From: Candidatus Saccharimonadota bacterium
Lineage (GTDB): Bacteria > Patescibacteriota > Saccharimonadia > Saccharimonadales > Saccharimonadaceae
Direction of reading: 5' to 3'
DNA length: 64,000 nucleotides
Assembly: GCA_028286285.1 (NCBI GenBank)
Contig: JAQBRV010000004.1
Coordinates: 124,001 to 188,000 of the forward strand
The notes beneath the pieces are model-generated. The model did not search any database and was not told the DNA's origin. It was given only the letters and a program-made list of their open reading frames with translations. The position numbers and the translations under genes are program-made. Position 1 is the first letter of the stretch; each line of letters opens with the position of its first letter. Positions 1 to 64,000 of the stretch are shown here, in pieces.

Positions 1-377
1 TCAATGGTACCCTTCAGGTTGGCAAAGGCAGTAATCTCTGTTTTGACCGCCGTTGCTTTGGTTTTGATATCCGCCTGGAGAGCAGCTTGATTCTCAACCG
101 TCAGGTTATTATCAGTCACAAACGCATTGAGTTTTGCCATTTTCGCATCGTGGCGGGTTTGGAAGTTCTCAACTGAGAACCAGTTCCACCATCGCGCCGT
201 GTTGTCGGCATGGCTGTCGTTGCCACGGTCGCCCGAGCTGTGACCTGAACGTCCATCGCGAGCATCGCCACCTCCATGGGCGAGAGCAACGGTCGGGGTA
301 AACCCGACCGCCGCGACTAGGGCGCCTGCAAACATGACTGTGTGCTTAGTGTTGATATGCGTGGTTGGAATTTTCAT
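1..377 (-). CDS. Secreted protein of unknown function, 3' end outside window
   Basis: Reading frame open to the window edge; 125 codons are visible. The start ATG at 377 is preceded by a strong ribosome site (GGAGGA, about 7 nt upstream). The N-terminus is a signal peptide: basic start, hydrophobic core (VMFAGALVAAVGFTPTVALA) and likely cleavage after ALA. The mature part begins with a Gly/Asp/His/Ser-rich stretch (HGGGDARDGRSGHSSGD), then an Ala/Lys/Thr-rich, probably helical segment. I do not recognise a family. It diverges from the cyo operon. Secretion is well supported; function is unknown. Confidence 0.7.
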   Translation of the reverse strand, partial: MKIPTTHINTKHTVMFAGALVAAVGFTPTVALAHGGGDARDGRSGHSSGDRGNDSHADNTARWWNWFSVENFQTRHDAKMAKLNAFVTDNNLTVENQAALQADIKTKATAVKTEITAFANLKGTI

Positions 378-417
378 TAAAATTTCCTCCTTCTGCATTA
401 CTTGCTATGCATATCTA

Positions 418-423
418 ATTATA
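418..423 (-). promoter_or_regulatory. -10 element of the secreted-protein gene
   Basis: On the minus strand this reads TGGTATAAT, an extended -10 (TGnTATAAT). It would start a leader of about 34 nt that carries the GGAGGA ribosome site of the gene ending at 377. Confidence 0.5.
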
Positions 424-546
424 CCAGTTTAAGCATAAGCGAGGCACGACCGCCTCTGTAAAAAGAGCTGTTGACAACAATATAAATCAGGTTTTACATA
501 TGAAAAAATCAGACCTGACTCAGCCTGGAATAAGCCGCGCGATCGC

Positions 547-576
547 TTGGTGAAATGTGTGAGGGCATAGTATGAT
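547..576 (+). promoter_or_regulatory. Possible promoter of the cyo operon
   Basis: TTGGTG (547-552), an 18-nt spacer and TATGAT (571-576), 14 nt before cyoA. A better -35 (TTGACA, 471-476) lies further upstream but its matching -10 (around 494-500) is poor. Which one is used cannot be decided by eye. Confidence 0.35.
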
Positions 577-590
577 AAAGCAAGAGCAGT

Positions 591-1532
591 ATGAAAAAAT
601 CACGACAACCATTCTTCACTCCCTGGCGCATTGCCATCCTTGCATGTCTGGTACTTATTATAGCTGGGCTAGGAACATTTCTACTTCTGGATGGCAAAAA
701 TATCGCGGTGCTGAACCCTCGGGGCATCGTGGCAGACAAAGAGAAAGATTTGATTATATTTACGGTGCTGCTTGGTTCGGTCGTGGTAGTGCCGGTTTTT
801 ATTATGCTGTTTGCTTTCGCCTGGAAGTATCGCGAGGGCAACACTAAGGCCGCAAAATATACCCCCGAAGCTGATGGCAACCGGGTGATTGAAGTTATTT
901 GGTGGGGCATTCCGCTGATTATTATTGGAGTTCTGAGCGTCGTAACTTGGACGTCCACCCATGATCTTGATCCGTATAAGGCGCTGGAGTCTGACAAGGA
1001 GGCGGTTAGTATTCAAGTTGTGGCGCTGCAATGGAAATGGTTGTTTATGTATCCTGAGCAAGGTATTGCCACAGTTAACGAAGTCCGTTTCCCCGAAGAT
1101 ACACCGGTGAACTTTACGATTACAGCCGATGCGCCGATGAGTGCTTTCTGGATCCCAAACCTTGGTACGCAAACCTATGCCATGAACGGCATGAGTAGCC
1201 AACTGAGCCTCCAGGCGCATGAAACGGGTGAGTATCGTGGCTCCAACACCAATATTAATGGCGAAGGTTACAGTGAAATGGATTTCAAAGCTATCTCGAC
1301 CACCCGTCAGGAATTTGACCTTTGGACCAAAGCGGTAGCTGGGTCTGATAAACATCTTGATTGGACGACGTACGAACAGTTGGCACGGCCCAGCAAAGAC
1401 CAACCCGTCGTTTACTATATGCTTCATCAACCGAAGCTCTATGATATGATACGAGGCAAGTATATGGATATGAACAGCGCGTCATCAAGCAAAGATAGTT
1501 CGGGAACGATGAACCACGAGGGCATGCACTAA
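591..1532 (+). CDS. cyoA: Cytochrome bo3 ubiquinol oxidase subunit II
   Basis: Subunit II of the heme-copper quinol oxidase, in the cytoplasmic membrane. Two transmembrane helices (about residues 13-33 and 50-75) are followed by the cupredoxin domain. The region that holds CuA in cytochrome c oxidases reads FWIPNLGTQTYAMNGM and lacks the Cys and His ligands, so electrons come from quinol, not cytochrome c. Unlike E. coli CyoA there is no lipobox cysteine after the first helix. Length 313 aa, near E. coli's 315. The C-terminal tail is Ser/Met/His-rich. First gene of cyoABCDE; its stop lies 1 nt before cyoB. Confidence 0.93.
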   Translation: MKKSRQPFFTPWRIAILACLVLIIAGLGTFLLLDGKNIAVLNPRGIVADKEKDLIIFTVLLGSVVVVPVFIMLFAFAWKYREGNTKAAKYTPEADGNRVIEVIWWGIPLIIIGVLSVVTWTSTHDLDPYKALESDKEAVSIQVVALQWKWLFMYPEQGIATVNEVRFPEDTPVNFTITADAPMSAFWIPNLGTQTYAMNGMSSQLSLQAHETGEYRGSNTNINGEGYSEMDFKAISTTRQEFDLWTKAVAGSDKHLDWTTYEQLARPSKDQPVVYYMLHQPKLYDMIRGKYMDMNSASSSKDSSGTMNHEGMH

Positions 1533-1533
1533 T

Positions 1534-3498
1534 ATGTGGGGACGACTCAGTCTCGATGCCTTACCGCACGATATGATCACCATCGGCGGCGTGGTGGGTG
1601 GTGGCTTGGCTATTTTGGCGGGCATTGCCGCACTGAAGTATTTCAAAAAATGGCGTTGGCTCTGGACAAATTGGCTGACCTCACTCGATCCGAAGAAGAT
1701 TGGCGTGATGTACCTTGTCGTTGCGACGGTCATGTTGCTGCGTGGCCTGGCCGACGCCGGTATGCTCCGCGCCCAACAAGCGGTCTTTGCGACCAGTGAC
1801 AACGGTCCGATATCGGCCGATTTATTCCAGCAAGTCTTTTCGGCGCATGGGACGATCATGATATTTTTCGTGGCCATGGGTGCGCTCTTCGGACTCTTAA
1901 ACCTCATCGTGCCGCTGCAAATTGGTGCTCGGGACGTGGCCTTTCCGTTACTCAATTCGATCAGTTTTTGGCTGTTTGTGGCTGGTATGGTGCTTATCAA
2001 TCTCTCGCTGGCGGTCGGTGAATTTTCGACGGCTGGCTGGTTGGCCTATCCGCCACTGTCTGGTCTGCAGTATAGCCCCGGCACCGGTGTTGACTATTGG
2101 ATCTGGAGTTTACAGATCGCGGGAATCGGTAGTTTGCTGTCGGGGATTAATTTCTTGATTACGATATTTACGATGCGACGCCCCGGCATGTCACTTATGA
2201 AAATGCCGATTTTCATCTGGTCGGTAATCGGCTGTCTACTCCTCGTGGCGTTTGCGTTTCCGATTCTCACGGCGACGCTCAGTATGCTGTCGCTTGATCG
2301 AACCATTGGTACCCATTTCTTTACGTCTGAAATGGGGGGTAATCCGATGATGTACGTCAACTTGATTTGGGCGTGGGGTCATCCGGAGGTTTACATCCTG
2401 ATTCTGCCCGCTTTTGGCATATTCTCGGAAATCGTACCGGTATTTAGTAAGAAGCGATTGTTCGGCTATACGTCTATGATGCTGGCGCTTATGGCAATTA
2501 CGTTTTTATCATTCACGGTTTGGTTGCACCACTTCTTCACAATGGGATCGGGTGCCAATGTTAATGCTTTCTTTGGTATTATGACCATGGTGATCGCTAT
2601 CCCGACAGGCGTGAAGGTCTTTAACTGGATATTTACGATGTATCGTGGGCGAGTAAAGTTTGCCACACCGATGCTGTGGTTCATGGGCTTTGTGGTGACG
2701 TTTACGATTGGCGGTCTAACGGGCGTATTACTAGCGGTGCCGGGGATTGATTACCAGGTACACAACAGTTTGTTCTTAGTGGCTCATTTCCATAATATGA
2801 TCATTGGCGGGGTTCTATTCGGATTTTTTGCGGGCGTCGCCTACTGGTGGCCCAAATTTACGGGTTTTTATTTACATGAAGGGCTCGGTAAGGTGGCCTT
2901 TTGGTGTTGGCTGATCGGTTTTTTGGTGGCTTTCTTACCACTGTATGCTCTGGGTTTGATGGGCGCTGCTCGACGACTCGATGGCTACGACGCCTCGCTG
3001 GGGTGGCAAGGATTGTTTATCGTCGCCGGAGTTGGTATGGTGATTATCTTGGCGGGTGTGTTCTTTCAGATCGTCCAGGCCGGCTATAGTATTTGGAAAC
3101 GAGATGAGCTGCGGGTTGGTAGTGACCCGTGGGATGGTCGCACACTTGAATGGGCAACTTCAACGCCGATCGCCGAATACAACTTTGCTACTCTCGCGCC
3201 GGTCACCTATCGTGATGATTTCTGGGAACAGAAACATCGTCCCGAGCTAAAGAAACCGACCGCGTTAATCGAACCGATCAGAGTGCCGAAAAATACCGGA
3301 ATCGGCGTGATTGTCGGGCTACTAGCTGTCGTAATCGGCTTTGCGATCATTTGGCATATCTGGTGGCTCGCAATCATAGGACTGGTGACGACAATCGTAC
3401 TCATCATTACGGCGACGCTCCGAGAAGATACCGAGCGCATCGTAAGTATCGATGAGATTATGGCTAAAGAAAAGCGACTACGGGGAACTTCGGCATGA
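1534..3498 (+). CDS. cyoB: Cytochrome bo3 ubiquinol oxidase subunit I
   Basis: Catalytic, proton-pumping subunit with about 15 transmembrane helices, 654 aa (E. coli 663). The active site is intact: GHPEVY (CuB His and cross-linked Tyr), the HH pair in WLHHFFTMG for CuB, and VAHFHN for the high- and low-spin hemes. The D-channel Asp (IGARDVAFP) and K-channel Lys (TGVKVFNW) are present. Of the quinol-site residues, Arg and Asp are kept (LLRGLADAG) and Gln is kept (FQQVF), but the E. coli His98 position appears to be Leu (SADLFQQ). It follows cyoA by 1 nt and overlaps cyoC by 4 nt. Confidence 0.95.
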   Translation: MWGRLSLDALPHDMITIGGVVGGGLAILAGIAALKYFKKWRWLWTNWLTSLDPKKIGVMYLVVATVMLLRGLADAGMLRAQQAVFATSDNGPISADLFQQVFSAHGTIMIFFVAMGALFGLLNLIVPLQIGARDVAFPLLNSISFWLFVAGMVLINLSLAVGEFSTAGWLAYPPLSGLQYSPGTGVDYWIWSLQIAGIGSLLSGINFLITIFTMRRPGMSLMKMPIFIWSVIGCLLLVAFAFPILTATLSMLSLDRTIGTHFFTSEMGGNPMMYVNLIWAWGHPEVYILILPAFGIFSEIVPVFSKKRLFGYTSMMLALMAITFLSFTVWLHHFFTMGSGANVNAFFGIMTMVIAIPTGVKVFNWIFTMYRGRVKFATPMLWFMGFVVTFTIGGLTGVLLAVPGIDYQVHNSLFLVAHFHNMIIGGVLFGFFAGVAYWWPKFTGFYLHEGLGKVAFWCWLIGFLVAFLPLYALGLMGAARRLDGYDASLGWQGLFIVAGVGMVIILAGVFFQIVQAGYSIWKRDELRVGSDPWDGRTLEWATSTPIAEYNFATLAPVTYRDDFWEQKHRPELKKPTALIEPIRVPKNTGIGVIVGLLAVVIGFAIIWHIWWLAIIGLVTTIVLIITATLREDTERIVSIDEIMAKEKRLRGTSA

Positions 3499-4085
3499 GT
3501 ACACCGCGACTGATTGAACAGAAATTTCTTGACTATAAAACCAGCAGCGGTTTCTGGCTATACCTGATGACCGACTGCGTACTATTTGCCAGTTTGTTTG
3601 CGACGTATGCGGTGCTTCATGCAGCGATCGCCGGTGGTCCATCAGCCTCCGATATTTTTGAGCTACCAATGGCATTGACCGAAACAATCATTCTGCTGAC
3701 GAGTAGCTTCACCTGTGGGCTGGCATTGCTCGCGCTGCGGCATAACAATCTAAAGCAACTGATTGTATGGCTCGGCGTTACCTATATCTTAGGTGTCTCA
3801 TTCTTGACGATCGAGCTCAGTGAGTTTGGATCCCTGATTCAAGCTGGTCATAGCTGGCAACAGAGTGCGTTTTTGTCGGCCTTCTTTACGCTGGTGGGAA
3901 CGCATGGGCTTCACATCACGGTAGGGCTACTCTGGCTCCTTGTCATAGTCGGAGTGCTATTTAAACGTGGCATTACCCCTAAAGTGAAACGACAATTGAT
4001 GTTGTTTGGCTTATTTTGGCACTTCCTTGATTTGGTCTGGATATTCATCTTTACCGTGGTGTACTTGATGGGAGTGGCGGCGTAA
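3495..4085 (+). CDS. cyoC: Cytochrome bo3 ubiquinol oxidase subunit III
   Basis: Five-helix subunit III of the heme-copper oxidase, 196 aa (E. coli 204). Recognised by its place between cyoB and cyoD and by conserved segments such as FWLYLMTDCVLFASLFATYA and GTHGLHITVGLLWLLV. It has no redox cofactor; in the family it stabilises subunit I. The start ATG overlaps the end of cyoB (ATGA type) and the stop TAA shares a base with the cyoD ATG, which implies translational coupling. Confidence 0.92.
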   Translation: MSTPRLIEQKFLDYKTSSGFWLYLMTDCVLFASLFATYAVLHAAIAGGPSASDIFELPMALTETIILLTSSFTCGLALLALRHNNLKQLIVWLGVTYILGVSFLTIELSEFGSLIQAGHSWQQSAFLSAFFTLVGTHGLHITVGLLWLLVIVGVLFKRGITPKVKRQLMLFGLFWHFLDLVWIFIFTVVYLMGVAA

Positions 4086-4456
4086 TGGCTCGGCGTGATA
4101 ATGACTACCAACGCACGCTGATTAATTACGTGGTTGGCTTCTTGGCTTCGCTAGCACTGACATTCTGCGCTTACGTGCTAGTATCGGGTCATATACTAGG
4201 CGGTATTACGCTACTGCTGGTGATCGGCGGCTTAGCGCTGGTACAAATGTTGGTGCAGCTATTGTTCTTCCTGCATATGGCAGATGAATCACGTCCACGC
4301 TTCCGTCTCGTGAGCTTCGGCTTTATGGCGATGATCCTAGTCATCGTCGTGGCCGGATCACTCTGGATTATGTACCATCTCAACTACAATATGATGGGCA
4401 TGAGCCCGTCTCAAAAAGACACTTACATGACAACTCAGAAAGACAAGGGCTTCTAG
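4085..4456 (+). CDS. cyoD: Cytochrome bo3 ubiquinol oxidase subunit IV
   Basis: Small three-helix subunit (123 aa; E. coli 109) of the COX4-prokaryote family, thought to help assemble the CuB site. Diagnostic stretch: LLFFLHMADESRPR between helices two and three, and the Met-rich C-terminus HLNYNMMGMS. Coupled to cyoC by a TAATG overlap and to cyoE by a shared base at the stop (TAGTG). Confidence 0.9.
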   Translation: MARRDNDYQRTLINYVVGFLASLALTFCAYVLVSGHILGGITLLLVIGGLALVQMLVQLLFFLHMADESRPRFRLVSFGFMAMILVIVVAGSLWIMYHLNYNMMGMSPSQKDTYMTTQKDKGF

Positions 4457-5322
4457 TGGCCAAGAAACTCAGCGCTTATTATCAATTGACCAAGCCGGGT
4501 GTTCTCTATGGCAATGTTCTGACGGCGGCAGCAGGATTCTTGTTGGCCGCGCGTGGAGAGATAGACTTGTGGTTGTTTTTGGCTACAATCGTTGGGATGA
4601 CGCTGGTGATCGCGGCGGCCTGCGTACTGAATAATTATCTCGATCAGGATATTGATCGTATTATGACCCGCACCCAATCACGGCCAAGTGTCACTGGAGC
4701 GGTCAAGGGGAGTCATATTCTGGCCTATGCCGCCGTGCTCGTCCTTATTGGTATGGTCGTCTTGGCGCTATGGACAAATTGGCTAGTGGTGGCAATCGCC
4801 GCGGCCGGCTTTGTTACCTATGTATGGCTCTACGGGGCGCTATCCAAACGCCGCTCGATTCATGGCACATTGGTCGGTAGTATTTCGGGGGCAATGCCGA
4901 TAGCGGCGGGGTATGCCGCGGTCAGCGGTCAAGTCGATGCCGGACTCGTGATTGTATTTATGATTCTATTCTTCTGGCAATTCCCCGAATTCTACTCAAT
5001 CGCTATTTATAGGCGCAAAGAATACGCCGCCGCTCACATTCCTGTCATGCCTGTTGTAAAAGGTGTGCGTTCGACGACAATTCAAATATTTCTTTATACG
5101 ATTTTGTATGTCATAGCTACCCTGTCGTTGACACTACTAGGCTATACCGGCTACGTCTATTTTGTGGTGATGGCATTCATCGGAGGCTACTGGATATGGT
5201 TGGGTGCTCTCGGTTTGCGAGCCAAAGATCCGGACGCCTGGGCGCGTCGTATGTTTCGTTTTTCAATGATTACGATCCTGGTCTTGTGCCTGATGCTCTC
5301 GCTCGGCCCAATCTTGCCATGA
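4456..5322 (+). CDS. cyoE: Protoheme IX farnesyltransferase (heme O synthase)
   Basis: UbiA-family prenyltransferase that adds a farnesyl group to heme B to give heme O, the heme of the bo3 active site. 288 aa, about nine membrane helices. The Asp-rich motif NNYLDQDIDRIMTRTQSRP (about residues 56-74) and the second loop YRRKEYAAAHIPVMPV mark the family. GTG start at 4456 overlapping the cyoD stop by one base; no independent ribosome site, so coupled. Last gene of the operon. No other heme-synthesis gene is visible in the window, so the substrate may be taken from outside; that is inference. Confidence 0.92.
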   Translation: MAKKLSAYYQLTKPGVLYGNVLTAAAGFLLAARGEIDLWLFLATIVGMTLVIAAACVLNNYLDQDIDRIMTRTQSRPSVTGAVKGSHILAYAAVLVLIGMVVLALWTNWLVVAIAAAGFVTYVWLYGALSKRRSIHGTLVGSISGAMPIAAGYAAVSGQVDAGLVIVFMILFFWQFPEFYSIAIYRRKEYAAAHIPVMPVVKGVRSTTIQIFLYTILYVIATLSLTLLGYTGYVYFVVMAFIGGYWIWLGALGLRAKDPDAWARRMFRFSMITILVLCLMLSLGPILP

Positions 5323-5326
5323 GTGG

Positions 5327-5332
5327 TATACT
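5327..5332 (+). promoter_or_regulatory. Extended -10 of the NDH-2 gene
   Basis: TGGTATACT directly after cyoE. It gives a leader of about 37 nt with AAAAGGG at 5362-5368, so the dehydrogenase can be transcribed apart from the oxidase operon. Confidence 0.55.
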
Positions 5333-5375
5333 AAACATAAGTACGTTACCGTATAACAACTAAAAGGGTATATAG

Positions 5376-6566
5376 ATGAAAGTAACAATCGTGGGCGGAG
5401 GATTTGGCGGTGTCAAAGCGGCCTTAGAGCTTGCCAAAAATCAAAAGAACCACGTGACGTTGATTAGCGACAAACCAGATTTTCAATATTATCCAGCCCT
5501 CTATGGCACGGCAACTGGACGCAGTCATTTGCAGTCGTGGGTGCCGCTCGGTAAAATTTTTGCTGATCGACCGAACGTCGATGTGATTATTGATGCGGTG
5601 ATTAAAATCGACCCAGCCACTAAGACGCTAACCGCTAGCTCAAACCGCACCTATAAATACAATCTGCTTATTATGGCGCTTGGCACCGTCACGACCTATT
5701 TTGGTATCAAAGGGCTCGATACCTACGCCTATGGCATCAAGTCAGCTGAGGAAATTCGCGACCTCAAACAGCACCTTTACCATGCCATGTTCGAAGAGCG
5801 CAGCATGGAAAAACAATACGTTATCGTTGGTGCCGGACCGACGGGCGTTGAACTTGCCTCAGCTATGAAAGCCTACATCGAACGACTGCGGGTGGACTAT
5901 CGCCTACCGAAAAAGAATGTCCGCATTACACTGATTGAAGCCGCACCGCGGGTGCTGCCGCGCATGACTGAAGCGACCAGTCGCAAAGTCGAGCGCCGTC
6001 TTAACAAACTCGGCGTCCATGTCATGACAAATCAAAAAGTCGAAGAACAGACAGCGGACACGCTGGTGGTCAGCGGCAAACCGATCAAAAGCCACACCGT
6101 TATTTGGACGTCCGGAGTAGCCAACTCACCGTTTTATCAGGCCAATGCTGAGCATTTTGTGTTTGCCAAGAATGGCAAGATAGTGGTCGATGAACACCTG
6201 CGAGCTCTGAAAGATGTACACGTCATCGGCGATAATGCTTTTACACCCTACAGTGGTTTAGCGCAGACGGCGCTGCATGACGCCATTTTTGTAGCGCATA
6301 ACCTGGAGAGAAAACAGGTCGGCAAAAAACGAAAGCTCTACAGTGCTAAGCTGCCCCCAGTCGTGGTGCCGGTGGGTGAGAATTGGGCGGTCTTTGAATG
6401 GCACAAACTGCGGCTGAGCGGCTGGACAGCGGCACTCCTCAGGACACTAGCGGATATGATTGGCTACTCCGACATATTGCCACTTGGGCAGGCACTCGGT
6501 GTCTGGCGCGCGCAGAAGGTTAAAGAGGATGACTACTTTCCGCCGACCGTCAACAAAATACCATAA
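5376..6566 (+). CDS. ndh: Type II NADH:quinone oxidoreductase
   Basis: Single-subunit, non-pumping NADH dehydrogenase (NDH-2) that feeds electrons from NADH to quinone at the membrane surface; partner of the bo3 oxidase just upstream. 396 aa. N-terminal FAD-binding fold with VGGGFGG (residues 5-11), NADH-binding fold with VGAGPTGVELA (about 151-161), and a second FAD motif IGDNA near residue 290 followed by GLAQTALHDA, where many NDH-2 have AQxAxQ; here the last Gln is His. The C-terminus is short and amphipathic. Ribosome site AAAAGGG 7 nt before ATG. Confidence 0.85.
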   Translation: MKVTIVGGGFGGVKAALELAKNQKNHVTLISDKPDFQYYPALYGTATGRSHLQSWVPLGKIFADRPNVDVIIDAVIKIDPATKTLTASSNRTYKYNLLIMALGTVTTYFGIKGLDTYAYGIKSAEEIRDLKQHLYHAMFEERSMEKQYVIVGAGPTGVELASAMKAYIERLRVDYRLPKKNVRITLIEAAPRVLPRMTEATSRKVERRLNKLGVHVMTNQKVEEQTADTLVVSGKPIKSHTVIWTSGVANSPFYQANAEHFVFAKNGKIVVDEHLRALKDVHVIGDNAFTPYSGLAQTALHDAIFVAHNLERKQVGKKRKLYSAKLPPVVVPVGENWAVFEWHKLRLSGWTAALLRTLADMIGYSDILPLGQALGVWRAQKVKEDDYFPPTVNKIP

Positions 6567-6616
6567 TCAATCTGGTATACTAAAGAGAGTAATTTCAGAA
6601 TAGGACAGGGAGACAT

Positions 6617-7264
6617 ATGGCTACAAAGAAGAGTCAGAGAATATTTATATGGGTGATCGCCATCGTTATGACGGTAGGTACAGTGGCTGGATTTATCGCC
6701 ATGATGATCGCACCAACCAATCAGAAAATTGATCAAGAACGAGTCGCCAAACTCACCTCGCAGTATCAAACTGACTATGCAGCGTATCAAGCGGAGGTTG
6801 ATGCGCAGACCGCAGAACTATCGGCCAAATACTACGGTACCTTCAAACAATACAGCACGCGCCCCGCAGCTTTTGATGCCAGTGGAGTGAGCGAACTGAA
6901 AAAGGAAGATCTACTTGTAGGTGACGGGGAAGAAGAGACCGCGACGACTAGTTACTCGGCGTATTATATTGGGTGGAATCCGACGGGGAAGATATTTGAT
7001 CAATCTATTGACGGCGACAAGCTCAAATCACCAATTGCTGGTGGTAACCTTATCGAGGGCTGGGATCAAGGAGTAATTGGTATGAAAGTAGGCGGTGTAC
7101 GCGAGCTCACGATTCCCGCTAGTCAAGCCTATGGTGAGACTGGCAGTGGCGAGGATATTCCGGCCAATACGCCGCTCAAGTTTATTGTTTTCGTCATTCC
7201 AACGGTTAAAACGATTCCAGAGCCGGCCATGCCAGCCGAATTACAAAAATACTATGGTGGATAG
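6617..7264 (+). CDS. Membrane-anchored FKBP-type peptidyl-prolyl isomerase
   Basis: Isomerase of X-Pro bonds, probably folding exported proteins outside the membrane. 215 aa: one N-terminal transmembrane anchor (about residues 9-32), a helical linker rich in Gln/Ala/Tyr, then an FKBP domain (about 95-205) with KIFDQSID, GGNLIEGWDQGVIGMKVGG, TIPASQAYGE and IPANTPLKFIVFVI. Promoter TGGTATACT at 6573-6581 and ribosome site CAGGGAG. It ends 31 nt before trxB; the gap holds an inverted repeat (ACTATA-TTTAG-TATAGT). Confidence 0.85.
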   Translation: MATKKSQRIFIWVIAIVMTVGTVAGFIAMMIAPTNQKIDQERVAKLTSQYQTDYAAYQAEVDAQTAELSAKYYGTFKQYSTRPAAFDASGVSELKKEDLLVGDGEEETATTSYSAYYIGWNPTGKIFDQSIDGDKLKSPIAGGNLIEGWDQGVIGMKVGGVRELTIPASQAYGETGSGEDIPANTPLKFIVFVIPTVKTIPEPAMPAELQKYYGG

Positions 7265-7295
7265 ATACTATATTTAGTATAGTAATAGGAAGATT

Positions 7296-8237
7296 ATGAA
7301 CGACGAACTACACGATGTCATTATGGTAGGTGCCGGACCCAGTTCCCTGGCGGCGGCAATTTATACCACTCGCGAAGATATTGAGACCATTCTTTATGAA
7401 AAGGGCGTGATTGGTGGCATGGCCGCTATTACTGATAAAGTCGATAATTACCCGGGTTTTCCAGACGGTGTTGAAGGCATGAAATTGGCCGATCTATTGC
7501 AGGCGCAAGCCGTTCGTTTCGGCGCGAAGATTGACTTTGGTGATGTCTCGGCCATTCGTGAGGAGGGCAAGCTCAAAGTGGTGGTGGTTGACGGCAAAGA
7601 TGTCCGCGCCAGGGCGGTCCTTATCGCAACAGGCAGTGATTACAATAAAATCGGTGTGCCTGGTGAGGCTGAATACTACGGCCGGGGCGTCCACTACTGT
7701 GCGACCTGTGACGGCGCCTTCTATCGTGACAAGCGCCTAGTTGTCATCGGCGGCGGCAACTCAGCCGTCCAGGAGGCAATTTTCCTGACACGGTTCACGT
7801 CGCACATCGATCTTTTAGTGCGCAGCACGATCAAGGCAAGTGAAATCCTGCAACGAGAACTACAGAAATACGTCGATCAAGGCAAGCTGACGATTCACTA
7901 CGGTGTGACGACACAAGAAATTGTCGCGACTGACGGAAAAGTCACGTCAGTACTGGCAGAAAAAGACAGCAAATCTATTAGCTATGAGACGGACGGCGTC
8001 TTCGTGTTCGTTGGCCTGAGTCCAAACACAGAGTTTCTTCGGGGCAGTGCCATCGAGCTTGATGAGCACGGTTTGATCAAGACGGACACTCGTCACGAGA
8101 CATCGGTCAAGGGTGTCTTCGCCAGTGGTGATGTGCGTAGCGGCGCTACTCTACAGATCGCCAGCGCGGTAGGCGAAGGTGCGGCAGCTGCATTGTCGAT
8201 CCGTGAATATCTCGACGGCCTTAATCATCACATTTAG
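7296..8237 (+). CDS. trxB: Thioredoxin-disulfide reductase
   Basis: FAD/NADPH flavoenzyme that reduces thioredoxin. 313 aa, the low-molecular-weight bacterial type. Visible: FAD motif VGAGPSSLAAA (usual GAGPAG, here GPSS), redox-active CATC in HYCATCDGAF (about residues 133-136), NADPH motif GGGNSAVQEA, and the C-terminal FAD motif FASGDVRSG. Ribosome site AGGAAGA. The last 4 nt overlap the convergent PLD gene. Confidence 0.9.
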   Translation: MNDELHDVIMVGAGPSSLAAAIYTTREDIETILYEKGVIGGMAAITDKVDNYPGFPDGVEGMKLADLLQAQAVRFGAKIDFGDVSAIREEGKLKVVVVDGKDVRARAVLIATGSDYNKIGVPGEAEYYGRGVHYCATCDGAFYRDKRLVVIGGGNSAVQEAIFLTRFTSHIDLLVRSTIKASEILQRELQKYVDQGKLTIHYGVTTQEIVATDGKVTSVLAEKDSKSISYETDGVFVFVGLSPNTEFLRGSAIELDEHGLIKTDTRHETSVKGVFASGDVRSGATLQIASAVGEGAAAALSIREYLDGLNHHI

Positions 8238-9220
8238 GCAACGTGATCAGTGAAGAATGTTTCCAGCTGTGTAATAACAGCTGGATTTTCTGTTTCGAGG
8301 GCAATTTCCCTGGTGCCAAGCAACACGCCGGCGTGGATGAAATTATGCGAACCAGTTACGGCAATCTTGGAACCGTCCGACATAGTAAAAATCATAAACT
8401 TTGCGTGGAGATAGTTCTTCTTTTTGTAACGTGTTTTGGTGTGAGTCAGAAAATGGGTAGCGCGAATCAGTAATTTATTGAGTAGCGTCGCGTCTTTGCC
8501 GGTATTGAAATAAAGTTTGGAATTGGTTTTTTTGAGCAAACGATTTAAGCGACCAGTTGGACCATATTGCGATACATAGAGTACTGAGGCGGCATCGCGC
8601 GTAAGAGTGCAGACTCGTCGGTAGATAACCGAATCAAGCGGTAGGCCACCATCAATGTGAACGGTGCCATAGGTGGATGGTATACTACGGCTGCGATAGG
8701 AGAATCGACCATTGTCGGCTCGCACAAGACGGTCAAGTTCATCATCTAGGACGCTAGCGAGTTTAGCGTCGGTGACTTTGAACATGTAATCATTATTCTT
8801 TATGCCTTCGCTATATAAATTAACGCCACCAAACGAATAAATATCGTCATCAACCACACACCACTTGATGTGGGTTCGTCCAGTGAAGGGCGTGTTCGCA
8901 AATCGACCTAACCAACTGAAGTTGACGTTACTCGTCTGGAAGCGTCGTGCCATTTCAGTGGTCGCCCTCGCCTTTTTAGTAAAATAGCCCGTTGGGATAA
9001 AATGCCCGGATAGCTCGCCGTAGGTAAATACATCGGCAGCGACTTCGACGTGGACGCCGCGAAGCGATGCTTCGTTGAGAGCATCAATCAGCTTATCAGT
9101 TTCCTCATCGTCCGTGACCATCATACAGACAAACGACACGCGTTTTTTTGCTTTTTTTATCGCCATGGTGGCATCGTGGACATAGTCGGGAGGCAATAAA
9201 AGGAGGGGAGGTTTAGCCAT
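8234..9220 (-). CDS. Phospholipase D-like protein
   Basis: Two-domain PLD superfamily protein (328 aa). The first catalytic motif is complete (HIKWCVVDD); the second, HAKFMIFT, has Thr where the HxKxxxxD Asp is expected, so activity may be altered. Family members hydrolyse or transfer phosphodiesters (lipids, cardiolipin synthesis, nucleic acids); the substrate is not evident. I start it at the ATG at 9220 and not at 9274 because a minus-strand TATAAT (9231-9236) lies between the two, 10 nt from this ATG, giving an almost leaderless mRNA. No signal peptide seen. Confidence 0.72.
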   Translation of the reverse strand: MAKPPLLLLPPDYVHDATMAIKKAKKRVSFVCMMVTDDEETDKLIDALNEASLRGVHVEVAADVFTYGELSGHFIPTGYFTKKARATTEMARRFQTSNVNFSWLGRFANTPFTGRTHIKWCVVDDDIYSFGGVNLYSEGIKNNDYMFKVTDAKLASVLDDELDRLVRADNGRFSYRSRSIPSTYGTVHIDGGLPLDSVIYRRVCTLTRDAASVLYVSQYGPTGRLNRLLKKTNSKLYFNTGKDATLLNKLLIRATHFLTHTKTRYKKKNYLHAKFMIFTMSDGSKIAVTGSHNFIHAGVLLGTREIALETENPAVITQLETFFTDHVA

Positions 9221-9378
9221 ACTGTGTCCAATTATAGCATTAGCGAGGCGAGAGAGATGAAAGTGTACTTTCATTTCCGAGACGACCTAATGCTACATGC
9301 GTTCAATCGAACGAATATATCCTTAAATAGCAAAAAACTGATAAAATGGACGATAGTAAGCTACAAAAGGAGATACCA

Positions 9379-9909
9379 ATGGCAGATTTCAACCAAATCC
9401 TGACACCCGGCACAATTGATGACGGTATTATTAATGTTGTCGTTGAGATCCCACAAGGCTCAACAAACAAAATTGAATGGAATCGAGAGCTGGCGATATT
9501 TCAGCTCGATCGCGTCGAACCTGCCATATTCGCCAAACCAACCAACTATGGCTTCATCCCGCAGACGCTCGATGAAGATGGTGATGAGCTCGATGTCCTG
9601 ATCGTGACCGATGAGCCACTGCCAACCGGGATTTTTCTCGAAGCCAAAATTCTTGGCGTCATGAAGTTCGAAGATGATGCTGAAGTGGATGATAAAATCG
9701 TCGTCCGACCCGCTGATGATCGCCACGCTGGTGATTGGCTCAATTCGCTCGACGATCTTGGTGAAAGCTGGAAGCAGCGTGTTGAGCATCACTTTACGCA
9801 CTATAAAGATCTGAAGAAACCAGGCAGCACCCAGGTGACCGGTTGGGGCGACGCCGAAGAAGCCAAGAAGGTGATCCACGAATCGGTTGAGCGTTGGGAC
9901 AAACGCTAA
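9379..9909 (+). CDS. ppa: Inorganic pyrophosphatase
   Basis: Family I soluble pyrophosphatase that hydrolyses PPi and pulls biosynthetic reactions forward. 176 aa from the ATG at 9379, chosen because AAAAGGAG lies 7 nt upstream; the earlier in-frame ATG at 9346 overlaps an extended -10 (TGATAAAAT, 9339-9347). Signature DGDELDV with the metal-binding Asp residues, plus IEVPQ-like VEIPQGSTNKIEWNRE and the C-terminal HHFTHYKDL. Followed 8 nt later by a Nudix gene. Confidence 0.92.
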   Translation: MADFNQILTPGTIDDGIINVVVEIPQGSTNKIEWNRELAIFQLDRVEPAIFAKPTNYGFIPQTLDEDGDELDVLIVTDEPLPTGIFLEAKILGVMKFEDDAEVDDKIVVRPADDRHAGDWLNSLDDLGESWKQRVEHHFTHYKDLKKPGSTQVTGWGDAEEAKKVIHESVERWDKR

Positions 9910-9917
9910 GATTCACA

Positions 9918-10340
9918 ATGAAACATATTCGCGCGGCCAAAATTGTCATCCTTGACGGCGAGGGGAAGGCGCTGTTGCTGCGACGAAGTCACACCCATCC
10001 GACTGATGGGCTGATGCCCGATATCCCTGGCGGCACCATCGAAGATGGTGAGACAATCGAAGCTGGTCTGATCCGTGAGATACGAGAAGAGACCGGACTC
10101 GACCTTTTGGAGGGCGACGTCACGCTGTTTCACAGCGTGGCATTTCACGGTATTCCTGACGTTACAATAGACTGTCGAGTCTATGCCGCACGACTTACTG
10201 AGGTGGCGCCGGCAGTCATAATTAGCTGGGAGCACGATGAATATAGCTGGGTTTCTATCAGCGAACTGAAAGGTCTAGAACGACCATATCAAGAAGGGGT
10301 TGATTACGCGACGGCGCACAATCTCTGGTCGAGCGTTTAA
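9918..10340 (+). CDS. Nudix hydrolase
   Basis: Hydrolase of nucleoside diphosphates linked to another group. 140 aa, with a complete Nudix box GGTIEDGETIEAGLIREIRE followed by ETGL (about residues 39-62), so Mg2+-dependent activity is expected; the substrate cannot be told. Start at ATG 9918; the frame extends upstream only through a TTG inside ppa. Follows ppa closely, probably cotranscribed. The last 4 nt overlap the end of the convergent Rel/Spo gene. Confidence 0.85.
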   Translation: MKHIRAAKIVILDGEGKALLLRRSHTHPTDGLMPDIPGGTIEDGETIEAGLIREIREETGLDLLEGDVTLFHSVAFHGIPDVTIDCRVYAARLTEVAPAVIISWEHDEYSWVSISELKGLERPYQEGVDYATAHNLWSSV

Positions 10341-11875
10341 GTCTTCTTTTTGCGCAACGTCTTTTCGCGGATAATTGCTGCCGCATTGGTCATTGTTTCA
10401 ATGACACCGAGTTGTTTTAGATGCATGCGGATTTTCGAACGGGCACTCGAAGTAGTGACGAGATCGAGCCAGGCTCGTTTGGGTTGCGCCAATTTGCGAG
10501 TGACTACTTCGACGATGTCACCGTTATGAAGGATCTTATCAAACGGGTGAATGTTGCCGTTTACTTTAAAACTATAGGCGTGCTTACCGATATCGGTGTG
10601 TACCATGTAAGCGAAATCAAGCGGCAAAGCGCCCACGGGTAGATTGTAAATATCACCATTAGGCGAATAGACAAAAATGCGGTCACCAAAAATATCGACG
10701 TTTAACTCGTCTTGAGAAACTTCCTCATCGTTACTAAGTCGCTCGGCGATTTCTTGCAGTTCCGTGATCCATTGCAGTGCAGCTGGCAGTGCTGCGCTCG
10801 TTTTTCGTTTAGCGTAGAGCTTGCTTTCTTTTTGCTCGTGATAGTGGAAGCTGGCGGCGAGACCACGCTCGGCGTATTCGTGCATTTCCTGGCTTCTGAT
10901 TTGGAACTCGACGATCTGTTCATTGCGGGTGATGACGGTGGTGTGCAGGCTTTGGTAGCCATTCGGTTTTGGCACCGCAATGTAATCTTTAATGCGGGCA
11001 ATCATCGGCTGATACATGGCGTGCAGAATCCCGAGCACCTTATAACAATCGTCTTTGTCTTTGACGATAATCCGAAGTGCCATCAGGTCGTAGATATCAT
11101 CGATATTGCCATCGACTTTATTTAATTTTCGAAATAGACTGTAGACGCTTTTTACGCGGCCATTCATTTCAAATTTAATGTCATGTTTCTTGAGTTCAGC
11201 CTCAACTTCTTGACGGACGGCACCGAGTTTGCGGGTGCTGCGGCCAAGTCGTTTTTTCATGAGATTTTGAGTGTGTTTGAATTTCCCAGGATCAAGGTAT
11301 TGAAAACCAAGTTCTTCGATTTGGAGACGGACTTGACCCATACCAAGTTTATCTGCCATAGGGGCAAACACCTCGAGGCTCTCCAAGGCAATCTTCTTCT
11401 GTTTATCTTTTGACATGTGATCAAGAGTTCTGAGGTTATGGAGTCGGTCGGCAAGTTTAATGACGATCACGCGCACGTCTTGGCCAATGGCAATCAGCAG
11501 TTTCGATAGATTATCTTTCGTTTGTGGCAGGTAGCTCGATAGATCACGCATTCCCGCTCGAGCTTGCGAAACTTTAGTGACGCCGTCAACTAAAAACGCC
11601 ACATCGCGACCAAACAGGCTTTCGATATCTGTCAGTTCCACTTCAGTGTCCTCCACTGTGTCGTGGAGAATACCAGCAAGGATGGTATCGATATCCATAT
11701 TCCACTCGATCAGCGTACTGGCGACGGCCAGCGGATGTGTGATATAGGGGTCGCCACTTTTTCGTTTCTGCCCTTCATGGGCTGTGGTCGCATAGTCGAT
11801 GGCATGTTCGAGTTCAAGCAGCTCATTCTCGCTGTAGAATGGCTTCGCTTGATTGAGCAACTCACTTTTCTTCAT
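10337..11875 (-). CDS. rel: Bifunctional (p)ppGpp synthetase/hydrolase (Rel/Spo family)
   Basis: Makes and degrades the starvation alarmone (p)ppGpp. 512 aa: HD hydrolase domain (THPLAVA, ILHDTVEDTE, LADRLHNLRTL), synthetase domain (RVKSVYSLFRK, YDLMALRIIV, PNGYQSLHTTV), then a TGS domain (VYSPNGDIYNLPVGALPLDFAY). The ACT/RRM regulatory end found in typical 700-aa RelA/SpoT is absent, so this is a shortened long-RSH protein. A minus-strand TATAAT (11885-11890) lies 9 nt before the ATG with no ribosome site, so the mRNA is nearly leaderless. Confidence 0.88.
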   Translation of the reverse strand: MKKSELLNQAKPFYSENELLELEHAIDYATTAHEGQKRKSGDPYITHPLAVASTLIEWNMDIDTILAGILHDTVEDTEVELTDIESLFGRDVAFLVDGVTKVSQARAGMRDLSSYLPQTKDNLSKLLIAIGQDVRVIVIKLADRLHNLRTLDHMSKDKQKKIALESLEVFAPMADKLGMGQVRLQIEELGFQYLDPGKFKHTQNLMKKRLGRSTRKLGAVRQEVEAELKKHDIKFEMNGRVKSVYSLFRKLNKVDGNIDDIYDLMALRIIVKDKDDCYKVLGILHAMYQPMIARIKDYIAVPKPNGYQSLHTTVITRNEQIVEFQIRSQEMHEYAERGLAASFHYHEQKESKLYAKRKTSAALPAALQWITELQEIAERLSNDEEVSQDELNVDIFGDRIFVYSPNGDIYNLPVGALPLDFAYMVHTDIGKHAYSFKVNGNIHPFDKILHNGDIVEVVTRKLAQPKRAWLDLVTTSSARSKIRMHLKQLGVIETMTNAAAIIREKTLRKKKT

Positions 11876-11914
11876 CTAGAACTTATTATAACACTAGGAA
11901 ACTAGTTGGCATGA

Positions 11915-11920
11915 TACAGT
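11915..11920 (+). promoter_or_regulatory. Extended -10 before the small ORF at 11950
   Basis: TGATACAGT, an extended -10, about 30 nt before the mini-ORF. It would run divergently from rel. Confidence 0.35.
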
Positions 11921-11949
11921 AAGGACATCGTGAAGAGGAGGTGAATAGA

Positions 11950-11982
11950 ATGCACCGTTTCGAGGAGCTCGACGACGCCTAA
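11950..11982 (+). CDS. Possible 10-residue leader peptide (MHRFEELDDA)
   Basis: ATG preceded by a near-perfect ribosome site (GAAGAGGAGG at 11932-11941) and ended by TAA after ten codons. It is followed by a GC-rich hairpin (11994-12031). The good ribosome site argues for translation; the short length leaves chance possible. Its place upstream of GAPDH and the following hairpin suggest a leader peptide or a stand-alone micropeptide. Function unknown. Confidence 0.4.
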   Translation: MHRFEELDDA

Positions 11983-11993
11983 CCCCACGATCT

Positions 11994-12034
11994 CCCGGCT
12001 GGCGTACGGCGAACAGCCTGCGCCAGTCGGGTTT
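11994..12034 (+). terminator. GC-rich hairpin after the mini-ORF
   Basis: CCCGGCTGGCG (11994-12004) pairs with CGCCAGTCGGG (12021-12031), 11 bp with one G-T pair and a 16-nt loop, followed only by TTT. A weak terminator or a stable RNA 3' end. Confidence 0.45.
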
Positions 12035-12042
12035 CCCCTTCA

Positions 12043-12071
12043 TTGCACCGACGATTAAAACGATATACAAT
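12043..12071 (+). promoter_or_regulatory. Promoter of the GAPDH gene
   Basis: TTGCAC (12043-12048), a 17-nt spacer and TACAAT (12066-12071), followed by a leader that carries AAAGGAG upstream of the ATG at 12117. Confidence 0.5.
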
Positions 12072-12116
12072 AAGACTAATTGATACGCTAATGTTTAAAG
12101 GAGTGGGTAGACAGTA

Positions 12117-13139
12117 ATGGCGAAAGTAAAGATAGCGATTAATGGGTTTGGTCGGATCGGCCGCAATGCCTTCAAGATTGCGTTTGAACGCAGTGATATC
12201 GAAATTGTAGCTGTCAATGACCTGACTGATACAAAAACACTAGCCTACTTACTAAAATACGATAGCAACTACGGCACATACCAGCATGCTGTTACGAGTG
12301 ATGATCAACACATCATCGTGAACGACCAAGCAGTCAAAGTTCTGGCCGAGAAAGACCCAGCGGCGCTGCCGTGGGCAGATTTAGGTGTGGATCTGGTGAT
12401 TGAATCAACAGGTTTCTTTACCGACAAAGAGGGTGCTAGCAAACACATCCAAGCTGGTGCCAAGCGTGTGGTTATCAGTGGTCCGACTAAGAGTGATGGT
12501 GTCGATACAATTGTTCTGGGAGCTAATGAAGATAAAATCGAAGATGCAACCGAAGTGATCAGCAATGCTAGCTGTACCACTAATTCACTCGGCATGGTGA
12601 TGGCAATTCTTGATGCTGAATTTGGCGTAGAGAAGTCGCTCCTAACTACAGTGCATAGCTATACCGCCAGTCAAGCACTGCAAGATTCACCCAAAAAAGA
12701 TGTACGAGAGGGTCGTAACGCAGCTGAAAATATCGTTCCAACCTCGACTGGTGCGGCTATTGCTGTCACCAAAGCACTGCCTGGACTCGTTGGTAAGTTC
12801 GACGGCATTAGTATGCGCGTACCGACTCCAGTGGTTTCCATCAGTGATATTACGGCGTTGCTTGCAAAAGATGTGACGGTCGATATACTCAACGCTGCTT
12901 TCAAAAAAGCGGCTGCCGATCCATTTTACCAGGGAATCTTGGCCGTTAGTGACGAACCACTGGTGAGCCGTGATTACATCGGCAATAGTCACTCCGGCAC
13001 CGTTGATCTCGCCTTGACCCGCGTCGTCGGGGGTAACCTGATAAAGATTTGCGTCTGGTATGACAATGAGTGGGGCTACAGCAACCGCTTGGTCGAACTG
13101 GTAGCTGATGTCGGCAAATCACTAGCAAAACAGGCCTAA
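12117..13139 (+). CDS. gap: Glyceraldehyde-3-phosphate dehydrogenase, type I
   Basis: Glycolytic enzyme converting glyceraldehyde-3-phosphate, NAD+ and Pi to 1,3-bisphosphoglycerate. 340 aa. NAD-binding GFGRIGRNAF at the N-terminus, VNDLTD (Asp favouring NAD), catalytic Cys in SNASCTTNSLG (about residues 150-160), catalytic His in TVHSYTASQ, and C-terminal WYDNEWGYSNRL. Ribosome site AAAGGAG. First gene of a run of carbon-metabolism genes to 17.0 kb. Confidence 0.95.
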   Translation: MAKVKIAINGFGRIGRNAFKIAFERSDIEIVAVNDLTDTKTLAYLLKYDSNYGTYQHAVTSDDQHIIVNDQAVKVLAEKDPAALPWADLGVDLVIESTGFFTDKEGASKHIQAGAKRVVISGPTKSDGVDTIVLGANEDKIEDATEVISNASCTTNSLGMVMAILDAEFGVEKSLLTTVHSYTASQALQDSPKKDVREGRNAAENIVPTSTGAAIAVTKALPGLVGKFDGISMRVPTPVVSISDITALLAKDVTVDILNAAFKKAAADPFYQGILAVSDEPLVSRDYIGNSHSGTVDLALTRVVGGNLIKICVWYDNEWGYSNRLVELVADVGKSLAKQA

Positions 13140-13157
13140 ACCGCTTATACTTGAACT

Positions 13158-13607
13158 ATGAAGATCTACTTGGGCGCAGATCATAAAGGCTTTCATATGA
13201 AAGAAAAAGTGTTTGCGTATCTCGCTAAGCACGGCTACGACGTGGAAGATGTTGGTGACAGTGAGCTCGATCCGAACGACGACTTTCCTGAGTTTGCCCA
13301 ACTTGCTGCCCTCAAAGTGATCGGTGACGACGGCAAAGATCCTCGAGCGATTCTGCTGTGTGGTGGCGGTCAGGGTATGGCTATGGCGGCTAACCGCTTC
13401 CGTGGTATACGAGCTAGTGTGGTGTGGGATGCATTTGAAGCCAAGATGACACGCAACGATAATGACAGCAATATCCTCTGTCTCCCATCACGAATACTTG
13501 AAGATGAAGAAGCCGAATGGCGTGGCATTATCGAGACATGGCTCAGCACGCCGTTTGCCGACGCGGCTCGGTTTAAACGTCGTAACGCCAAGATTGATGA
13601 GCTGTAA
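13158..13607 (+). CDS. rpiB: Ribose-5-phosphate isomerase B family protein
   Basis: Interconverts ribose-5-phosphate and ribulose-5-phosphate in the pentose phosphate pathway. 149 aa. Family marks: GADHKGFHMK at the start, Cys base in LLCGGGQGMAMAANR (usual CGTGIGMSIAAN, so somewhat divergent), and TRNDNDSNIL in place of SREHNDANVL. Related LacA/LacB isomerases cannot be excluded, but rpe and transketolase follow directly. TATACT at 13146-13151 ends 6 nt before the ATG, so an internal leaderless start is possible. Confidence 0.82.
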   Translation: MKIYLGADHKGFHMKEKVFAYLAKHGYDVEDVGDSELDPNDDFPEFAQLAALKVIGDDGKDPRAILLCGGGQGMAMAANRFRGIRASVVWDAFEAKMTRNDNDSNILCLPSRILEDEEAEWRGIIETWLSTPFADAARFKRRNAKIDEL

Positions 13608-13610
13608 CCC

Positions 13611-14255
13611 ATGAGCGAAATTGCACCAGCGCTGCTTGCCGAAAATGCCGATAGCTACAAGGAACAAGCTCAAAAACTCCATGCTTTTGCCAAGCGAGTT
13701 CATATTGATATCACCGATGGCGAATTCGCCCCAGTCCAAACAGTCACAGCCAGTGATCTGTGGTGGCCAGGTGAATGGGTGGTGGATATTCATGCCATGG
13801 TGGCGCGTCCCTCGGAGCACGTCAAAGCTCTTGTTGCACTCAAGCCGCATATGATCATTTTCCACGTTGAAGTCCAAGAAGACCTCTTGCCGATCATGCA
13901 ATTCGTCACCCAAAACGGCATCAAGGTAGGCGTAGCTTTGCAGCGCAGCACGGTACCACACTCGGTCGGCTCGCTCATCGAGGCTGCCGATCATGTCATG
14001 ATTTTTAGCGGAAACCTCGGACATTATGGTGGTACAGCCAGTCTGATGCAGCTCGAAAAGGTTCGGCTGATTCGGGCTATTAAAGCTGGTGTCGAGATAG
14101 GCTGGGATGGCGGGGTGACGGTAGAAAATGCATTCAGTCTAGTGCAAGGCGGGGTGGACGTTCTTAATGTCGGCGCCACGATTGGCAAATCGGCCGATCC
14201 AACCAGTACCTATGCCACACTCGTCAACGAAATCAACAAAGAGGGAGTGATCTAG
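13611..14255 (+). CDS. Ribulose-phosphate 3-epimerase-like protein
   Basis: TIM-barrel epimerase family, interconverting ribulose-5-phosphate and xylulose-5-phosphate. 214 aa. The metal ligands of the family are present: HIDITDG (His and Asp), DIHAMV (His) and GWDGGVTVENA (Asp), with a phosphate-binding NVGATIGKS at the end. The rest is divergent from textbook Rpe, so a related sugar-phosphate epimerase is possible. It starts 3 nt after rpiB and ends 2 nt before the transketolase subunit, clearly one operon. Confidence 0.75.
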   Translation: MSEIAPALLAENADSYKEQAQKLHAFAKRVHIDITDGEFAPVQTVTASDLWWPGEWVVDIHAMVARPSEHVKALVALKPHMIIFHVEVQEDLLPIMQFVTQNGIKVGVALQRSTVPHSVGSLIEAADHVMIFSGNLGHYGGTASLMQLEKVRLIRAIKAGVEIGWDGGVTVENAFSLVQGGVDVLNVGATIGKSADPTSTYATLVNEINKEGVI

Positions 14256-14257
14256 GC

Positions 14258-15124
14258 ATGAGTGGGCAGTTGACTATCTCTCAACTCGAGAAAAAAGCGA
14301 TGGATATCCGTAAAGATATCATCACCATGCTGGAACACGCTGGTAGCGGCCATAGCGCTGGCCCGTTGGGTTTGGCAGACATTTTTTCGGCGCTCTATTT
14401 TAATATCTTGAACATCAAACCTGACGAGCCAGAGTGGCCAGACCGCGATGTCTTCTTTCTCAGTAACGGCCACTGTGTGCCGGTACAATATGCTGCCATG
14501 GCCGAACGAGGCTTTTTTGACACAAAAGAGCTTTTAACTCTGCGAAAATTTGGTAGTCGCCTGCAAGGTCATCCTGAACGGGAAAAACTACCCGGGCTTG
14601 AAAACACCAGCGGTCCACTCGGCAGTGGCCTGTCTCAGGCGGCAGGCTATGCCTACACCATGAGACATATCGATAGTATCGCTCATCGCTGGGTCTATTT
14701 TGTGACGGGCGACGGCGAGCTCGACGAGGGAAATATTTGGGAAGCGGCGATGTTTGCCGGTAAATACAAGCTGGGTAATTTGATCGGCTTCATTGATCGT
14801 AACAACATTCAAATTGACGGCACTACCGAAGACGTCATGCCACTTGAAGACTTACGTGGCAAGTGGGAGAGTTTCGGCTGGCATGTGCAAGAAATCGACG
14901 GCCATAACATCGAGAGTATTATCGATGCTGCCAGTATGGCTCGTGCTATTACCAATAAACCAAGTATTGTGATTGCTCACACCATCCCCGGTAAGGGCGT
15001 TGATTTTATGGAATATGATTATCACTGGCATGGCATGGCACCCAACAGCGATCAAGCGAAAGAAGCGTTGAAAAAACTTCGCACGCTAGACGGCAAGATC
15101 TCTCATGAAGGAGCTGGTGTATGA
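14258..15124 (+). CDS. tktA-N: Transketolase, N-terminal (TPP-binding) subunit
   Basis: First half of a two-gene transketolase that moves two-carbon units between sugar phosphates. 288 aa. Thiamine-diphosphate motif GDGELDEGNIWEAAMFA, ending with NN in IDRNNIQIDG (about residues 150-180), and SGHSAGPLGLADIFSALYF near the start. The GTGTATGA junction overlaps the next subunit by 4 nt, so both halves should be made in equal amounts. Confidence 0.9.
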   Translation: MSGQLTISQLEKKAMDIRKDIITMLEHAGSGHSAGPLGLADIFSALYFNILNIKPDEPEWPDRDVFFLSNGHCVPVQYAAMAERGFFDTKELLTLRKFGSRLQGHPEREKLPGLENTSGPLGSGLSQAAGYAYTMRHIDSIAHRWVYFVTGDGELDEGNIWEAAMFAGKYKLGNLIGFIDRNNIQIDGTTEDVMPLEDLRGKWESFGWHVQEIDGHNIESIIDAASMARAITNKPSIVIAHTIPGKGVDFMEYDYHWHGMAPNSDQAKEALKKLRTLDGKISHEGAGV

Positions 15125-16116
15125 CCCATTACCCACTGGCTGACAACGCGTTTGATAAACCAACACTCGAGCCAATCCGAGCAGGGTTTGGTCGTGGGTT
15201 GAAGCTGGCTGGTGAAAAGAACGAAGCAATCGTGGCGCTCTGCGCTGACCTGACCGAAAGTACCCAGATGCATCTTTTTAAAGAGGCCTTTCCGAAGCGG
15301 TTTATTGAAATGGGCGTGGCCGAGCAAAACCTTGTGACAGTGGCAAGTGGCATGGCACGAGCCGGCAAGATTCCCTTTACCAGTAGTTACGCTGCCTTTA
15401 GCCCGGGTCGAAACTGGGAGCAGATTCGCACCACTATTACACTGAATAATCAGCCGGTCAAGATCGTTGGTTCACATGCCGGTGTGAGCGTTGGGCCGGA
15501 TGGTGCGACTCATCAAATGCTGGAAGATATCGCGCTGATGCGCGTGCTGCCAAATATGGTGGTGGTAGCACCAGGTGATAGTCTGGAGGCTGAAAGAGTC
15601 ACTCAAGCCATCGCCAAAAATGGCAAACCGAGCTACATCCGTTTGGCGCGAGAGAAGACACCTGTCTTTAGTACACCTGACTCACCATTTAAAATCGGCA
15701 AAGCCTATGTACTGTGGGAAGGTCACGATATTTCGCTGCTTGGAACCGGCACGATGACCTATCAGCTACTCGTGGCTGCCAAGCTACTGCAGCAAAAAGG
15801 TATCAATGTCGAAGTCGTGCATGTGCCGACGATCAAGCCGCTGGATGACGAAACAATTCTTCATAGCGTTCGAAAAACTGGTCGCGTCGTCACGGCTGAG
15901 GAAGCCCAGATCAAGGGTGGGTTTGGTGGCGCAGTGGCAGAGTTGCTCGGAGAAAAACTGCCGACTCCTCTGCTACGAATCGGCATGCAAGATCGTTTTG
16001 GCGAATCGGGCAAGCCCGATGAGCTCCTCGATCATTTTGGATTGACTGGAGAAAAGATAGCCCAGCGCGTCGAAGCGTTTATTAATGACACGCCGAAGTA
16101 TCACCAAGGATTTTAA
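15121..16116 (+). CDS. tktA-C: Transketolase, C-terminal (pyrimidine-binding) subunit
   Basis: Second half of the split transketolase, 331 aa: pyrimidine-binding domain with catalytic Glu in RFIEMGVAEQNLVTVASG and TSYAAFSPGRNWEQI, then the transketolase C-terminal domain. Together with the preceding gene it makes one functional enzyme. Split transketolases are known in archaea and several bacteria. The convergent or downstream fba gene starts 10 nt after its stop. Confidence 0.9.
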   Translation: MTHYPLADNAFDKPTLEPIRAGFGRGLKLAGEKNEAIVALCADLTESTQMHLFKEAFPKRFIEMGVAEQNLVTVASGMARAGKIPFTSSYAAFSPGRNWEQIRTTITLNNQPVKIVGSHAGVSVGPDGATHQMLEDIALMRVLPNMVVVAPGDSLEAERVTQAIAKNGKPSYIRLAREKTPVFSTPDSPFKIGKAYVLWEGHDISLLGTGTMTYQLLVAAKLLQQKGINVEVVHVPTIKPLDDETILHSVRKTGRVVTAEEAQIKGGFGGAVAELLGEKLPTPLLRIGMQDRFGESGKPDELLDHFGLTGEKIAQRVEAFINDTPKYHQGF

Positions 16117-16126
16117 AGGAGCAACT

Positions 16127-17038
16127 ATGGGACTGACCATCAAACAAATACGAGACAACACCACGCGGGCACGGCATTTGTATCAGCGTACGCGAGCGCA
16201 GCATTTTGCGGTCGGCGCCTTTAATATTGATAATCAAGAGACGTTAATCGCGGTGGCGCGAGCCGCACAAAAGCTCAATTCACCAGTCCTCGTGGAAGTC
16301 AGTGATGGTGAAGTCAAAGCGATGGGGCTAGAAAACATTCGCGATCTCGTTGATAACTACAAAGTCGAATACGGTGTCGAAATGTATTTGAACCTCGACC
16401 ACAGCCCGACGGTCGAGGATTGTAAGCGTGCGATCGATGCCGGCTATGAATTCATCCATATTGATATTTCACAGGCTAATCACGATGCTACGACCGAGGA
16501 GATTATTGAAAAAACAAAAGAAGTTGTCGAGTATGCTCGTTTCACGGGAGCTCTCGTCGAGAGCGAACCACACTACTTTGGCGGCTCATCGAATGTCCAT
16601 ACCGAAGCGATTGATTATGAAGAAATCAAAAAGACATTTAGTACTCCCGAAAGTACTAAAGCATTCGTCGACGCGACGGGTGTCGATACGTATGCTGCAG
16701 CTATAGGCAATTTACATGGCAAATATCCGGTACCAAAAGAACTCGATCTCGAATTACTACAACGTATCCGCGATGTAATCGATTGCCAAATTAGTCTCCA
16801 TGGTGGCAGCGGCACACCACTTCACTATTTTGAAGAAGCAGCCAAGATTGGTGTCAGCAAGATTAACATCAACAGTGATATGCGCTATGCCTTTCGAAAA
16901 ACCCTCGAAAAAGTCCTGGCCGAAAACCCCGACGAGTATGCTGTGGTAAAACTCATGCCGCAAGTCTACGAAGCAGTGCAGGCGGTAGTTGAAGAAAAGA
17001 TCAGTGCGTTTGGATCGTCAAACAAGGCCGTTGGTTAA
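16127..17038 (+). CDS. fba: Class II fructose-bisphosphate aldolase
   Basis: Zn-dependent aldolase splitting fructose-1,6-bisphosphate. 303 aa from ATG 16127, chosen because AAAGGAG lies 6 nt upstream; an in-frame ATG at 16085 is inside the previous gene. Metal and active-site motifs: NLDHSP, SEPHYFGG, LHGKYP, LHGGSGTP and INSDMRYAFR. Related tagatose-bisphosphate aldolase cannot be ruled out. The last 21 nt overlap the end of the convergent gene 17018-17554. Confidence 0.9.
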   Translation: MGLTIKQIRDNTTRARHLYQRTRAQHFAVGAFNIDNQETLIAVARAAQKLNSPVLVEVSDGEVKAMGLENIRDLVDNYKVEYGVEMYLNLDHSPTVEDCKRAIDAGYEFIHIDISQANHDATTEEIIEKTKEVVEYARFTGALVESEPHYFGGSSNVHTEAIDYEEIKKTFSTPESTKAFVDATGVDTYAAAIGNLHGKYPVPKELDLELLQRIRDVIDCQISLHGGSGTPLHYFEEAAKIGVSKININSDMRYAFRKTLEKVLAENPDEYAVVKLMPQVYEAVQAVVEEKISAFGSSNKAVG

Positions 17039-17554
17039 CGCAGTGCCGGCAATCTCGCGGTCATACTGTCGAATATAAAAATCTGCATCAGTCTTTGTGT
17101 AGTGAAAACGGGTGGCGTAATTGAGTTGTTGAAGCGCTGCATGTGAAGTGTCGCCAAGATGTTTCTCAATGCAATAACCCGCCATCTCATCTATGAGTGG
17201 AACGAGCCGTGAGAATGAGGTTTCCTCCATAACATGCACGGCAACATAATCATTGCAGAGCAAGGCAGCAGCGTCACTGAGGCCGCGCGCAATCGTGCCA
17301 TTGTGAAGGATAGCGCCGAGTTCGCGTAAGAATTTCCCCTCCTTCGTCTTCTCTCCCTGTGCGCCCTGTGATGCGATATCCTTGAAATAGTCCAAGAACT
17401 GATCTGGTTTTTGCAATACAAGAGCCCACAATCTACCTGGCATATAGGTGGCGTCGACCACCTTTTCTCCTTGTTGTTGCATAACCTTCAATGTAGTAAA
17501 CCAAGAAGCGGCCTCATACTCTTCATCAGGGGTGCTAAAGAATCTCTCGGACAT
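17018..17554 (-). CDS. Protein of unknown function
   Basis: 178 aa, soluble, mostly helical by composition, no signal peptide. I do not recognise it. Notable are a central LCNDYVAVHVMEETSF and a C-terminus rich in Tyr/Asp. It overlaps fba by 21 nt tail to tail and diverges from the pfkB gene at 17616; its promoter must lie within the 60 nt between the two starts. A GGGAG lies about 22 nt before the ATG, too far for a normal ribosome site. Confidence 0.65.
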   Translation of the reverse strand: MSERFFSTPDEEYEAASWFTTLKVMQQQGEKVVDATYMPGRLWALVLQKPDQFLDYFKDIASQGAQGEKTKEGKFLRELGAILHNGTIARGLSDAAALLCNDYVAVHVMEETSFSRLVPLIDEMAGYCIEKHLGDTSHAALQQLNYATRFHYTKTDADFYIRQYDREIAGTALTNGLV

Positions 17555-17615
17555 ATCTATTAACTTAAACTACATCTCCCTCATTTTCAAGCATAAGTGA
17601 TATAATAGCTGCAAT

Positions 17616-18593
17616 ATGAGTGGGCAAACACCAAGAATACTGGCAATCGGCGCGGCAGTTCAAGATGTCTTTTTGAGCCACAGCGACGAATTTAAGCCGG
17701 TCAGCGAGAAATCAGTCCATGAACAGTTCATGAAACTGGAGCTGGGTGCCAAGGCGGATGTCAATAATATCGATTTTAGTACTGGCGGTGGTGCGACCAA
17801 CGCGGCGGTCACATTTGCGCGCCAGGGCTTACATTCGATGTTCATGGGGACAATCGGTCATGATCCAGCCGGTGCTGCTGTCCTGACTGACCTCGACAAT
17901 GAAGGTGTTGATACGACCCATGTGAGTTACTCCCAACGTTACAATACTGGCTATTCAGTGCTTTTACTGGCGCCAAGTGGTGAACGCACGATTTTAACCT
18001 ATCGCGGTGCCTCAACGCACTACGACGCCAAGTTTTTCGATCTGACAAATGTTGATGTCGATTGGCTGTATGTCTCCAGTATGGCGGGAAGTATGGAGAC
18101 GCTCCACGCAATATTCGAGCAGGCTAAGAAAAAGGGTATAAAGATATTCTTTAACCCGGGTAAGGGCGAACTTGCACATATTGGAAAACTAAAAGCCCTA
18201 CTTGAAGATGTCGACGTTTTGTCAGTGAACCGTGAAGAAATGCAGCAGATAGTTGAAGGCGAAGAGCTGGAAGAATTGGGTCGTCATGCTATGCACTACG
18301 TACCGGTGGCGATTGTCAGCGACGGACCTAATGGTGTACTGGCGACCGACGGAAAAACAATTGTGCGTGGTGGAATGTACGAAGATGTGCGAGTAATCGA
18401 TCGAACTGGTGCTGGTGACGCCTTCGGCTCCGGCTTCCTCAGCGAGTGGGCACAAGAAAAGTCACTCAAAGAGGCTATTGTGTTGGCGAGTGCTAATTCT
18501 ACCTCTGTGGTCACAAAAATTGGTGCCAAAGCAGGCATTCTGCATCATCACTCTAAACTGCACGACATGCTACTGCACGAGAAGGAATTCTAG
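17616..18593 (+). CDS. PfkB-family carbohydrate/nucleoside kinase
   Basis: ATP-dependent sugar or nucleoside kinase of the ribokinase family. 325 aa. GGGATNAAVTFARQG (about residues 51-65) is the N-terminal substrate motif; RTGAGDAFGSGF (about 263-274) holds the catalytic Asp and anion hole. The substrate is not evident (ribokinase, adenosine kinase or fructokinase-like). TATAAT at 17601-17606 ends 9 nt before the ATG, so the mRNA is almost leaderless. First of a three-gene run with a second PfkB protein and a LOG-like gene. Confidence 0.82.
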   Translation: MSGQTPRILAIGAAVQDVFLSHSDEFKPVSEKSVHEQFMKLELGAKADVNNIDFSTGGGATNAAVTFARQGLHSMFMGTIGHDPAGAAVLTDLDNEGVDTTHVSYSQRYNTGYSVLLLAPSGERTILTYRGASTHYDAKFFDLTNVDVDWLYVSSMAGSMETLHAIFEQAKKKGIKIFFNPGKGELAHIGKLKALLEDVDVLSVNREEMQQIVEGEELEELGRHAMHYVPVAIVSDGPNGVLATDGKTIVRGGMYEDVRVIDRTGAGDAFGSGFLSEWAQEKSLKEAIVLASANSTSVVTKIGAKAGILHHHSKLHDMLLHEKEF

Positions 18594-18600
18594 GAATGCT

Positions 18601-20124
18601 ATGACGAAATTTTTACAAGATCTTCTAACCTCAACCGAACCACTATTCCCACAGGCTCTCAGCCAGCTGGAACGCTCGACAGGCAGCGATGGCGTCGACG
18701 TGCGACTGATTGCCGATGTCACCCATAAGGCCCACGACGTAATGCGCGGCCTCAAACTGGACACGGCTGATACCACCGCACGGGAACTGTACCTGGCGCT
18801 CAATTCATACATCACTCAGAGCACAACCCACGAACTCTTATTTGATGCCGACTTTATGTTGCTAAAGATCGAAAATGAGGTCGTGTCATTTAATCTGATT
18901 GATGTGATTGAGAACGTTCATCACCAGTTGCCATTTGATCAGCGCATGATTACTCATGGCCAACGGGCACTGCGCGGCGAAATCATAGCTCGCTACATTG
19001 CGCATCCACGAACTGACGAAGGCACAACGCGTCAGTTTGCGCTCGATGCCGGATTAGTCGAACCGTCTGACCAGCATTATCCATCAGTCAAGGCGCACCA
19101 GGCAGCGCTTGAGACAAGCGTAGCAACCGGGCCGTATATCCTCACAATTGGTGATATTTTCACTGACGCGTTTATTAAACTCGATGAAAAGTATGCGCGG
19201 ATTGACACCGATTCAGACGGCAGCAAGCGATTGAGCTTGCCATTTGGTTCGAAGCCACCATACGATAGTGTTGATATCGTCAAAGCTGTTGGGCCATCGC
19301 CAAATGCCGCTGTCGCAAGCGCCCGACTCGGTTTGCGTACTGGGCTTATGGCGTGGCTAGGCGATGATTTACCCGGCGAGGAATCACTTGAACATCTTGC
19401 CTCGGAGCGGGTTGATACCTCACTCATGATCACGCAACCTAATTCAAAATCGAGTTATTGGTATGTCCTGAGATATGGCTCGGACAGAACGATGCTTGTC
19501 AGAAGCGAAGCCTATGATTATGAGTGGCAAGCCCCCGAGAATGCTCCCGACTGGATCTATCTATCATATATTGGGGCGAATTCATGGCCGCTACATGAAG
19601 GCCTGCTCGGTTATCTGAATGATCATCCTGAAACAAAGCTTGTCTTCCAGCCTGGTACGTTCCATTTTGAATGGGGTATAGAGAAGTTAGCTGCACTGTA
19701 TCAACGGAGTCACCTCGTCGTTATGAACCGAGAAGAGGCGGTGGAGGTAACTGGTAAAACATATGATTCATTGCACGATCTGGCGACTGGCTTGCATGAT
19801 CTTGGCGTGACGACGGTGGTTATTACTGATGGCTCCAATGGCTCATATGCATCGTTTGACGGGAAGCTTGTGACGATTCCGAATTATCCAGATCCAGCGC
19901 CGCCACTTGATAGGACAGGCGCAGGTGACGCATTTGCCTCGACTATCATGGCAGCTTTAGCACAGGGTGAGTCAGTAGAAACGGCGCTCACCTGGGCGCC
20001 GATCAACAGCATGAGTGTGGTACAGAAACTTGGTGCTCAGGCGGGACTATTGAGTAAAGAAGATATACAAAAATACCTCGACGGTGCACCTGACTGGTAT
20101 AAAGTGTCGGAGCTTACAAAGTGA
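18601..20124 (+). CDS. PfkB-family kinase with an unrecognised N-terminal domain
   Basis: 507 aa from ATG 18601 (AGGA 6 nt upstream); the frame stays open further upstream inside the first pfkB gene, which is not meaningful. Residues about 1-175 form a helical domain I do not recognise; the kinase domain begins around YILTIGDIFTDAFIKL and ends with the catalytic DRTGAGDAFAST. The substrate-site motif reads GPSPNAAVASARLGL, not GG(G/A)xxN, so substrate may differ from the first kinase. It overlaps the next gene by 4 nt (GTGA). Confidence 0.78.
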   Translation: MTKFLQDLLTSTEPLFPQALSQLERSTGSDGVDVRLIADVTHKAHDVMRGLKLDTADTTARELYLALNSYITQSTTHELLFDADFMLLKIENEVVSFNLIDVIENVHHQLPFDQRMITHGQRALRGEIIARYIAHPRTDEGTTRQFALDAGLVEPSDQHYPSVKAHQAALETSVATGPYILTIGDIFTDAFIKLDEKYARIDTDSDGSKRLSLPFGSKPPYDSVDIVKAVGPSPNAAVASARLGLRTGLMAWLGDDLPGEESLEHLASERVDTSLMITQPNSKSSYWYVLRYGSDRTMLVRSEAYDYEWQAPENAPDWIYLSYIGANSWPLHEGLLGYLNDHPETKLVFQPGTFHFEWGIEKLAALYQRSHLVVMNREEAVEVTGKTYDSLHDLATGLHDLGVTTVVITDGSNGSYASFDGKLVTIPNYPDPAPPLDRTGAGDAFASTIMAALAQGESVETALTWAPINSMSVVQKLGAQAGLLSKEDIQKYLDGAPDWYKVSELTK

Positions 20125-20729
20125 GATATCAGATTTGCGTATCGGGTGCGGCGAGCGGATTGAGTGTCGAGAGTTCACATGAACTAGCTTTCCAGCTCGG
20201 CAAGATCATTGCCGAAAAAGGCAAAACACTGACAACTGGAGCGACGGTTGGACTGCCGCACTACGCTGCTATGGGCGCCTTTAGCGTTAAAGACCGCCAC
20301 GGCGTATCAGTTGGTTTTTCGCCAGCCAGTTCGTTTCGAGAACATGTGGCCGTCTATCGATTGCCGACCAAAGAATTTGATTACATTAACTTCACCGGCA
20401 TGGAATACGTCGGTCGTGACGTTCACTTGGTGCGTAGTAGCGATGCGGTCATTACGGTCGGCGGCCGCATGGGTAGCTTACACGAACTCTCTACAGCTCT
20501 CGAGAGTCGCAAAGTCGTCGGTGTGCTGCTTGGTAGCGGCGGCTTGGCTGACTACGTTAAGACGCTGCTCGAAAATATCGAAGCCCCAGGAGCCCGCGAC
20601 GTCATTTTTGATACCGATCCGGAGGCCTTGGTGACCAAGGTAATCGCTGCGCTCGATGAAAAATATGCCGATTTTCAGCACGACGGAACAGACAGCTACC
20701 TCGAAAAGCGTAGCACCCAAAAGGGCTAG
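20121..20729 (+). CDS. LOG/SLOG-family nucleotide-binding protein
   Basis: 202 aa, GTG start overlapping the TGA of the previous gene. Rossmann-like protein: SGAASG near the start, TTGATVGLPHYAA, and TVGGRMGSLHELSTALE, which corresponds to the PGGxGTxxE motif of LOG (cytokinin-activating phosphoribohydrolase) and SLOG sensors. The PGG is TVGG here and GT is GS, so enzymatic activity is uncertain. The tight link to two PfkB kinases suggests nucleoside or nucleotide turnover (inference). Confidence 0.7.
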   Translation: MRYQICVSGAASGLSVESSHELAFQLGKIIAEKGKTLTTGATVGLPHYAAMGAFSVKDRHGVSVGFSPASSFREHVAVYRLPTKEFDYINFTGMEYVGRDVHLVRSSDAVITVGGRMGSLHELSTALESRKVVGVLLGSGGLADYVKTLLENIEAPGARDVIFDTDPEALVTKVIAALDEKYADFQHDGTDSYLEKRSTQKG

Positions 20730-20781
20730 GCGATGCTAACTACTCTTATCGCGACTCTCAAGAATACGGTATAATAGGACG

Positions 20782-22749
20782 ATGACTAAATTCCGTCTCG
20801 AAACCAAGTACCAGCCTACCGGCGATCAGCCGCGGGCGATTGCTCAGTTGATTGACGGGCTGAATAACGGCGAAAAAGAACAAACACTACTCGGCGTGAC
20901 CGGTAGTGGCAAAACATTTACCATGGCGAATATTATTCAGGATCGCCAAGTGCCGACATTGGTACTGGCACACAATAAAACCCTGGCGGCTCAACTGTTT
21001 TCAGAATTTAAAACTTTCTTCCCCGACAACGAAGTCCACTATTTTGTCAGCTACTTCGATTACTACCAGCCAGAGGCCTATATTGCCAGTAGCGATACTT
21101 ACATCGAAAAAGACTCGGCCATTAACGAAGAGATTGACCGGCTGCGCCACGCGGCCACCACGGCGCTGATCACACGTCGCGACACTATTATTGTCGCCAG
21201 TGTGAGCTGTATTTATGGCATCGGGTCGCCTGACGATTACGCCGAAATGTCTATTGCTGTCAAAAAAGGCGAGCGCCGCCAACAGGAAAAATTTATTCGG
21301 CTTCTGACCGATATTCAATACCAGCGCAATGATATCGATTTTCATCGCAGTACCTTCCGCGTCAAAGGTGACGTGGTTGATGTATTTCCAGCCGGTAGCG
21401 ACGTAGCCTACCGAATTGAATTCTTTGGTGACGAAGTCGATCGGATTACGCGAATTGACCCACTGACAGGTGAAATACTCGGTGAACCAACCGAAATTAG
21501 TATTTTCCCGAGCAGTCACTACGTCACGCCAAAGCAAAAAGTCGATCGTGCTATCGAGAACATCAAAAAAGAGTTTGAAGAACGAGTAACCTGGTTTGAA
21601 AAGCATGATAAGTTGCTGGAAGCGCAGCGGCTGAGCCAGCGCACTAAATACGACCTCGAGATGCTGGAAGAGACCGGCTTTGTAAAAGGTATCGAGAACT
21701 ACAGCCGCTACCTGACCAATCGTGAGCCCGGCGAACAACCAGCTACGTTGATGGATTATTTCTCGGACGATTTCTTGCTCCTCGTCGATGAAAGCCATAT
21801 GACGCTACCACAAGTACGTGGTATGTATAACGGTGATCGAGCCCGTAAAGAAGTCCTGGTGGAGCACGGCTTTCGCTTACCTAGCGCGCTCGACAACCGC
21901 CCACTGCGCTTTGAGGAATTCAATCGTCATATGAACCAGGCGATTTATGTATCGGCCACACCGTCAGAATATGAATTATCGCGTAGTCCCGAACCTGCCC
22001 AGCAGGTGATTCGACCAACTGGCTTGCTTGATCCAGTCATTGAAATCCGTAAGACCGAGGGTCAAATCGATGATTTAATTGCTGAAATTCGTGATCGCAC
22101 CAGCAAGGGACAGCGCGTCCTGGTGACGACATTGACCAAGCGTATGGCAGAAGATTTATCTCAGTATCTCCTCGAGCTCGACATTAAAACAGCCTATATC
22201 CACAGTGACGTTGATACGCTGGAACGTGGTGATATTTTGCGCGATCTGCGCCTTGGTGTCTACGACGTGCTGGTTGGTATTAACCTGCTACGCGAAGGCC
22301 TCGACCTGCCTGAAGTCAGTATGGTGATCATTATGGATGCCGACAAAGAAGGTTTTTTGCGTTCAGAAAGTGCACTCATTCAAAACATCGGCCGAGCCGC
22401 CCGTCACCAAGAAGGCAAGGTGATTATGTATGCCGATAAAACCACGCGTTCCATGCAAGCAGCCATCGATGAGACCAACCGCCGCCGCACCATCCAGGAG
22501 GCGTATAACACCGAGCACAACCAGACGCCAGTCAGTATCGACAAGGCCATCGACGAAGGTTTACGATCGATTATCCCGAAGAAGGATGACGGTAAGAACA
22601 AGATCGATCTCAAAAAGATTCCAAAAGATGAATATGCTTCGCTGGCCAAAGAGTTATCTGGCCAGATGGAACTGGCCAGCGCTAATCTCGAATTTGAAAA
22701 AGCCGCCGAGCTCCGTGATTTGATCGCAGAGATTAAGCAAAAAATGTAG
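20782..22749 (+). CDS. uvrB: Excinuclease ABC subunit B
   Basis: Damage-verifying helicase-like subunit of nucleotide excision repair. 655 aa, normal length. Walker [16 protein letters not shown], beta-hairpin region [23 protein letters not shown] box in [13 protein letters not shown], motif [19 protein letters not shown], and a C-terminal UVR domain for UvrC/UvrA contact. TATAAT at 20770-20775 lies 6 nt before the ATG, which makes the mRNA leaderless. It ends at a strong hairpin shared with the convergent gene. Confidence 0.96.
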
Positions 22750-22751
22750 CT

Positions 22752-22832
22752 AAAAATAAAAGAAGACGATAAGTCGGCACTGACAGCATGAGCTGTCACT
22801 ATGTGCCGACTTATCGTCGTCTTGTTCTTCCC
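22752..22832. terminator. Bidirectional terminator with a nested hairpin
   Basis: GACGATAAGTCGGCA (22765-22779) pairs perfectly with TGCCGACTTATCGTC (22804-22818); inside it, TGACAGC and GCTGTCA (781-787/792-798 of this kilobase) form a second stem. The minus strand exits into TTCTTTTATTTTTA, a good terminator for the gene at 22855-23553; the plus strand exits into a weaker T-rich stretch after uvrB. Confidence 0.75.
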
Positions 22833-22854
22833 CGAAGAGTGGGTTCACACACCA

Positions 22855-23553
22855 CTAGGGCGTACCGAGAATCCGGTCGTACATGTCAGACGTCAGTGTA
22901 ATACTGGCGCTATCGAGGTTGTTGGTGACGATCCGTGCAAGCCCGCGACGCTGGGTGTCAGACGACAGGGACATGCCGGTCACGATGGACTTGCAATCCC
23001 GAATCAGCAACAGGTTCCAGGCAAAAATGCCACCGCAGGCCTGTCTATACTTGACATCAACGCCATAAGTTATGTCGTCATTGATGTGCAAAACTACTCC
23101 CGGCTCAATCGTCTCGGATTGAGTGAAGGTGACCTTGCTCATCGGGATTTCCAGGATGTAACTCTGGTCACCGTAGGCAAACCCCAGCGACAAAGCAGAA
23201 GCTGGCTGGGTACTGACACTGGCATTGGCATAAAAAATTCCCGATGCAGCAGCAGCGTCGACACTGGTGCCGCCAAACCGACTGCCGAGCCGCAAGTTAT
23301 ACTTGGCGTCCGACTCGAGGCCAAACAGGGCGGTCGTATCTCGGGTCGTTGCATGGGGGATGCTCGTGCCAGATGTGACGAGGAGCGAGCCTATGTTGAG
23401 CCCTGTGATCAACACTGCCGTACTTAGAACAGTCACAATCATGTATCCGAGGGTGTTGAACAGCCCTTCATAAGTAGCACACACTACCAGCAGCGCTACG
23501 AGATAGACCACCACCACAAGAATAATCCAGGGACTCCATTCGAAGTTGAGCAT
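22855..23553 (-). CDS. Membrane protein of unknown function with an exported domain
   Basis: 232 aa from ATG 23553 (GGAGAG about 10 nt upstream). Two hydrophobic segments (about residues 7-30 and 36-60) are followed by a Ser/Thr-rich domain that should lie outside the membrane, with two cysteines (CGG and DCKS) that could form a disulfide. Not recognised. Promoter TGATACAAT on the minus strand (23595-23603). A plus-strand frame covering 22801-23427 is its shadow. Confidence 0.6.
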   Translation of the reverse strand: MLNFEWSPWIILVVVVYLVALLVVCATYEGLFNTLGYMIVTVLSTAVLITGLNIGSLLVTSGTSIPHATTRDTTALFGLESDAKYNLRLGSRFGGTSVDAAAASGIFYANASVSTQPASALSLGFAYGDQSYILEIPMSKVTFTQSETIEPGVVLHINDDITYGVDVKYRQACGGIFAWNLLLIRDCKSIVTGMSLSSDTQRRGLARIVTNNLDSASITLTSDMYDRILGTP

Positions 23554-23594
23554 GGAAAACCACTCTCCTAATTTATGAAAGAACAAGATGACTT

Positions 23595-23603
23595 ATTGTA
23601 TCA
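23595..23603 (-). promoter_or_regulatory. Extended -10 of the membrane-protein gene
   Basis: Minus strand TGATACAAT, about 42 nt before the start codon at 23553; leader of about 35 nt carrying GGAGAG. Confidence 0.45.
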
Positions 23604-23702
23604 TAAAACGGCTGATATGCAATTTCTTTAAGTCGTACAGAACATGATCTAGCCTTTGAGATTAAGCAAAAGCTCTAACACTAGACAAATACCTCTGACT
23701 AT

Positions 23703-23881
23703 GCTACTATTAGGACATTGCATTCGATGAATGTCGAGCCTCTTTCAAAGACTAGCGCAAATGATTTCAAATAAACGCGCGCGGCCACCGAAATATCCTC
23801 TCGCTGTTCTCTCTGAGTTTTTATAAACTCTCTGACTGCATGACAGCTATTACTACAAATAACGAAAGGGTTATATTTTCT
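23703..23881 (+). promoter_or_regulatory. Extended -10 and long leader of the DEAD-box helicase gene
   Basis: TGCTACTAT (23702-23710) is an extended -10 that would give a leader of about 165 nt, far longer than the other leaders in this window. Long structured leaders are typical of cold-induced RNA helicase genes. No stable hairpin stands out by eye apart from a GC-rich segment near 23775-23785. Confidence 0.35.
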
Positions 23882-25114
23882 ATGGCATATCAACAAAACA
23901 GAGGCGGACAGTCTCGTAGCTCACGACCAACTGGCGGCAACCGAAGTTTCGGTGGCGGCGGTGGACGTCGTGGCGGTGGTGGTAATCGTGGACCTGCAAA
24001 GAAGTTCATCCATCCATCAAAGTTTATTAACAAAGCCGTCGCCAAGGCCGACGAAGTTGTGTATGAATCAAAACACAAGTTTGCCGACTTTCCGTTTGGC
24101 GCTCAATTACACCACAACGTAGCCAGTAAAGGTTATGAAACGCCGAGCGCAATTCAAGACCAAGCGATTCCGTTTATTATTGACGGCAAAGATGTGATTG
24201 GCCTGGCCAACACTGGTACTGGTAAAACAGCTGCCTTCTTGCTACCGATCATCGAACGCCAAAGTGGTATTACGCTGCGACCGAGCGTGCTGATCATGGC
24301 ACCAACGCGTGAGCTGGCTCAGCAAATCGACGAGCAGTTCCGTGAATTTAGTAAGGGCCTCGACCTTTACTCAACGCTGATTGTCGGCGGTGTTAATATC
24401 GATCGCCAGATCCGCGATTTGAAACGTCGACCACATGTGATCATCGGTACACCTGGACGTCTGAAGGATCTGATGAAGCGCCGTGTACTACAGCTCAAGA
24501 ACATGACGACATTAGTACTCGACGAAGCTGACCGCATGCTCGACATGGGCTTTTTGCCCGACATTCGTCAAATTATTACCGAAATGCCCCGTGAACGTCA
24601 GACGCTATTTTTTAGTGCCACGATTACACCTGAAATTTCTGCACTGGTAAACGAGTTCTTGAACGATCCAGTGACTGTTTCTGTCCGCACCAGCGAAACG
24701 AGCGAGCACGTCGAACAAGATGTGATCGAATCACGCGACAAAACGCACAAGATCGAAATCTTGACTGAAATGCTCCGTGGTGATGACTATGACAAAGTTC
24801 TTGTCTTTGGTGAGACCAAATTTGGCGTGCAGCGCCTCAGCGATCACCTCGATAACAGCGGCATCCCATCAGTTGCTATTCATGGTAATAAAAATCAATC
24901 ACAGCGCCAACGTGCTTTGAAGCAATTCAAAGACGAACGTGTCCGTGTGCTCGTGGCAACCGATGTGGCTGCTCGTGGTCTTGATATACCAAATGTCTCG
25001 CACGTGATCAACTTTGACACACCACAGACCTACGAAGACTACATTCACCGCATCGGCCGTACTGGTCGTGCTGGTGCCAGTGGTAAAGCTCACACGTTCA
25101 TCGACCGTCGTTAA
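23882..25114 (+). CDS. DEAD-box ATP-dependent RNA helicase
   Basis: RNA helicase, likely in ribosome assembly or cold adaptation. 410 aa from ATG 23882. The first 40 residues are Arg/Gly-rich (FGGGGGRRGGGGNRG), an RNA-binding RGG tail placed at the N-terminus; the catalytic core has ANTGTGKTAAF, PTRELAQQI, TPGRL, DEADRMLDMGF, FFSATI, ATDVAARGLDI and HRIGRTGRAG. It stops right after motif VI with no C-terminal extension. GAAAGGG is the ribosome site. The frame extends upstream to 23840 but that ATG lacks one. Confidence 0.9.
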   Translation: MAYQQNRGGQSRSSRPTGGNRSFGGGGGRRGGGGNRGPAKKFIHPSKFINKAVAKADEVVYESKHKFADFPFGAQLHHNVASKGYETPSAIQDQAIPFIIDGKDVIGLANTGTGKTAAFLLPIIERQSGITLRPSVLIMAPTRELAQQIDEQFREFSKGLDLYSTLIVGGVNIDRQIRDLKRRPHVIIGTPGRLKDLMKRRVLQLKNMTTLVLDEADRMLDMGFLPDIRQIITEMPRERQTLFFSATITPEISALVNEFLNDPVTVSVRTSETSEHVEQDVIESRDKTHKIEILTEMLRGDDYDKVLVFGETKFGVQRLSDHLDNSGIPSVAIHGNKNQSQRQRALKQFKDERVRVLVATDVAARGLDIPNVSHVINFDTPQTYEDYIHRIGRTGRAGASGKAHTFIDRR

Positions 25115-25123
25115 GACGTTGCT

Positions 25124-25783
25124 CTATGAAGCCTGACGCGACCCCGGGGGAGTTGCTGCCAGAGTTTTATTAATGAATTCTGCAGCCTCAACCAGTGTTC
25201 GTTCTTTGGGATGATACATATCAATCTCGACGAACGGCAAACCAGTTTCTATAAAGTGATTTCTCACAGCTCGTTGACCAATATGGTGCATCTGAAGCCT
25301 TCGCCTTGCGGAGGCTTCAGAAATATCTCGCTCACCCCCTCGTTTCAGCATGCGGCGAACCGCTTCGTCATCGTTGACATGGGTGATGACTGCCGCGCGG
25401 ACGTACAGCCCTTCGCGGATACTGGTTTCGTAGAGCTGCTCAACCTGGTTACCGAAACGCGGAAACCCATCAAGTAGAATAGTGTCTGCCTCGGAGCGAA
25501 GCAGGGCTTCAGATAGAATACCGACGATCACAGGAGGGTCGAGTGGTTTATGGGGCGATGCATTCATATGATTGATGATGGCTTGACGAAAATCAGACGC
25601 GAGGACTCCACGTCCGAGCACATGCTGTGCTTGTTCGCGGACGTACTCTCCAATCGATATATGGTCAACTCTATAAGGGGGAAAATCGTCAGAACGGTCG
25701 AGTGCAACCTGAAGACGGCGAGACAGATTTGTCTTGCCAGAGCCACCCGCGCCAGTTATTGCCACCAAGGAACGTTCGCTCAT
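25124..25783 (-). CDS. Adenylate-kinase-like nucleoside monophosphate kinase
   Basis: P-loop kinase, 219 aa. ITGAGGSGKTNLSRRLQ is Walker A, LLDGFPRFGNQVEQL matches the adenylate kinase DGFPR signature, and GGERDISEASARRRLQ is the lid/Arg region. It likely transfers phosphate between ATP and a nucleoside monophosphate. The P-loop (GAGGSGKTN) departs from the usual GPPGSGKGT, so this may be a second, specialised kinase. Start at ATG 25783 with GGAGG 7 nt upstream. Diverges from gatC. Confidence 0.72.
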   Translation of the reverse strand: MSERSLVAITGAGGSGKTNLSRRLQVALDRSDDFPPYRVDHISIGEYVREQAQHVLGRGVLASDFRQAIINHMNASPHKPLDPPVIVGILSEALLRSEADTILLDGFPRFGNQVEQLYETSIREGLYVRAAVITHVNDDEAVRRMLKRGGERDISEASARRRLQMHHIGQRAVRNHFIETGLPFVEIDMYHPKERTLVEAAEFINKTLAATPPGSRQAS

Positions 25784-25854
25784 TACCAATCCTCCGTTAC
25801 ACTTTGGATACTTTTACTTTATCATAGAAATACTTTTACGGTATAATAAGTAAT

Positions 25855-26145
25855 ATGACACAAATCTCTCGCGACGATGTGCTGCATCTGGCACAGCTTT
25901 CTAGCTTGCAACTTACCGACGATGAAGTCGATAATTTGCGTGCTGACATTGCTAATATTCTTGGCTACGTCGAGCAGTTAGGCGAACTCGATACCACCGG
26001 TGTCGAACCCACCTACCAGGTAACAGACCTTGAGAACGTATGGCGAAATGACGAGGTGATTGACAGCGGTATTGATCGCGAGCAACTGCTGGCATTGGCT
26101 CCGGCGAGTGCCAGCAATTCAGTGAAAGTACCAAAGGTTCTTTAA
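25855..26145 (+). CDS. gatC: Asp-tRNA(Asn)/Glu-tRNA(Gln) amidotransferase subunit C
   Basis: Small subunit of GatCAB, which amidates misacylated Glu-tRNA(Gln) and Asp-tRNA(Asn). 96 aa, normal length: ISRDDVLHLAQLSSLQLTDDE at the start and YVEQLGELDTTGVEPTYQVT, a family hallmark. TATAAT (25842-25847) lies 7 nt before the ATG, leaderless. First gene of gatC-gatA-27517-gatB. Confidence 0.94.
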   Translation: MTQISRDDVLHLAQLSSLQLTDDEVDNLRADIANILGYVEQLGELDTTGVEPTYQVTDLENVWRNDEVIDSGIDREQLLALAPASASNSVKVPKVL

Positions 26146-26149
26146 GCAT

Positions 26150-27517
26150 ATGGTAAAAATTGCTGATTATGCCTCGTCGTCCGCGGTCGCCAATGTACGA
26201 ACCGCGCTCGAAAGAGCCAAGCAGTACGAAGCGCACCATGCACTTCTCAATTTGACTGAAACACGTGCTCTTGAGCGCGCCGCTAAAGTTGAAAGTGGTG
26301 AAATAACTGGCAAGTTAGCCGGAGTGCCGTTTGTGGTCAAGGATAATTTCCTGGCTTTTGGTGCGCCGACCACGGCTGCCAGTACTATGCTGGAGAATTT
26401 CAACGCACCACTGCAAGCTACAGCGGTGGAGAGACTTGAGGCTGAGGGTGCGATTTGTATCGGCAAGGCCAACCTTGATGCCTTTGCTCATGGTGGAAGC
26501 ACCGAAAATTCAGCCTTTGGCCCAACTAAAAATGCCATCGATGACACACGGGTAGCCGGCGGTAGTTCTGGCGGCTCCGCCGTCGTGACGGCACTTGATA
26601 TCGTGCCGTTTGCCCTCGGCACCGATACTGGCGGCTCAATCCGTCAACCAGCCAGTTTTAATGGCGTCTACGGCGTCAAGCCCACGTATGGAACAGTCAG
26701 TCGTTACGGTGTGGTGGCGATGGCGAGTAGTACTGATACGATCGGTTGTCTCACGACGACAGCCGACGACGCAGCACTGGTGATGAGCATTATGGCCGGC
26801 AAAGACGAGCGAGATATGACGACGCTCCCCAATTTTTTCACTCCCGAAGCAACCGTTTTACCACTCAGGATCGGGCTCGTTGCCGAATCGATGAATGACG
26901 ATGTCGACGCCGACGTTCGTGCGGCGACCAGTGCCTACGCCGAGAAACTTCGAGCAGCCGGCCATACCGTCGAAGAAGTGAGTATGCCAATTCTGAAATA
27001 CACGCTGGCGATGTACTATATCATCGTGCCGGCTGAGATTAGTAGTAATTTGGCGCGCTACGATGGGATTCGTTATGGCTATCGCGCCGAAGCACTCACT
27101 CTGGCTGAGCTGTATGGTAAGACACGCGACGAAGGGTTTGTCACCGAAAATAAACGCCGCATTATGATTGGGAGCTATGTCCTGTCGAGCGGCTTTTTCG
27201 ACGCCTATTACCAACAGGCTCAAAAAGCTCGCACACTTCTCATAGCTGAGTATCAGAAACTATTCGAAACCTACGATGTGCTACTTGGCCCTGTCACGCC
27301 AACTCCGGCGTTTAAACTTGGTGAAAACACCGGCGATCCCATCAAGATGTACCTCACAGATATCATGACTGTCCCTGCCAGTCTGGCTGGTCTGCCGGCA
27401 TTGAGCGTACCAGCGGGTACTAATGAAGCGGGTCTACCAATCGGCATTCAGCTGACTGGATGGCGACGCAGTGATGCGCGACTACTTGCCCTTGCCTCAT
27501 CGATGGAGGCCAACTAA
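26150..27517 (+). CDS. gatA: Glutamyl-tRNA(Gln) amidotransferase subunit A
   Basis: Amidase subunit that releases ammonia from glutamine. 455 aa. The catalytic Ser-cisSer-Lys triad is intact: Lys in PFVVKDNF, the Ser residues in AGGSSGGSAVV and TDTGGSIRQPASFNG. It begins 4 nt after gatC and its stop TAA shares bases with the next ATG (TAATG). Confidence 0.95.
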   Translation: MVKIADYASSSAVANVRTALERAKQYEAHHALLNLTETRALERAAKVESGEITGKLAGVPFVVKDNFLAFGAPTTAASTMLENFNAPLQATAVERLEAEGAICIGKANLDAFAHGGSTENSAFGPTKNAIDDTRVAGGSSGGSAVVTALDIVPFALGTDTGGSIRQPASFNGVYGVKPTYGTVSRYGVVAMASSTDTIGCLTTTADDAALVMSIMAGKDERDMTTLPNFFTPEATVLPLRIGLVAESMNDDVDADVRAATSAYAEKLRAAGHTVEEVSMPILKYTLAMYYIIVPAEISSNLARYDGIRYGYRAEALTLAELYGKTRDEGFVTENKRRIMIGSYVLSSGFFDAYYQQAQKARTLLIAEYQKLFETYDVLLGPVTPTPAFKLGENTGDPIKMYLTDIMTVPASLAGLPALSVPAGTNEAGLPIGIQLTGWRRSDARLLALASSMEAN

Positions 27518-27936
27518 TGGACGGCATGCTCATCATTATTTTTGCTATTGTCTTGGTGCTCGGCGGCGTGCTATTGGCAGTCATTTCGTTTGCTAAAGGC
27601 GGCAAGCAATACCTCGACGTTGAAAAATATCGCGTTAAATGGCTGGCTATCGAGCAGAGCCTCAAGCCCGACCAGGAAGCTAGCTATCATCTGGCACTCC
27701 TCAATGCCGACAAGCTACTCGATCATGCTCTCAAAGAACGTGGGTTTAGCGGTAATACCATGGGTGAGCGCATGAAATCAGCCCAAAAGGCCTGGTCAAA
27801 CGCTAACAATGTCTGGACGGCTCACAAGCTCCGCAATCAAATTGCCCATGAAGCCGAGGTTAGGATTACGCTCGATACCACCCGGCGTGCTTTAGCGGCA
27901 TTTCGCCAAGCCTTAAAAGATGTGGGAGCAATTTAA
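27517..27936 (+). CDS. Membrane-anchored protein with a HEPN-like RxxxxH motif
   Basis: 139 aa inserted between gatA and gatB. One N-terminal transmembrane helix (about residues 3-25) is followed by a cytoplasmic helical domain. Near the C-terminus it has HKLRNQIAHEAEVRI, which contains R-N-x3-H, the catalytic motif of HEPN-type RNases and a form (LRNxIAHE) common in HEPN proteins. Whether it is an RNase is inference. It is tightly coupled: TAATG overlap with gatA and 1 nt before gatB. Confidence 0.65.
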   Translation: MDGMLIIIFAIVLVLGGVLLAVISFAKGGKQYLDVEKYRVKWLAIEQSLKPDQEASYHLALLNADKLLDHALKERGFSGNTMGERMKSAQKAWSNANNVWTAHKLRNQIAHEAEVRITLDTTRRALAAFRQALKDVGAI

Positions 27937-27937
27937 C

Positions 27938-29386
27938 ATGTTAACCGATGACTTACTGGCGAAATATGACATGACAATTGGAATTGAGTGCCATGTACAG
28001 CTGGCGACCGCCACGAAACTGTTTAGTGGTGCCGATAATGACGCCCGCGACAGAGAACCTAATAGTGTAGTAAGCCCTATCGATTATGGTTTACCCGGCA
28101 TGTTGCCCGTCTTGAACCGTGAAGCCGTCACCCTGGCTATCAAAGCCGGCAAAGCGCTGAACGCTGAAATAGCTCGTGTCAGTCGATTCGATCGCAAACA
28201 TTATTTTTATCCTGATTTGCCAAAAGGCTACCAGACCACGCAAATGTATAACCCGATTATTTTAGAGGGCTACATTGATGTCCCACTCGAAAGTGGTGAA
28301 TCAGTCCGCGTTCGCATTCACCACGCACATATGGAAGAAGATGCCGGGAAACTGACGCACTACGCAGACTATAGCCTAGTGGATCTCAACCGCGCCGGCA
28401 CACCCCTGATTGAAATTGTGTCTGAACCCGACATGCATTCTGCGCTTGAAGCCAAGGCTTACGCGACTGAACTCTACCGCCTGATGACCTACGCCGGCGT
28501 AACACGCGGTGATCTGTACCATGGCAACATGCGCTTTGATGTCAATATTTCAATTGCACCCAAAGGTGCGACTGAGCTTGGCAAACGAGCTGAGGTAAAA
28601 AATCTTAATTCATTCCGAAGTGTTGAAAAAGCCGCTGAATATGAATTCCGTCGACAAGTTGAGCTGGTCGAAAAAGGCGAGCAGGTAGTACAGGAAACGC
28701 GCGGCTGGGATGACGCTAAGCAAAAGACGATGAGTCAGCGCAGTAAAGAGGACGCCCAAGATTATCGCTATATGCCTGATGCTGACATTCCTCCGATTGT
28801 GCTTGGCGAGCAGGAAATTATTGATATCCAGGCAACACTACCACTACTACCGCCAGTCTACCGCGCCAAGTGGGCCAGTCTTCAGCTTGATCGCTCAGTC
28901 ATTGATTCACTGCTTTCTAACCAAGCCTATGCTGTTATGGTGGCGGCCATCCAAGACGAAGCTGGTGACGAAACAGCGACTCGGGTGGCGCACTGGTTTG
29001 CGAGCGCCTTGGGTGCGACCGATGGCGGTTCATCAACCGATATTTCACAACTCTCATCGGTCAGCTTGATAGAACTTTCCGGCATGGTCAATGCTAGTGA
29101 GCTTAGTAGCACAGCAGCAAAAGATATCTTTATCGAACTTTTGACGAGCGATGATTCACCGCGAGTTATCGCTGAGCACAAGAATCTCCTGCAGGTGAGC
29201 GACGAATCAGCCATTGCTACTATTGTCGACGAAGTATTGGCCGATCCTGCCAGTCAACAGTCCATCCAGGATATGCGTGAGGGTAAAGACAGGGCAATCG
29301 GCTATTTGGTCGGACAGGTCATGAAGAAATCACAGGGCAAGGCCAACCCCGCGCTGGCTCAAAAGCTGATTCGAAACAGGCTCTAG
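27938..29386 (+). CDS. gatB: Aspartyl/glutamyl-tRNA amidotransferase subunit B
   Basis: Kinase/tRNA-binding subunit of GatCAB that activates the misacylated tRNA with ATP. 482 aa from ATG 27938; an in-frame ATG at 27920 would overlap the previous gene. Marks: MTIGIECHVQLATATKLF, DYGLPGMLPVLN, RKHYFYPDLPKGYQ, HMEEDAGKLTH, the RYMPDADIPP core, and a C-terminal YqeY-like domain ending VGQVMKKSQGKANPALAQKL. Its neighbours gatC and gatA complete the enzyme. Confidence 0.95.
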   Translation: MLTDDLLAKYDMTIGIECHVQLATATKLFSGADNDARDREPNSVVSPIDYGLPGMLPVLNREAVTLAIKAGKALNAEIARVSRFDRKHYFYPDLPKGYQTTQMYNPIILEGYIDVPLESGESVRVRIHHAHMEEDAGKLTHYADYSLVDLNRAGTPLIEIVSEPDMHSALEAKAYATELYRLMTYAGVTRGDLYHGNMRFDVNISIAPKGATELGKRAEVKNLNSFRSVEKAAEYEFRRQVELVEKGEQVVQETRGWDDAKQKTMSQRSKEDAQDYRYMPDADIPPIVLGEQEIIDIQATLPLLPPVYRAKWASLQLDRSVIDSLLSNQAYAVMVAAIQDEAGDETATRVAHWFASALGATDGGSSTDISQLSSVSLIELSGMVNASELSSTAAKDIFIELLTSDDSPRVIAEHKNLLQVSDESAIATIVDEVLADPASQQSIQDMREGKDRAIGYLVGQVMKKSQGKANPALAQKLIRNRL

Positions 29387-29425
29387 TAGTCATTCGCGCA
29401 GTTGTCCCCTAACTGAAAAATAGGT

Positions 29426-29431
29426 TACAAT
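29426..29431 (+). promoter_or_regulatory. -10 element (GGTTACAAT) of the small membrane-protein genes
   Basis: TACAAT preceded by GGT, about 61 nt before the ATG at 29493; same form as the leaderless promoter at 54907, but here with a leader and a ribosome site. Confidence 0.4.
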
Positions 29432-29492
29432 AGTACTAGTAGAAAACTCAACGTTCTCTACGTTCAAAAAAATCTAAAAGGAGGCGCCATCC

Positions 29493-29735
29493 ATGGATTG
29501 GGCTCAAATTCTCGTTATTATACTGTCGGTCTTTTTGGCACTATTTCTATTACTTGCGATCATCCTCACGGTGATACTTATTAAACTGACTCGGCAGATA
29601 CGGTCAGTTACCGGTTCGGCGCAGCGCACCGCCGAGAGTGTTGAGAAAGCCGTCGTCGGCTTCACCAATATCACCTCACCAGTCTTCTTGGCGAAACTAC
29701 TCACTAAACAGGTCAAGAAATTTAAATCAAAGTAA
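29493..29735 (+). CDS. Small membrane protein (DUF948-like)
   Basis: 80 aa with one long hydrophobic N-terminal helix (about residues 5-31), then a polar helix (QIRSVTGSAQRTAESVEKAV) and a basic tail. This layout resembles DUF948 membrane proteins often found next to YtxH proteins, as here; I am not certain of the family. Strong ribosome site AAAAGGAGG. Cotranscribed with the YtxH-like gene 13 nt downstream. Confidence 0.65.
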   Translation: MDWAQILVIILSVFLALFLLLAIILTVILIKLTRQIRSVTGSAQRTAESVEKAVVGFTNITSPVFLAKLLTKQVKKFKSK

Positions 29736-29748
29736 AAGGAGGTTCATC

Positions 29749-30120
29749 ATGGCAAAGGGAAAATTCGCACTCGGGGCACTCGTAGGCGCGGCAGTTGGAA
29801 CGGTCGTTGGCATACTGACTGCTCCTAAAAGCGGCAAGGAAACGAGAGCAGAACTCAAAGTGAAAGCTGAAGAAGCTAAAGCTGACGCACTCACTAAGGC
29901 CACCGAAGCTCGCACTAGGGCTGACGCGGTCGCTCATGACGTCAAGCTGAAGGCTGAAAAAGCCGCTGAAGATGCGCGCGTCACAGCTCAAGACGTCAAG
30001 ACAAAAGCTGAAGCAAAAGCGGCTGAGCTTAAGACGACAGCCGAAGAATACAAAGTTCGTAGCGAAAACGCTGTCCACGGGGCTGTCGACGGTGCGAAAA
30101 AAGGTTTTAACAAAAAGTAG
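29749..30120 (+). CDS. YtxH domain protein with alanine/lysine-rich coiled tail
   Basis: 123 aa from ATG 29749 (AAAGGAGG upstream). GKFALGALVGAAVGTVVGIL with TAPKSGKETR is the YtxH signature: a Gly-rich membrane segment then APKSGxxTR. The remainder is heptad-like Ala/Lys/Glu repeats (KAEEAKADAL, KAEKAAEDAR, TKAEAKAAEL), an LEA-like helix. Family members are linked to envelope stress; the role here is not known. Followed by a clear terminator. Confidence 0.75.
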   Translation: MAKGKFALGALVGAAVGTVVGILTAPKSGKETRAELKVKAEEAKADALTKATEARTRADAVAHDVKLKAEKAAEDARVTAQDVKTKAEAKAAELKTTAEEYKVRSENAVHGAVDGAKKGFNKK

Positions 30121-30135
30121 TTTGTTAAAAATCAT

Positions 30136-30176
30136 AAAAAATGACACACTTATTAAAACAGTGTGTCATTTTTATT
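30136..30176 (+). terminator. Intrinsic terminator
   Basis: TGACACAC (30142-30149) pairs with GTGTGTCA (30161-30168), flanked by A-rich sequence before and TTTTTATT after. It closes the 29.5-30.1 kb unit. Confidence 0.88.
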
Positions 30177-30190
30177 GGAGAACGTAGCAT

Positions 30191-30484
30191 ATGAAAAAAT
30201 TTGTCAAAAAAGTAACTGGCCGCATTAAGAAAGATAACGAAAACGGCGCTCGAACAGCGGTGATCGAGGATCTCTTTTATGACTTTCACCGCAATCGGCA
30301 TCAGGTGTATATGATGAATCTTATCCGGGGTATTTTCTTTGGATTTGGCAGCGTGCTTGGCGCAACCGTTGTGATTGCCCTCGTCGTCGGCTTACTTAAT
30401 CTATTCACCGACGTACCTGGAGGTATCGGTGATTTCATTCAGCGTATTGTTGACGCCGTTAATCAACCGCGATCCAAGGTTTAG
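30191..30484 (+). CDS. DUF5665-like small membrane protein
   Basis: 97 aa. A basic N-terminus, the stretch IEDLFYDFHRNRHQVYMMNLIRGIFFGFGS and a hydrophobic helix (about residues 50-75) match what I know of DUF5665 proteins, which are frequent in CPR genomes. Function unknown. GGAGAA lies 8 nt before the ATG; it begins just after a terminator, so its transcript may come from read-through or from a promoter I do not see. Confidence 0.6.
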   Translation: MKKFVKKVTGRIKKDNENGARTAVIEDLFYDFHRNRHQVYMMNLIRGIFFGFGSVLGATVVIALVVGLLNLFTDVPGGIGDFIQRIVDAVNQPRSKV

Positions 30485-30537
30485 GCGCATTTTACTACAA
30501 CATGTACAGTAGCATCAGAGTATACTAGTACATAGGT

Positions 30538-33500
30538 ATGGGGGTTAAGGTAGAGTCTTCAAAAACGCAGACGGTTCGATTGCAACCGTCTGATTACGTG
30601 CATCTGCATAACCACACTCATCACAGCCTACTGGACGGTATGACGAAAATTCCTGATCTGGTAGAGAAAATAAAAAGCATGGGTATGGAAGCGGTCGCTA
30701 TGACCGATCATGGAACTATGAGTGGTGCTGTGGAGTTCTACAAAGCCGCCAAAGAGACCGGCGTGAAGCCGATTATTGGCATGGAAGCCTATGTGGCTGC
30801 TCGTTCCCGGCACGACCGTGACCCCCAAAAAGACAAAGCACGCTACCACCTCATTTTGCTAGCCATGAACGAAACAGGCTATAAGAATCTAATGTATCTG
30901 TCGACAACGGCCAACCTCGAGGGGATGTACTACAAGCCACGTATCGACCATGACCTATTGGAAAGTCACAACGAAGGGTTGATCGCTCTCAGTGCTTGCG
31001 CCAGTGGCGAAGTAGGGGAGAACCTGCGACTCGACAACTACGAAGAGGCTAAAAGTATCGCTGCCTGGTATAAATCAATCTTTGGCGACCGCTATTATCT
31101 GGAGCTCCAAGACCATGGCCATCCCGACTCTCCTGCCCGGTGGGATGTGCAGGTCAAGATCAACGGCTATTTGGAGCGCCTCTCGGCCGAACTGGATATT
31201 CCCTGCGTCGTCACCAGCGACGGTCATTATTTGAGCCACGACGACCAGGAGGCTCACGAGATCCTGCTCTGTGTTGGTACTGGTTCGTTTTTGAGCGATG
31301 AAAAGCGCATGAGCCTGAAGGACTTCGAACTTCATGTTACCGATCCAGCAGATATTATTGCGCGCTGGAGTAAAACCAATCCGGAGGCGATCGCCAACAC
31401 TAAACGAATCGCTGACCGCTGCCAGGTGGAGCTCGCACTGGGTGGAATATTGATTCCAAAGTTTCCAACCCCAAACGGTGAAAGCGAAAAGGATTTCCTC
31501 GATAAACTCGTCTATCAAGGGATGGCGGTGCGCTACGCAGGGAAAACCGTCGAAGAGGTTGATTCAATGACGAGCGAAAAGATCCGTTCACTACTGTTAC
31601 CCGAGCAAGTAGAGCGACTCGATATGGAATTCGGGGTGCTCGATAAAATGGCCTACAATGGGTATTTCCTTATTGTGCAGGATTTTATTAACTGGGGGAA
31701 ATCACAGGGTATTATCTTTGGTCCAGGGCGAGGCTCGGCTGCTGGCTCAATCGTGGCGTATGCCCTCAATATCACCGATCTTGATCCACTCAAATACGAT
31801 CTGCTGTTTGAGCGTTTCTTGAATCCTGACCGTATTTCCATGCCAGACATCGACATCGACATCCAAGATACTCGCCGTAATGAGGTTATCGAATACTGTT
31901 CCAATAAATACGGGGCATCGCGGGTGGCAAACATCGTGACCTTTGGCAAGATGGCCGCTCGGGCAGCGGTTCGTGATGTGGCGCGAGTGCTCGAAGTGCC
32001 TTACGCTGAAGCCGATCGTTTTTCAAAAATGATTCCGCCACCCGTTCAGGGGCGCCATATTCCACTGGCAAAAAGTGTCGTCAATGACGCCGACCTTCGT
32101 CACGAGTACGAGACTAATCCAACCGCCAAAAAAGTATTTGATTACGCTATTCGACTGGAGGGGACGATTCGTTCCCATGGCGTGCACGCCGCCGGTGTCG
32201 TGATTGCGCCCGACGACATTGTGAACTATGCACCACTCGAAATGGCGCAAAAAGGTGTCGTCTCCACCCAGTATTCGATGGGGCCAGTCGAAGATCTTGG
32301 GCTACTCAAGATGGACTTTCTGGGCTTGTCTAACCTTACGATTATTAACAATGCGCTGCGTATCATCAAAAAAGTCTACAAAGACGATATTGATCTCTCT
32401 ATGATTCCGCTCGATGACGTGACGACTTACGAACTATTCCAGCGCGGTGATACAACCGGTGTCTTCCAGCTTGAGTCGGCAGGTATGAAACGCTACTTGC
32501 GCGACTTGAAGCCGACAGTGTTTGAGGACATCATCGCTATGGTGGCGCTGTATCGTCCAGGTCCGATGCAATTTATCGACAGCTTTATCAAACGAAAACA
32601 TGGCCAAGAGCGCATCACCTATCTCGATAAGGGCATGGAGAACTCGCTCCAGAGCACCTACGGCATTCTGGTTTACCAAGAGCAATTTATGCAGATTAGT
32701 AAAGAGTGGTGCGGGTTTACGGGCGGGCAGGCTGACACATTGCGTAAGGCCGTCGGTAAAAAGAATATCGACCTGATGCGTAAGGTGAAAGTCGAATTCG
32801 TCGAAGGTGCCGTGGCGACAAGTGGCGTTGATCCGAAAGTCGCTGAGAAGTTTTGGGATCAGCTGGAAGAGTTCGCTAACTACTGTTTCAACAAATCGCA
32901 CGCTGCTTGCTACGGCCTGATTTCCTACTGGACAGCCTACCTAAAAGCCCATTATCCGGATGCATTTATGGCCGCCTTGATGACGAGTGACCAGGACGAT
33001 ATTGATCGTTTGGCGATTGAGATCAACGAGTGTAAGCACATGGGCATACAGGTGTTAGCGCCTGACGTCAATGAATCGTTTGTCGAATTTGCCGTTGTGC
33101 CAGACAAGAAGCAGATCCGCTTCGGCATGGCCGCCGTCAAGGGTGTCGGTGTCGGGGCGGTTGAAGAAATCTTGCGTGCTAGGGATGGTGACGGCAAATT
33201 TACCAGCATCGAAGATTTTGCTCGGCGAGTTGGCACCAACAAATTTAATAAAAAGGCCTGGGAGTCACTTATCAAGACTGGTGGTTTTGACGGTTTCGGT
33301 AACCGATCCGATCTCCTATTTAACCTTGAAACCATTCAGGGCTTTGCTAGTAAACTCCAAAAAGAAGCCCTCAGTGGTCAGATCGATATGTTCGCGCTCC
33401 TCGGGTCTGAATCGTCGCTACAACCATCGATGAGCCTGCAGGAGGCACCGGTGAAGCACACTCAAAAAGAACAGTTGATGTGGGAGCGCGAACTACTTGG

Positions 33501-34227
33501 TCTGTACATTAGTGCTCATCCGCTCGATAGTTTCGATAAATACTTTGAAGAGCAAACAATTCCACTTATGAGCATCAAGCCTGACGTAGACGGCAAAAAA
33601 GCCACCATCGGTGGTATTATCACCACACTGCGTACTATCATCACTAAAAATGGCAGCAAGATGGCCTTTATGGGCATTGAAGATAAAACCGGTGAAGCCG
33701 AAATTATCGTTTTCCCAAATCTCTATGCTGAGCTCGGGGCAAAACTCGCCCAAGATGTGGTCATCCGTGCTACTGGCAAGATCAGTGCCCGCGATCGTGA
33801 CGGCAACCTGGGTGATGAAGCTAAGATGATTGCTGATGAGATTATCATTGTCAGCGATAAAGACTTACGTGACTACGAATCAACTGGCCGCAAGATGAAA
33901 CCACCAACTATCAGCACCAAGGTAAAGGCAGAACGGGTTGCTAAGCAGGCTATTGAGGCTGCGACAGAAACGATTACCTCGCTGCCGATTGCCGAGGTGC
34001 CGTCACTCAAAAAGCTATTTGTGCACATTAGAAATCCCGACGATCATGAAGCGTTGCTGAGTCTCAAGAAAACTTGCAGCGACCATCCCGGCATATCTGA
34101 CGTTGTGCTTGTCCTCGGATCCGAGAAAAAATCAGCTATCAAACTACCATTCCGGGTGGAACACAGCGATCTATTAGTGGGTAAACTCGTCAAGTTACTG
34201 GGTGAAGATAGCGTCGTACTCAAGTAG
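30538..34227 (+). CDS. dnaE: DNA polymerase III subunit alpha
   Basis: Replicative polymerase. 1229 aa: N-terminal PHP domain (YVHLHNHTHHSLLDG), catalytic aspartates in MPDIDIDIQDTRR, fingers/thumb with GPGRGSAAGSIVAYAL, the beta-binding region, and a C-terminal OB fold (ATIGGIITTLRTI). TATACT (30521-30526) lies 11 nt before the ATG with no ribosome site, so leader is very short. The last 8 nt overlap the convergent methyltransferase. Confidence 0.96.
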   Translation: MGVKVESSKTQTVRLQPSDYVHLHNHTHHSLLDGMTKIPDLVEKIKSMGMEAVAMTDHGTMSGAVEFYKAAKETGVKPIIGMEAYVAARSRHDRDPQKDKARYHLILLAMNETGYKNLMYLSTTANLEGMYYKPRIDHDLLESHNEGLIALSACASGEVGENLRLDNYEEAKSIAAWYKSIFGDRYYLELQDHGHPDSPARWDVQVKINGYLERLSAELDIPCVVTSDGHYLSHDDQEAHEILLCVGTGSFLSDEKRMSLKDFELHVTDPADIIARWSKTNPEAIANTKRIADRCQVELALGGILIPKFPTPNGESEKDFLDKLVYQGMAVRYAGKTVEEVDSMTSEKIRSLLLPEQVERLDMEFGVLDKMAYNGYFLIVQDFINWGKSQGIIFGPGRGSAAGSIVAYALNITDLDPLKYDLLFERFLNPDRISMPDIDIDIQDTRRNEVIEYCSNKYGASRVANIVTFGKMAARAAVRDVARVLEVPYAEADRFSKMIPPPVQGRHIPLAKSVVNDADLRHEYETNPTAKKVFDYAIRLEGTIRSHGVHAAGVVIAPDDIVNYAPLEMAQKGVVSTQYSMGPVEDLGLLKMDFLGLSNLTIINNALRIIKKVYKDDIDLSMIPLDDVTTYELFQRGDTTGVFQLESAGMKRYLRDLKPTVFEDIIAMVALYRPGPMQFIDSFIKRKHGQERITYLDKGMENSLQSTYGILVYQEQFMQISKEWCGFTGGQADTLRKAVGKKNIDLMRKVKVEFVEGAVATSGVDPKVAEKFWDQLEEFANYCFNKSHAACYGLISYWTAYLKAHYPDAFMAALMTSDQDDIDRLAIEINECKHMGIQVLAPDVNESFVEFAVVPDKKQIRFGMAAVKGVGVGAVEEILRARDGDGKFTSIEDFARRVGTNKFNKKAWESLIKTGGFDGFGNRSDLLFNLETIQGFASKLQKEALSGQIDMFALLGSESSLQPSMSLQEAPVKHTQKEQLMWERELLGLYISAHPLDSFDKYFEEQTIPLMSIKPDVDGKKATIGGIITTLRTIITKNGSKMAFMGIEDKTGEAEIIVFPNLYAELGAKLAQDVVIRATGKISARDRDGNLGDEAKMIADEIIIVSDKDLRDYESTGRKMKPPTISTKVKAERVAKQAIEAATETITSLPIAEVPSLKKLFVHIRNPDDHEALLSLKKTCSDHPGISDVVLVLGSEKKSAIKLPFRVEHSDLLVGKLVKLLGEDSVVLK

Positions 34228-34705
34228 AGAGCTGATATAGAGCAATACCAGCCGCTACACTGACATTGAATGATTCTTTTTGTCCGACCATCGGGATTTC
34301 AACGATCTCGTCGCATTGCGCCAGCAGGCTTGCCTCAATGCCGTGGACTTCTTCGCCAAGCAGCAGGACGATTTTTTCTGGCGGCTGGTAGTCGCGAAGA
34401 TTTATGCTCCGTTCATCTTGTTCGAGCGCCACAATTTTATACCCCTGGTCTTTTAATGACTGAAGCTCTGGCATCTCATGGTATTCAAACGGCACCATTG
34501 TTTCAGCATCGAGAGCGGTTTTATGGATTTGCTGGGTGAGCTTTTCGGCGATATGGGGCAACCGCAGATCAGCCGACAGGCTCGGGTAGGGGGTATACCC
34601 GCTGAGGATGAGTTTAGTGACACCAAATCCCTCGCAGGTACGGAAAATCGACCCAACATTATGAGTAGAGCGGATATTGTGAGCCACAACAATAATTTCT
34701 GACAT
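34220..34705 (-). CDS. SpoU/TrmH-family RNA 2'-O-methyltransferase
   Basis: SPOUT methyltransferase that 2'-O-methylates ribose in tRNA or rRNA using SAM. 161 aa, catalytic domain only. Motif 1 HNIRSTHNVGSIFRT, motif 2 LLLGEEVHGI and motif 3 IPMVGQKESFNVSVAAGIAL (knot) are complete. Target (tRNA Gm18 or rRNA) cannot be told. Minus-strand TACAAT (34714-34719; TGCTACAAT) lies 8 nt before the ATG: leaderless. Confidence 0.87.
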   Translation of the reverse strand: MSEIIVVAHNIRSTHNVGSIFRTCEGFGVTKLILSGYTPYPSLSADLRLPHIAEKLTQQIHKTALDAETMVPFEYHEMPELQSLKDQGYKIVALEQDERSINLRDYQPPEKIVLLLGEEVHGIEASLLAQCDEIVEIPMVGQKESFNVSVAAGIALYQLST

Positions 34706-34759
34706 GTACTCTCATTGTAGCACTGTAAAATGCTTACGTTTTCTGATACGATAAGAGCA

Positions 34760-36385
34760 ATGGACGAAGATAAAATTCAGCAGCAGCGTCGCGATCACGA
34801 CGAACGTGCTACTCAAGAACGCGCAGCAATTTTGGGCGTTCAGTATCTTGATACACGCGAAATCGAAAAATCATTGCCACTTTTTGAAGGTATTTTGACA
34901 AATGAAGAAATGTACAAAGGTCGCTTGGTACCACTTTCGGCCGGCAGTGACGCCGAGCCGTTTCGTTTTGGTATTACCACCCAAACGCCTCAGTCGCTGA
35001 TGCAATCAATGCTGCGCGAACACAATGATAAGGGTGAGAATGTTCAGTTCGTCCTGATTAGTCAAAGTGGCTTCAAGGCGTTTATGAACCGCTATGATCC
35101 ACCCGTCGAAGTTATTTACGACGATATCAAGATCGCCAAAGAAGGTGACAGCGACACAATCTCAGAAGTCAGTAAAACATTAAACTCGGTCGGAACCGAC
35201 CAGGTGTTTGACTATCTGATCGATCAAGCTGATCGGCTCGGGGCAAGCGACATCCACATTGAAAATGAACGTACTAACATCCGAGTACGAATGCGTATCG
35301 ATGGTGCGTTGCATCCAGTGGCTGATCTTGCCAAAGAACGCTATCGTGTGATTATGGCGGCACTCAGCTCACGCGCTAATGTTTCTACCGCCTCGGCTGA
35401 ACCGCAATCGGGTCACATGCAAAAAGAAATCACTCGTGACGATGCCACGCACCTACTGAACATGCGTATCGAGACCATTCCGACACTGTATGGCCAAGAC
35501 GCGGTCATCCGTCTATTCAACTTCGATGAGAGTCTTCTGAACCTGGATCTGCTGGGTATTCCCGATCAGCAACGCAAGGAAATCAATGAAGTCATTAGCC
35601 ACCCACGCGGCATGGTGCTGATGGTTGGGCCGACAGGAAGTGGTAAATCCACCACGCTCTACAGTATTCTGAACGCACTGAACACGACTGACCGCAAACT
35701 CATTACTCTGGAAGACCCAATCGAATATGGCCTGACGGGTATTTCCCAGATCCCGATCAATACGACTGGTGGTCAAAGCTTTGCCGATGGCCTCCGTGCC
35801 GTGCTGCGTCTCGACCCTGACGTGGTAATGGTCGGTGAGATCCGTGATCAAGATACCGCCAAGACGGCCATCCAGGCCTCGATTACGGGCCATCTGGTGC
35901 TATCAAGTTTCCACGCCAACTCCACCTCGGCGGCGTTTAGTCGTATGATCGACCTCATCGGCGTGAACCCGATCTTTAGCTCGGCCATCCGCCTGGTGAT
36001 CGCTCAGCGCCTGGTACGTCGGCTCCACGACACCACCAAAGAAGAATACGAGCCAGATGAAGCGACCAAGCAGTATGTGCGTGATGTTCTCAAAGATCTA
36101 CCTGACTCATATGAAAACAAACCCGACCTTGATAACTTCAAATTATGGCGTCCCGTGCAGTCTGACGACGTGCCGTTTGGCTACAAAGGCCGGGTCGTCA
36201 TCATGGAACAGATGGTCGTCGGCGAAAATATCCAGAAATTCCTCCGTGGTGATGTAACGGATATTCACACTGAGGTGATCGAAGAAGAAGCCATCAAAGG
36301 TGGTATGCTGACACTACTGCAAGTTGGTGTGCTGGCCGCCCTCCGTGGTGAAACCACCCTCGAAGAAATCGCTCGCGTTATTTAA
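34760..36385 (+). CDS. Type IV pilus / type II secretion assembly ATPase (PilB/GspE)
   Basis: Hexameric ATPase that powers pilus extension or secretion. 541 aa: N-terminal domain, then GPTGSGKSTTLYSIL (Walker A), TLEDPIEYGLTGISQ (Asp box), LDPDVVMVGEIRD (Walker B) and GHLVLSSFHAN (His box). The tetracysteine zinc motif usual in PilB/GspE is missing; no Cys is seen in the protein. I start at ATG 34760, not 34730, because TGATACGAT (34744-34752) ends 7 nt before it. No other pilus genes lie in the window. Confidence 0.87.
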   Translation: MDEDKIQQQRRDHDERATQERAAILGVQYLDTREIEKSLPLFEGILTNEEMYKGRLVPLSAGSDAEPFRFGITTQTPQSLMQSMLREHNDKGENVQFVLISQSGFKAFMNRYDPPVEVIYDDIKIAKEGDSDTISEVSKTLNSVGTDQVFDYLIDQADRLGASDIHIENERTNIRVRMRIDGALHPVADLAKERYRVIMAALSSRANVSTASAEPQSGHMQKEITRDDATHLLNMRIETIPTLYGQDAVIRLFNFDESLLNLDLLGIPDQQRKEINEVISHPRGMVLMVGPTGSGKSTTLYSILNALNTTDRKLITLEDPIEYGLTGISQIPINTTGGQSFADGLRAVLRLDPDVVMVGEIRDQDTAKTAIQASITGHLVLSSFHANSTSAAFSRMIDLIGVNPIFSSAIRLVIAQRLVRRLHDTTKEEYEPDEATKQYVRDVLKDLPDSYENKPDLDNFKLWRPVQSDDVPFGYKGRVVIMEQMVVGENIQKFLRGDVTDIHTEVIEEEAIKGGMLTLLQVGVLAALRGETTLEEIARVI

Positions 36386-36390
36386 GAGAA

Positions 36391-36413
36391 ATAAAAAACA
36401 CCCTGTTAGGGTG
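36391..36413 (-). terminator. Intrinsic terminator for the minus strand
   Basis: CACCCT-AAC-AGGGTG followed on the minus strand by TTTTTTATTTCTC. On the plus strand no T-run follows, so it serves the small gene ending at 36462. Confidence 0.8.
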
Positions 36414-36429
36414 ATAATAGGTGGTGCGT

Positions 36430-36455
36430 GGGCGGGGAGACGAATCTCCCCACCC
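36430..36455 (-). repeat. Strong hairpin in the 3' UTR of the small gene
   Basis: GGGCGGGGAGA (36430-36440) and TCTCCCCACCC (36445-36455) form an 11-bp stem with one mismatch and a CGAA loop. It sits between the stop at 36462 and the terminator at 36413, probably protecting the transcript end. Confidence 0.6.
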
Positions 36456-36461
36456 GGTACT

Positions 36462-36752
36462 TCAGAGCAGTACATGGTACATATGGTTGATCTCGGGACT
36501 TGTCTCCACGACATGTACCACGTCGACGAGGAATCGATGTCCCAGGTGGAGGTATGGAGTAGCCTCGCGTACACCTGTGATGTAGACGTGCTTCTGCGCT
36601 CCATCGATCATCAGATTCACGGTGGGAGTGATGTCATCCATGACGTCACCCATGAGTAGTTGCAAGGCACGGTTGTTGAACCAGACGTTGACAGCTGCCT
36701 TGAAGGCATCAAGTTCAATGATCTCGACATTTACACTAGGCGAATCGGCCAT
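36462..36752 (-). CDS. Small protein of unknown function
   Basis: 96 aa, MADSPSVN at the start, rich in Val/His/Met, no membrane segment. I do not recognise it. I prefer ATG 36752 (GAGAGG 12 nt upstream) over the in-frame ATG at 36800. It stands alone between its own promoter and terminator, convergent with pilB. Codon use looks more GC-rich than that of its neighbours. Confidence 0.55.
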   Translation of the reverse strand: MADSPSVNVEIIELDAFKAAVNVWFNNRALQLLMGDVMDDITPTVNLMIDGAQKHVYITGVREATPYLHLGHRFLVDVVHVVETSPEINHMYHVLL

Positions 36753-36807
36753 GATGGGCAGATTCCTCTCTGTTGAAGTACGATATGCTTGCTGCTGCAT
36801 GCATCTA

Positions 36808-36838
36808 TTAATAGTAACACATTTAAGGGCTTAAGTCA
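36808..36838 (-). promoter_or_regulatory. Promoter of the small gene at 36462-36752
   Basis: Minus strand TTGACT, a 17-nt spacer and TACTAT: one of the few classical -35/-10 promoters in the window. It gives a leader of about 50 nt. Confidence 0.6.
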
Positions 36839-36862
36839 ATAAATACGCATGACCGACAGCTA

Positions 36863-37996
36863 TTATTTAATAACCTTGGCGATTGCGGGCACGAGGCGCT
36901 CGTCAAAGACAGACGGAATGATCGTTTCGGCAGTCGGTGATTCAACCAAGGATGCGATTACTTCGGCAGCAGCGATTTTGTGCTGGTCGGTGATTTTGGC
37001 GACGCCATTATCGAGCGCGCCGCGGAAAATACCAGGAAAGGCGATGGCGTTATTTACTTGGTTTGGGAAATCGCTACGGCCAGTGGCGATGACAGCGACG
37101 CCGGCTTCTTTGGCAGCGTCGGGCATAATTTCAGGTGTTGGGTTGGCTAGCGCAAAGACAACAGCCCGAGCGTTCATTTTGGCGATCAACTCAGATGTTA
37201 AGAGGTCTGGTTGGCTGACACCGATAAAGACATCAGCACCACTCATGGCGTCTTCTAATAAACCGGAGGCTGACGCGTCGACGTAGTCGAGTAGTTTCTT
37301 CTTCTCATCGTTAAGGTCGTTGCGGCTTGAGCCGACGATACCCCTGCTATCAACGGCGACGATCGAACCAACACCGTAAAGGTGGAGTAATTTGGTGATG
37401 GCAGTACCAGCGGCACCAGCGCCGATGATAACAATTTTGCTATCGGCTAAGTTCTTACCGACGACTTTCATGGCGTTGATGAGCCCGGCGAGCACGACGA
37501 CGGCGGTGCCGTGTTGGTCATCGTGAAAGACAGGGATGTCGAGCTCGGCTTTTAGTCGTTCTTCGATTTCGAAACAAAGTGGGGCAGCAATATCTTCGAG
37601 GTTAATTGCACCAAAACTCGGTGCGATGGCTTTGACCGTGGCGACGATTTCGTCAGCTGTGTGGACATCGAGAGTAATCGGAACACTATCGATACCAGCG
37701 AAATGTTTAAAAAGTAGAGCCTTTCCTTCCATAACGGGCATAGAACCCTTCGGCCCGATATTACCGAGGCCAAGGACGGCTGAGCCGTCCGAAATGACGG
37801 CAACGAGATTATTAGTCCAAGTATAGACCGGTAGTAAGCTCGGATCATCGGCAATGGCACGACTGACAGCAGCCACGCCAGGGGTGTAGTAGGCGCTCAG
37901 TTTTTCTTTGGTCAGCTCATCACTATCACGCAGTGAAGTGGTTATTTTACCCTTATGATCTTTGTGGAGTTGGAGTGCGAGTTCGTCATAGTTCAT
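36863..37996 (-). CDS. Malate dehydrogenase (oxaloacetate-decarboxylating), malic enzyme
   Basis: Converts malate to pyruvate and CO2 with reduction of NAD(P)+. 377 aa, the short bacterial form without the phosphotransacetylase domain. Active-site Tyr in AYYTPGVAAVS, metal site VFHDDQHGTAVV, KGSMPVMEGKALLFKHFAG, and the nucleotide fold IVIIGAGAAGTAI. Minus-strand TATACT (38005-38010; TGCTATACT) lies 8 nt before the ATG: leaderless. The following AAAGA is not a proper ribosome site. Confidence 0.93.
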   Translation of the reverse strand: MNYDELALQLHKDHKGKITTSLRDSDELTKEKLSAYYTPGVAAVSRAIADDPSLLPVYTWTNNLVAVISDGSAVLGLGNIGPKGSMPVMEGKALLFKHFAGIDSVPITLDVHTADEIVATVKAIAPSFGAINLEDIAAPLCFEIEERLKAELDIPVFHDDQHGTAVVVLAGLINAMKVVGKNLADSKIVIIGAGAAGTAITKLLHLYGVGSIVAVDSRGIVGSSRNDLNDEKKKLLDYVDASASGLLEDAMSGADVFIGVSQPDLLTSELIAKMNARAVVFALANPTPEIMPDAAKEAGVAVIATGRSDFPNQVNNAIAFPGIFRGALDNGVAKITDQHKIAAAEVIASLVESPTAETIIPSVFDERLVPAIAKVIK

Positions 37997-38146
37997 ATCT
38001 TTCTAGTATAGCAAATCTAAAGAGGTTTTACTTTTAGAGTGCCAGCCTACAAAAGAAATAAAGTATCCATTGCCCCTTTAAAACAGTTGCAGAATATGCT
38101 ATAGTTGAAAGCTGATTGTACTATAAATGAGTAAAGCGAGAAAAAT

Positions 38147-38581
38147 ATGAGTTTTGCACTAATTCAAAAGGTTAATGACGAGCAGAAAAAGCATGCCGTT
38201 GTTGACGTACGTAGCGGTGACACCGTGCGCGTACACCAAAAGATTAAAGAAGGTACCAAAGAGCGTATCCAGATTTTCGAAGGCGTGGTTATTCGGACTG
38301 ACAACAAACAGCAGCACACCTCACGAATTACGGTTCGTAAAATTGCCAGTGGTGTTGGTGTTGAAAAGAGCTTCCTGCTCCACAGTCCACTCGTCGCCAA
38401 GGTAGAAGTTGTTCGTCGTGCTAAGGTTCGCCGTAACTATCTTTCATTCCTACGCAACCGTAGTGGTAAGAGTGCTCGTTTGACAGCACAAAACTTTGAT
38501 CGTGAAGGTATCAACACTGTTGCTGAAGCACCAGTTGCCGAAGAGGTCGTTGAAGCACCTGCGGAAGATAAAGCAGAATAA
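38147..38581 (+). CDS. rplS: 50S ribosomal protein L19
   Basis: Ribosomal protein at the 30S-50S interface. 144 aa against about 115 for the family: the L19 core ([61 protein letters not shown]) is followed by an acidic Ala/Glu/Val tail of about 25 residues. Upstream -10 candidates are TGCTATAGT (around 38098) and TACTAT (around 38119). Followed by a strong terminator. Confidence 0.95.
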
Positions 38582-38595
38582 AATTGCCATCCTCC

Positions 38596-38630
38596 AAAAT
38601 ACCCGCCCATGCAGGCGGGTATTTTAATTA
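38596..38630 (+). terminator. Intrinsic terminator of rplS
   Basis: AAAATACCCGCC (38596-38607) pairs perfectly with GGCGGGTATTTT (38614-38625), 12 bp, loop CATGCA, followed by AATTA. The -10 of the next gene begins 8 nt later. Confidence 0.88.
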
Positions 38631-38632
38631 GG

Positions 38633-38638
38633 TATAAT
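38633..38638 (+). promoter_or_regulatory. Leaderless -10 of the RNase HII gene
   Basis: GGTATAAT directly after the rplS terminator and 6 nt before the ATG at 38645. Confidence 0.65.
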
Positions 38639-38644
38639 GAAACA

Positions 38645-39601
38645 ATGATTCTTGGTATCGATGAAGTTGGGCGCGGGCCATGGGCAGGACCACTGGTGGT
38701 GGGAGCGGTGGTGCTTGGTAGCGCGGAGATCGATGGCCTGACCGACAGCAAGAAACTCACCAAGAAACGTCGGGAGGAATTGAGTCAGTTGATTTATGAC
38801 CAGGCAGCTGGTGTTGGGTTAGGATGGGTGTCCGCTGATCAGATAGACGAGATTGGATTGAGCACTGCACTCAGACTGGCCACACGCCTGGCGGTCGAGC
38901 AAATCACAGCTAGCTATCACGAAATTATCATCGATGGAACAATCAATTTTCTGGCTGAAACCAGCAAAGGTCAGTATGTGACAACGCTTAAGAAGGCTGA
39001 TTTACTCATCCCGAGCGTCTCAGCCGCCTCGATCGTGGCTAAGGTCGCCCGTGATGCCTATATGACCGAACAAGATATCGTCTACCCTGGCTATAGCTTC
39101 AAGAGCCACGTCGGGTACGGTACAGCACTTCACCGATCGGCAATAGAAAAACTCGGCGTCACACCGCTCCACCGACTTTCGTTCGCACCGCTTGCGAAAT
39201 ACAAAACGTTAGTATCATCAGCTGCATCAGAACAAAATAACTCTACTGGCGTGACGACTAAAAAGATTGGTGATGAAGCTGAAAATTCAGCAGCCTTATA
39301 TTTACAAACACTCGGACACACAGTCCTGGAGCGCAATTGGAAAACTAAATACTGCGAAATTGACATTGTCTCGCAGTCTGGTGAGACGATCTATTTCACC
39401 GAGGTAAAATACCGCCGACAGTCACAGCAGGGTGGTGGATTAGCGGCCATTACAGTGACAAAATTACATAAAATGCGTTTTGCAGCGCGCGTCTATGCCT
39501 CATACCGAAAGCTGAGCGATACTGACATGAAACTATCGGTCATGTCACTCACCGGTGAGCCACCGGTTGTCGAGACGTTTTTAGAGCTTGAGGAGAGCTG
39601 A
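38645..39601 (+). CDS. rnhB: RNase HII fused to a YraN/UPF0102 endonuclease-like domain
   Basis: 318 aa. Residues about 1-195 are RNase HII, which nicks RNA in RNA-DNA hybrids: MILGIDEVGRGPWAGP, SVSAASIVAKVARDAYM, YPGYSFKSHVGYGTALH. After a linker, residues about 208-318 match YraN (UPF0102): GDEAENSAALYLQTLGH, CEIDIVSQ and TEVKYRRQSQQGG, keeping the D-ExK nuclease pattern. The two are usually separate neighbouring genes. Start at ATG 38645 (6 nt after the -10); the upstream ATG at 38609 is within the terminator. It overlaps pepN by 21 nt tail to tail. Confidence 0.9.
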   Translation: MILGIDEVGRGPWAGPLVVGAVVLGSAEIDGLTDSKKLTKKRREELSQLIYDQAAGVGLGWVSADQIDEIGLSTALRLATRLAVEQITASYHEIIIDGTINFLAETSKGQYVTTLKKADLLIPSVSAASIVAKVARDAYMTEQDIVYPGYSFKSHVGYGTALHRSAIEKLGVTPLHRLSFAPLAKYKTLVSSAASEQNNSTGVTTKKIGDEAENSAALYLQTLGHTVLERNWKTKYCEIDIVSQSGETIYFTEVKYRRQSQQGGGLAAITVTKLHKMRFAARVYASYRKLSDTDMKLSVMSLTGEPPVVETFLELEES

Positions 39602-42085
39602 GCGCACGGCTGGACCGTCGTGTTCGATCAGGTCGACACGACCTTCGATCTCACTAATACCCATCGCAATCACGCGTGTCAAAGCGGGAATTTCCTTGAG
39701 CGGCGTAAAGAACGAGATGTATTCTTCGAGTTGGGGGCGGGTAGTTAATCCAGACGCGGCGTAGCGCGGATAATCATCGAAGCTTTTGTCGCCGCTAAAT
39801 GTTTGCTCGATCCATGCCCAGTTATCACGTACCCACTGCCAGGTTTTTTCGCGGCTTTCTTTGCCGCGGATGAGATACACGAACCAACGAGCTACGTCTT
39901 GGTTGCGAACGACGGACGAGTCGGTGAGCTGGCTGAGCAGGAGGTCAATTGCGACGGGATCTTTGGTCGAGGTGAGCCCGTAGGCTATGTCTTGTTGCAG
40001 TTCGGCAGAGCTGGTGGTTTTGTAGCGTTCCAGTAGACCCGTGACGATACCAGCCTCATCACTATGACGCACCACGGTACAAATAATAAGCGCACGCAGT
40101 TCAGGATCAAGTGCTTCAAGATCATGGTCGGCATACAGCTCTTTAGCCTTATCTATGACGGTCTTATCTTCACCGTAGACCATCAGTGCCAGGATGGTGG
40201 CGCGGAGTTTGGTGTCATTGTCGGGTTCATCCTTGTGCATGTCCCAGCCGAGTCGCTCATATTCCTGCTGCGCAATTCTCCGCGCTAGTTCACGAAGTTT
40301 CTGTTCGGCCGCTTCATCGTCGACAACGAACTTTTTGAGTTCGCCAATCGCAAGACTGATAATATCCCAGACACTATCAACAGTCTCGGCTCGATAGGCG
40401 TCAAGCAGCGGGATCAATTCGGCACTACTAATGACGCCGCCACGCGCCAACATCGTCTGTTCGTGCAGTAGCTGCAAACGATCGAGAGGCGAAAGTGCAT
40501 CGGCGCGTACCTGCTCGATCAAGCGGGCGAGGTGGACAGTCGGGTAATGGGTAATAAAATGCGCCGAATCACCCACGTTGAACCGTTCATCGTCAGCGAT
40601 TGGCAGATGCAATTCCTTGGTTTCCATCAGAGCCGGCACATCTTCTTCGGACAATGCGTTCAAAGGAATCGGCCACAGCGCCGTGCTTGGTTCATGTGGT
40701 CCGACAAAAAATTGTTCTTGTGACAGTCCGTCAGGTGTGACATGAAGCACTGGGTAGCCGGGCTGTGAAATCCAGGTATTCATAAAATCGGCAATCGGTT
40801 TGCCACTGGCTTCAGACAGTTCGTCCCACAAGTCCTTACCCTCTGTGTTGCCGTAGGCGTAATGCAGGAAGTACTGTTTAAGTCCTGCTTGAAAAGCGTG
40901 GTCGCCAATGTAGTGCTGTAACATGCGCAGTAATCGCGCACCTTTGGCGTAAACGATTGCGCCATCAAACAGAGTGCTGATTTCGTCGGGATGATTGACG
41001 TCGATCTGAACCGGCTGTACGCCATCGATCGCATCGCGTCGGAGCGCCATGATGCTCTCGTGTGAGGCAAATTCAAGCCAAATGTCCCATTCGGGATGAA
41101 GGGCGTCAACCGCGATGTACTCCATTAACGTGGCGAAGCTTTCGTTGAGCCACAAATTATTCCACCATTTCATCGTTACCAAGTTGCCGAACCACTGGTG
41201 CGACAACTCGTGAGCAATGACCGTAGCGATGTAGCGTTTGCTGCTGATGCCGGTGGTCTTCGGATCCGCGAGTAGCGCAATTTCCCGGTACGTAATCAGT
41301 CCCCAGTTTTCCATAGCACCTGATGAAAAGTCAGGCAGCGCCACGTGGTCGGATTTGGGCAGTGGGTAGGGTGTGTCGAAATAGCTATCAAAAAAATCGA
41401 TTGTGCGGGTCGCAATATCGAGGGCATAGTCTAGGCTTTCCGCTGGCTGAGCCGGCGTCGCCCAGATATTAACTTCCACGCCACCTTCAGTAGTGGCTGA
41501 TTTTTTGTGCAGTTCACCAGTTACCCATGCTAGCAAGTAAGAACTCATGCGCGGTGTGGTCGTGAATCGAGTCACTAGCTTACCGCTTTCTTCTCGCTGC
41601 CATTGGGTGGGCATGTTGCTCAGCACTGTGATGCCCATCTCGGTCGTGAGGGTGACGTCAAAGGTTGCCTTGGCTTCTGGCTCATCAACACATGGGAATA
41701 CTTCGCGGGCATGGTGGCTTTCGAACTGAGTAGCTAACAGTTCTTTCTTGACCCCGTCATGATCGTAGTAGCAGGGGTAAAGTCCGTGCATGGCGTCGGT
41801 AATCGTACCGGAAAATCCCACCACTACGATATGTTTGCCGGGTTGCAGGTTATCTTGGGCGATATTGAGCTGATCATTGTCACCGTGCGCGTAGGTGGCG
41901 GCCTTGCCATCGACAGTTACTGTGCTAATCGTCAAATCTTTGCTATGCAGAGCAATCGCACCAGCGGCAGCTTCGCCTTCAATCGTGACGGTGCCACTAA
42001 ATGTTCGTTGTTCACGCTCCAGAACGAGCGAGAGGTCATAGTCGGTTGGGGCGAAGGTATGGATAAGTCGAGGGACAGTTTGCAT
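39581..42085 (-). CDS. pepN: M1-family zinc aminopeptidase
   Basis: Removes N-terminal amino acids from peptides. 834 aa. Substrate motif GAMENWGLITYRE, zinc site VIAHELSHQWFGN with the downstream Glu in LWLNESFATLMEY, and an ERAP1-like helical C-terminal domain. No signal peptide, so cytosolic. Start at ATG 42085 (MQTVPRL): minus-strand TGGTACAAT (42092-42100) ends 6 nt upstream. An AGGAGG lies directly against the ATG, too close to act as a ribosome site and before the likely transcription start. Confidence 0.93.
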   Translation of the reverse strand: MQTVPRLIHTFAPTDYDLSLVLEREQRTFSGTVTIEGEAAAGAIALHSKDLTISTVTVDGKAATYAHGDNDQLNIAQDNLQPGKHIVVVGFSGTITDAMHGLYPCYYDHDGVKKELLATQFESHHAREVFPCVDEPEAKATFDVTLTTEMGITVLSNMPTQWQREESGKLVTRFTTTPRMSSYLLAWVTGELHKKSATTEGGVEVNIWATPAQPAESLDYALDIATRTIDFFDSYFDTPYPLPKSDHVALPDFSSGAMENWGLITYREIALLADPKTTGISSKRYIATVIAHELSHQWFGNLVTMKWWNNLWLNESFATLMEYIAVDALHPEWDIWLEFASHESIMALRRDAIDGVQPVQIDVNHPDEISTLFDGAIVYAKGARLLRMLQHYIGDHAFQAGLKQYFLHYAYGNTEGKDLWDELSEASGKPIADFMNTWISQPGYPVLHVTPDGLSQEQFFVGPHEPSTALWPIPLNALSEEDVPALMETKELHLPIADDERFNVGDSAHFITHYPTVHLARLIEQVRADALSPLDRLQLLHEQTMLARGGVISSAELIPLLDAYRAETVDSVWDIISLAIGELKKFVVDDEAAEQKLRELARRIAQQEYERLGWDMHKDEPDNDTKLRATILALMVYGEDKTVIDKAKELYADHDLEALDPELRALIICTVVRHSDEAGIVTGLLERYKTTSSAELQQDIAYGLTSTKDPVAIDLLLSQLTDSSVVRNQDVARWFVYLIRGKESREKTWQWVRDNWAWIEQTFSGDKSFDDYPRYAASGLTTRPQLEEYISFFTPLKEIPALTRVIAMGISEIEGRVDLIEHDGPAVRSALLKL

Positions 42086-42120
42086 CCTCCTATTGTACCA
42101 AAGGTATAATGGATTCCATG
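42083..42120. promoter_or_regulatory. Overlapping divergent leaderless promoters
   Basis: Minus-strand TACAAT (42092-42097) and plus-strand TATAAT (42105-42110) are 7 bp apart; the two start codons (42085 and 42118) are only 32 bp apart. Each promoter's upstream polymerase contacts must lie in the other gene's coding sequence. Confidence 0.65.
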
Positions 42121-42807
42121 ACAACTCGTTACCGAACTCGGCGTCTTATCGGCATAGTCTTGGTGCTATTGGTGACGGGTGCCACGATTATCTCGAACCC
42201 TCAGCTATATGAATCAGAGACGCCAGCGACTCAGCAGGCCGCAGGCGATAGTTCGGCTGTCGCTGCTTTGGCGTCGCTTCCTGTCAAAGGCAAAGCACCA
42301 AAGAGTGGCTACAGTCGCAGCCAGTTTGGTGATGGCTGGGCGACCGCAACAGGATGCGACACGCGCAATATTATCCTGCACCGCGATCTGCAGCAGTCAC
42401 TCGTGGGTGAAGGTTGCAAAATACTCAGCGGCACACTGCACGATCCGTATACTGGGAGGGATATCGCCTTTATGCGGGGTGAAGAGAGTAGCCAGCTCGT
42501 CCAGATTGATCACGTAGTGGCGCTCAGTAATGCCTGGCAAACGGGTGCCCAGCAGCTAGCCAGCGATCAGCGAACTGCCTTCGCTAACGATCCCCTTAAT
42601 CTTCTGGCGGTTGAGGGTGCTGCCAATCAGCAAAAGAGCGACGGCGATGCAGCCACCTGGCTGCCGTCGAACAAAGCCTTCCGTTGCCAGTATGTTGCTC
42701 GACAGATCGCCGTCAAACAGAAATATACCCTGTGGGTCGTTGTGGCCGAAAAAGCGGCTATTGAGCGAATCCTCGACACGTGTCCTTCCCAGTCACTACC
42801 TCGATAA
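42118..42807 (+). CDS. Exported HNH (DUF1524-like) endonuclease
   Basis: 229 aa from ATG 42118 (an upstream ATG at 42109 is part of the -10). N-terminal membrane/signal segment (RTRRLIGIVLVLLVTGATI), then a His-Asn-His nuclease domain: DHVVALSNAW holds the catalytic His, and NDPLNLLAVEGAANQQKSDG with WLPSN fits the DUF1524/GmrSD-type C-terminal part. Four cysteines suggest disulfides outside the cell. An exported nuclease could supply nucleotides from external DNA to an organism with poor biosynthesis (inference). Confidence 0.82.
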   Translation: MTTRYRTRRLIGIVLVLLVTGATIISNPQLYESETPATQQAAGDSSAVAALASLPVKGKAPKSGYSRSQFGDGWATATGCDTRNIILHRDLQQSLVGEGCKILSGTLHDPYTGRDIAFMRGEESSQLVQIDHVVALSNAWQTGAQQLASDQRTAFANDPLNLLAVEGAANQQKSDGDAATWLPSNKAFRCQYVARQIAVKQKYTLWVVVAEKAAIERILDTCPSQSLPR

Positions 42808-42821
42808 ATGAATCAAAAAGC

Positions 42822-42850
42822 TTGCCAACAATCAAAGATCAATATATACT
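42822..42850 (+). promoter_or_regulatory. Promoter of nusA
   Basis: TTGCCA (42822-42827), 17 nt, TATACT (42845-42850). Transcription would start near 42857, giving a leader of about 73 nt. Confidence 0.6.
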
Positions 42851-42866
42851 GTTAGGTAGTACATTT

Positions 42867-42890
42867 CCGGCCGGCAGGTCGGATTTTTTC
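42867..42890 (+). terminator. Intrinsic terminator inside the nusA leader (possible attenuator)
   Basis: CCGGCC-GGCA-GGTCGG (one G-T pair) followed by ATTTTTTC. It lies downstream of the nusA promoter and 40 nt before its ATG, so it can stop the nusA transcript itself. It would also end read-through from the HNH gene. Confidence 0.6.
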
Positions 42891-42929
42891 ATAAAGAAGC
42901 GTGAATAACGCACGAAAGGAAATCACAAC

Positions 42930-44054
42930 ATGGATGAACTTAATCTGAAGCAATTAACTCTCGCGGTGCGTACCATCGCTGAGGAAAAAAACCTCCCCGA
43001 AGAGACAGTCCTAAGTATTATTGAGCAAGCGATTGCTGCGGCTTGGCGCCGCGATAATGGTGAACGCGACCAAGAGGTTCGTGCCAAATTAAACGTCAAT
43101 GACGGTACAGCCAAGGTCTTTGTTGCTCGTGAAGTCGTCGAGCTCGTTGGGTCTGATGCCCTCGAAATAAGCCTGGCAGATGCAAAAAAGGTTAAAAAAG
43201 ATGCTGCACTTGGCGATAGCATCGAAGATGAGCACGATGTTGTCAGCTTCGGCCGTGTGGCTGCCCAGACTGCCAAGCAAGTTGTCCTGCAACGCCTCCG
43301 CGAAGCCGAGCGCGAAGTTGTCCTCGAAGAATACGAAGACAAAATTGGTACCATCGTGACCGGTACTGTCCAGCGCGTTGAACCACGAGTTATCCGAGTT
43401 GAGCTCGGTAAAGCCACTGGTATTATTCCGCAGAGCGAGCAAATCCAGGGCGAATTTTACAGCATCGGTAGCCGCCTCAAGGTGTTCATTAAAGACATTG
43501 AGCGCGATAATCGTGGTCCGCAGCTGATTTTGAGCCGTGGCAACGAAGCCTTCGTTGAGCATCTCTTTGCTCAGGAAGTTCCAGAAATGGATTCTGGCGC
43601 TGTCGAAATCAAAGCAATCGCTCGTGAAGCCGGTCGTCGTACTAAACTCGCGGTTGCAAGCACTGTTCCTGGGGTTGACCCGGTCGGTACATTCGTCGGC
43701 GGTCACGGTACTCGTGTTCAGGCTGTCATGAACGAGATTGGTGATCAAGAGAAAATCGACATTATCACCTTTAGTGACAACTCAGAAGAGTTCATTCGCA
43801 ATGCGCTGAGCCCAGCCGAAGTTGTGAAGGTAGAGATCAACGAAAAAGATAAGCGTGCGAAGGTGTTCGTTAAAGAAGACCAGCAATCGATTGCGATTGG
43901 CCGCGCAGGTCAAAACGTCCGCCTGGCGAGCCGTCTGACTGGTTATGAGCTCGATATTGAGCCTGCGACTGCCGACAAGCCTGCCGAGCAAAAGCCAAAG
44001 AAGAATATCGAAGATAGCTTGTTGAACGCTGTCGAAGAAGCTTCCGAAGAATAA
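42930..44054 (+). CDS. nusA: Transcription termination/antitermination factor NusA
   Basis: RNA polymerase-binding factor controlling pausing and termination. 374 aa: N-terminal polymerase-binding domain (LAVRTIAEEKNLPEETVLSI), S1 domain (IGTIVTGTVQRVEPR), then two KH domains (AREAGRRTKLAVAS, GTRVQAVMNEI, GRAGQNVRLASRLTGYELDI). The acidic C-terminal repeats of E. coli NusA are absent, replaced by a short Glu-rich tail. Ribosome site AAAGGAA. A leader terminator suggests self-regulation. Confidence 0.93.
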   Translation: MDELNLKQLTLAVRTIAEEKNLPEETVLSIIEQAIAAAWRRDNGERDQEVRAKLNVNDGTAKVFVAREVVELVGSDALEISLADAKKVKKDAALGDSIEDEHDVVSFGRVAAQTAKQVVLQRLREAEREVVLEEYEDKIGTIVTGTVQRVEPRVIRVELGKATGIIPQSEQIQGEFYSIGSRLKVFIKDIERDNRGPQLILSRGNEAFVEHLFAQEVPEMDSGAVEIKAIAREAGRRTKLAVASTVPGVDPVGTFVGGHGTRVQAVMNEIGDQEKIDIITFSDNSEEFIRNALSPAEVVKVEINEKDKRAKVFVKEDQQSIAIGRAGQNVRLASRLTGYELDIEPATADKPAEQKPKKNIEDSLLNAVEEASEE

Positions 44055-44075
44055 CAGATTATATCAAAAATAGAA

Positions 44076-44115
44076 CTAGCACTCTCTTGACCCGAGTGCT
44101 AGTTTTTAATATACT
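44076..44115 (+). promoter_or_regulatory. CIRCE operator overlapping the clpC promoter; also nusA terminator
   Basis: CTAGCACTC-N9-GAGTGCTAG (44076-44084 and 44094-44102) matches the HrcA-binding CIRCE element (TTAGCACTC-N9-GAGTGCTAA) at 16 of 18 positions with the exact 9-bp spacing. The -35 TTGACC (44087-44092) lies within its spacer and, after 17 nt, the -10 TATACT is at 44110-44115. HrcA bound here would block the promoter. The same repeat followed by TTTTT could fold as a terminator for nusA. Confidence 0.85.
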
Positions 44116-44183
44116 AGATATAGTAAGTAGGGAAACAAGATAAAGGGCTTGCGCCTAGCATCTAAAGGAAGGATAATGAATTT

Positions 44184-46664
44184 ATGGCAGATGATTTCGC
44201 TGAATTTGTCGGTCGTCACCTAACCGACAATGCTCGGACTAGTTTGCAGCATGCTGACGCCATTGCTCGTGGCTACGGCAGTGCTTACATTGGTACTGAA
44301 CATATCCTCCTTGGTGTCTTAGCGCAGGGTTCATCAGTCGGAGCCAAACTATTGGCTGATGTCGGCGTCACACTTGATCGTGCCGAATTGGCTCTCAACC
44401 TGACACCCCGGAATCTCATTGTCAGCACTGGCGCCAAAGGCCTGTCCGAGACCGCCAAGCTGACGCTCAAAATGAGTTGGGAAATCGCCCAAGAGTTCCA
44501 CCAGGACTTCCTGGGTACCGAACATATCCTCTACAGTATTCTGAGTCAGAAAAATGCCCGAGCGACCGTGCTACTACGAGATATGAACATTAATCTTATT
44601 GAACTAAAATCAGAGCTAGAAGAGTTCTTCGATCGCCAGCAGAGTGCCTACCAAGGTCTCGATGCCGACATGCTCGATGCACCGACCAAGAAAAAGGGCA
44701 AAGGTGGCGCGCTCGAGATCTTTGGTATTGATCTTACGAGCGAAGCCAAGCACGGTCAGCTCGACCCTGTAATCGGTCGCGACTCACAAACCGAGCGTAT
44801 CATTACCATTCTCAGCCGCCGCACCAAGAATAATCCTGTTCTGATTGGTGAACCAGGCGTCGGCAAGACCGCGATTGTTGAGGGTCTGGCTCAACGTATC
44901 GCCTACGAAGACGTACCGGATCACCTGCTCGACAAACGCGTCGTCCAGCTTGATCTGGCTGCTATGATCGCCGGTACTAAATACCGCGGTGAATTCGAAG
45001 AACGGCTCAAAAAAGTTATTACTGAACTCAAAGCACAAAAGAATGTAATCGTCTTTATTGATGAGCTCCACTTGCTGGTGGGTGCTGGAGCAGCCGAAGG
45101 CGCGCTCGATGCGGCCAATATGCTAAAACCCGCTCTGGCGCGAGGTGAAATTCACCTGATTGGTGCCACCACGCTGGATGAATATCGTAAACACATCGAA
45201 AAAGACAGTGCCCTGGAGCGCCGCTTCCAGACCATCGTTGTACCTGAGCCGAGTACTAAAGATACGATTGCTATTTTGAAAGGTCTCAAGGGTCACTACG
45301 AAAAGCATCATGGGGTTACGATCAACGAGGATCTCATCGAGGATGCCGTCTATATGGCCGAACGCTACATTTCCGAGCGTTTCATGCCTGACAAAGCAAT
45401 TGATGTTATCGACGAAGCTGCGGCTCTGGTACGCGTTAAAAAAGGCCGCAAGCCAAGCAAGCTGCGTGACTTTACCAAGCAGCTAAAAAACCTGAATGAA
45501 AAGATGGAAGAAGCCGTTGTGGCTGAAGATTACGAACGTGCCGCGCTCTATAAAACGCGCATTAGCCAGATTAGCAAGAAGCTCGACGAGACCAAGGAAG
45601 AATTTGAAAAGAAGACGCCTGTCGTACTGAGTGATGACGACGTGGCGCATGCCGTGGCTATGATGACCGGCATCCCCGTCAAGCGTGTCCAAAAATCTGA
45701 AGCAAAACTCCTCCGCAACCTCGAGAAACACTTGGCGAAATACATCATTGGTCAGCACGAAGCGGTCGGCAAAGTGGCCCGAGCCATTCGTCGTTCTCGT
45801 AGTGGCGTGGCCAGTAACCAGCGTCCGATCGGTTCGTTTGTCTTTATGGGTCCGACTGGTGTTGGTAAAACGGAGCTGGCGAAAGTTCTGGCTCGTGAAG
45901 TCTTCGGCAGCGATGACGCTCTGATTAAGATCGACATGAGCGAATTTGGCGAACGGCACAACACCTCACGACTGCTCGGTGCACCAGCCGGTTACGTCGG
46001 CTATGATGATGGCGGTCAATTGACTGACAAGATTCGTCGCCAACCGTACAGCGTCGTGCTATTTGATGAAATTGAAAAAGCCCACCCGGAAGTTTTCCAA
46101 ATCCTACTGCAACTCCTTGAAGATGGCAAACTGACCGACGCCAAAGGCCGTCAGGTTAACTTTAGTAACGCGATCATCATCCTTACCAGCAACCTCGGTG
46201 CCGACCGGATGATGAAAGAGTCGAGTCTTGGCTTCCACGCTACCAACAAGTCTGACGAAAAGCAGCTCGATGTCGAGCATGAACGCAATGCGGCCGCCGC
46301 GCATGATGCGCTCGAAAACATGATGCGCCCTGAGCTCATCAACCGTTTCGATGCCATCGTTACCTTCAAGGCGCTGACTCGCAAAGAAGTCGGCAAAATT
46401 TTCGATAACTTCATCAATGAGTTGCAACAAAGACTAGTACGAAAGGGTATCCATCTGGTTATCACACCAGCAGCTAAACGCTTCCTGGTCAGTGAAGGTC
46501 ACGATGAGAAGTTTGGTGCTCGGCCACTGCGTCGTACTATCCAAGAACTGTTGGAGCACCCATTGGCGGATGGTATTTTGTCTGGCGAATATGAACAAGG
46601 CACCGTTCTGACGGTAGGAGCGAAAAAAGGTGGAATCTTCATCACCGTCACCAACGAGAACTAA
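44184..46664 (+). CDS. clpC: AAA+ chaperone-protease ATPase ClpC
   Basis: Unfoldase that feeds proteins to ClpP. 826 aa: double Clp-N repeat ([32 protein letters not shown]), first ATPase ([18 protein letters not shown]), a UVR/middle domain ([20 protein letters not shown]) that marks ClpC as opposed to ClpA, second ATPase ([15 protein letters not shown]) and the D2-small domain. AAGGAAGG precedes the ATG by about 11 nt. Under CIRCE control, so heat-shock regulated. It overlaps the next gene by 35 nt. Confidence 0.94.
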
Positions 46665-47655
46665 CGGCTTCGCCGGTCACGTCGTCGGTCTCGGCGTGCT
46701 TGTTGTGTGCGTGCTCGTGGCGGGATGGCTGATTATAAATCGCCAATACGTTCTCGATCAGCTAACCGTTTGGCAATACCGGCCGTCGAGTGAAGTACAG
46801 ACTATTGCGAGTAACGCCCAGTTGTCCGATCACGGACGATTTTATTTCTATGCTTCCCAGCCAGAGATTGATGGAGCCTCGGCGTTCAACGAACAGTGTC
46901 AAAAGCAGGAAGAACACAGCGCCATCCTTGGCTGCTATACGATGCGTCGCATTTATGTTTACGATGTTGCCAACGACCAGCTGGAGGGTATCAAAGAGGT
47001 TACCGCGGCTCACGAAATGCTTCACGCCGCCTGGGATCGCTTGAGTGATGCTGAAAGAAACCGCATAACACCACTTCTTGAGGCTGCCTATACGAAAGTC
47101 GCTACCGACGAATTCAAGGAGCGGATGGCCTACTATGACCGCACCCAGCCTGGTGAACGTGCCAACGAGCTCCATTCGATTATCGGCACTGAAGTGGCCG
47201 GCCTTGGCACGGAACTCGAACAATATTACGCTCACTATTTCACTAATCGCGCCCAAGTCGTCGCTTTTCATCAGCGCTATCAAAAGGTTTTTAATGATCT
47301 GGATGCTAAAGTAAAAACCCTCCAGGCAGAACTACAGCAGCTCGACAAAGAGGTAAAAGAAAAGATGACAGCCTACGAAAGCCGCCGCGTCCAGCTACAG
47401 CAAATGAATAGTGAGCTACAAGCCCAGTCCGAATCACTCGATCGCTCAGATGCTGCCGCGGTGAGTGCCTATAATGTCCGGGTTAATGAATTCAACGCCG
47501 CTATTACTGCTCTCAAGGCCGATTTCCAGGTGGTTACCGGCATGATCACGGCTTACAACCAAAAAGTAGTTGAATATAACAGTGTCGCCTTCAGTCAGTC
47601 GACCCTACAAAAGAGTATCGATAGCTCCGAAGCACCGATCGCACCATCCATCTAA
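46630..47655 (+). CDS. Membrane-anchored HExxH metallopeptidase-like protein with coiled coil
   Basis: 341 aa, GTG start (AGGAG upstream) inside the end of clpC. One transmembrane anchor (about residues 17-36), an exported domain with TAAHEMLHAAWDRLS (HEMLH at 128-132, the zinc-protease HExxH pattern), and a long coiled coil (about 220-300). Two Cys (QCQKQ, GCYTM) precede the motif. A membrane-tethered extracellular protease is the likeliest reading; the third metal ligand is not identified. Overlap with clpC suggests cotranscription under heat stress. Confidence 0.7.
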   Translation: MESSSPSPTRTNGFAGHVVGLGVLVVCVLVAGWLIINRQYVLDQLTVWQYRPSSEVQTIASNAQLSDHGRFYFYASQPEIDGASAFNEQCQKQEEHSAILGCYTMRRIYVYDVANDQLEGIKEVTAAHEMLHAAWDRLSDAERNRITPLLEAAYTKVATDEFKERMAYYDRTQPGERANELHSIIGTEVAGLGTELEQYYAHYFTNRAQVVAFHQRYQKVFNDLDAKVKTLQAELQQLDKEVKEKMTAYESRRVQLQQMNSELQAQSESLDRSDAAAVSAYNVRVNEFNAAITALKADFQVVTGMITAYNQKVVEYNSVAFSQSTLQKSIDSSEAPIAPSI

Positions 47656-47771
47656 ACCTGAGTCTCAAACTCTCTCCGAAACAGACTAAAAGCGAAACGC
47701 GAGCTATGTTACACTTCAGTGAACATAGCGGAAGTGGTCTGTTGAGCGAGGGGGTTTGAGAGACTCAGGTT
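47655..47771. repeat. Long imperfect inverted repeat / structured RNA candidate
   Basis: AACCTGAGTCTC (47655-47666) pairs with GAGACTCAGGTT (47760-47771). Inside, AAAC/GTTT and AACAGAC/GTCTGTT continue the helix, and GCTATGTT...AACATAGC forms the tip. Nearly the whole 117 nt folds as one hairpin. There is no T-run on either side, so it is not a plain terminator. It lies directly after the stop of the HExxH gene. Confidence 0.55.
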
Positions 47772-47786
47772 CTAAATTTTCGAGAC

Positions 47787-47817
47787 TTGACGGCCTAAGC
47801 ATAAGCGGGTGTATACT
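47787..47817 (+). promoter_or_regulatory. Possible promoter of the 48036 gene
   Basis: TTGACG (47787-47792) and TATACT (47812-47817) with a long 19-nt spacer containing AAGCATAAGCG, a string also found near the -10 at 418-423 and 17601. The transcript would have a leader of about 210 nt. Confidence 0.4.
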
Positions 47818-47823
47818 AAGAAC

Positions 47824-48035
47824 AGCTATGTAGGTACTGGCGTATGCCTTTCCACTTACAAGCTTATAAGTACATGGCGTCCCTAAAAAGACGTACATAT
47901 TCACACGTTAGAGCGATAAACAGAGTATTTGAATGGTTGATTACTCCTTTTCGTGACTGACTTTACTCCAAAATCCATTCGCTAATCAATTAAGAATTAG
48001 CCTTTTGCCGTTTACGGTGAGAGCTGGGAGTGAAT
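47824..48035 (+). other. Long untranslated leader, no gene seen
   Basis: About 210 nt between the promoter and the ATG at 48036. It contains small inverted repeats (ACTTA...TAAGT around 47859-47873; GCGTC...GACG around 47879-47893) but no reading frame with a ribosome site. A structured leader or a small RNA is possible; no known riboswitch is recognised. Confidence 0.3.
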
Positions 48036-48287
48036 ATGAGAAACACAATAATTAACAAACAAGTACATGTCACCGCAATGGGGTTCAAAAAGAACTTGGT
48101 TGCGTATCCACGACAGATGGAGTTCGAGGGAACCACCTACGACTTCATCGATGCAGGGCTCAGCTGCGTGATTCGCCACGGCGAACGCATCGCACAAATA
48201 CTGACTCTGACCGATGGATATACGGATTTCAAAATGCGTAGTGATAATCGCGGAGGTGTCTGGACGCTGCTCAGTATGAGCGCGTAA
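48036..48287 (+). CDS. Small protein of unknown function
   Basis: 83 aa from ATG 48036 with GGGAG 5 nt upstream. Soluble, mixed composition, with FEGTTYDFIDAGLSCVIRHG in the middle; not recognised. It has its own promoter, a long leader and a terminator, so it is a single-gene unit. Confidence 0.6.
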   Translation: MRNTIINKQVHVTAMGFKKNLVAYPRQMEFEGTTYDFIDAGLSCVIRHGERIAQILTLTDGYTDFKMRSDNRGGVWTLLSMSA

Positions 48288-48307
48288 CCACCCTCCGGTA
48301 GAAGAAT

Positions 48308-48334
48308 GGCACCCGTTATGGGTGTTATTTTTTT
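48308..48334 (+). terminator. Intrinsic terminator
   Basis: CACCC-GTTAT-GGGTG followed by TTATTTTTTT. Confidence 0.85.
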
Positions 48335-48402
48335 ACCTGACTACAGCTAAATCTCAGAGATCATTGGGATACTAAAAAGAGTAACAAGGGGGAAGAAACT
48401 GC

Positions 48403-48648
48403 ATGATACAAGACAATAATGATCTACAGCTTCACGGCTACCAAGACGATATTGATGCGAGTGATACGGCGACCGATCCAGTTATGGATGAACGCGATGA
48501 CGATCCCGTGAAAGCTTTTGGGGTGCCAGCCCGAAAATTCAAAGAAGAGTTAGATAAAATTGATCTTGACGATGAAGATTCTGAAGACGCCCGTGAGCGT
48601 ATCGAAGATCTGGATGAAGACCCCGACCAAGAAAGCCTCGCTACTTAG
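48403..48648 (+). CDS. Small acidic protein of unknown function
   Basis: 81 aa, extremely rich in Asp and Glu (VMDERDDDP, KIDLDDEDSEDARERIEDLD), likely disordered. Ribosome site AAGGGGGA upstream; GATACT at about 48367-48372 may be the -10. No family recognised. Convergent with the aldo/keto reductase. Confidence 0.6.
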   Translation: MIQDNNDLQLHGYQDDIDASDTATDPVMDERDDDPVKAFGVPARKFKEELDKIDLDDEDSEDARERIEDLDEDPDQESLAT

Positions 48649-48689
48649 CCAAGACCAAGTCTAACGGCAAGCTGTACCAAACTGGCTCT

Positions 48690-49532
48690 TCAGCTGCTGT
48701 TGAGAGTATTAGGGTCAGGGCCAAGCCTCTTGCCGGTTTCCAAGCTATCAATTATCGCCATTTCTTCCTCGCTGAGTTCAAAGTCGAAAACATCGATATT
48801 CTCCTTGATTCTCTCGGCATGAACCGATTTGGGAATCACCACCAGATCATGCTGAAGATGCCAGCGAATCACCACTTGTGCAGATGATTTATTGTGCACT
48901 TTAGCAACGGCTGCGAGCTTTTTATTGCCGAGCAGGTCGCCCTTGCTGCCAAGCGGACTCCACGATTCGATCTGAATACCGTGGGTTTTGCCGTACTCAC
49001 GCAGCTCGTGCTCCGGGAAGAACGGATGGAGCTCAATTTGATTCACTGCCGGTGTTATACTACTATGCTGCGCCAGTACCTCGAGGTGGGGAATCTGAAA
49101 ATTGCTGACGCCGATGGCTCGTGCCGTACCTTCTTTATATAGCTCTTCGAATATCTGCCACGTTTCGACGTAGAGGCCTTTTGCCGGCATCGGCCAGTGG
49201 ATTAAATAGAGGTCAACATAGTCGAATCCGAGCTTTTTGAGGCTTGTCTCGAAAGCTCCACGGACTTTGTCGCGGTCTTGGTCACTATTCCATAGTTTCG
49301 TCGTCACGAAGATCTCTTCGCGGGGAATACCACTGGCACGGATAGCATTACCGACACCGGTCTCGTTGCCGTATACGGCCGCTGTGTCGATCAGGCGATA
49401 GCCAGCTTCCAGTGCGGCCGAGACCGCTTCTTCGACTTCGTCACCGTCCCGGGTTTGCCAGACACCGAGCCCGAGCTGTGGCATCGCCACGCCGTTATTC
49501 AAAGTAACAAACGGGGATTTATGATTCGTCAT
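48690..49532 (-). CDS. Aldo/keto reductase
   Basis: NAD(P)H-dependent reductase of carbonyl compounds, (beta/alpha)8 barrel. 280 aa, resembling 2,5-diketogluconate reductases. Catalytic tetrad: Asp in RLIDTAAVYGNE, Tyr in the same stretch, Lys in VTTKLWN and His in LIHWPMP. Cofactor motif IPKSVHAERIKEN. Ribosome site AGGAGGG; minus-strand TATAAT at 49566-49571. The physiological substrate is unknown. Confidence 0.9.
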   Translation of the reverse strand: MTNHKSPFVTLNNGVAMPQLGLGVWQTRDGDEVEEAVSAALEAGYRLIDTAAVYGNETGVGNAIRASGIPREEIFVTTKLWNSDQDRDKVRGAFETSLKKLGFDYVDLYLIHWPMPAKGLYVETWQIFEELYKEGTARAIGVSNFQIPHLEVLAQHSSITPAVNQIELHPFFPEHELREYGKTHGIQIESWSPLGSKGDLLGNKKLAAVAKVHNKSSAQVVIRWHLQHDLVVIPKSVHAERIKENIDVFDFELSEEEMAIIDSLETGKRLGPDPNTLNSS

Positions 49533-49636
49533 ACCACCCTCCTTTCTTCATTACTGTCTCTTTCTATTATACGCGCATTTGCTCGGTGAAAATATGTTCA
49601 CTGCTTTTGCTGACACACGCGCCCATAGTAAGTACT

Positions 49637-50371
49637 ATGAAGAAACCATTTACACATTTTGACCTCCCAAAACAACATTTAGTTGGCGACCACTACGTCC
49701 CAGCCCGCGCTCGTCACGCTGACGAAATCGAGCGTCGCCGGTCGCTACCGTGTGGCACGGTGCTACTCGAACAGCAACGTGACGGCCTAGCGATCGCTCA
49801 TCATATCGCTGAACATGTCGACGATGACCGCGATCTTCAGTATGTCAGTGATATGCTCGCCGCCAGTGCACTGAATGCCAGCTGGTATGGCTTTGCCCAG
49901 CACGCGCCAGTGATGCGTCGACGGCTGTATTTACCGGAATTGGCGAGTGACGACAACGAATGGCGTGAAACGCGCTCCGGGCTGCTTGCCAAAGTCAGGC
50001 AAGGCCTGGCTGAAACAGCCGAACTAGCCGGTGCTGTTACGGCGGCGAAGGTCGGTGGTTACGAAACCAAACGCCAATCGTTTGAGCTTGGCCGTTTACT
50101 CGGCAACAATGCACTCAGAGCAGGCTGCGTTACCATCGGCAATGCTACCTATGGACTGAACGCATATGAGGCTCAATTAGCGGCACGCGATCAAAGCCTC
50201 GTCATGCTGGAACGATCTCGGACACTCACCAGTGAAGTCGGCGTCAACGTTTCCATTGCTCAGCTCGCCGATCGAGATAGTCCATTGTCGGTTCACGTGC
50301 GTCGCACTGCGCCAGACGGCGTCTACAACGCTCTGGAAGAGGCAATTGAGGAGCAGTCGTATGCCGCTTAA
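49637..50371 (+). CDS. Protein of unknown function
   Basis: 244 aa from ATG 49637; the frame extends to 49586, but CATAGT (49624-49629) 7 nt before this ATG suggests a leaderless start and there is no ribosome site. Soluble, helical, Arg/His/Glu-rich (PARARHADEIERRRSL, HHIAEHVDDDRD). No family recognised. Its last 4 nt overlap the end of the convergent Nudix/wHTH gene. Confidence 0.6.
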   Translation: MKKPFTHFDLPKQHLVGDHYVPARARHADEIERRRSLPCGTVLLEQQRDGLAIAHHIAEHVDDDRDLQYVSDMLAASALNASWYGFAQHAPVMRRRLYLPELASDDNEWRETRSGLLAKVRQGLAETAELAGAVTAAKVGGYETKRQSFELGRLLGNNALRAGCVTIGNATYGLNAYEAQLAARDQSLVMLERSRTLTSEVGVNVSIAQLADRDSPLSVHVRRTAPDGVYNALEEAIEEQSYAA

Positions 50372-51036
50372 AGCTGGAACGTCGCTTCAGCAAATGTGCC
50401 CGCCGGAGCTGCGCACATTTTGTGAAGTATTTGCATGTTCGGTAGCATATCCGCTGCCGCAAAGTCCGGAGCGCTATCCCAGTAATATTCCGCTGCTTCA
50501 CTGCTTTGGTGAACTTCTCCCTGAATATCAGTGCATTTCAGCAGCGTAAAGTGGATAAAGCTTTCCAGCTCCTCACCGCGGTACACGCGGAAACAGCCGT
50601 GGCCATGAACTGAAAACTCACCCTCGAGTCCTGTTTTGTCACGGCATTCTTGCCGAGCAGTAGTCACCACATCGTGGTCGGCCACTGGTTGGGCTTGCAT
50701 GAAGCCGGTTAGGCCTAGTAGCGGATGAGTCTGGCGACGGTACAGTAGCCACGCACCGTCTTCTTGACGTTGGATGGCGAGTAGCAGGATGGAATAGGCA
50801 CGGTCGATCATGCGACTTTGTTTTTTTAGCGCACCTTTGCCAACGCGGCGACCCTCTGGTGTCAGAGCGTATTCGCCTGAGTCGGTTTTGATGACCAGCC
50901 CAGCGCTGACGACTTTTTTCAGGTGATAGGTAAATAATTTACTATCGATATCATCCGGCTTCAATTCACTAAAGCGTATACTGTCGGCAAAGGCTAACTG
51001 GTAGACGGTAGTTCGTTGAATGTGATGATCGAGCAT
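50368..51036 (-). CDS. Winged-helix protein with a degenerate Nudix domain
   Basis: 222 aa. Residues about 1-70 form a winged-helix DNA-binding domain (KLFTYHLKKVVSAGLVIK, YALTPEGRRVG). Residues about 80-200 are Nudix-like, but the Nudix box reads TTARQECRDKTGLEG: the REuxEE core is QE..DK, so key Glu residues are missing and hydrolysis is unlikely. Perhaps a metabolite-sensing regulator like NrtR with reversed domain order (inference). Minus-strand TATACT (51043-51048) lies 6 nt before the ATG: leaderless. Confidence 0.7.
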   Translation of the reverse strand: MLDHHIQRTTVYQLAFADSIRFSELKPDDIDSKLFTYHLKKVVSAGLVIKTDSGEYALTPEGRRVGKGALKKQSRMIDRAYSILLLAIQRQEDGAWLLYRRQTHPLLGLTGFMQAQPVADHDVVTTARQECRDKTGLEGEFSVHGHGCFRVYRGEELESFIHFTLLKCTDIQGEVHQSSEAAEYYWDSAPDFAAADMLPNMQILHKMCAAPAGTFAEATFQL

Positions 51037-51054
51037 AGCCCTAGTATAGCAAGT

Positions 51055-52047
51055 CTAGGTCGTCGACGTACTTCGTTCCCAGCTAAACTCTGAGTGACCG
51101 AAGTGGCCATAGCGGGCAGTGGCTTCGTAGATCGGTTTTTGGAGGTCGAGCCACGATACAATGCCACGAGGCGACAGGTCATACCCAGTAATAACTTCCT
51201 GGACACCATCGACCACGACCGTTGCTTCCAGTGGCTGATCGAAGCCGATAGCGTAGGCCAGATAGACATAGATATTGTGGGCCTTGCGTTTTTTGAGGTA
51301 ATCAATCGCGATCGCCCGGGCAGCATAGGCGGCCGAACGGTCAACTTTGCTGGCGTCCTTGCCACTGAACGCACCGCCACCGATCGGAATGTGTGGTCCG
51401 TAGTTATCGACGATCAATTTACGGCCGGTCAGGCCGGCGTCGGCTTCAAAGCCACCGACTTGCCAGTCACCGGCAGGGTTAACATGAAACGCAGGTTCGT
51501 CATTGTAGGTTGCGAGTGGTTCTGTTTTGAGCCATTCTTTGACTCGAGCGAGTAGCTCGTCGTGTGGGGCGTGTTGAAAACTAGCGACGAGCGAGACGAT
51601 TTGTTTATCCTTGAGTGTCACTTGGGTTTTGCCGTCGTGTGGCCATGTTTCGTACAGGTATTGGTTCAGTCGTCGCGACAGCACGGTTTCAAGCGGCAGT
51701 AGCTCGTCGGTTTCGTCACAGGCGTAGCCGACCATAATTCCTTGGTCGCCCGCGCCACCCGTGTCCACACCATGGGCTATTTCTGGGCTCTGAGCAGCGA
51801 TATGCTCGATAACAGTCACCTCATCCCCGGCAATGCGTTTGACGATCGCCGTAACGTCGATATCGGTGGCATGCGACGTGACTTCGCCAGTCACAAACAC
51901 CGTACCGTGGCCGCCAGCCACATCAATAGCCACTCGCGCCGCAGGATCTTGAGTCAGATGGGCGTCCAGTAGCGCGTCGGATATTTGGTCGCACAGTTTG
52001 TCGGGGTGTTTTGGTGACACGCTTTCAGCTGTTCGATAATTTGACAT
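51055..52047 (-). CDS. metK: S-adenosylmethionine synthetase
   Basis: Makes SAM from methionine and ATP. 330 aa, shorter than the usual 380-400. Visible: SVSPKHPDKLCDQISDALLD, GHGTVFVTGEV, GAGDQGIMVGYACDET, the P-loop-like IGGGAFSGKDASKVDRSAAY, and a C-terminal RYGHFGHSEFSWER. Ribosome site AAGGAG 8 nt before ATG. Controlled by the SAM-I riboswitch upstream. Separated from the Nudix/wHTH gene by that gene's own promoter. Confidence 0.94.
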   Translation of the reverse strand: MSNYRTAESVSPKHPDKLCDQISDALLDAHLTQDPAARVAIDVAGGHGTVFVTGEVTSHATDIDVTAIVKRIAGDEVTVIEHIAAQSPEIAHGVDTGGAGDQGIMVGYACDETDELLPLETVLSRRLNQYLYETWPHDGKTQVTLKDKQIVSLVASFQHAPHDELLARVKEWLKTEPLATYNDEPAFHVNPAGDWQVGGFEADAGLTGRKLIVDNYGPHIPIGGGAFSGKDASKVDRSAAYAARAIAIDYLKKRKAHNIYVYLAYAIGFDQPLEATVVVDGVQEVITGYDLSPRGIVSWLDLQKPIYEATARYGHFGHSEFSWERSTSTT

Positions 52048-52110
52048 AAAAATAACTCCTTTTGTATCTTTCCGCCATCAGCAGAAGAACAAGGAGCTTA
52101 TGAGGCTTAT
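52048..52110 (-). promoter_or_regulatory. Expression platform of the metK riboswitch
   Basis: On the minus strand CTCCTTGT (plus 52089-52096) can pair with ACAAAAGGAG, the ribosome site (plus 52056-52065). SAM binding would then expose or hide this anti-ribosome-site strand. No terminator is seen, which points to control of translation. Confidence 0.55.
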
Positions 52111-52220
52111 TATCTTCCCGCTAAGGGCTAGAAGTGGCACCATGTCCGCGTTATCTTTGTAGATAAGAAGCTGGTTGCCGGCAGGTCGTTGAGCTAGATC
52201 TCTCGCTGCACTCTTGATAC
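52111..52220 (-). promoter_or_regulatory. SAM-I (S-box) riboswitch
   Basis: The minus-strand leader of metK carries the S-box core in order: TATCAAGAG at its 5' end, GAGAGA, GCCGGCAACC in the middle and GGTGCCACTTCTAGC near the 3' end, closed by TATC/GATA. These are the conserved blocks of SAM-I aptamers. Its place before metK fits feedback by the gene's product. Confidence 0.85.
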
Positions 52221-52244
52221 GTTTAATTTGTAATGTACCGTCGT

Positions 52245-52253
52245 AGTATACCA
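52245..52253 (-). promoter_or_regulatory. Promoter of the metK riboswitch transcript
   Basis: Minus strand TGGTATACT, an extended -10, about 25 nt before the aptamer. It is divergent from the leaderless TATACT at 52271-52276, 20 bp away. Confidence 0.6.
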
Positions 52254-52282
52254 TGCGATGTTTCGTAGCGTATACTAAACAC

Positions 52283-54028
52283 ATGAAACGTCTGTTTGCC
52301 TGTCTCGTCGGTGCGGTTATAGCTCTGAGTATAGCTTCTTCGACAGCTTGGGCGGGGGTTAATGACTTTACGATTAGTCGATTTGAGGCGGATTACTATC
52401 TGTCAAAAGATAATGGCAATCGATCAACGCTAAAGACAGTCGAAAAGATAACGGCCGAATTCCCGCAGTTTGACCAAAATCACGGCCTTGAACGAGCAAT
52501 CCCACAGAGCTACGACGGTCATTCGACGCACGTCGATATCTTATCCGTTGTCGACCAAACTGGGGCAATACTGAACTACAGCACTTCTATAAGCAACGAC
52601 AATCTTGTCCTAAGGATTGGCGACGCCGACACCTATGTTCATGGTAGCCAAACGTACGTCATTACCTATCAGCAACGTGACGTGACGCGCTTTTTTGCTG
52701 ATACCAAAAGCGATGAATTTTATTGGGACACCAACGGCACGCAGTGGGCAGTGCCAATTCAAAATCTGACCGTGCGACTGCATGTCGCAGATAAACTTGC
52801 TGGTTCACTCACGGGTACGTCGGCGTGCTATGTCGGCTCCTTCGGTTCGACAGATTTATGCCAGCTCACAAAGAACGGCACGACCTTTCAAGCCACAGCC
52901 ACGCAGCTCTTGCCGTACCAGAACCTCACGATTGCTGTCGGCTTCAATCCAAATACATTCGCCGCCTATCAGCCGTCGTTTCTTGAGCGAGTAGCTAGTT
53001 TCTACGGGACATTACTAGTTCTCACGAGCCTCGTCACTCCGATTATCATCATCTGGCTGGGTATACGATGGTCACGGTGGTCAAATCGCAAAAAAGAGCT
53101 GGGCACGATCGTGCCAGAGTATTTACCACCCAAAGACACCAGTGTGACGACATCGTCGAGCATCGTGAGCATACCGCTCGGTGTGTTTACGGCTCAGCTG
53201 CTCGATTTTGCCGTGCGCCACTACATCAAAATATACGAGACGAAGCCCAAGAAAGGGTGGTCAAAAGCCCAGTATGATATCGAGATCATCCGCGACATCA
53301 CCGACCTACTACCCGAAGAACAAGAGTTATTTAAAGATATTTTCGGTAATACGGCAGTTGGCCAGCGGCTCTCGCTTAAAAGCCTGCAAAATAACACGAC
53401 AGTCTACACGCGTATGAGTAACAATGACAAAAAGCTCAAAAAACTTGTTCGTGGCGACTATGGCCTGCGGACAAAGAGTGAGCAAAAATCCGCTTGGTTC
53501 AAAAAAACCGGCTGGATTCTACTTGTTCTATCTATCATCATGCTCAGTCCCGGCTTATTTATTGCGGCACTCTTCGCATTTCTCTGTGCCTACACCCTCT
53601 GGCCACTGACCGACAAAGGTCTTGCCCTGCGTCGCTATCTCGATGGCCTCAAGATGTATATCAAGGTCGCTGAAACAGACCGTCTCAAGATGCTCCAGAG
53701 CCCCGAAGGCGCCCAAAAGGTCAAAGTGTCTGCCGATGATCCGGCTCAACTCGTCAAACTGTACGAGCGGGTTTTGCCGTATGCCGTCTTGTTCGGCGAA
53801 GAGAAGGAGTGGAACAAGCAGATCGGCTCATACTACGAGTCGGCTGGCACCAGTCCGGATTGGTATAGTGGCAACGCGGTTTTCAACGCCGCCGTCTTTA
53901 GCTCGGCGATGAGTAGCTTTTCAAGCTCCGCTAGCTATACCTCAGCCAGTAGCTCATCGTCAGGTGGTTCATCTGGCGGTGGCTCTTCTGGTGGCGGGGG
54001 TGGTGGCGGAGGTGGGGGAGGCTGGTAG
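52283..54028 (+). CDS. DUF2207 membrane protein with Gly/Ser-rich tail
   Basis: 581 aa. Signal peptide (MKRLFACLVGAVIALS, cleavage near AWA), an exported beta-rich DUF2207 domain (about residues 27-240), a transmembrane helix (LVLTSLVTPIIIIWLGI), a cytoplasmic domain, a hydrophobic pair (about 410-450), and a tail of Ser and Gly repeats ending in GGW. Function of the family is unknown. ATG 52283 chosen because TATACT (52271-52276) ends 6 nt before it: leaderless. Followed by a terminator. Confidence 0.85.
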   Translation: MKRLFACLVGAVIALSIASSTAWAGVNDFTISRFEADYYLSKDNGNRSTLKTVEKITAEFPQFDQNHGLERAIPQSYDGHSTHVDILSVVDQTGAILNYSTSISNDNLVLRIGDADTYVHGSQTYVITYQQRDVTRFFADTKSDEFYWDTNGTQWAVPIQNLTVRLHVADKLAGSLTGTSACYVGSFGSTDLCQLTKNGTTFQATATQLLPYQNLTIAVGFNPNTFAAYQPSFLERVASFYGTLLVLTSLVTPIIIIWLGIRWSRWSNRKKELGTIVPEYLPPKDTSVTTSSSIVSIPLGVFTAQLLDFAVRHYIKIYETKPKKGWSKAQYDIEIIRDITDLLPEEQELFKDIFGNTAVGQRLSLKSLQNNTTVYTRMSNNDKKLKKLVRGDYGLRTKSEQKSAWFKKTGWILLVLSIIMLSPGLFIAALFAFLCAYTLWPLTDKGLALRRYLDGLKMYIKVAETDRLKMLQSPEGAQKVKVSADDPAQLVKLYERVLPYAVLFGEEKEWNKQIGSYYESAGTSPDWYSGNAVFNAAVFSSAMSSFSSSASYTSASSSSSGGSSGGGSSGGGGGGGGGGGW

Positions 54029-54050
54029 CCACGAAATCCCACGTATAAGA

Positions 54051-54078
54051 AACACCCCGCATGTACGGGGTGTTTTGG
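54051..54078 (+). terminator. Intrinsic terminator of the DUF2207 gene
   Basis: AACACCCCG-CATGTA-CGGGGTGTT, 9-bp perfect stem, followed by TT. Confidence 0.82.
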
Positions 54079-54095
54079 TAGGAGCGAGTGGGCGG

Positions 54096-54155
54096 CTATT
54101 CTTTAGCTTTTTTTGGTTTTTTCACCGCTTTGCGTTTATCTTGACCTTTTGACAT
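54096..54155 (-). CDS. Very small basic peptide (19 aa)
   Basis: Reads MSKGQDKRKAVKKPKKAKE and stops. GAAAGGA precedes the ATG by 7 nt, and TTGATA-18-TATATT lies upstream on the same strand, so it has both a promoter and a ribosome site. Nine of 19 residues are Lys or Arg; nucleic-acid or ribosome binding is conceivable. Too short for the usual gene callers. Confidence 0.5.
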   Translation of the reverse strand: MSKGQDKRKAVKKPKKAKE

Positions 54156-54231
54156 AGAACTATCCTTTCGTAATATAAATTGACAATGATTCAGCTATCA
54201 ATAGTATACACCCCCATACACCAATTCGCTC

Positions 54232-54879
54232 ATGCTTGCGTCCCTGCTGAGCGAGGACTACAATACCTGGCTAATGAGTAATCCAGAAATAAATACTGTT
54301 TTTCGTGAGATGGTTGGTGATCTCGACCTCCGTAAGGATGGCATGTTTGAGTTTGCGTCTCTCGAAGATTACAAAGACAAATTGTATACCCGTCTAACAG
54401 ATCATCTACTCGCACTTGCGCCTATCGATGTGTATAACCCAGAGGCCTATGATGATGCTTGTAAACGACTCAATGACTGGGTGAACGAGGACTTCGAGGA
54501 CTTAAGCGGCGACCTTGAACGTGGTAGCGAAGTTGTGACATGCGCAGAAGTTCCGTATGTGGTAGATGGAGGCGACTCAGAATTACTCTGCCTACGTATA
54601 TTGCCTCCTGGAGTGCGAATACGAGGCAAAGCATTTGGACTCGCCGTCGGCTCGATGCCTGATGCCACGCAGATCAACGGGGATCTAGCACGCTATGATG
54701 GCGCGGTTGATAAGTTCGGTCTTGGAATACTTATCCTCGATGCGAAAATAGAGGATGCGGATGGGAGCGCGCCACTTGCTCCGGAAACATTACGACCTAT
54801 CTGTATTCCGCTCAGTAGCGTTCGTATGCCACTCAAGCGCGTCGTGCCGCTTACAATAGAAGATGAATCGGAAGCATAA
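54232..54879 (+). CDS. Protein of unknown function
   Basis: 215 aa, acidic, no membrane segment, not recognised. The C-terminal half (LLCLRILPPGVRIRGKAFGLAVG, LARYDGAVDKFGLGILILDA) looks beta-rich. Start uncertain: 54232 follows TTGACA-16-TAGTAT by 24 nt without a ribosome site; ATG 54274 lies 9 nt after TACAAT (54259-54264). It opens the accessory region that contains the restriction enzyme. Confidence 0.55.
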   Translation: MLASLLSEDYNTWLMSNPEINTVFREMVGDLDLRKDGMFEFASLEDYKDKLYTRLTDHLLALAPIDVYNPEAYDDACKRLNDWVNEDFEDLSGDLERGSEVVTCAEVPYVVDGGDSELLCLRILPPGVRIRGKAFGLAVGSMPDATQINGDLARYDGAVDKFGLGILILDAKIEDADGSAPLAPETLRPICIPLSSVRMPLKRVVPLTIEDESEA

Positions 54880-54920
54880 GCTGTTTTTTCAATAACCCGA
54901 GTAGGTTACAATACATTATT

Positions 54921-55448
54921 ATGCCGTGCTTTCCCGAATTAGATCTTCCCGATTATATCCCAAGTGATCTTGAGTTACGCATGCAGTCTGCGGCGGTGCT
55001 GGATAGTATGCATGACGAAAGTGAGGCTGCAACTCCACTCTACGGCGTGACTCACCGAGCTGTCCAACTAGCAGGTCAAGCAAGCCTCGATACACCACAG
55101 CTGATAGACGCTATAAATACAGGTGTCAAAGTGTTTGAATCAATCGGTCATTTTGTTCATCCTGACAACATATATGATACTGAAGCAGGCCGAGTACTAA
55201 CACTCGTAAGTGCTCGTCAATTTCTCGGGAGTATTCTTAGTGCTGATGATTTCTTGCAAGGAATGGATTACGCAGCGGAGCGGTTGGCTGCAGACACTCC
55301 CGATCTAGCGGCATTTATTGAAGAAGTCGCAGGTCGTTATTACGATCATGATCTTGTGGCGACGAAGTTTGCTCTCAAGGGTGCCGCTGCAGTTCGGGGT
55401 ATGCAAATCTTTGTTGATCGTCGACTTGCTCTCGCTGACACGGTTTAG
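54921..55448 (+). CDS. Protein of unknown function
   Basis: 175 aa, helical, acidic, not recognised; no membrane segment. TACAAT (54907-54912, in GGTTACAAT) ends 8 nt before the ATG, so leaderless and independent of the gene before it. Segments such as LIDAINTGVKVFESIGHF and LAAFIEEVAGRYYDHDL are typical of a small all-alpha domain. It lies directly upstream of the restriction gene. Confidence 0.6.
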   Translation: MPCFPELDLPDYIPSDLELRMQSAAVLDSMHDESEAATPLYGVTHRAVQLAGQASLDTPQLIDAINTGVKVFESIGHFVHPDNIYDTEAGRVLTLVSARQFLGSILSADDFLQGMDYAAERLAADTPDLAAFIEEVAGRYYDHDLVATKFALKGAAAVRGMQIFVDRRLALADTV

Positions 55449-55586
55449 CGATGACAGATAGCTAATACTTCCGATCGCATCGTTCTCCAATTTAGTGACC
55501 ATAGTGTGTATCTGTGGGTACTGACAAAATACTAATCTGCGGTGATCCGCGTGGACGCCACACTCTAATTCATGTAAAATCAGCAT

Positions 55587-56279
55587 ATGTCCTATCTCCC
55601 TTATATCGCCGACGACCTACTGCTGTTTTACACTAAAGATGTACTTGATAGGGTTATGGTGGCGTACACCGAGTCTGAAGCAAAAATCCATTCCAATGTC
55701 ATCGATCCTTTCTCTGCACTGTTCGATGCAATGCGTCAGGGGATTACCGTTGAGGATTGGTTGAATCAAGAGCGATCGCGGCAGGTACAGAAAACTTTGC
55801 AGAATGCTGTTGGCGATTTCCATCAAAATATACTCGGATCGATCGACGGCTGGCACAATCCAGGCCGAGGCGGCGGATATGATCTTATCAGCCACGAGAA
55901 CAAGATTCTTGTAGAAATTAAGAACAAACACAATACGCTGAACTCTAGCGGCGCAGAGAGCACCTACGGCAAATTAACACGGTATATTGATAGCGACGAA
56001 TACAAAGATTTTACTGCGTACGTGGTATTTATCGTGCCAAAATCACCCTCAGACTTTAATGGATTATGGTCACCGAACCAAGAGAAAATGCCCCTTCGCG
56101 AAGATGTTCGCAAGATAGACGGTGAAAGCTTCTATAAGCTCGTGACGGGCTATGATGACGCACTTGAGAATCTCTTCGACATATTACCAGATATCATTGC
56201 GCAGGAACTAAAGACACAATCACTTGAAAGTCATGAAAAATTTATTCTAAAAGAATTGTTTACAAAAGCATATAAATAA
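55587..56279 (+). CDS. Type II restriction endonuclease, Eco47II family
   Basis: 230 aa. The PD-(D/E)xK site is visible as GGGYDLISHENKILVEIKNK followed by HNT (about residues 93-115); VEIKNKHNT is typical of Eco47II/Sau96I-type enzymes, whose known members cut GGNCC or GGWCC. Specificity here is inferred only. TAAAAT (55575-55580) ends 6 nt before the ATG: leaderless. The matching methyltransferase follows 39 nt downstream with its own promoter. Confidence 0.85.
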   Translation: MSYLPYIADDLLLFYTKDVLDRVMVAYTESEAKIHSNVIDPFSALFDAMRQGITVEDWLNQERSRQVQKTLQNAVGDFHQNILGSIDGWHNPGRGGGYDLISHENKILVEIKNKHNTLNSSGAESTYGKLTRYIDSDEYKDFTAYVVFIVPKSPSDFNGLWSPNQEKMPLREDVRKIDGESFYKLVTGYDDALENLFDILPDIIAQELKTQSLESHEKFILKELFTKAYK

Positions 56280-56318
56280 CCATTGCATTGTGCAAGGGTT
56301 ACCATATATAATGAAAGC

Positions 56319-57614
56319 ATGAGCAATTTATTTACTATATCTGATGCGGCAGATAAAATAGGGGTTTCGGTAGATACAATCCGTAGGTGGGAGAAAAAAG
56401 GACTCATCAAATCAGTTCGCTCTGAGCTGAATCATCGCCTTTTTTCTATCGATGAAATAACACGTATTCACGACAAGGTATCTGGTAGTGATACTGACGA
56501 AAATAACTACAGAATAATCAAAGCAAACAAGCCGAGCAAATACACTGCAATCGATCTTTTTGCTGGCGCAGGGGGAACGGCGCTAGGGCTTGAAAATGCT
56601 GGCCTTCAGCATGTTCTCTTGAATGAATTTGATAAACACGCCGCGGCGACACTTCGTCAAAATCGGCCGAAATGGAATGTCAGCGATGAAGATGTTCACG
56701 AGGTAGATTTTACACAGTGGCGCAACAAAGTAGATGTTGTGGAAGGCGGTTTTCCATGTCAGTCATTTAGTTACGCTGGTAAAGGCCGCGGTTTTGAAGA
56801 TACCCGGGGTACACTGTTTCATGAATTTGCACGAGCCGTAAAAGAAGTTCAGCCTAAAATTGCGATCGGCGAGAATGTTCGTGGCCTTTTAACCCATGAC
56901 GAGGGTCGCACTCTCAAAACAATGGTAAAAATATTGCAAGATCTCGGCTACAAAGTTGCATACAAAGTCATGAGATCTCAATATCTCGATGTACCGCAGA
57001 AGAGGGAACGACTTGTTATTATCGCTGTCAGAAATGATCTTAAAACTCCTATTCTCTTTCCGAAAGAGCGCGATTATACGATATCGATCAAGGAAGCGAT
57101 TGGGGATCGACCGCAGAGCGAGGGTCAACAATATTCTGAGCGTAAGCATGAAATCATGAAGCTGGTGCCTCCTGGTGGCTACTGGCGTGATCTTTCAGAC
57201 GAACTGCAGAGAGAGTATATGAAAGCGAGCTACTTTCATACTGGTGGCAAGACGGGTATGGCAAGACGTTTATCATGGGATGAGCCGAGCCTAACGCTGA
57301 CTTGTAATCCTGCGCAAAAACAGACCGAGCGATGCCACCCTGAAGAAACACGACCTCTCAACGTGCGCGAGTATGCGCGCATTCAGACATTCCCTGATGA
57401 ATGGCAATTTTCTGGTTCAACATCAGCCCAGTATAAACAAATTGGTAATGCAGTGCCTGTTAACCTCGGTTACTACATGGGTCTCGCTGCGATTACCATG
57501 CTGAACGGCAAAACACATGACGATCTTATAGAGATGGAGCCAATCGAGCCAGTGCTAGATGAAAGCGTTCAAGAATTAGAGCAACCTGCACTCATACCCT
57601 TGTTAGATTTTTAA
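56319..57614 (+). CDS. DNA (cytosine-5) methyltransferase with N-terminal MerR-type HTH
   Basis: 431 aa from ATG 56319 (TATAAT at 56307-56312, 6 nt before: leaderless). Residues about 1-50 are a MerR-like helix-turn-helix (FTISDAADKIGVSVDTIRRW, then EKKGLIK). The methyltransferase has motif I FAGAGGTALGLE, motif IV GGFPCQSFSYAGKGRGF with catalytic Cys, ENVRGL, QKRERLVI and motif X IGNAVPVN. It should protect the sites cut by the neighbouring enzyme. The HTH may repress its own or the restriction promoter (inference). Confidence 0.9.
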   Translation: MSNLFTISDAADKIGVSVDTIRRWEKKGLIKSVRSELNHRLFSIDEITRIHDKVSGSDTDENNYRIIKANKPSKYTAIDLFAGAGGTALGLENAGLQHVLLNEFDKHAAATLRQNRPKWNVSDEDVHEVDFTQWRNKVDVVEGGFPCQSFSYAGKGRGFEDTRGTLFHEFARAVKEVQPKIAIGENVRGLLTHDEGRTLKTMVKILQDLGYKVAYKVMRSQYLDVPQKRERLVIIAVRNDLKTPILFPKERDYTISIKEAIGDRPQSEGQQYSERKHEIMKLVPPGGYWRDLSDELQREYMKASYFHTGGKTGMARRLSWDEPSLTLTCNPAQKQTERCHPEETRPLNVREYARIQTFPDEWQFSGSTSAQYKQIGNAVPVNLGYYMGLAAITMLNGKTHDDLIEMEPIEPVLDESVQELEQPALIPLLDF

Positions 57615-57837
57615 TACTTCAAATATAGTTATTTAAACCAACCTAGGTAATTATGGTTGAGCAACGACACTGTCTATCAGTGAGCACTAGTGACAACTTG
57701 CGTACGTCATCTTTCTAGAGAGTTAGTTTTGTTGCACTCAAGCTTGTGACGTGAATTGCTATCGACCAAGGCTCCTACTTATTTGTAGTGGCGGTGGATT
57801 ACGGTGATGAAAAGATGGAGTCACTTCAAAAACTAAC
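57615..57837. other. Intergenic, AT-rich, no gene seen
   Basis: About 220 nt between the C5 methyltransferase and the operator. No reading frame with a start signal and no clear terminator. Base composition is more AT-rich than the core genome, like the two genes that follow. Confidence 0.4.
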
Positions 57838-57861
57838 ACTAGTAACACCAACCTTACTAGT
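57838..57861. promoter_or_regulatory. Perfect inverted repeat, probable operator
   Basis: ACTAGTAA (57838-57845), 8-bp spacer, TTACTAGT (57854-57861). It abuts a -10-like TATATT (57861-57866) before the ParB-like gene, so a dimeric regulator bound here could block that promoter. Confidence 0.5.
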
Positions 57862-57895
57862 ATATTATTAAATTAAGAAAGCCGAGAACTGTATA

Positions 57896-59263
57896 ATGTT
57901 AAATACAATAAACTGGGATACTAAAGCCGTAAAAGTTGTGAATTTAAAACTCGATCCTAAAAATGTACGTCTAGATATTGATAATCCATCGCAGGACGCA
58001 ATCATTCAAGATTTATTCAAAAATGAGGATGCGATGCAGATCGTCGAGAGTATTGCACAGAACGGGTTCTTTAATCAAGAAATGCCAATTATTACCGAAG
58101 AAGGTGGGGACACCATTGTTCTGGAAGGTAACAGGCGTATCTCGGCTCTCAAGGCGATCTTAAACCCCAAGCTCGTGCCACAGCAAGAAGCTAAATTAAA
58201 GGAGCTAATTGAAGAGATGGGGGACATATCGATTCTCGAAAGTGTAGAGGCTAAGGTAGCCCCTGATAGAGAAGACGCATCCAAGATTATTGCTTCTATT
58301 CACACGGTACAATCACGCAAAGCGTGGAAGCCCTTAAGGCAAGCGTATTTTTATTATGCGCAAATCGCAGAAGGCCATAAAACGGTGAAGCAACTCGGTG
58401 AAGAGTATAGGAATGTTAATATTCCAGAGTTTGTAAAAATGTGGGAAATGCATAACTTGATGAAATCAGTCGATTATAAAGATCCAGTGCTTCAGCGTAA
58501 GGTAGCTTCAAAAAACTTCCCCATTTCAACACTGGAGCGTCTATATAACAATGCAGAGTTTCAGGATCTTGCCAAGATTAAGTTTGATGAATATGGGCAG
58601 ATCAGTATTGGGGCGAAAGATGAAGACTTTAACGCACTATTATCTAAGATTGTCAATGACATTAATGACAAGAAAATTGACACACGTGTATTGAACAAAA
58701 AAACTAGCGAAAGCTATATGTCCTACATGCAGGAAATTAAGGATTTAAGAATCAAGGACGCTGCTAAGCCTAGAAAGGCAGCTGATTTTCATCCTCAGCC
58801 AGTTGTGCCGCCAGCAAAAACCAAATATGGCATTGTACCTAATGACATCGTATGTACCATTAACTATCCTGCCGTAAAGCGAGTGCTGGAGGAGTTAAAA
58901 ACCTTAAACTATAGAAAATATCCGAACGCAACCCACGATTTACTAAGGTCATTTCTTGAGTGTTCCCTAAAGGCCTACTTTCATCATAAAAGTATCGTAG
59001 TTACTCCCAATAGGGGTACTTATGTCCAGTTGCAGCATGTATTAGATGAAGCTAAAACACATTTCGCAACAGTAAACGTTAGCTTAGTTCAAGTTGTGCA
59101 GAAAATGACAGATAAGAACACACAAAATTCGTACATGTATTCGACTGATTATTTGAACGCCGTCAACCATAACCATCAGATATTCTCAAAACACGATGAC
59201 GTAGAAGCCGCTTGGGATCAGATGGAAAATCTGATACGATATATATTAGATCCACCGCAGTAA
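57896..59263 (+). CDS. ParB/Srx-fold N-terminal domain protein
   Basis: 455 aa. N-terminal ParB-like domain (about residues 12-95): LKLDPKNVRLD, IAQNGFFNQEMPII and VLEGNRRISALKAI, the last being the nucleotide-binding box of ParB-N proteins. A helical middle follows (KTVKQLGEEYRNV), and a C-terminal region with YPNATHDLLRSFLECSLKAY and a final Asp/Glu/Trp-rich helix. Not chromosomal ParB: no CTP-box architecture with HTH as in Spo0J and no parA beside it. It is cotranscribed with the D12 methyltransferase. AT-rich codons indicate transfer. Confidence 0.7.
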   Translation: MLNTINWDTKAVKVVNLKLDPKNVRLDIDNPSQDAIIQDLFKNEDAMQIVESIAQNGFFNQEMPIITEEGGDTIVLEGNRRISALKAILNPKLVPQQEAKLKELIEEMGDISILESVEAKVAPDREDASKIIASIHTVQSRKAWKPLRQAYFYYAQIAEGHKTVKQLGEEYRNVNIPEFVKMWEMHNLMKSVDYKDPVLQRKVASKNFPISTLERLYNNAEFQDLAKIKFDEYGQISIGAKDEDFNALLSKIVNDINDKKIDTRVLNKKTSESYMSYMQEIKDLRIKDAAKPRKAADFHPQPVVPPAKTKYGIVPNDIVCTINYPAVKRVLEELKTLNYRKYPNATHDLLRSFLECSLKAYFHHKSIVVTPNRGTYVQLQHVLDEAKTHFATVNVSLVQVVQKMTDKNTQNSYMYSTDYLNAVNHNHQIFSKHDDVEAAWDQMENLIRYILDPPQ

Positions 59264-59273
59264 GCGAAAAAAA

Positions 59274-60140
59274 ATGATCAAAACAAAAACACAACGAAAA
59301 TATTTACTAACACCATTACGCTATCCGGGCGGTAAGACCTCCTTGTTCGAGTTCTTCGACGAGGTGATCAAGCGTCATAATTGGCGCGATATGACCTACA
59401 TAGAACCATATGCAGGTGGAGCCGGGGCTGCCATATCCTTGTTGTTACTTGAGCGTGTAGAGCGTATTGTTATTAATGACTACGATCCTGCGATCTATTC
59501 ATTCTGGAAAGCAATTACTGAGCGTACAGACGAGTTTATATATTTAGTAGAAAATACACCTATAACCATCGAAGAGTGGGATATTCAGAAACAAATATAT
59601 AAAGCTGCTGATATAGCTGACCAACTTCGCCTAGGATATGCAACGTTCTTTCTAAATCGAACAAATAGGTCGGGCATAATGAACGCGGGTCCTATCGGAG
59701 GAAAGGCTCAATCTGGAGAATGGAAAATCGACGCACGTTTCAATAGGAAGGCTTTGATTGAAAAGATAAAACTGATCTCGCTTTATAGCGATCGGATCAC
59801 GGTTCTTAACGAAGACGGGGTGGATGTAATCACGGCATATGCGAATGATCCTAGAAGTTTCTTCTACGTTGATCCACCATACTTTGTTAAAGGTACGGAT
59901 TTGTATCTCAACGCTTTTAAACTACAGGATCACCAAAAATTAGCTAATTCTTTAAGTAAACATGCTGAAGCAAAGTGGCTCTTAAGTTATGATAACGAGA
60001 AAGAAATATTGGATCTTTACCCCACGCGTGAGTATAGAGACTTCGACTTAAAATATTCAGCTAATCATAACTCAAAGATGGGGTCAGAATTGATGATTCT
60101 TTCTAACACCATTGACTCAGCCATTATTGATGCAATCTAA
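59274..60140 (+). CDS. D12-class N6-adenine DNA methyltransferase (Dam-like)
   Basis: 288 aa. PLRYPGGKTSLFEFF (SAM binding/motif X), YIEPYAGGAGAAISLL (motif I), VINDYDPAIYSFW and the catalytic DPPYF (motif IV, about residue 205). D12 enzymes methylate adenine, often in GATC-type sites; specificity unknown. It starts 10 nt after the ParB-like gene without a proper ribosome site. No restriction gene of its own is visible. Confidence 0.88.
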   Translation: MIKTKTQRKYLLTPLRYPGGKTSLFEFFDEVIKRHNWRDMTYIEPYAGGAGAAISLLLLERVERIVINDYDPAIYSFWKAITERTDEFIYLVENTPITIEEWDIQKQIYKAADIADQLRLGYATFFLNRTNRSGIMNAGPIGGKAQSGEWKIDARFNRKALIEKIKLISLYSDRITVLNEDGVDVITAYANDPRSFFYVDPPYFVKGTDLYLNAFKLQDHQKLANSLSKHAEAKWLLSYDNEKEILDLYPTREYRDFDLKYSANHNSKMGSELMILSNTIDSAIIDAI

Positions 60141-60220
60141 GTGGGTGAATGGCATTTTTTCAATTTTCAACTACGTCCCTGAACAGTTATAAGATGACCA
60201 GAGCACAGATTCAATATACT

Positions 60221-60272
60221 GGTATAATAAATCTATCAAACATCTCTACCGCTCGAAAACAGACCGCAAAAT
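60221..60272 (+). pseudogene. Duplicated 5' fragment of pspC
   Basis: GGTATAATAAATCT-ATC matches the promoter and start of pspC at 61917 onward, then AAACATCTCTACCGCTCGAA and the next 15 bases (60238-60272) match 61934-61968 with one difference. The start codon is ATC here, not ATG, and similarity fades after about 12 codons. A dead remnant of a pspC copy. Confidence 0.75.
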
Positions 60273-60348
60273 CACCAGATAGTATGACAGACTAATACCG
60301 TTAATAAGACAAGGCGTAGAGCGGTTGTTCTATTAATAAAACATTGTA

Positions 60349-60357
60349 TGATACAAT
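60349..60357 (+). promoter_or_regulatory. Extended -10 of the purine permease gene
   Basis: TGATACAAT; leader of about 44 nt with AAGGAG before the ATG at 60408. Confidence 0.45.
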
Positions 60358-60407
60358 TCAAGCGGTGGGTCTTAACAAATAGGGCCTTTTTAGGAAGGAG
60401 CACTGCC

Positions 60408-61850
60408 ATGGTGGCAGTTGCTACATGGCGATCCCCAGTGGATCGCTTTTTCAACATCAGCGAGCGTGGCTCGTCTGTGGGTCGGGAGCTCAGGGGAGGT
60501 GTGGTTACGTTTTTCACGATGGCTTATATCATCGTGCTGAACCCGATCATCCTCTCGGGGGCTGTCGACATCAAGGGAGATCACCTCGGTGACTTCGGCG
60601 ACATCGCAGCGGCTACCGCACTGGTTGCGGGCGTGCTGACGATTCTCATGGGCGTGGTGGCGAATTATCCACTCGCTCTGGCGGCAGGACTCGGCCTGAA
60701 TGCGTTCGTGGCTTTCTCGATCGCATCGCAGATGACCTGGGCTGACGCCATGGGTCTGATCGTGCTCGAGGGCCTTGTGATTCTGGTTCTGGTGCTCACG
60801 GGCTTCAGAACTGCGGTCTTCCACGCGATTCCGTCGCAGTTGAAGATCGCGATCTCGGTCGGAATCGGTCTGTTCATCGCGCTGATCGGCTTCGTCGACG
60901 CCGGATTCGTCCGGCGTACCGGAGCAGGACCGGTACCAGTACAACTGGGTACCACCGGTTCGTTGAACGGGTGGCCGACGCTGGTGTTTGCCTTCGGGCT
61001 GATCCTGGTGGTGGCGCTGTACGTCAAGAAGGTCAAGGGTGCGATCCTCATTGCGATCGTGCTCACGACCGTCGTCGCCATCGTGGTTGAACACGTCAAG
61101 AAGATCGGTCCGCAGGTCAGCGGCGATACGGTCAATCCGGTCGGCTGGAACCTCAACGTTCCGAAGCTGCCCGGTGACGTCGTGTCAATGCCGCACTTCG
61201 GGACGATCGGGGAGTTCAACCTCCTCGGTTCGTTCTCGTCGGTCGGCGTGATCACGGCAATACTGCTGGTCTTCAGCTTGATGCTGGCCGACTTCTTCGA
61301 CACCATGGGCACCATGACAGCCATCGGTGCCGAGGCAGGATTGCTGGACGAGGACGGTACGCCGCCCAATGCCACGCGGATCCTGGTCGTCGACTCGTTG
61401 GCTGCTGCAGCCGGAGGAGCGGCGGGTGTCTCGTCGAACACGTCCTACATCGAGTCGGCATCCGGCGTCGGTGAAGGTGCGCGCACCGGGCTTGCATCGG
61501 TGGTGACGGGTGTGCTGTTCTTGCTGTCGATGCTGCTTTCGCCTCTGGTGAACATCATCCCCAGCGAGGCAGCGGTACCGGCACTGGTGCTGGTCGGCTT
61601 CCTGATGATGCAGCAGGTCAAGGGCATCGACTGGGACGATCTCGAGATCGCCATCCCGGCGTTCCTGACGATCGTGCTGATGCCGTTCACCTACTCGATC
61701 ACGGTCGGGATCGGTGCCGGCTTCGTCGCCTACGTGCTGATCAAGCTCGTGCGCGGAAAGGCTTCTCAAGTCCACCCGCTCTTGTGGGTGGTCGCCGGGC
61801 TCTTCGTCGTGTACTTCGCGATCAGTCCTATTCAGGCTTGGCTCTCCTGA
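60408..61850 (+). CDS. NCS2/AzgA-type purine permease
   Basis: Membrane transporter for hypoxanthine, guanine or adenine, about 12-14 helices, 480 aa. The AzgA signature FFTMAYIIVLNPIILSG lies near residue 45, and FDTMGTMTAIGAEAGLLDEDG and SNTSYIESASGVGEGARTGLAS are typical of the family. Start at ATG 60408 with AAGGAG 9 nt upstream; the frame to 60348 lacks a start signal. Codons are strongly GC-rich (many GTC, CTC, ATC, GTG), unlike all neighbours, which points to recent transfer, perhaps from an actinobacterium. Confidence 0.9.
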   Translation: MVAVATWRSPVDRFFNISERGSSVGRELRGGVVTFFTMAYIIVLNPIILSGAVDIKGDHLGDFGDIAAATALVAGVLTILMGVVANYPLALAAGLGLNAFVAFSIASQMTWADAMGLIVLEGLVILVLVLTGFRTAVFHAIPSQLKIAISVGIGLFIALIGFVDAGFVRRTGAGPVPVQLGTTGSLNGWPTLVFAFGLILVVALYVKKVKGAILIAIVLTTVVAIVVEHVKKIGPQVSGDTVNPVGWNLNVPKLPGDVVSMPHFGTIGEFNLLGSFSSVGVITAILLVFSLMLADFFDTMGTMTAIGAEAGLLDEDGTPPNATRILVVDSLAAAAGGAAGVSSNTSYIESASGVGEGARTGLASVVTGVLFLLSMLLSPLVNIIPSEAAVPALVLVGFLMMQQVKGIDWDDLEIAIPAFLTIVLMPFTYSITVGIGAGFVAYVLIKLVRGKASQVHPLLWVVAGLFVVYFAISPIQAWLS

Positions 61851-61866
61851 GCTGAGGTCCCACCAC

Positions 61867-61903
61867 GGGTTCTCCGAGCGACACTACGTCGCTCGGAGAA
61901 CCC
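61867..61903 (+). terminator. Perfect 16-bp hairpin after the permease
   Basis: GGGTTCTCCGAGCGAC, loop ACTAC, GTCGCTCGGAGAACCC. No T-run follows, as is common for terminators of GC-rich bacteria. It fits the foreign origin of the permease gene. Confidence 0.65.
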
Positions 61904-61930
61904 CACATAAATAAATGGTACAATGAAATT

Positions 61931-62134
61931 ATGAAACATCTCTACCGCTCGAAAACAGATCGCAAAATTGCCGGGGTATGTGCCGGGATTGCTGAATATT
62001 TTGGGATTGACCCGACTATTGTTCGTGTTATCGCCGTACTGCTACTTTTACCTGGTGGATTTCCAGGACTAATCCCGTATCTTATTCTCTGGGTAGTGGT
62101 TCCAGAAGACCCAGTCTCTGTCGCGAAGAAATAG
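61931..62134 (+). CDS. pspC: PspC-domain membrane protein
   Basis: 67 aa. The PspC signature is clear: [20 protein letters not shown], then [16 protein letters not shown] and a second hydrophobic part [11 protein letters not shown]. Family members sit in the inner membrane and take part in envelope stress responses; short stand-alone forms like this are common. TACAAT (61919-61924) ends 6 nt before the ATG: leaderless. A dead copy of its beginning lies at 60221-60272. Confidence 0.92.
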
Positions 62135-62149
62135 ATAGACAAATAAAAT

Positions 62150-62204
62150 AGCGCCGCGGTGGCGGTGGGGTTCAGAATCGAACCCCACCTGCCACTTTGG
62201 CGCT
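62150..62204 (-). terminator. Compound hairpin ending the XRE gene
   Basis: AGCGCC/GGCGCT encloses GTGGC-GGTGGGGTTC (62159-62173) paired with GAACCCCACCTGCCAC (62180-62195) with one bulge. On the minus strand it exits into ATTTTATTTG. It begins within the XRE stop codon. Confidence 0.7.
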
Positions 62205-62550
62205 AGGCGACCTTCTCGTCGCAGTCGGTGCATCCAGCCGCGGGTACGACCAGATGGCAGCCAGGGCAGACCGACTCACGCGATTCGATGAGCCGAAGCT
62301 CGCCGATCGGTGTGCCAGTGTGCGGCGGACGACCGAGGTGCGACAACTCGATCGAGTCGAAGATCTCGCAGACGCTGACGTCGAGCGCATCAGCCAAGGC
62401 CTTTGCGACGCCGTCATTCGTCTTGTAGGGGCTTTTCCCGCTTTCGATGCGGTGGATTGCACCCCTTGAGATATCTGACAGGATGGATAGGTCGTGCACA
62501 GAGAGCCCGAAGCTCTCTCGTAGGTGTTGCAGTTTATGCAAACTCCTCAC
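62203..62550 (-). CDS. XRE-family HTH regulator with C-terminal zinc ribbon
   Basis: 115 aa. N-terminal Cro/C1 helix-turn-helix (LRESFGLSVHDLSILSDISR, IHRIESGKSPYK), and a C-terminal CPGCHLVVPAAGCTDC zinc ribbon. Start is GTG 62550 or TTG 62541; the latter fits AAGGAAG better. Minus-strand TGGTATAGT (62589-62597) is the likely -10. GC-rich codons like the permease gene suggest it arrived with it, and it may regulate it (inference). Confidence 0.75.
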   Translation of the reverse strand: MRSLHKLQHLRESFGLSVHDLSILSDISRGAIHRIESGKSPYKTNDGVAKALADALDVSVCEIFDSIELSHLGRPPHTGTPIGELRLIESRESVCPGCHLVVPAAGCTDCDEKVA

Positions 62551-62631
62551 TTCCTTTCTGAAATGTACGACACGGCTGTATCGAGAATACTATACCACAA
62601 AACGATGATAATGTCTATAGAACATAGGGTA

Positions 62632-62660
62632 TTGACAAATTAAACCGCCTGTGCTATATT
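62632..62660 (+). promoter_or_regulatory. Strong consensus promoter
   Basis: TTGACA (62632-62637), 17 nt, TATATT (62655-62660) with TGC before it (extended -10). The best classical promoter in the window. Confidence 0.75.
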
Positions 62661-62666
62661 AGATAG

Positions 62667-62952
62667 TAACAAATGTTTTTCTCTTTGTAACCAAGCGTTA
62701 CGCTATAGAACCAACCTTTACTTGCCGCAGATTGCGCAAGCGTTCATCATCCCACTAGACGGCACAAATACGCCAAGGATCATGAATCGTACCGATAAAG
62801 ACCATGGACATGTAAAAAACAGAAAAATCTTTGTACTGAGCCACTATACAGGCCAGGCGACCCCCGTGTTTTGTCATGATGAAACACCGTACCTTATGTA
62901 TAGAAAAGACGCCGAAATACACCCGCTTCTCGCGGGTGTATTTATTTTTTGA
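62667..62952 (+). ncRNA. Transcribed unit without a clear gene; small RNA candidate
   Basis: About 285 nt between a strong promoter and a strong terminator. A frame from ATG 62782 (56 codons) or TTG 62722 runs into the terminator and stops in its T-run, and AGGA lies only 2 nt before that ATG, so coding is doubtful. Short inverted repeats (GTAAC-CAAGC-GTTAC near 62687; TTGCGCAA near 62733) suggest structure. I recognise no known RNA class (not tmRNA, SRP or RNase P). Confidence 0.4.
62915..62952. terminator. Intrinsic terminator
   Basis: AATACACCCGC-TTCTC-GCGGGTGTATT followed by TATTTTTTG. It ends the plus-strand unit. The convergent SRAP gene stops inside its T-run, and on the minus strand the hairpin is followed by TCGGCG, so it acts mainly on the plus strand. 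Confidence 0.85.
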
Positions 62953-63622
62953 AGAATGGTTCGATAAGAGACGGCGAATCGACTTTGAGCGAGTTGATGT
63001 CATCACCAACGCGGGTAATGGTCAGCTGGTCGGGATCATAGGGGCGCATGATTTTATACAGCGTGCTGATATCACTAATCTCGGGATTGAGCCAATCGGC
63101 TTCGTCGGCCGGATCGACAATCACGGGTAGGCGGCTGGGCAACATATCAGACTCACTACCGGTCGCCGTCGAGATAATGGCGCAAACACCCCACTCGGTA
63201 CCTTCGGGGTCTGTCCAACTGCCGTAAATGCCCGCCAGGGCGAAAACTGATTGATCAGACGGATGGATATAGAAGGCTCGCTTCCCATCAGCAGCTTGCT
63301 TCCATTCATAAAAGCCATTGGCCGGGATGAGGCAGCGCTGGGTACGGATGGCGGCTTGCCAGGTAGGCTTATTGAAGATACCTTCGGAATTGGCACGGTG
63401 GGTACGATAGCGGAAGACGGAATTGAGATCTTTGGCATTAGCAGGGACGAAACCCCACTTCATTCGCTTCATCTCGGGGATGCCATTGACACTCACGATA
63501 GCAGGAATAGTCTGCGTCGGGCTGATGTTGTAGCTTTTTTTGACACCAGCTGGCACACCAGCAGGCAGGGCAAACCTGTCGCGGAGTGTATCTATTTCAT
63601 AGAGGGCGTATCGATCGGACAT
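62942..63622 (-). CDS. SRAP-domain protein lacking the catalytic cysteine
   Basis: 226 aa. SRAP proteins (YedK/HMCES) cross-link to abasic sites in single-stranded DNA through Cys2 exposed after Met removal. The fold is clear: HRANSEGIF, RCLIPANGFYEWK (with the conserved Glu), FALAGIYGSW and LPVIVDP. But it starts MSDRYAL where the family has MCGRYxx, so Cys2 is Ser; the active-site His of HDRMPVI also seems replaced (LPSRLPVI). Minus-strand TATACT (63629-63634) lies 6 nt before the ATG, which fixes the start: leaderless. Confidence 0.85.
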   Translation of the reverse strand: MSDRYALYEIDTLRDRFALPAGVPAGVKKSYNISPTQTIPAIVSVNGIPEMKRMKWGFVPANAKDLNSVFRYRTHRANSEGIFNKPTWQAAIRTQRCLIPANGFYEWKQAADGKRAFYIHPSDQSVFALAGIYGSWTDPEGTEWGVCAIISTATGSESDMLPSRLPVIVDPADEADWLNPEISDISTLYKIMRPYDPDQLTITRVGDDINSLKVDSPSLIEPFFKK

Positions 63623-63636
63623 CTCTTTAGTATAGC

Positions 63637-64000
63637 CTAAGCATCGGGGTTTTCGTAATCGATCGGCTCACTATCCTGGGCGCTGCGCTTCAGGCGGCGT
63701 TGGCGGCGCTTGGCGGATTCCTTGGTTTGTTCGGATCGGCGATCCTCGATGAAACCGCGTCGGGTTTCGAGGGCTTGGAGCTCGCGCTGAAAATTAAGGT
63801 ACATTTTGTAGCGTTTGGGATCGATCGTGCCGTCGGCCAGGCCGGCTTTGACCCCACAGCGATCTTCGGTGATGTGAGAGCAGTGAGGATAGTGACAGTG
63901 GCGGATGGCTTCGAATATTTCCGGAAATGAAGCCTCGAGGTCGCTCTCGGTACCCCAGAGTTGTAATTCGCGGATACCGGGCGTGTCGATAATCATGCCA
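63637..64000 (-). CDS. rsgA: Ribosome small-subunit GTPase RsgA, C-terminal part
   Basis: Late 30S assembly GTPase. Only the last 120 residues are in the window: GTPase G3 region IIDTPGIRELQLW, then the zinc-binding knuckle CHYPHCSHITEDRCGV (Cys-His-Cys ligands) and a basic C-terminal tail. The rest lies beyond the right edge. Its stop is 15 nt before the SRAP ATG, so the SRAP promoter lies within its 3' end. Confidence 0.88.
   Translation of the reverse strand, partial: GMIIDTPGIRELQLWGTESDLEASFPEIFEAIRHCHYPHCSHITEDRCGVKAGLADGTIDPKRYKMYLNFQRELQALETRRGFIEDRRSEQTKESAKRRQRRLKRSAQDSEPIDYENPDA

What the first reader, a model, noticed from the sequence alone, without database searches (positions are those of the whole stretch)
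57838..60140. AT-rich ParB-like protein plus D12 adenine methyltransferase: candidate undescribed defence or anti-restriction pair
A 455-aa ParB-N protein (EGNRRISALK box) with an unrecognised helical C-terminus is followed 10 nt later by a Dam-like methyltransferase; there is no matching restriction gene. A perfect operator-like repeat (ACTAGTAA-N8-TTACTAGT) lies at its promoter. The pair is AT-rich against its surroundings and sits beside an Eco47II-type restriction-modification pair, as in a defence island. ParB-N domains can have nuclease or NTP-binding activity, so the pair could act as effector plus self-marking methylase.
Basis: partly seen in the sequence, partly recalled or inferred. 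Interest (0 to 1): 0.65.

Follow-up and report, generated by a model that had tools for sequence, protein, structure and literature searches.

The report
PD-λ-5 phage-defence pair in a Saccharibacterium
The two genes are a copy of an already described two-gene phage-defence system (PD-λ-5), found here in a bacterium with a very small genome beside a restriction system; its larger protein joins a ParB-like sensor to what looks like an RNA-cutting HEPN toxin domain, which suggests, but does not prove, that it shuts down infected cells.

Summary
In detail: a 455-aa ParB-like gene (57896-59263) is followed after 10 nt by a D12 adenine methyltransferase (59274-60140), AT-rich and next to an Eco47II-type R-M pair. 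It is not undescribed. Both genes match PADLOC models of PD-λ-5 (A 2e-47, B 7e-110), a broad phage-defence system found experimentally in E. coli in 2022. The 774-kb genome is most likely a Saccharibacterium; the closest relative found is another one (68%/77% identity).

The 'unrecognised' C-terminus folds as a HEPN domain. An R-x3-E...H set, ordered as in the PrrC/RloC anticodon-nuclease triad, is complete in 20 of 21 diverse homologues. Every full-length A examined in Patescibacteria and Bacteroidota (22 genomes) has a D12 methylase in its locus. In Patescibacteria 6 of 8 pairs adjoin a restriction gene, of five kinds, and one Bacteroidota pair lies inside a type I R-M operon. Best model: B marks self DNA; A senses unmarked DNA and its HEPN RNase aborts infection. 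Identity, linkage, fold and conserved residues are shown; RNase activity and the methylation trigger are inferred. The palindrome is within chance and not conserved. New member of a known kind; the mechanistic lead and R-M linkage are the useful additions.

The parts
57896..59263 (+). PD-λ-5 A: ParB-like N-domain, middle helical region and C-terminal HEPN-like domain, 455 aa
   Evidence: PADLOC PD-Lambda-5_A E 2e-47; AlphaFold model and Foldseek
57917..58270 (+). ParB-N / ParB-Srx fold domain (residues 8-125) with N-x-R and GNRR motifs
   Evidence: Foldseek to Noc 7ol9 E 6.9e-5 and ParB-CDP 6sdk E 1.1e-4; N23, R25, G78, N79, R80, R81 in 21 of 21 homologues
58331..58666 (+). Middle helical region (residues 146-257), at the position of the ParB DNA-binding domain
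   Evidence: Foldseek alignments to ParB/Noc run over 225-280 columns; DNA binding is inferred
58868..59248 (+). HEPN-like six-helix domain (residues 325-451)
   Evidence: Foldseek of the domain alone: 4nqf prob 0.99, 1o3u 0.94, 1wol 0.92, all HEPN
58946..58960 (+). R351-x3-E355 of the candidate catalytic set
   Evidence: R in 20/21, E or D in 21/21 full-length homologues
59168..59170 (+). H425 of the candidate catalytic set
   Evidence: 21/21 full-length homologues
59274..60140 (+). PD-λ-5 B: D12-class N6-adenine DNA methyltransferase, 288 aa
   Evidence: PADLOC PD-Lambda-5_B E 7e-110; PF02086 E 3.3e-24
59871..59882 (+). Catalytic DPPY motif of B (residues 200-203)
   Evidence: invariant in 7 aligned homologues
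57838..57861 (.). Inverted repeat ACTAGTAA-N8-TTACTAGT upstream of A; possible operator, not shown
   Evidence: present but within chance and not conserved
55587..56279 (+). Neighbour: Eco47II-type restriction endonuclease (context, not part of the pair)
   Evidence: PF09553 E 7.2e-57
56319..57614 (+). Neighbour: MerR-type HTH fused to C5-cytosine methyltransferase of the R-M pair (context)
   Evidence: PF00376 E 2e-12, PF00145 E 1.3e-83

Best explanation
The pair is a PD-λ-5 phage-defence system. B methylates an (unknown) adenine motif on the cell's own DNA. A is a ParB-like protein, expected to dimerise: its N-domain and middle region engage DNA that lacks the B mark, such as incoming phage DNA, and this brings its C-terminal HEPN domains together as an active RNase, probably against tRNA or other translation RNA, which stops growth and aborts infection. 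In many Patescibacteria it sits beside an R-M system as a second line, much as PrrC backs EcoprrI. Shown by computation here: family identity, A-B linkage, HEPN-type fold, conserved R-x3-E...H set, R-M proximity. Shown by others: the family defends E. coli against phages. Inferred: RNase activity, RNA target, methylation as the gate, dimer-triggered activation. (Confidence in family identity alone is about 0.95; the figure below is for the whole mechanism.)
For: PADLOC matches for both genes. The E. [quoted passage not shown] HEPN fold from two models of the same protein. R351/E355/H425 kept in 20, 21 and 21 of 21 homologues, the order of the mutationally supported PrrC/RloC triad, Arg-x3-Glu-x36-52-His in RloC (PMC2610378). 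B present with every full-length A: 8/8 Patescibacteria, 14/14 Bacteroidota (13 adjacent, 1 in the locus in another order), phage AS1, a Kosakonia conjugative plasmid. ParB-like proteins without the HEPN domain (L025, L031, L032, L049, L050, L052, L053) had no B homologue beside them, which fits B as protection against the HEPN part. Restriction genes beside the pair: Eco47II (window), a type II REase (L028), type I HsdMSR (L029), HpaII (L020), Tsp45I (L022, L026); inside hsdM-hsdS-[A-B-x]-hsdR in L071.
Against: No activity, motif or trigger was measured. The classical HEPN Rx4-6H signature is absent; the E-to-H gap (66-72 in most) is longer than in PrrC (31) or RloC (36-52). Foldseek E-values for the C-domain are weak (0.25 and above) although the top four ranks are all HEPN. 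One homologue (L048) lacks R351 and E333. Most Bacteroidota pairs are not next to R-M genes, so an R-M partner is not required. The text of PMC9519451 that I could read does not state whether PD-λ-5 itself scored as abortive. B alone in L036 is cut by the contig end, and A is split in L039 and L040.
Confidence: 0.5

Rival explanations
1. A conventional two-gene restriction-modification system: A is a DNA endonuclease (ParB-like nuclease) that cuts unmethylated DNA, B is its cognate methylase.
For: Constant MTase partner; DNA-nicking ParB/Srx proteins are reported (cited in PMC12839542); the finders called it RM+Abi and used an mrr-deleted host.
Against: No known DNase fold recognised in A; the enzyme-like conserved set lies in a HEPN domain; Pfam finds no REase.
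Confidence: 0.2
2. Guard of the neighbouring R-M system (PrrC-like): the RNase is held inactive by the R-M complex and released when a phage inhibits restriction; B only tunes it.
For: 6 of 8 patescibacterial pairs adjoin a restriction gene and L071 has the pair between hsdS and hsdR, as PrrC lies within a type Ic R-M locus (PMC3710099).
Against: Five different kinds of R-M (Eco47II, HpaII, Tsp45I, a RAMA-methylase type II, type I) make one specific protein contact unlikely; most Bacteroidota pairs and the plasmid pair have no R-M neighbour; the E. coli system protects when cloned by itself.
Confidence: 0.15
3. Toxin-antitoxin-like module in which B restrains A by direct binding, methylation being incidental.
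For: Close gene coupling; A without B not seen among full-length copies.
Against: B keeps its MTase motifs, DPPY included, in every copy aligned, which points to selection for catalysis.
Confidence: 0.1
4. Anti-restriction or phage/plasmid housekeeping gene pair (partition, self-methylation) with no defence role.
For: Members occur on phage AS1 and on a conjugative plasmid.
Against: The tested family member defends E. coli (PMC9519451); no ParA or phage genes near the window pair; HEPN domain.
Confidence: 0.05

Closest known systems
PD-λ-5 (Vassallo et al. 2022, PMC9519451; PADLOC PD-Lambda-5_A/B)
   Same: Same two proteins in the same order, both matching the family models by a wide margin
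   Different: Distant sequence; in a Saccharibacterium chromosome beside R-M genes, not in a P2-like prophage
PrrC/EcoprrI and RloC anticodon nucleases
   Same: C-terminal HEPN domain with R-x3-E...H order behind an NTP-binding, DNA-linked domain; can lie inside a type I R-M operon
   Different: ParB-like N-domain in place of ABC ATPase; own D12 methylase; longer E-to-H gap; no RNase activity shown
ParB/Noc CTPase clamps
   Same: N-domain fold and N-x-R plus GNRR motif
   Different: No ParA partner seen; carries HEPN; CTP binding not tested
HEPN-R-M associations of Anantharaman et al. 2013 (PMC3710099)
   Same: That survey already notes HEPN fusions to ParB-like domains in R-M settings, and a HEPN family (MAE_28990) in operons with ParB and DNA methylase genes
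   Different: The PD-λ-5 family is not named in the passages I read; in MAE_28990 the HEPN and ParB genes are separate

Membership tests
PD-λ-5 | Protein A of the family | tested here: met
   24 of the 25 families listed for A are PD-Lambda-5_A models, best E 2e-47
PD-λ-5 | Protein B, the D12 adenine MTase of the family | tested here: met
   PD-Lambda-5_B E 7e-110, invariant DPPY
PD-λ-5 | A and B adjacent on one strand | tested here: met
   10-nt gap; same in homologues
PD-λ-5 | Protects against phages | not testable with these tools
   shown only for the E. coli member (PMC9519451)
HEPN superfamily RNase | Helical HEPN fold | tested here: met
   Foldseek 4nqf 0.99, 1o3u 0.94, 1wol 0.92; E-values weak
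HEPN superfamily RNase | Rx4-6H motif | tested here: not met
   no conserved R 5-7 positions before H425 in 21 homologues; N or H at -4 instead. Partial loss of this motif is known in the superfamily (PMC3710099)
PrrC/RloC anticodon nuclease | R-x3-E...H triad | tested here: inconclusive
   R 20/21, E/D 21/21, H 21/21, but the E-to-H gap is 51-110, mostly 66-72
PrrC/RloC anticodon nuclease | ABC ATPase domain | tested here: not met
   N-domain is ParB-like
ParB partition protein | ParB-N fold with NTP-binding box | tested here: met
   CTP binding itself not tested
ParB partition protein | ParA partner | tested here: not met
   no ParA among the neighbouring genes examined

The most novel reading that the evidence does not exclude
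A self/non-self sensor not described before: a ParB-type NTP-dependent DNA clamp that loads only where B's methyl mark is missing, and whose closure pairs two HEPN domains into an RNase, so that the methylation state of DNA is turned directly into an RNA-cleaving suicide response.
Probability: 0.3. Interest if true: 0.65.

Novelty: new member of a known kind. Interest (0 to 1): 0.35.

Why it matters
PD-λ-5 is widely annotated, but of the eleven papers naming it in the searched library none has a title or abstract about its mechanism. The HEPN assignment, the conserved R-E-H set and the constant A-B linkage turn 'mechanism unknown' into a few point mutants and one methylome experiment. It also shows that bacteria with genomes under 1 Mb, a group reported to carry CRISPR-Cas rarely, hold this system together with R-M genes.

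Tried and rejected
Palindrome as operator: within chance, not conserved. Pfam/NCBIfam for A: nothing above cut-off; the G6PD_C match at E 0.0036 is below its cut-off and taken as chance. Sequence search of PDB with A or its profiles: no meaningful relative. Relatives in IMG/VR viral contigs: four scans found none. Rfam and tRNA scans of the window: empty. An eight-sequence alignment was too divergent for pattern scans. Empty-site comparison in relatives failed: the flanking 175-aa gene and the permease are themselves rare in relatives. Orphan-methylase reading rejected: B sits with A in all full-length homologous loci. Prophage reading not supported for the window: flanks include a DUF2207 membrane protein, xanthine/uracil permease, PspC and SRAP.

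Full report
What is there. They are at about 40% GC in a window of about 50%. An Eco47II-type endonuclease and a MerR-fused C5 methylase stand upstream. The inverted repeat exists, but one like it is found in about 9% of shuffles of that intergenic region and it has no counterpart upstream of homologues.

What organism. The genome is 774 kb and 98% complete. The best match found for A in the reference genomes is Candidatus Saccharibacteria UBA6209 (68% for A, 77% for B), and the window's MetK is 63% identical to that genome's and 68% to that of a genome of its own family. G251, of the same phylum, has a contig of the same length and content as the Doudnabacteria record found by name. I take the organism as a Saccharibacterium of the Patescibacteria; this is inferred, not read from a label.

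What system. PADLOC gives PD-Lambda-5_A (E 2e-47) and PD-Lambda-5_B (E 7e-110). PD-λ-5 was found by functional selection in E. coli; [quoted passage not shown] So the pair is not undescribed.

Conserved neighbourhood. Full-length A with B: 8 of 8 Patescibacteria (window, L020, L021, L022, L023, L024/L029, L026, L028) and 14 of 14 Bacteroidota, 13 adjacent and one (L045/L070) in the order B, short ParB, partner, A. In three of these the call is partial: B of L036 is cut by the contig end, and A is split in L039 and L040. The pair is also on Marinobacter phage AS1 beside the integrase and on a conjugative Kosakonia plasmid. Among 380 genomes drawn from the phylum 7 had a match to the A model, and among 396 Bacteroidota 18. 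Window and UBA6209 share DNA similarity only over 57896-60115 in the compared stretch, so the pair behaves as a cassette. A decayed copy (38 aa of A, 149 aa of B) remains in a genome of the same family (L002).

Link to restriction. A restriction gene stands beside the pair in 6 of 8 patescibacterial loci: Eco47II (window), a PADLOC type II REase with an N6/N4 methylase carrying a RAMA domain (L028), type I hsdMSR (L029), HpaII (L020) and Tsp45I (L022, L026). Of the other two, L021 has a PD-(D/E)XK_1 protein. In a Bacteroidota genome the pair lies between hsdS and hsdR (L071). Most other Bacteroidota pairs have no such neighbour, so the link is common in one phylum but not general. I did not measure the background rate, so this is a count and not a test.

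How A is built. AlphaFold with four sequences gives mean pLDDT 77. The N-part matches Noc and ParB-CDP structures (E 7e-5 to 5e-4); N-x-R and GNRR are invariant in 21 homologues. The C-domain folded alone (pTM 0.71) has HEPN proteins as its four best matches with probability 0.92-0.99, though E-values are weak. R351, E355 (or D) and H425 are kept in 20, 21 and 21 of 21. This is the order of the PrrC/RloC triad supported by mutation (PMC2610378), but the E-to-H gap is longer and the general HEPN Rx4-6H motif is missing. HEPN fusions to ParB-like domains, and a HEPN family in operons with ParB and DNA methylase genes, were noted in 2013 (PMC3710099), so the architecture is of a known kind.

How it probably works. 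B marks self; A senses unmarked DNA through its ParB part and activates its HEPN RNase, aborting infection. Family identity, linkage, fold and conserved residues are shown; RNase activity, the RNA target and the methylation gate are inferred. Rivals are a plain R-M enzyme, a PrrC-like guard of the neighbouring R-M, and a toxin-antitoxin pair with direct binding.

Verdict. Ordinary as a system, useful as a mechanistic lead: new member of a known kind, interest 0.35.

Noticed in passing
L005:96-2331 (phage Wphi gp98-gp96), L007:3965-6062, L030:4891-6942, L070:4173-6214, L032:1745-3927, L025:654-2672: A sister two-gene module: a short ParB-like protein without HEPN domain plus a 275-370 aa partner. 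The partners are homologous to one another; Wphi gp96 and the L030 partner had no Pfam or PADLOC match. In L030 and L070 it sits with a complete PD-λ-5 pair. Possibly an unnamed module, present in P2-like phages.
   Followed up: partly
L002:1501-2090: Decayed PD-λ-5 remnant in another genome of the window's family: 38 aa of the A C-terminus and 149 aa of B.
   Followed up: partly
L071:1067-11050: PD-λ-5 pair inserted between hsdS and hsdR of a type I R-M operon, with an extra 292-aa gene of no Pfam or PADLOC match between B and hsdR.
   Followed up: partly
L020:2747-4420: A 557-aa protein fusing RadC (JAB) to a C5-cytosine methylase, next to an HpaII-type endonuclease; an unusual fusion.
   Followed up: no
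L048 (A homologue, G561): PD-λ-5 A in which R351 is aligned with W and E333 with S while H425 is kept; its B is present, so it may be an altered or inactive effector.
   Followed up: no
L077:4001-7013 (Vibrio campbellii plasmid): A ParB-like match (141 aa of the N-domain) lies near a B homologue on the opposite strand, a different gene order from the usual pair; full length of the ParB-like gene not determined.
   Followed up: no
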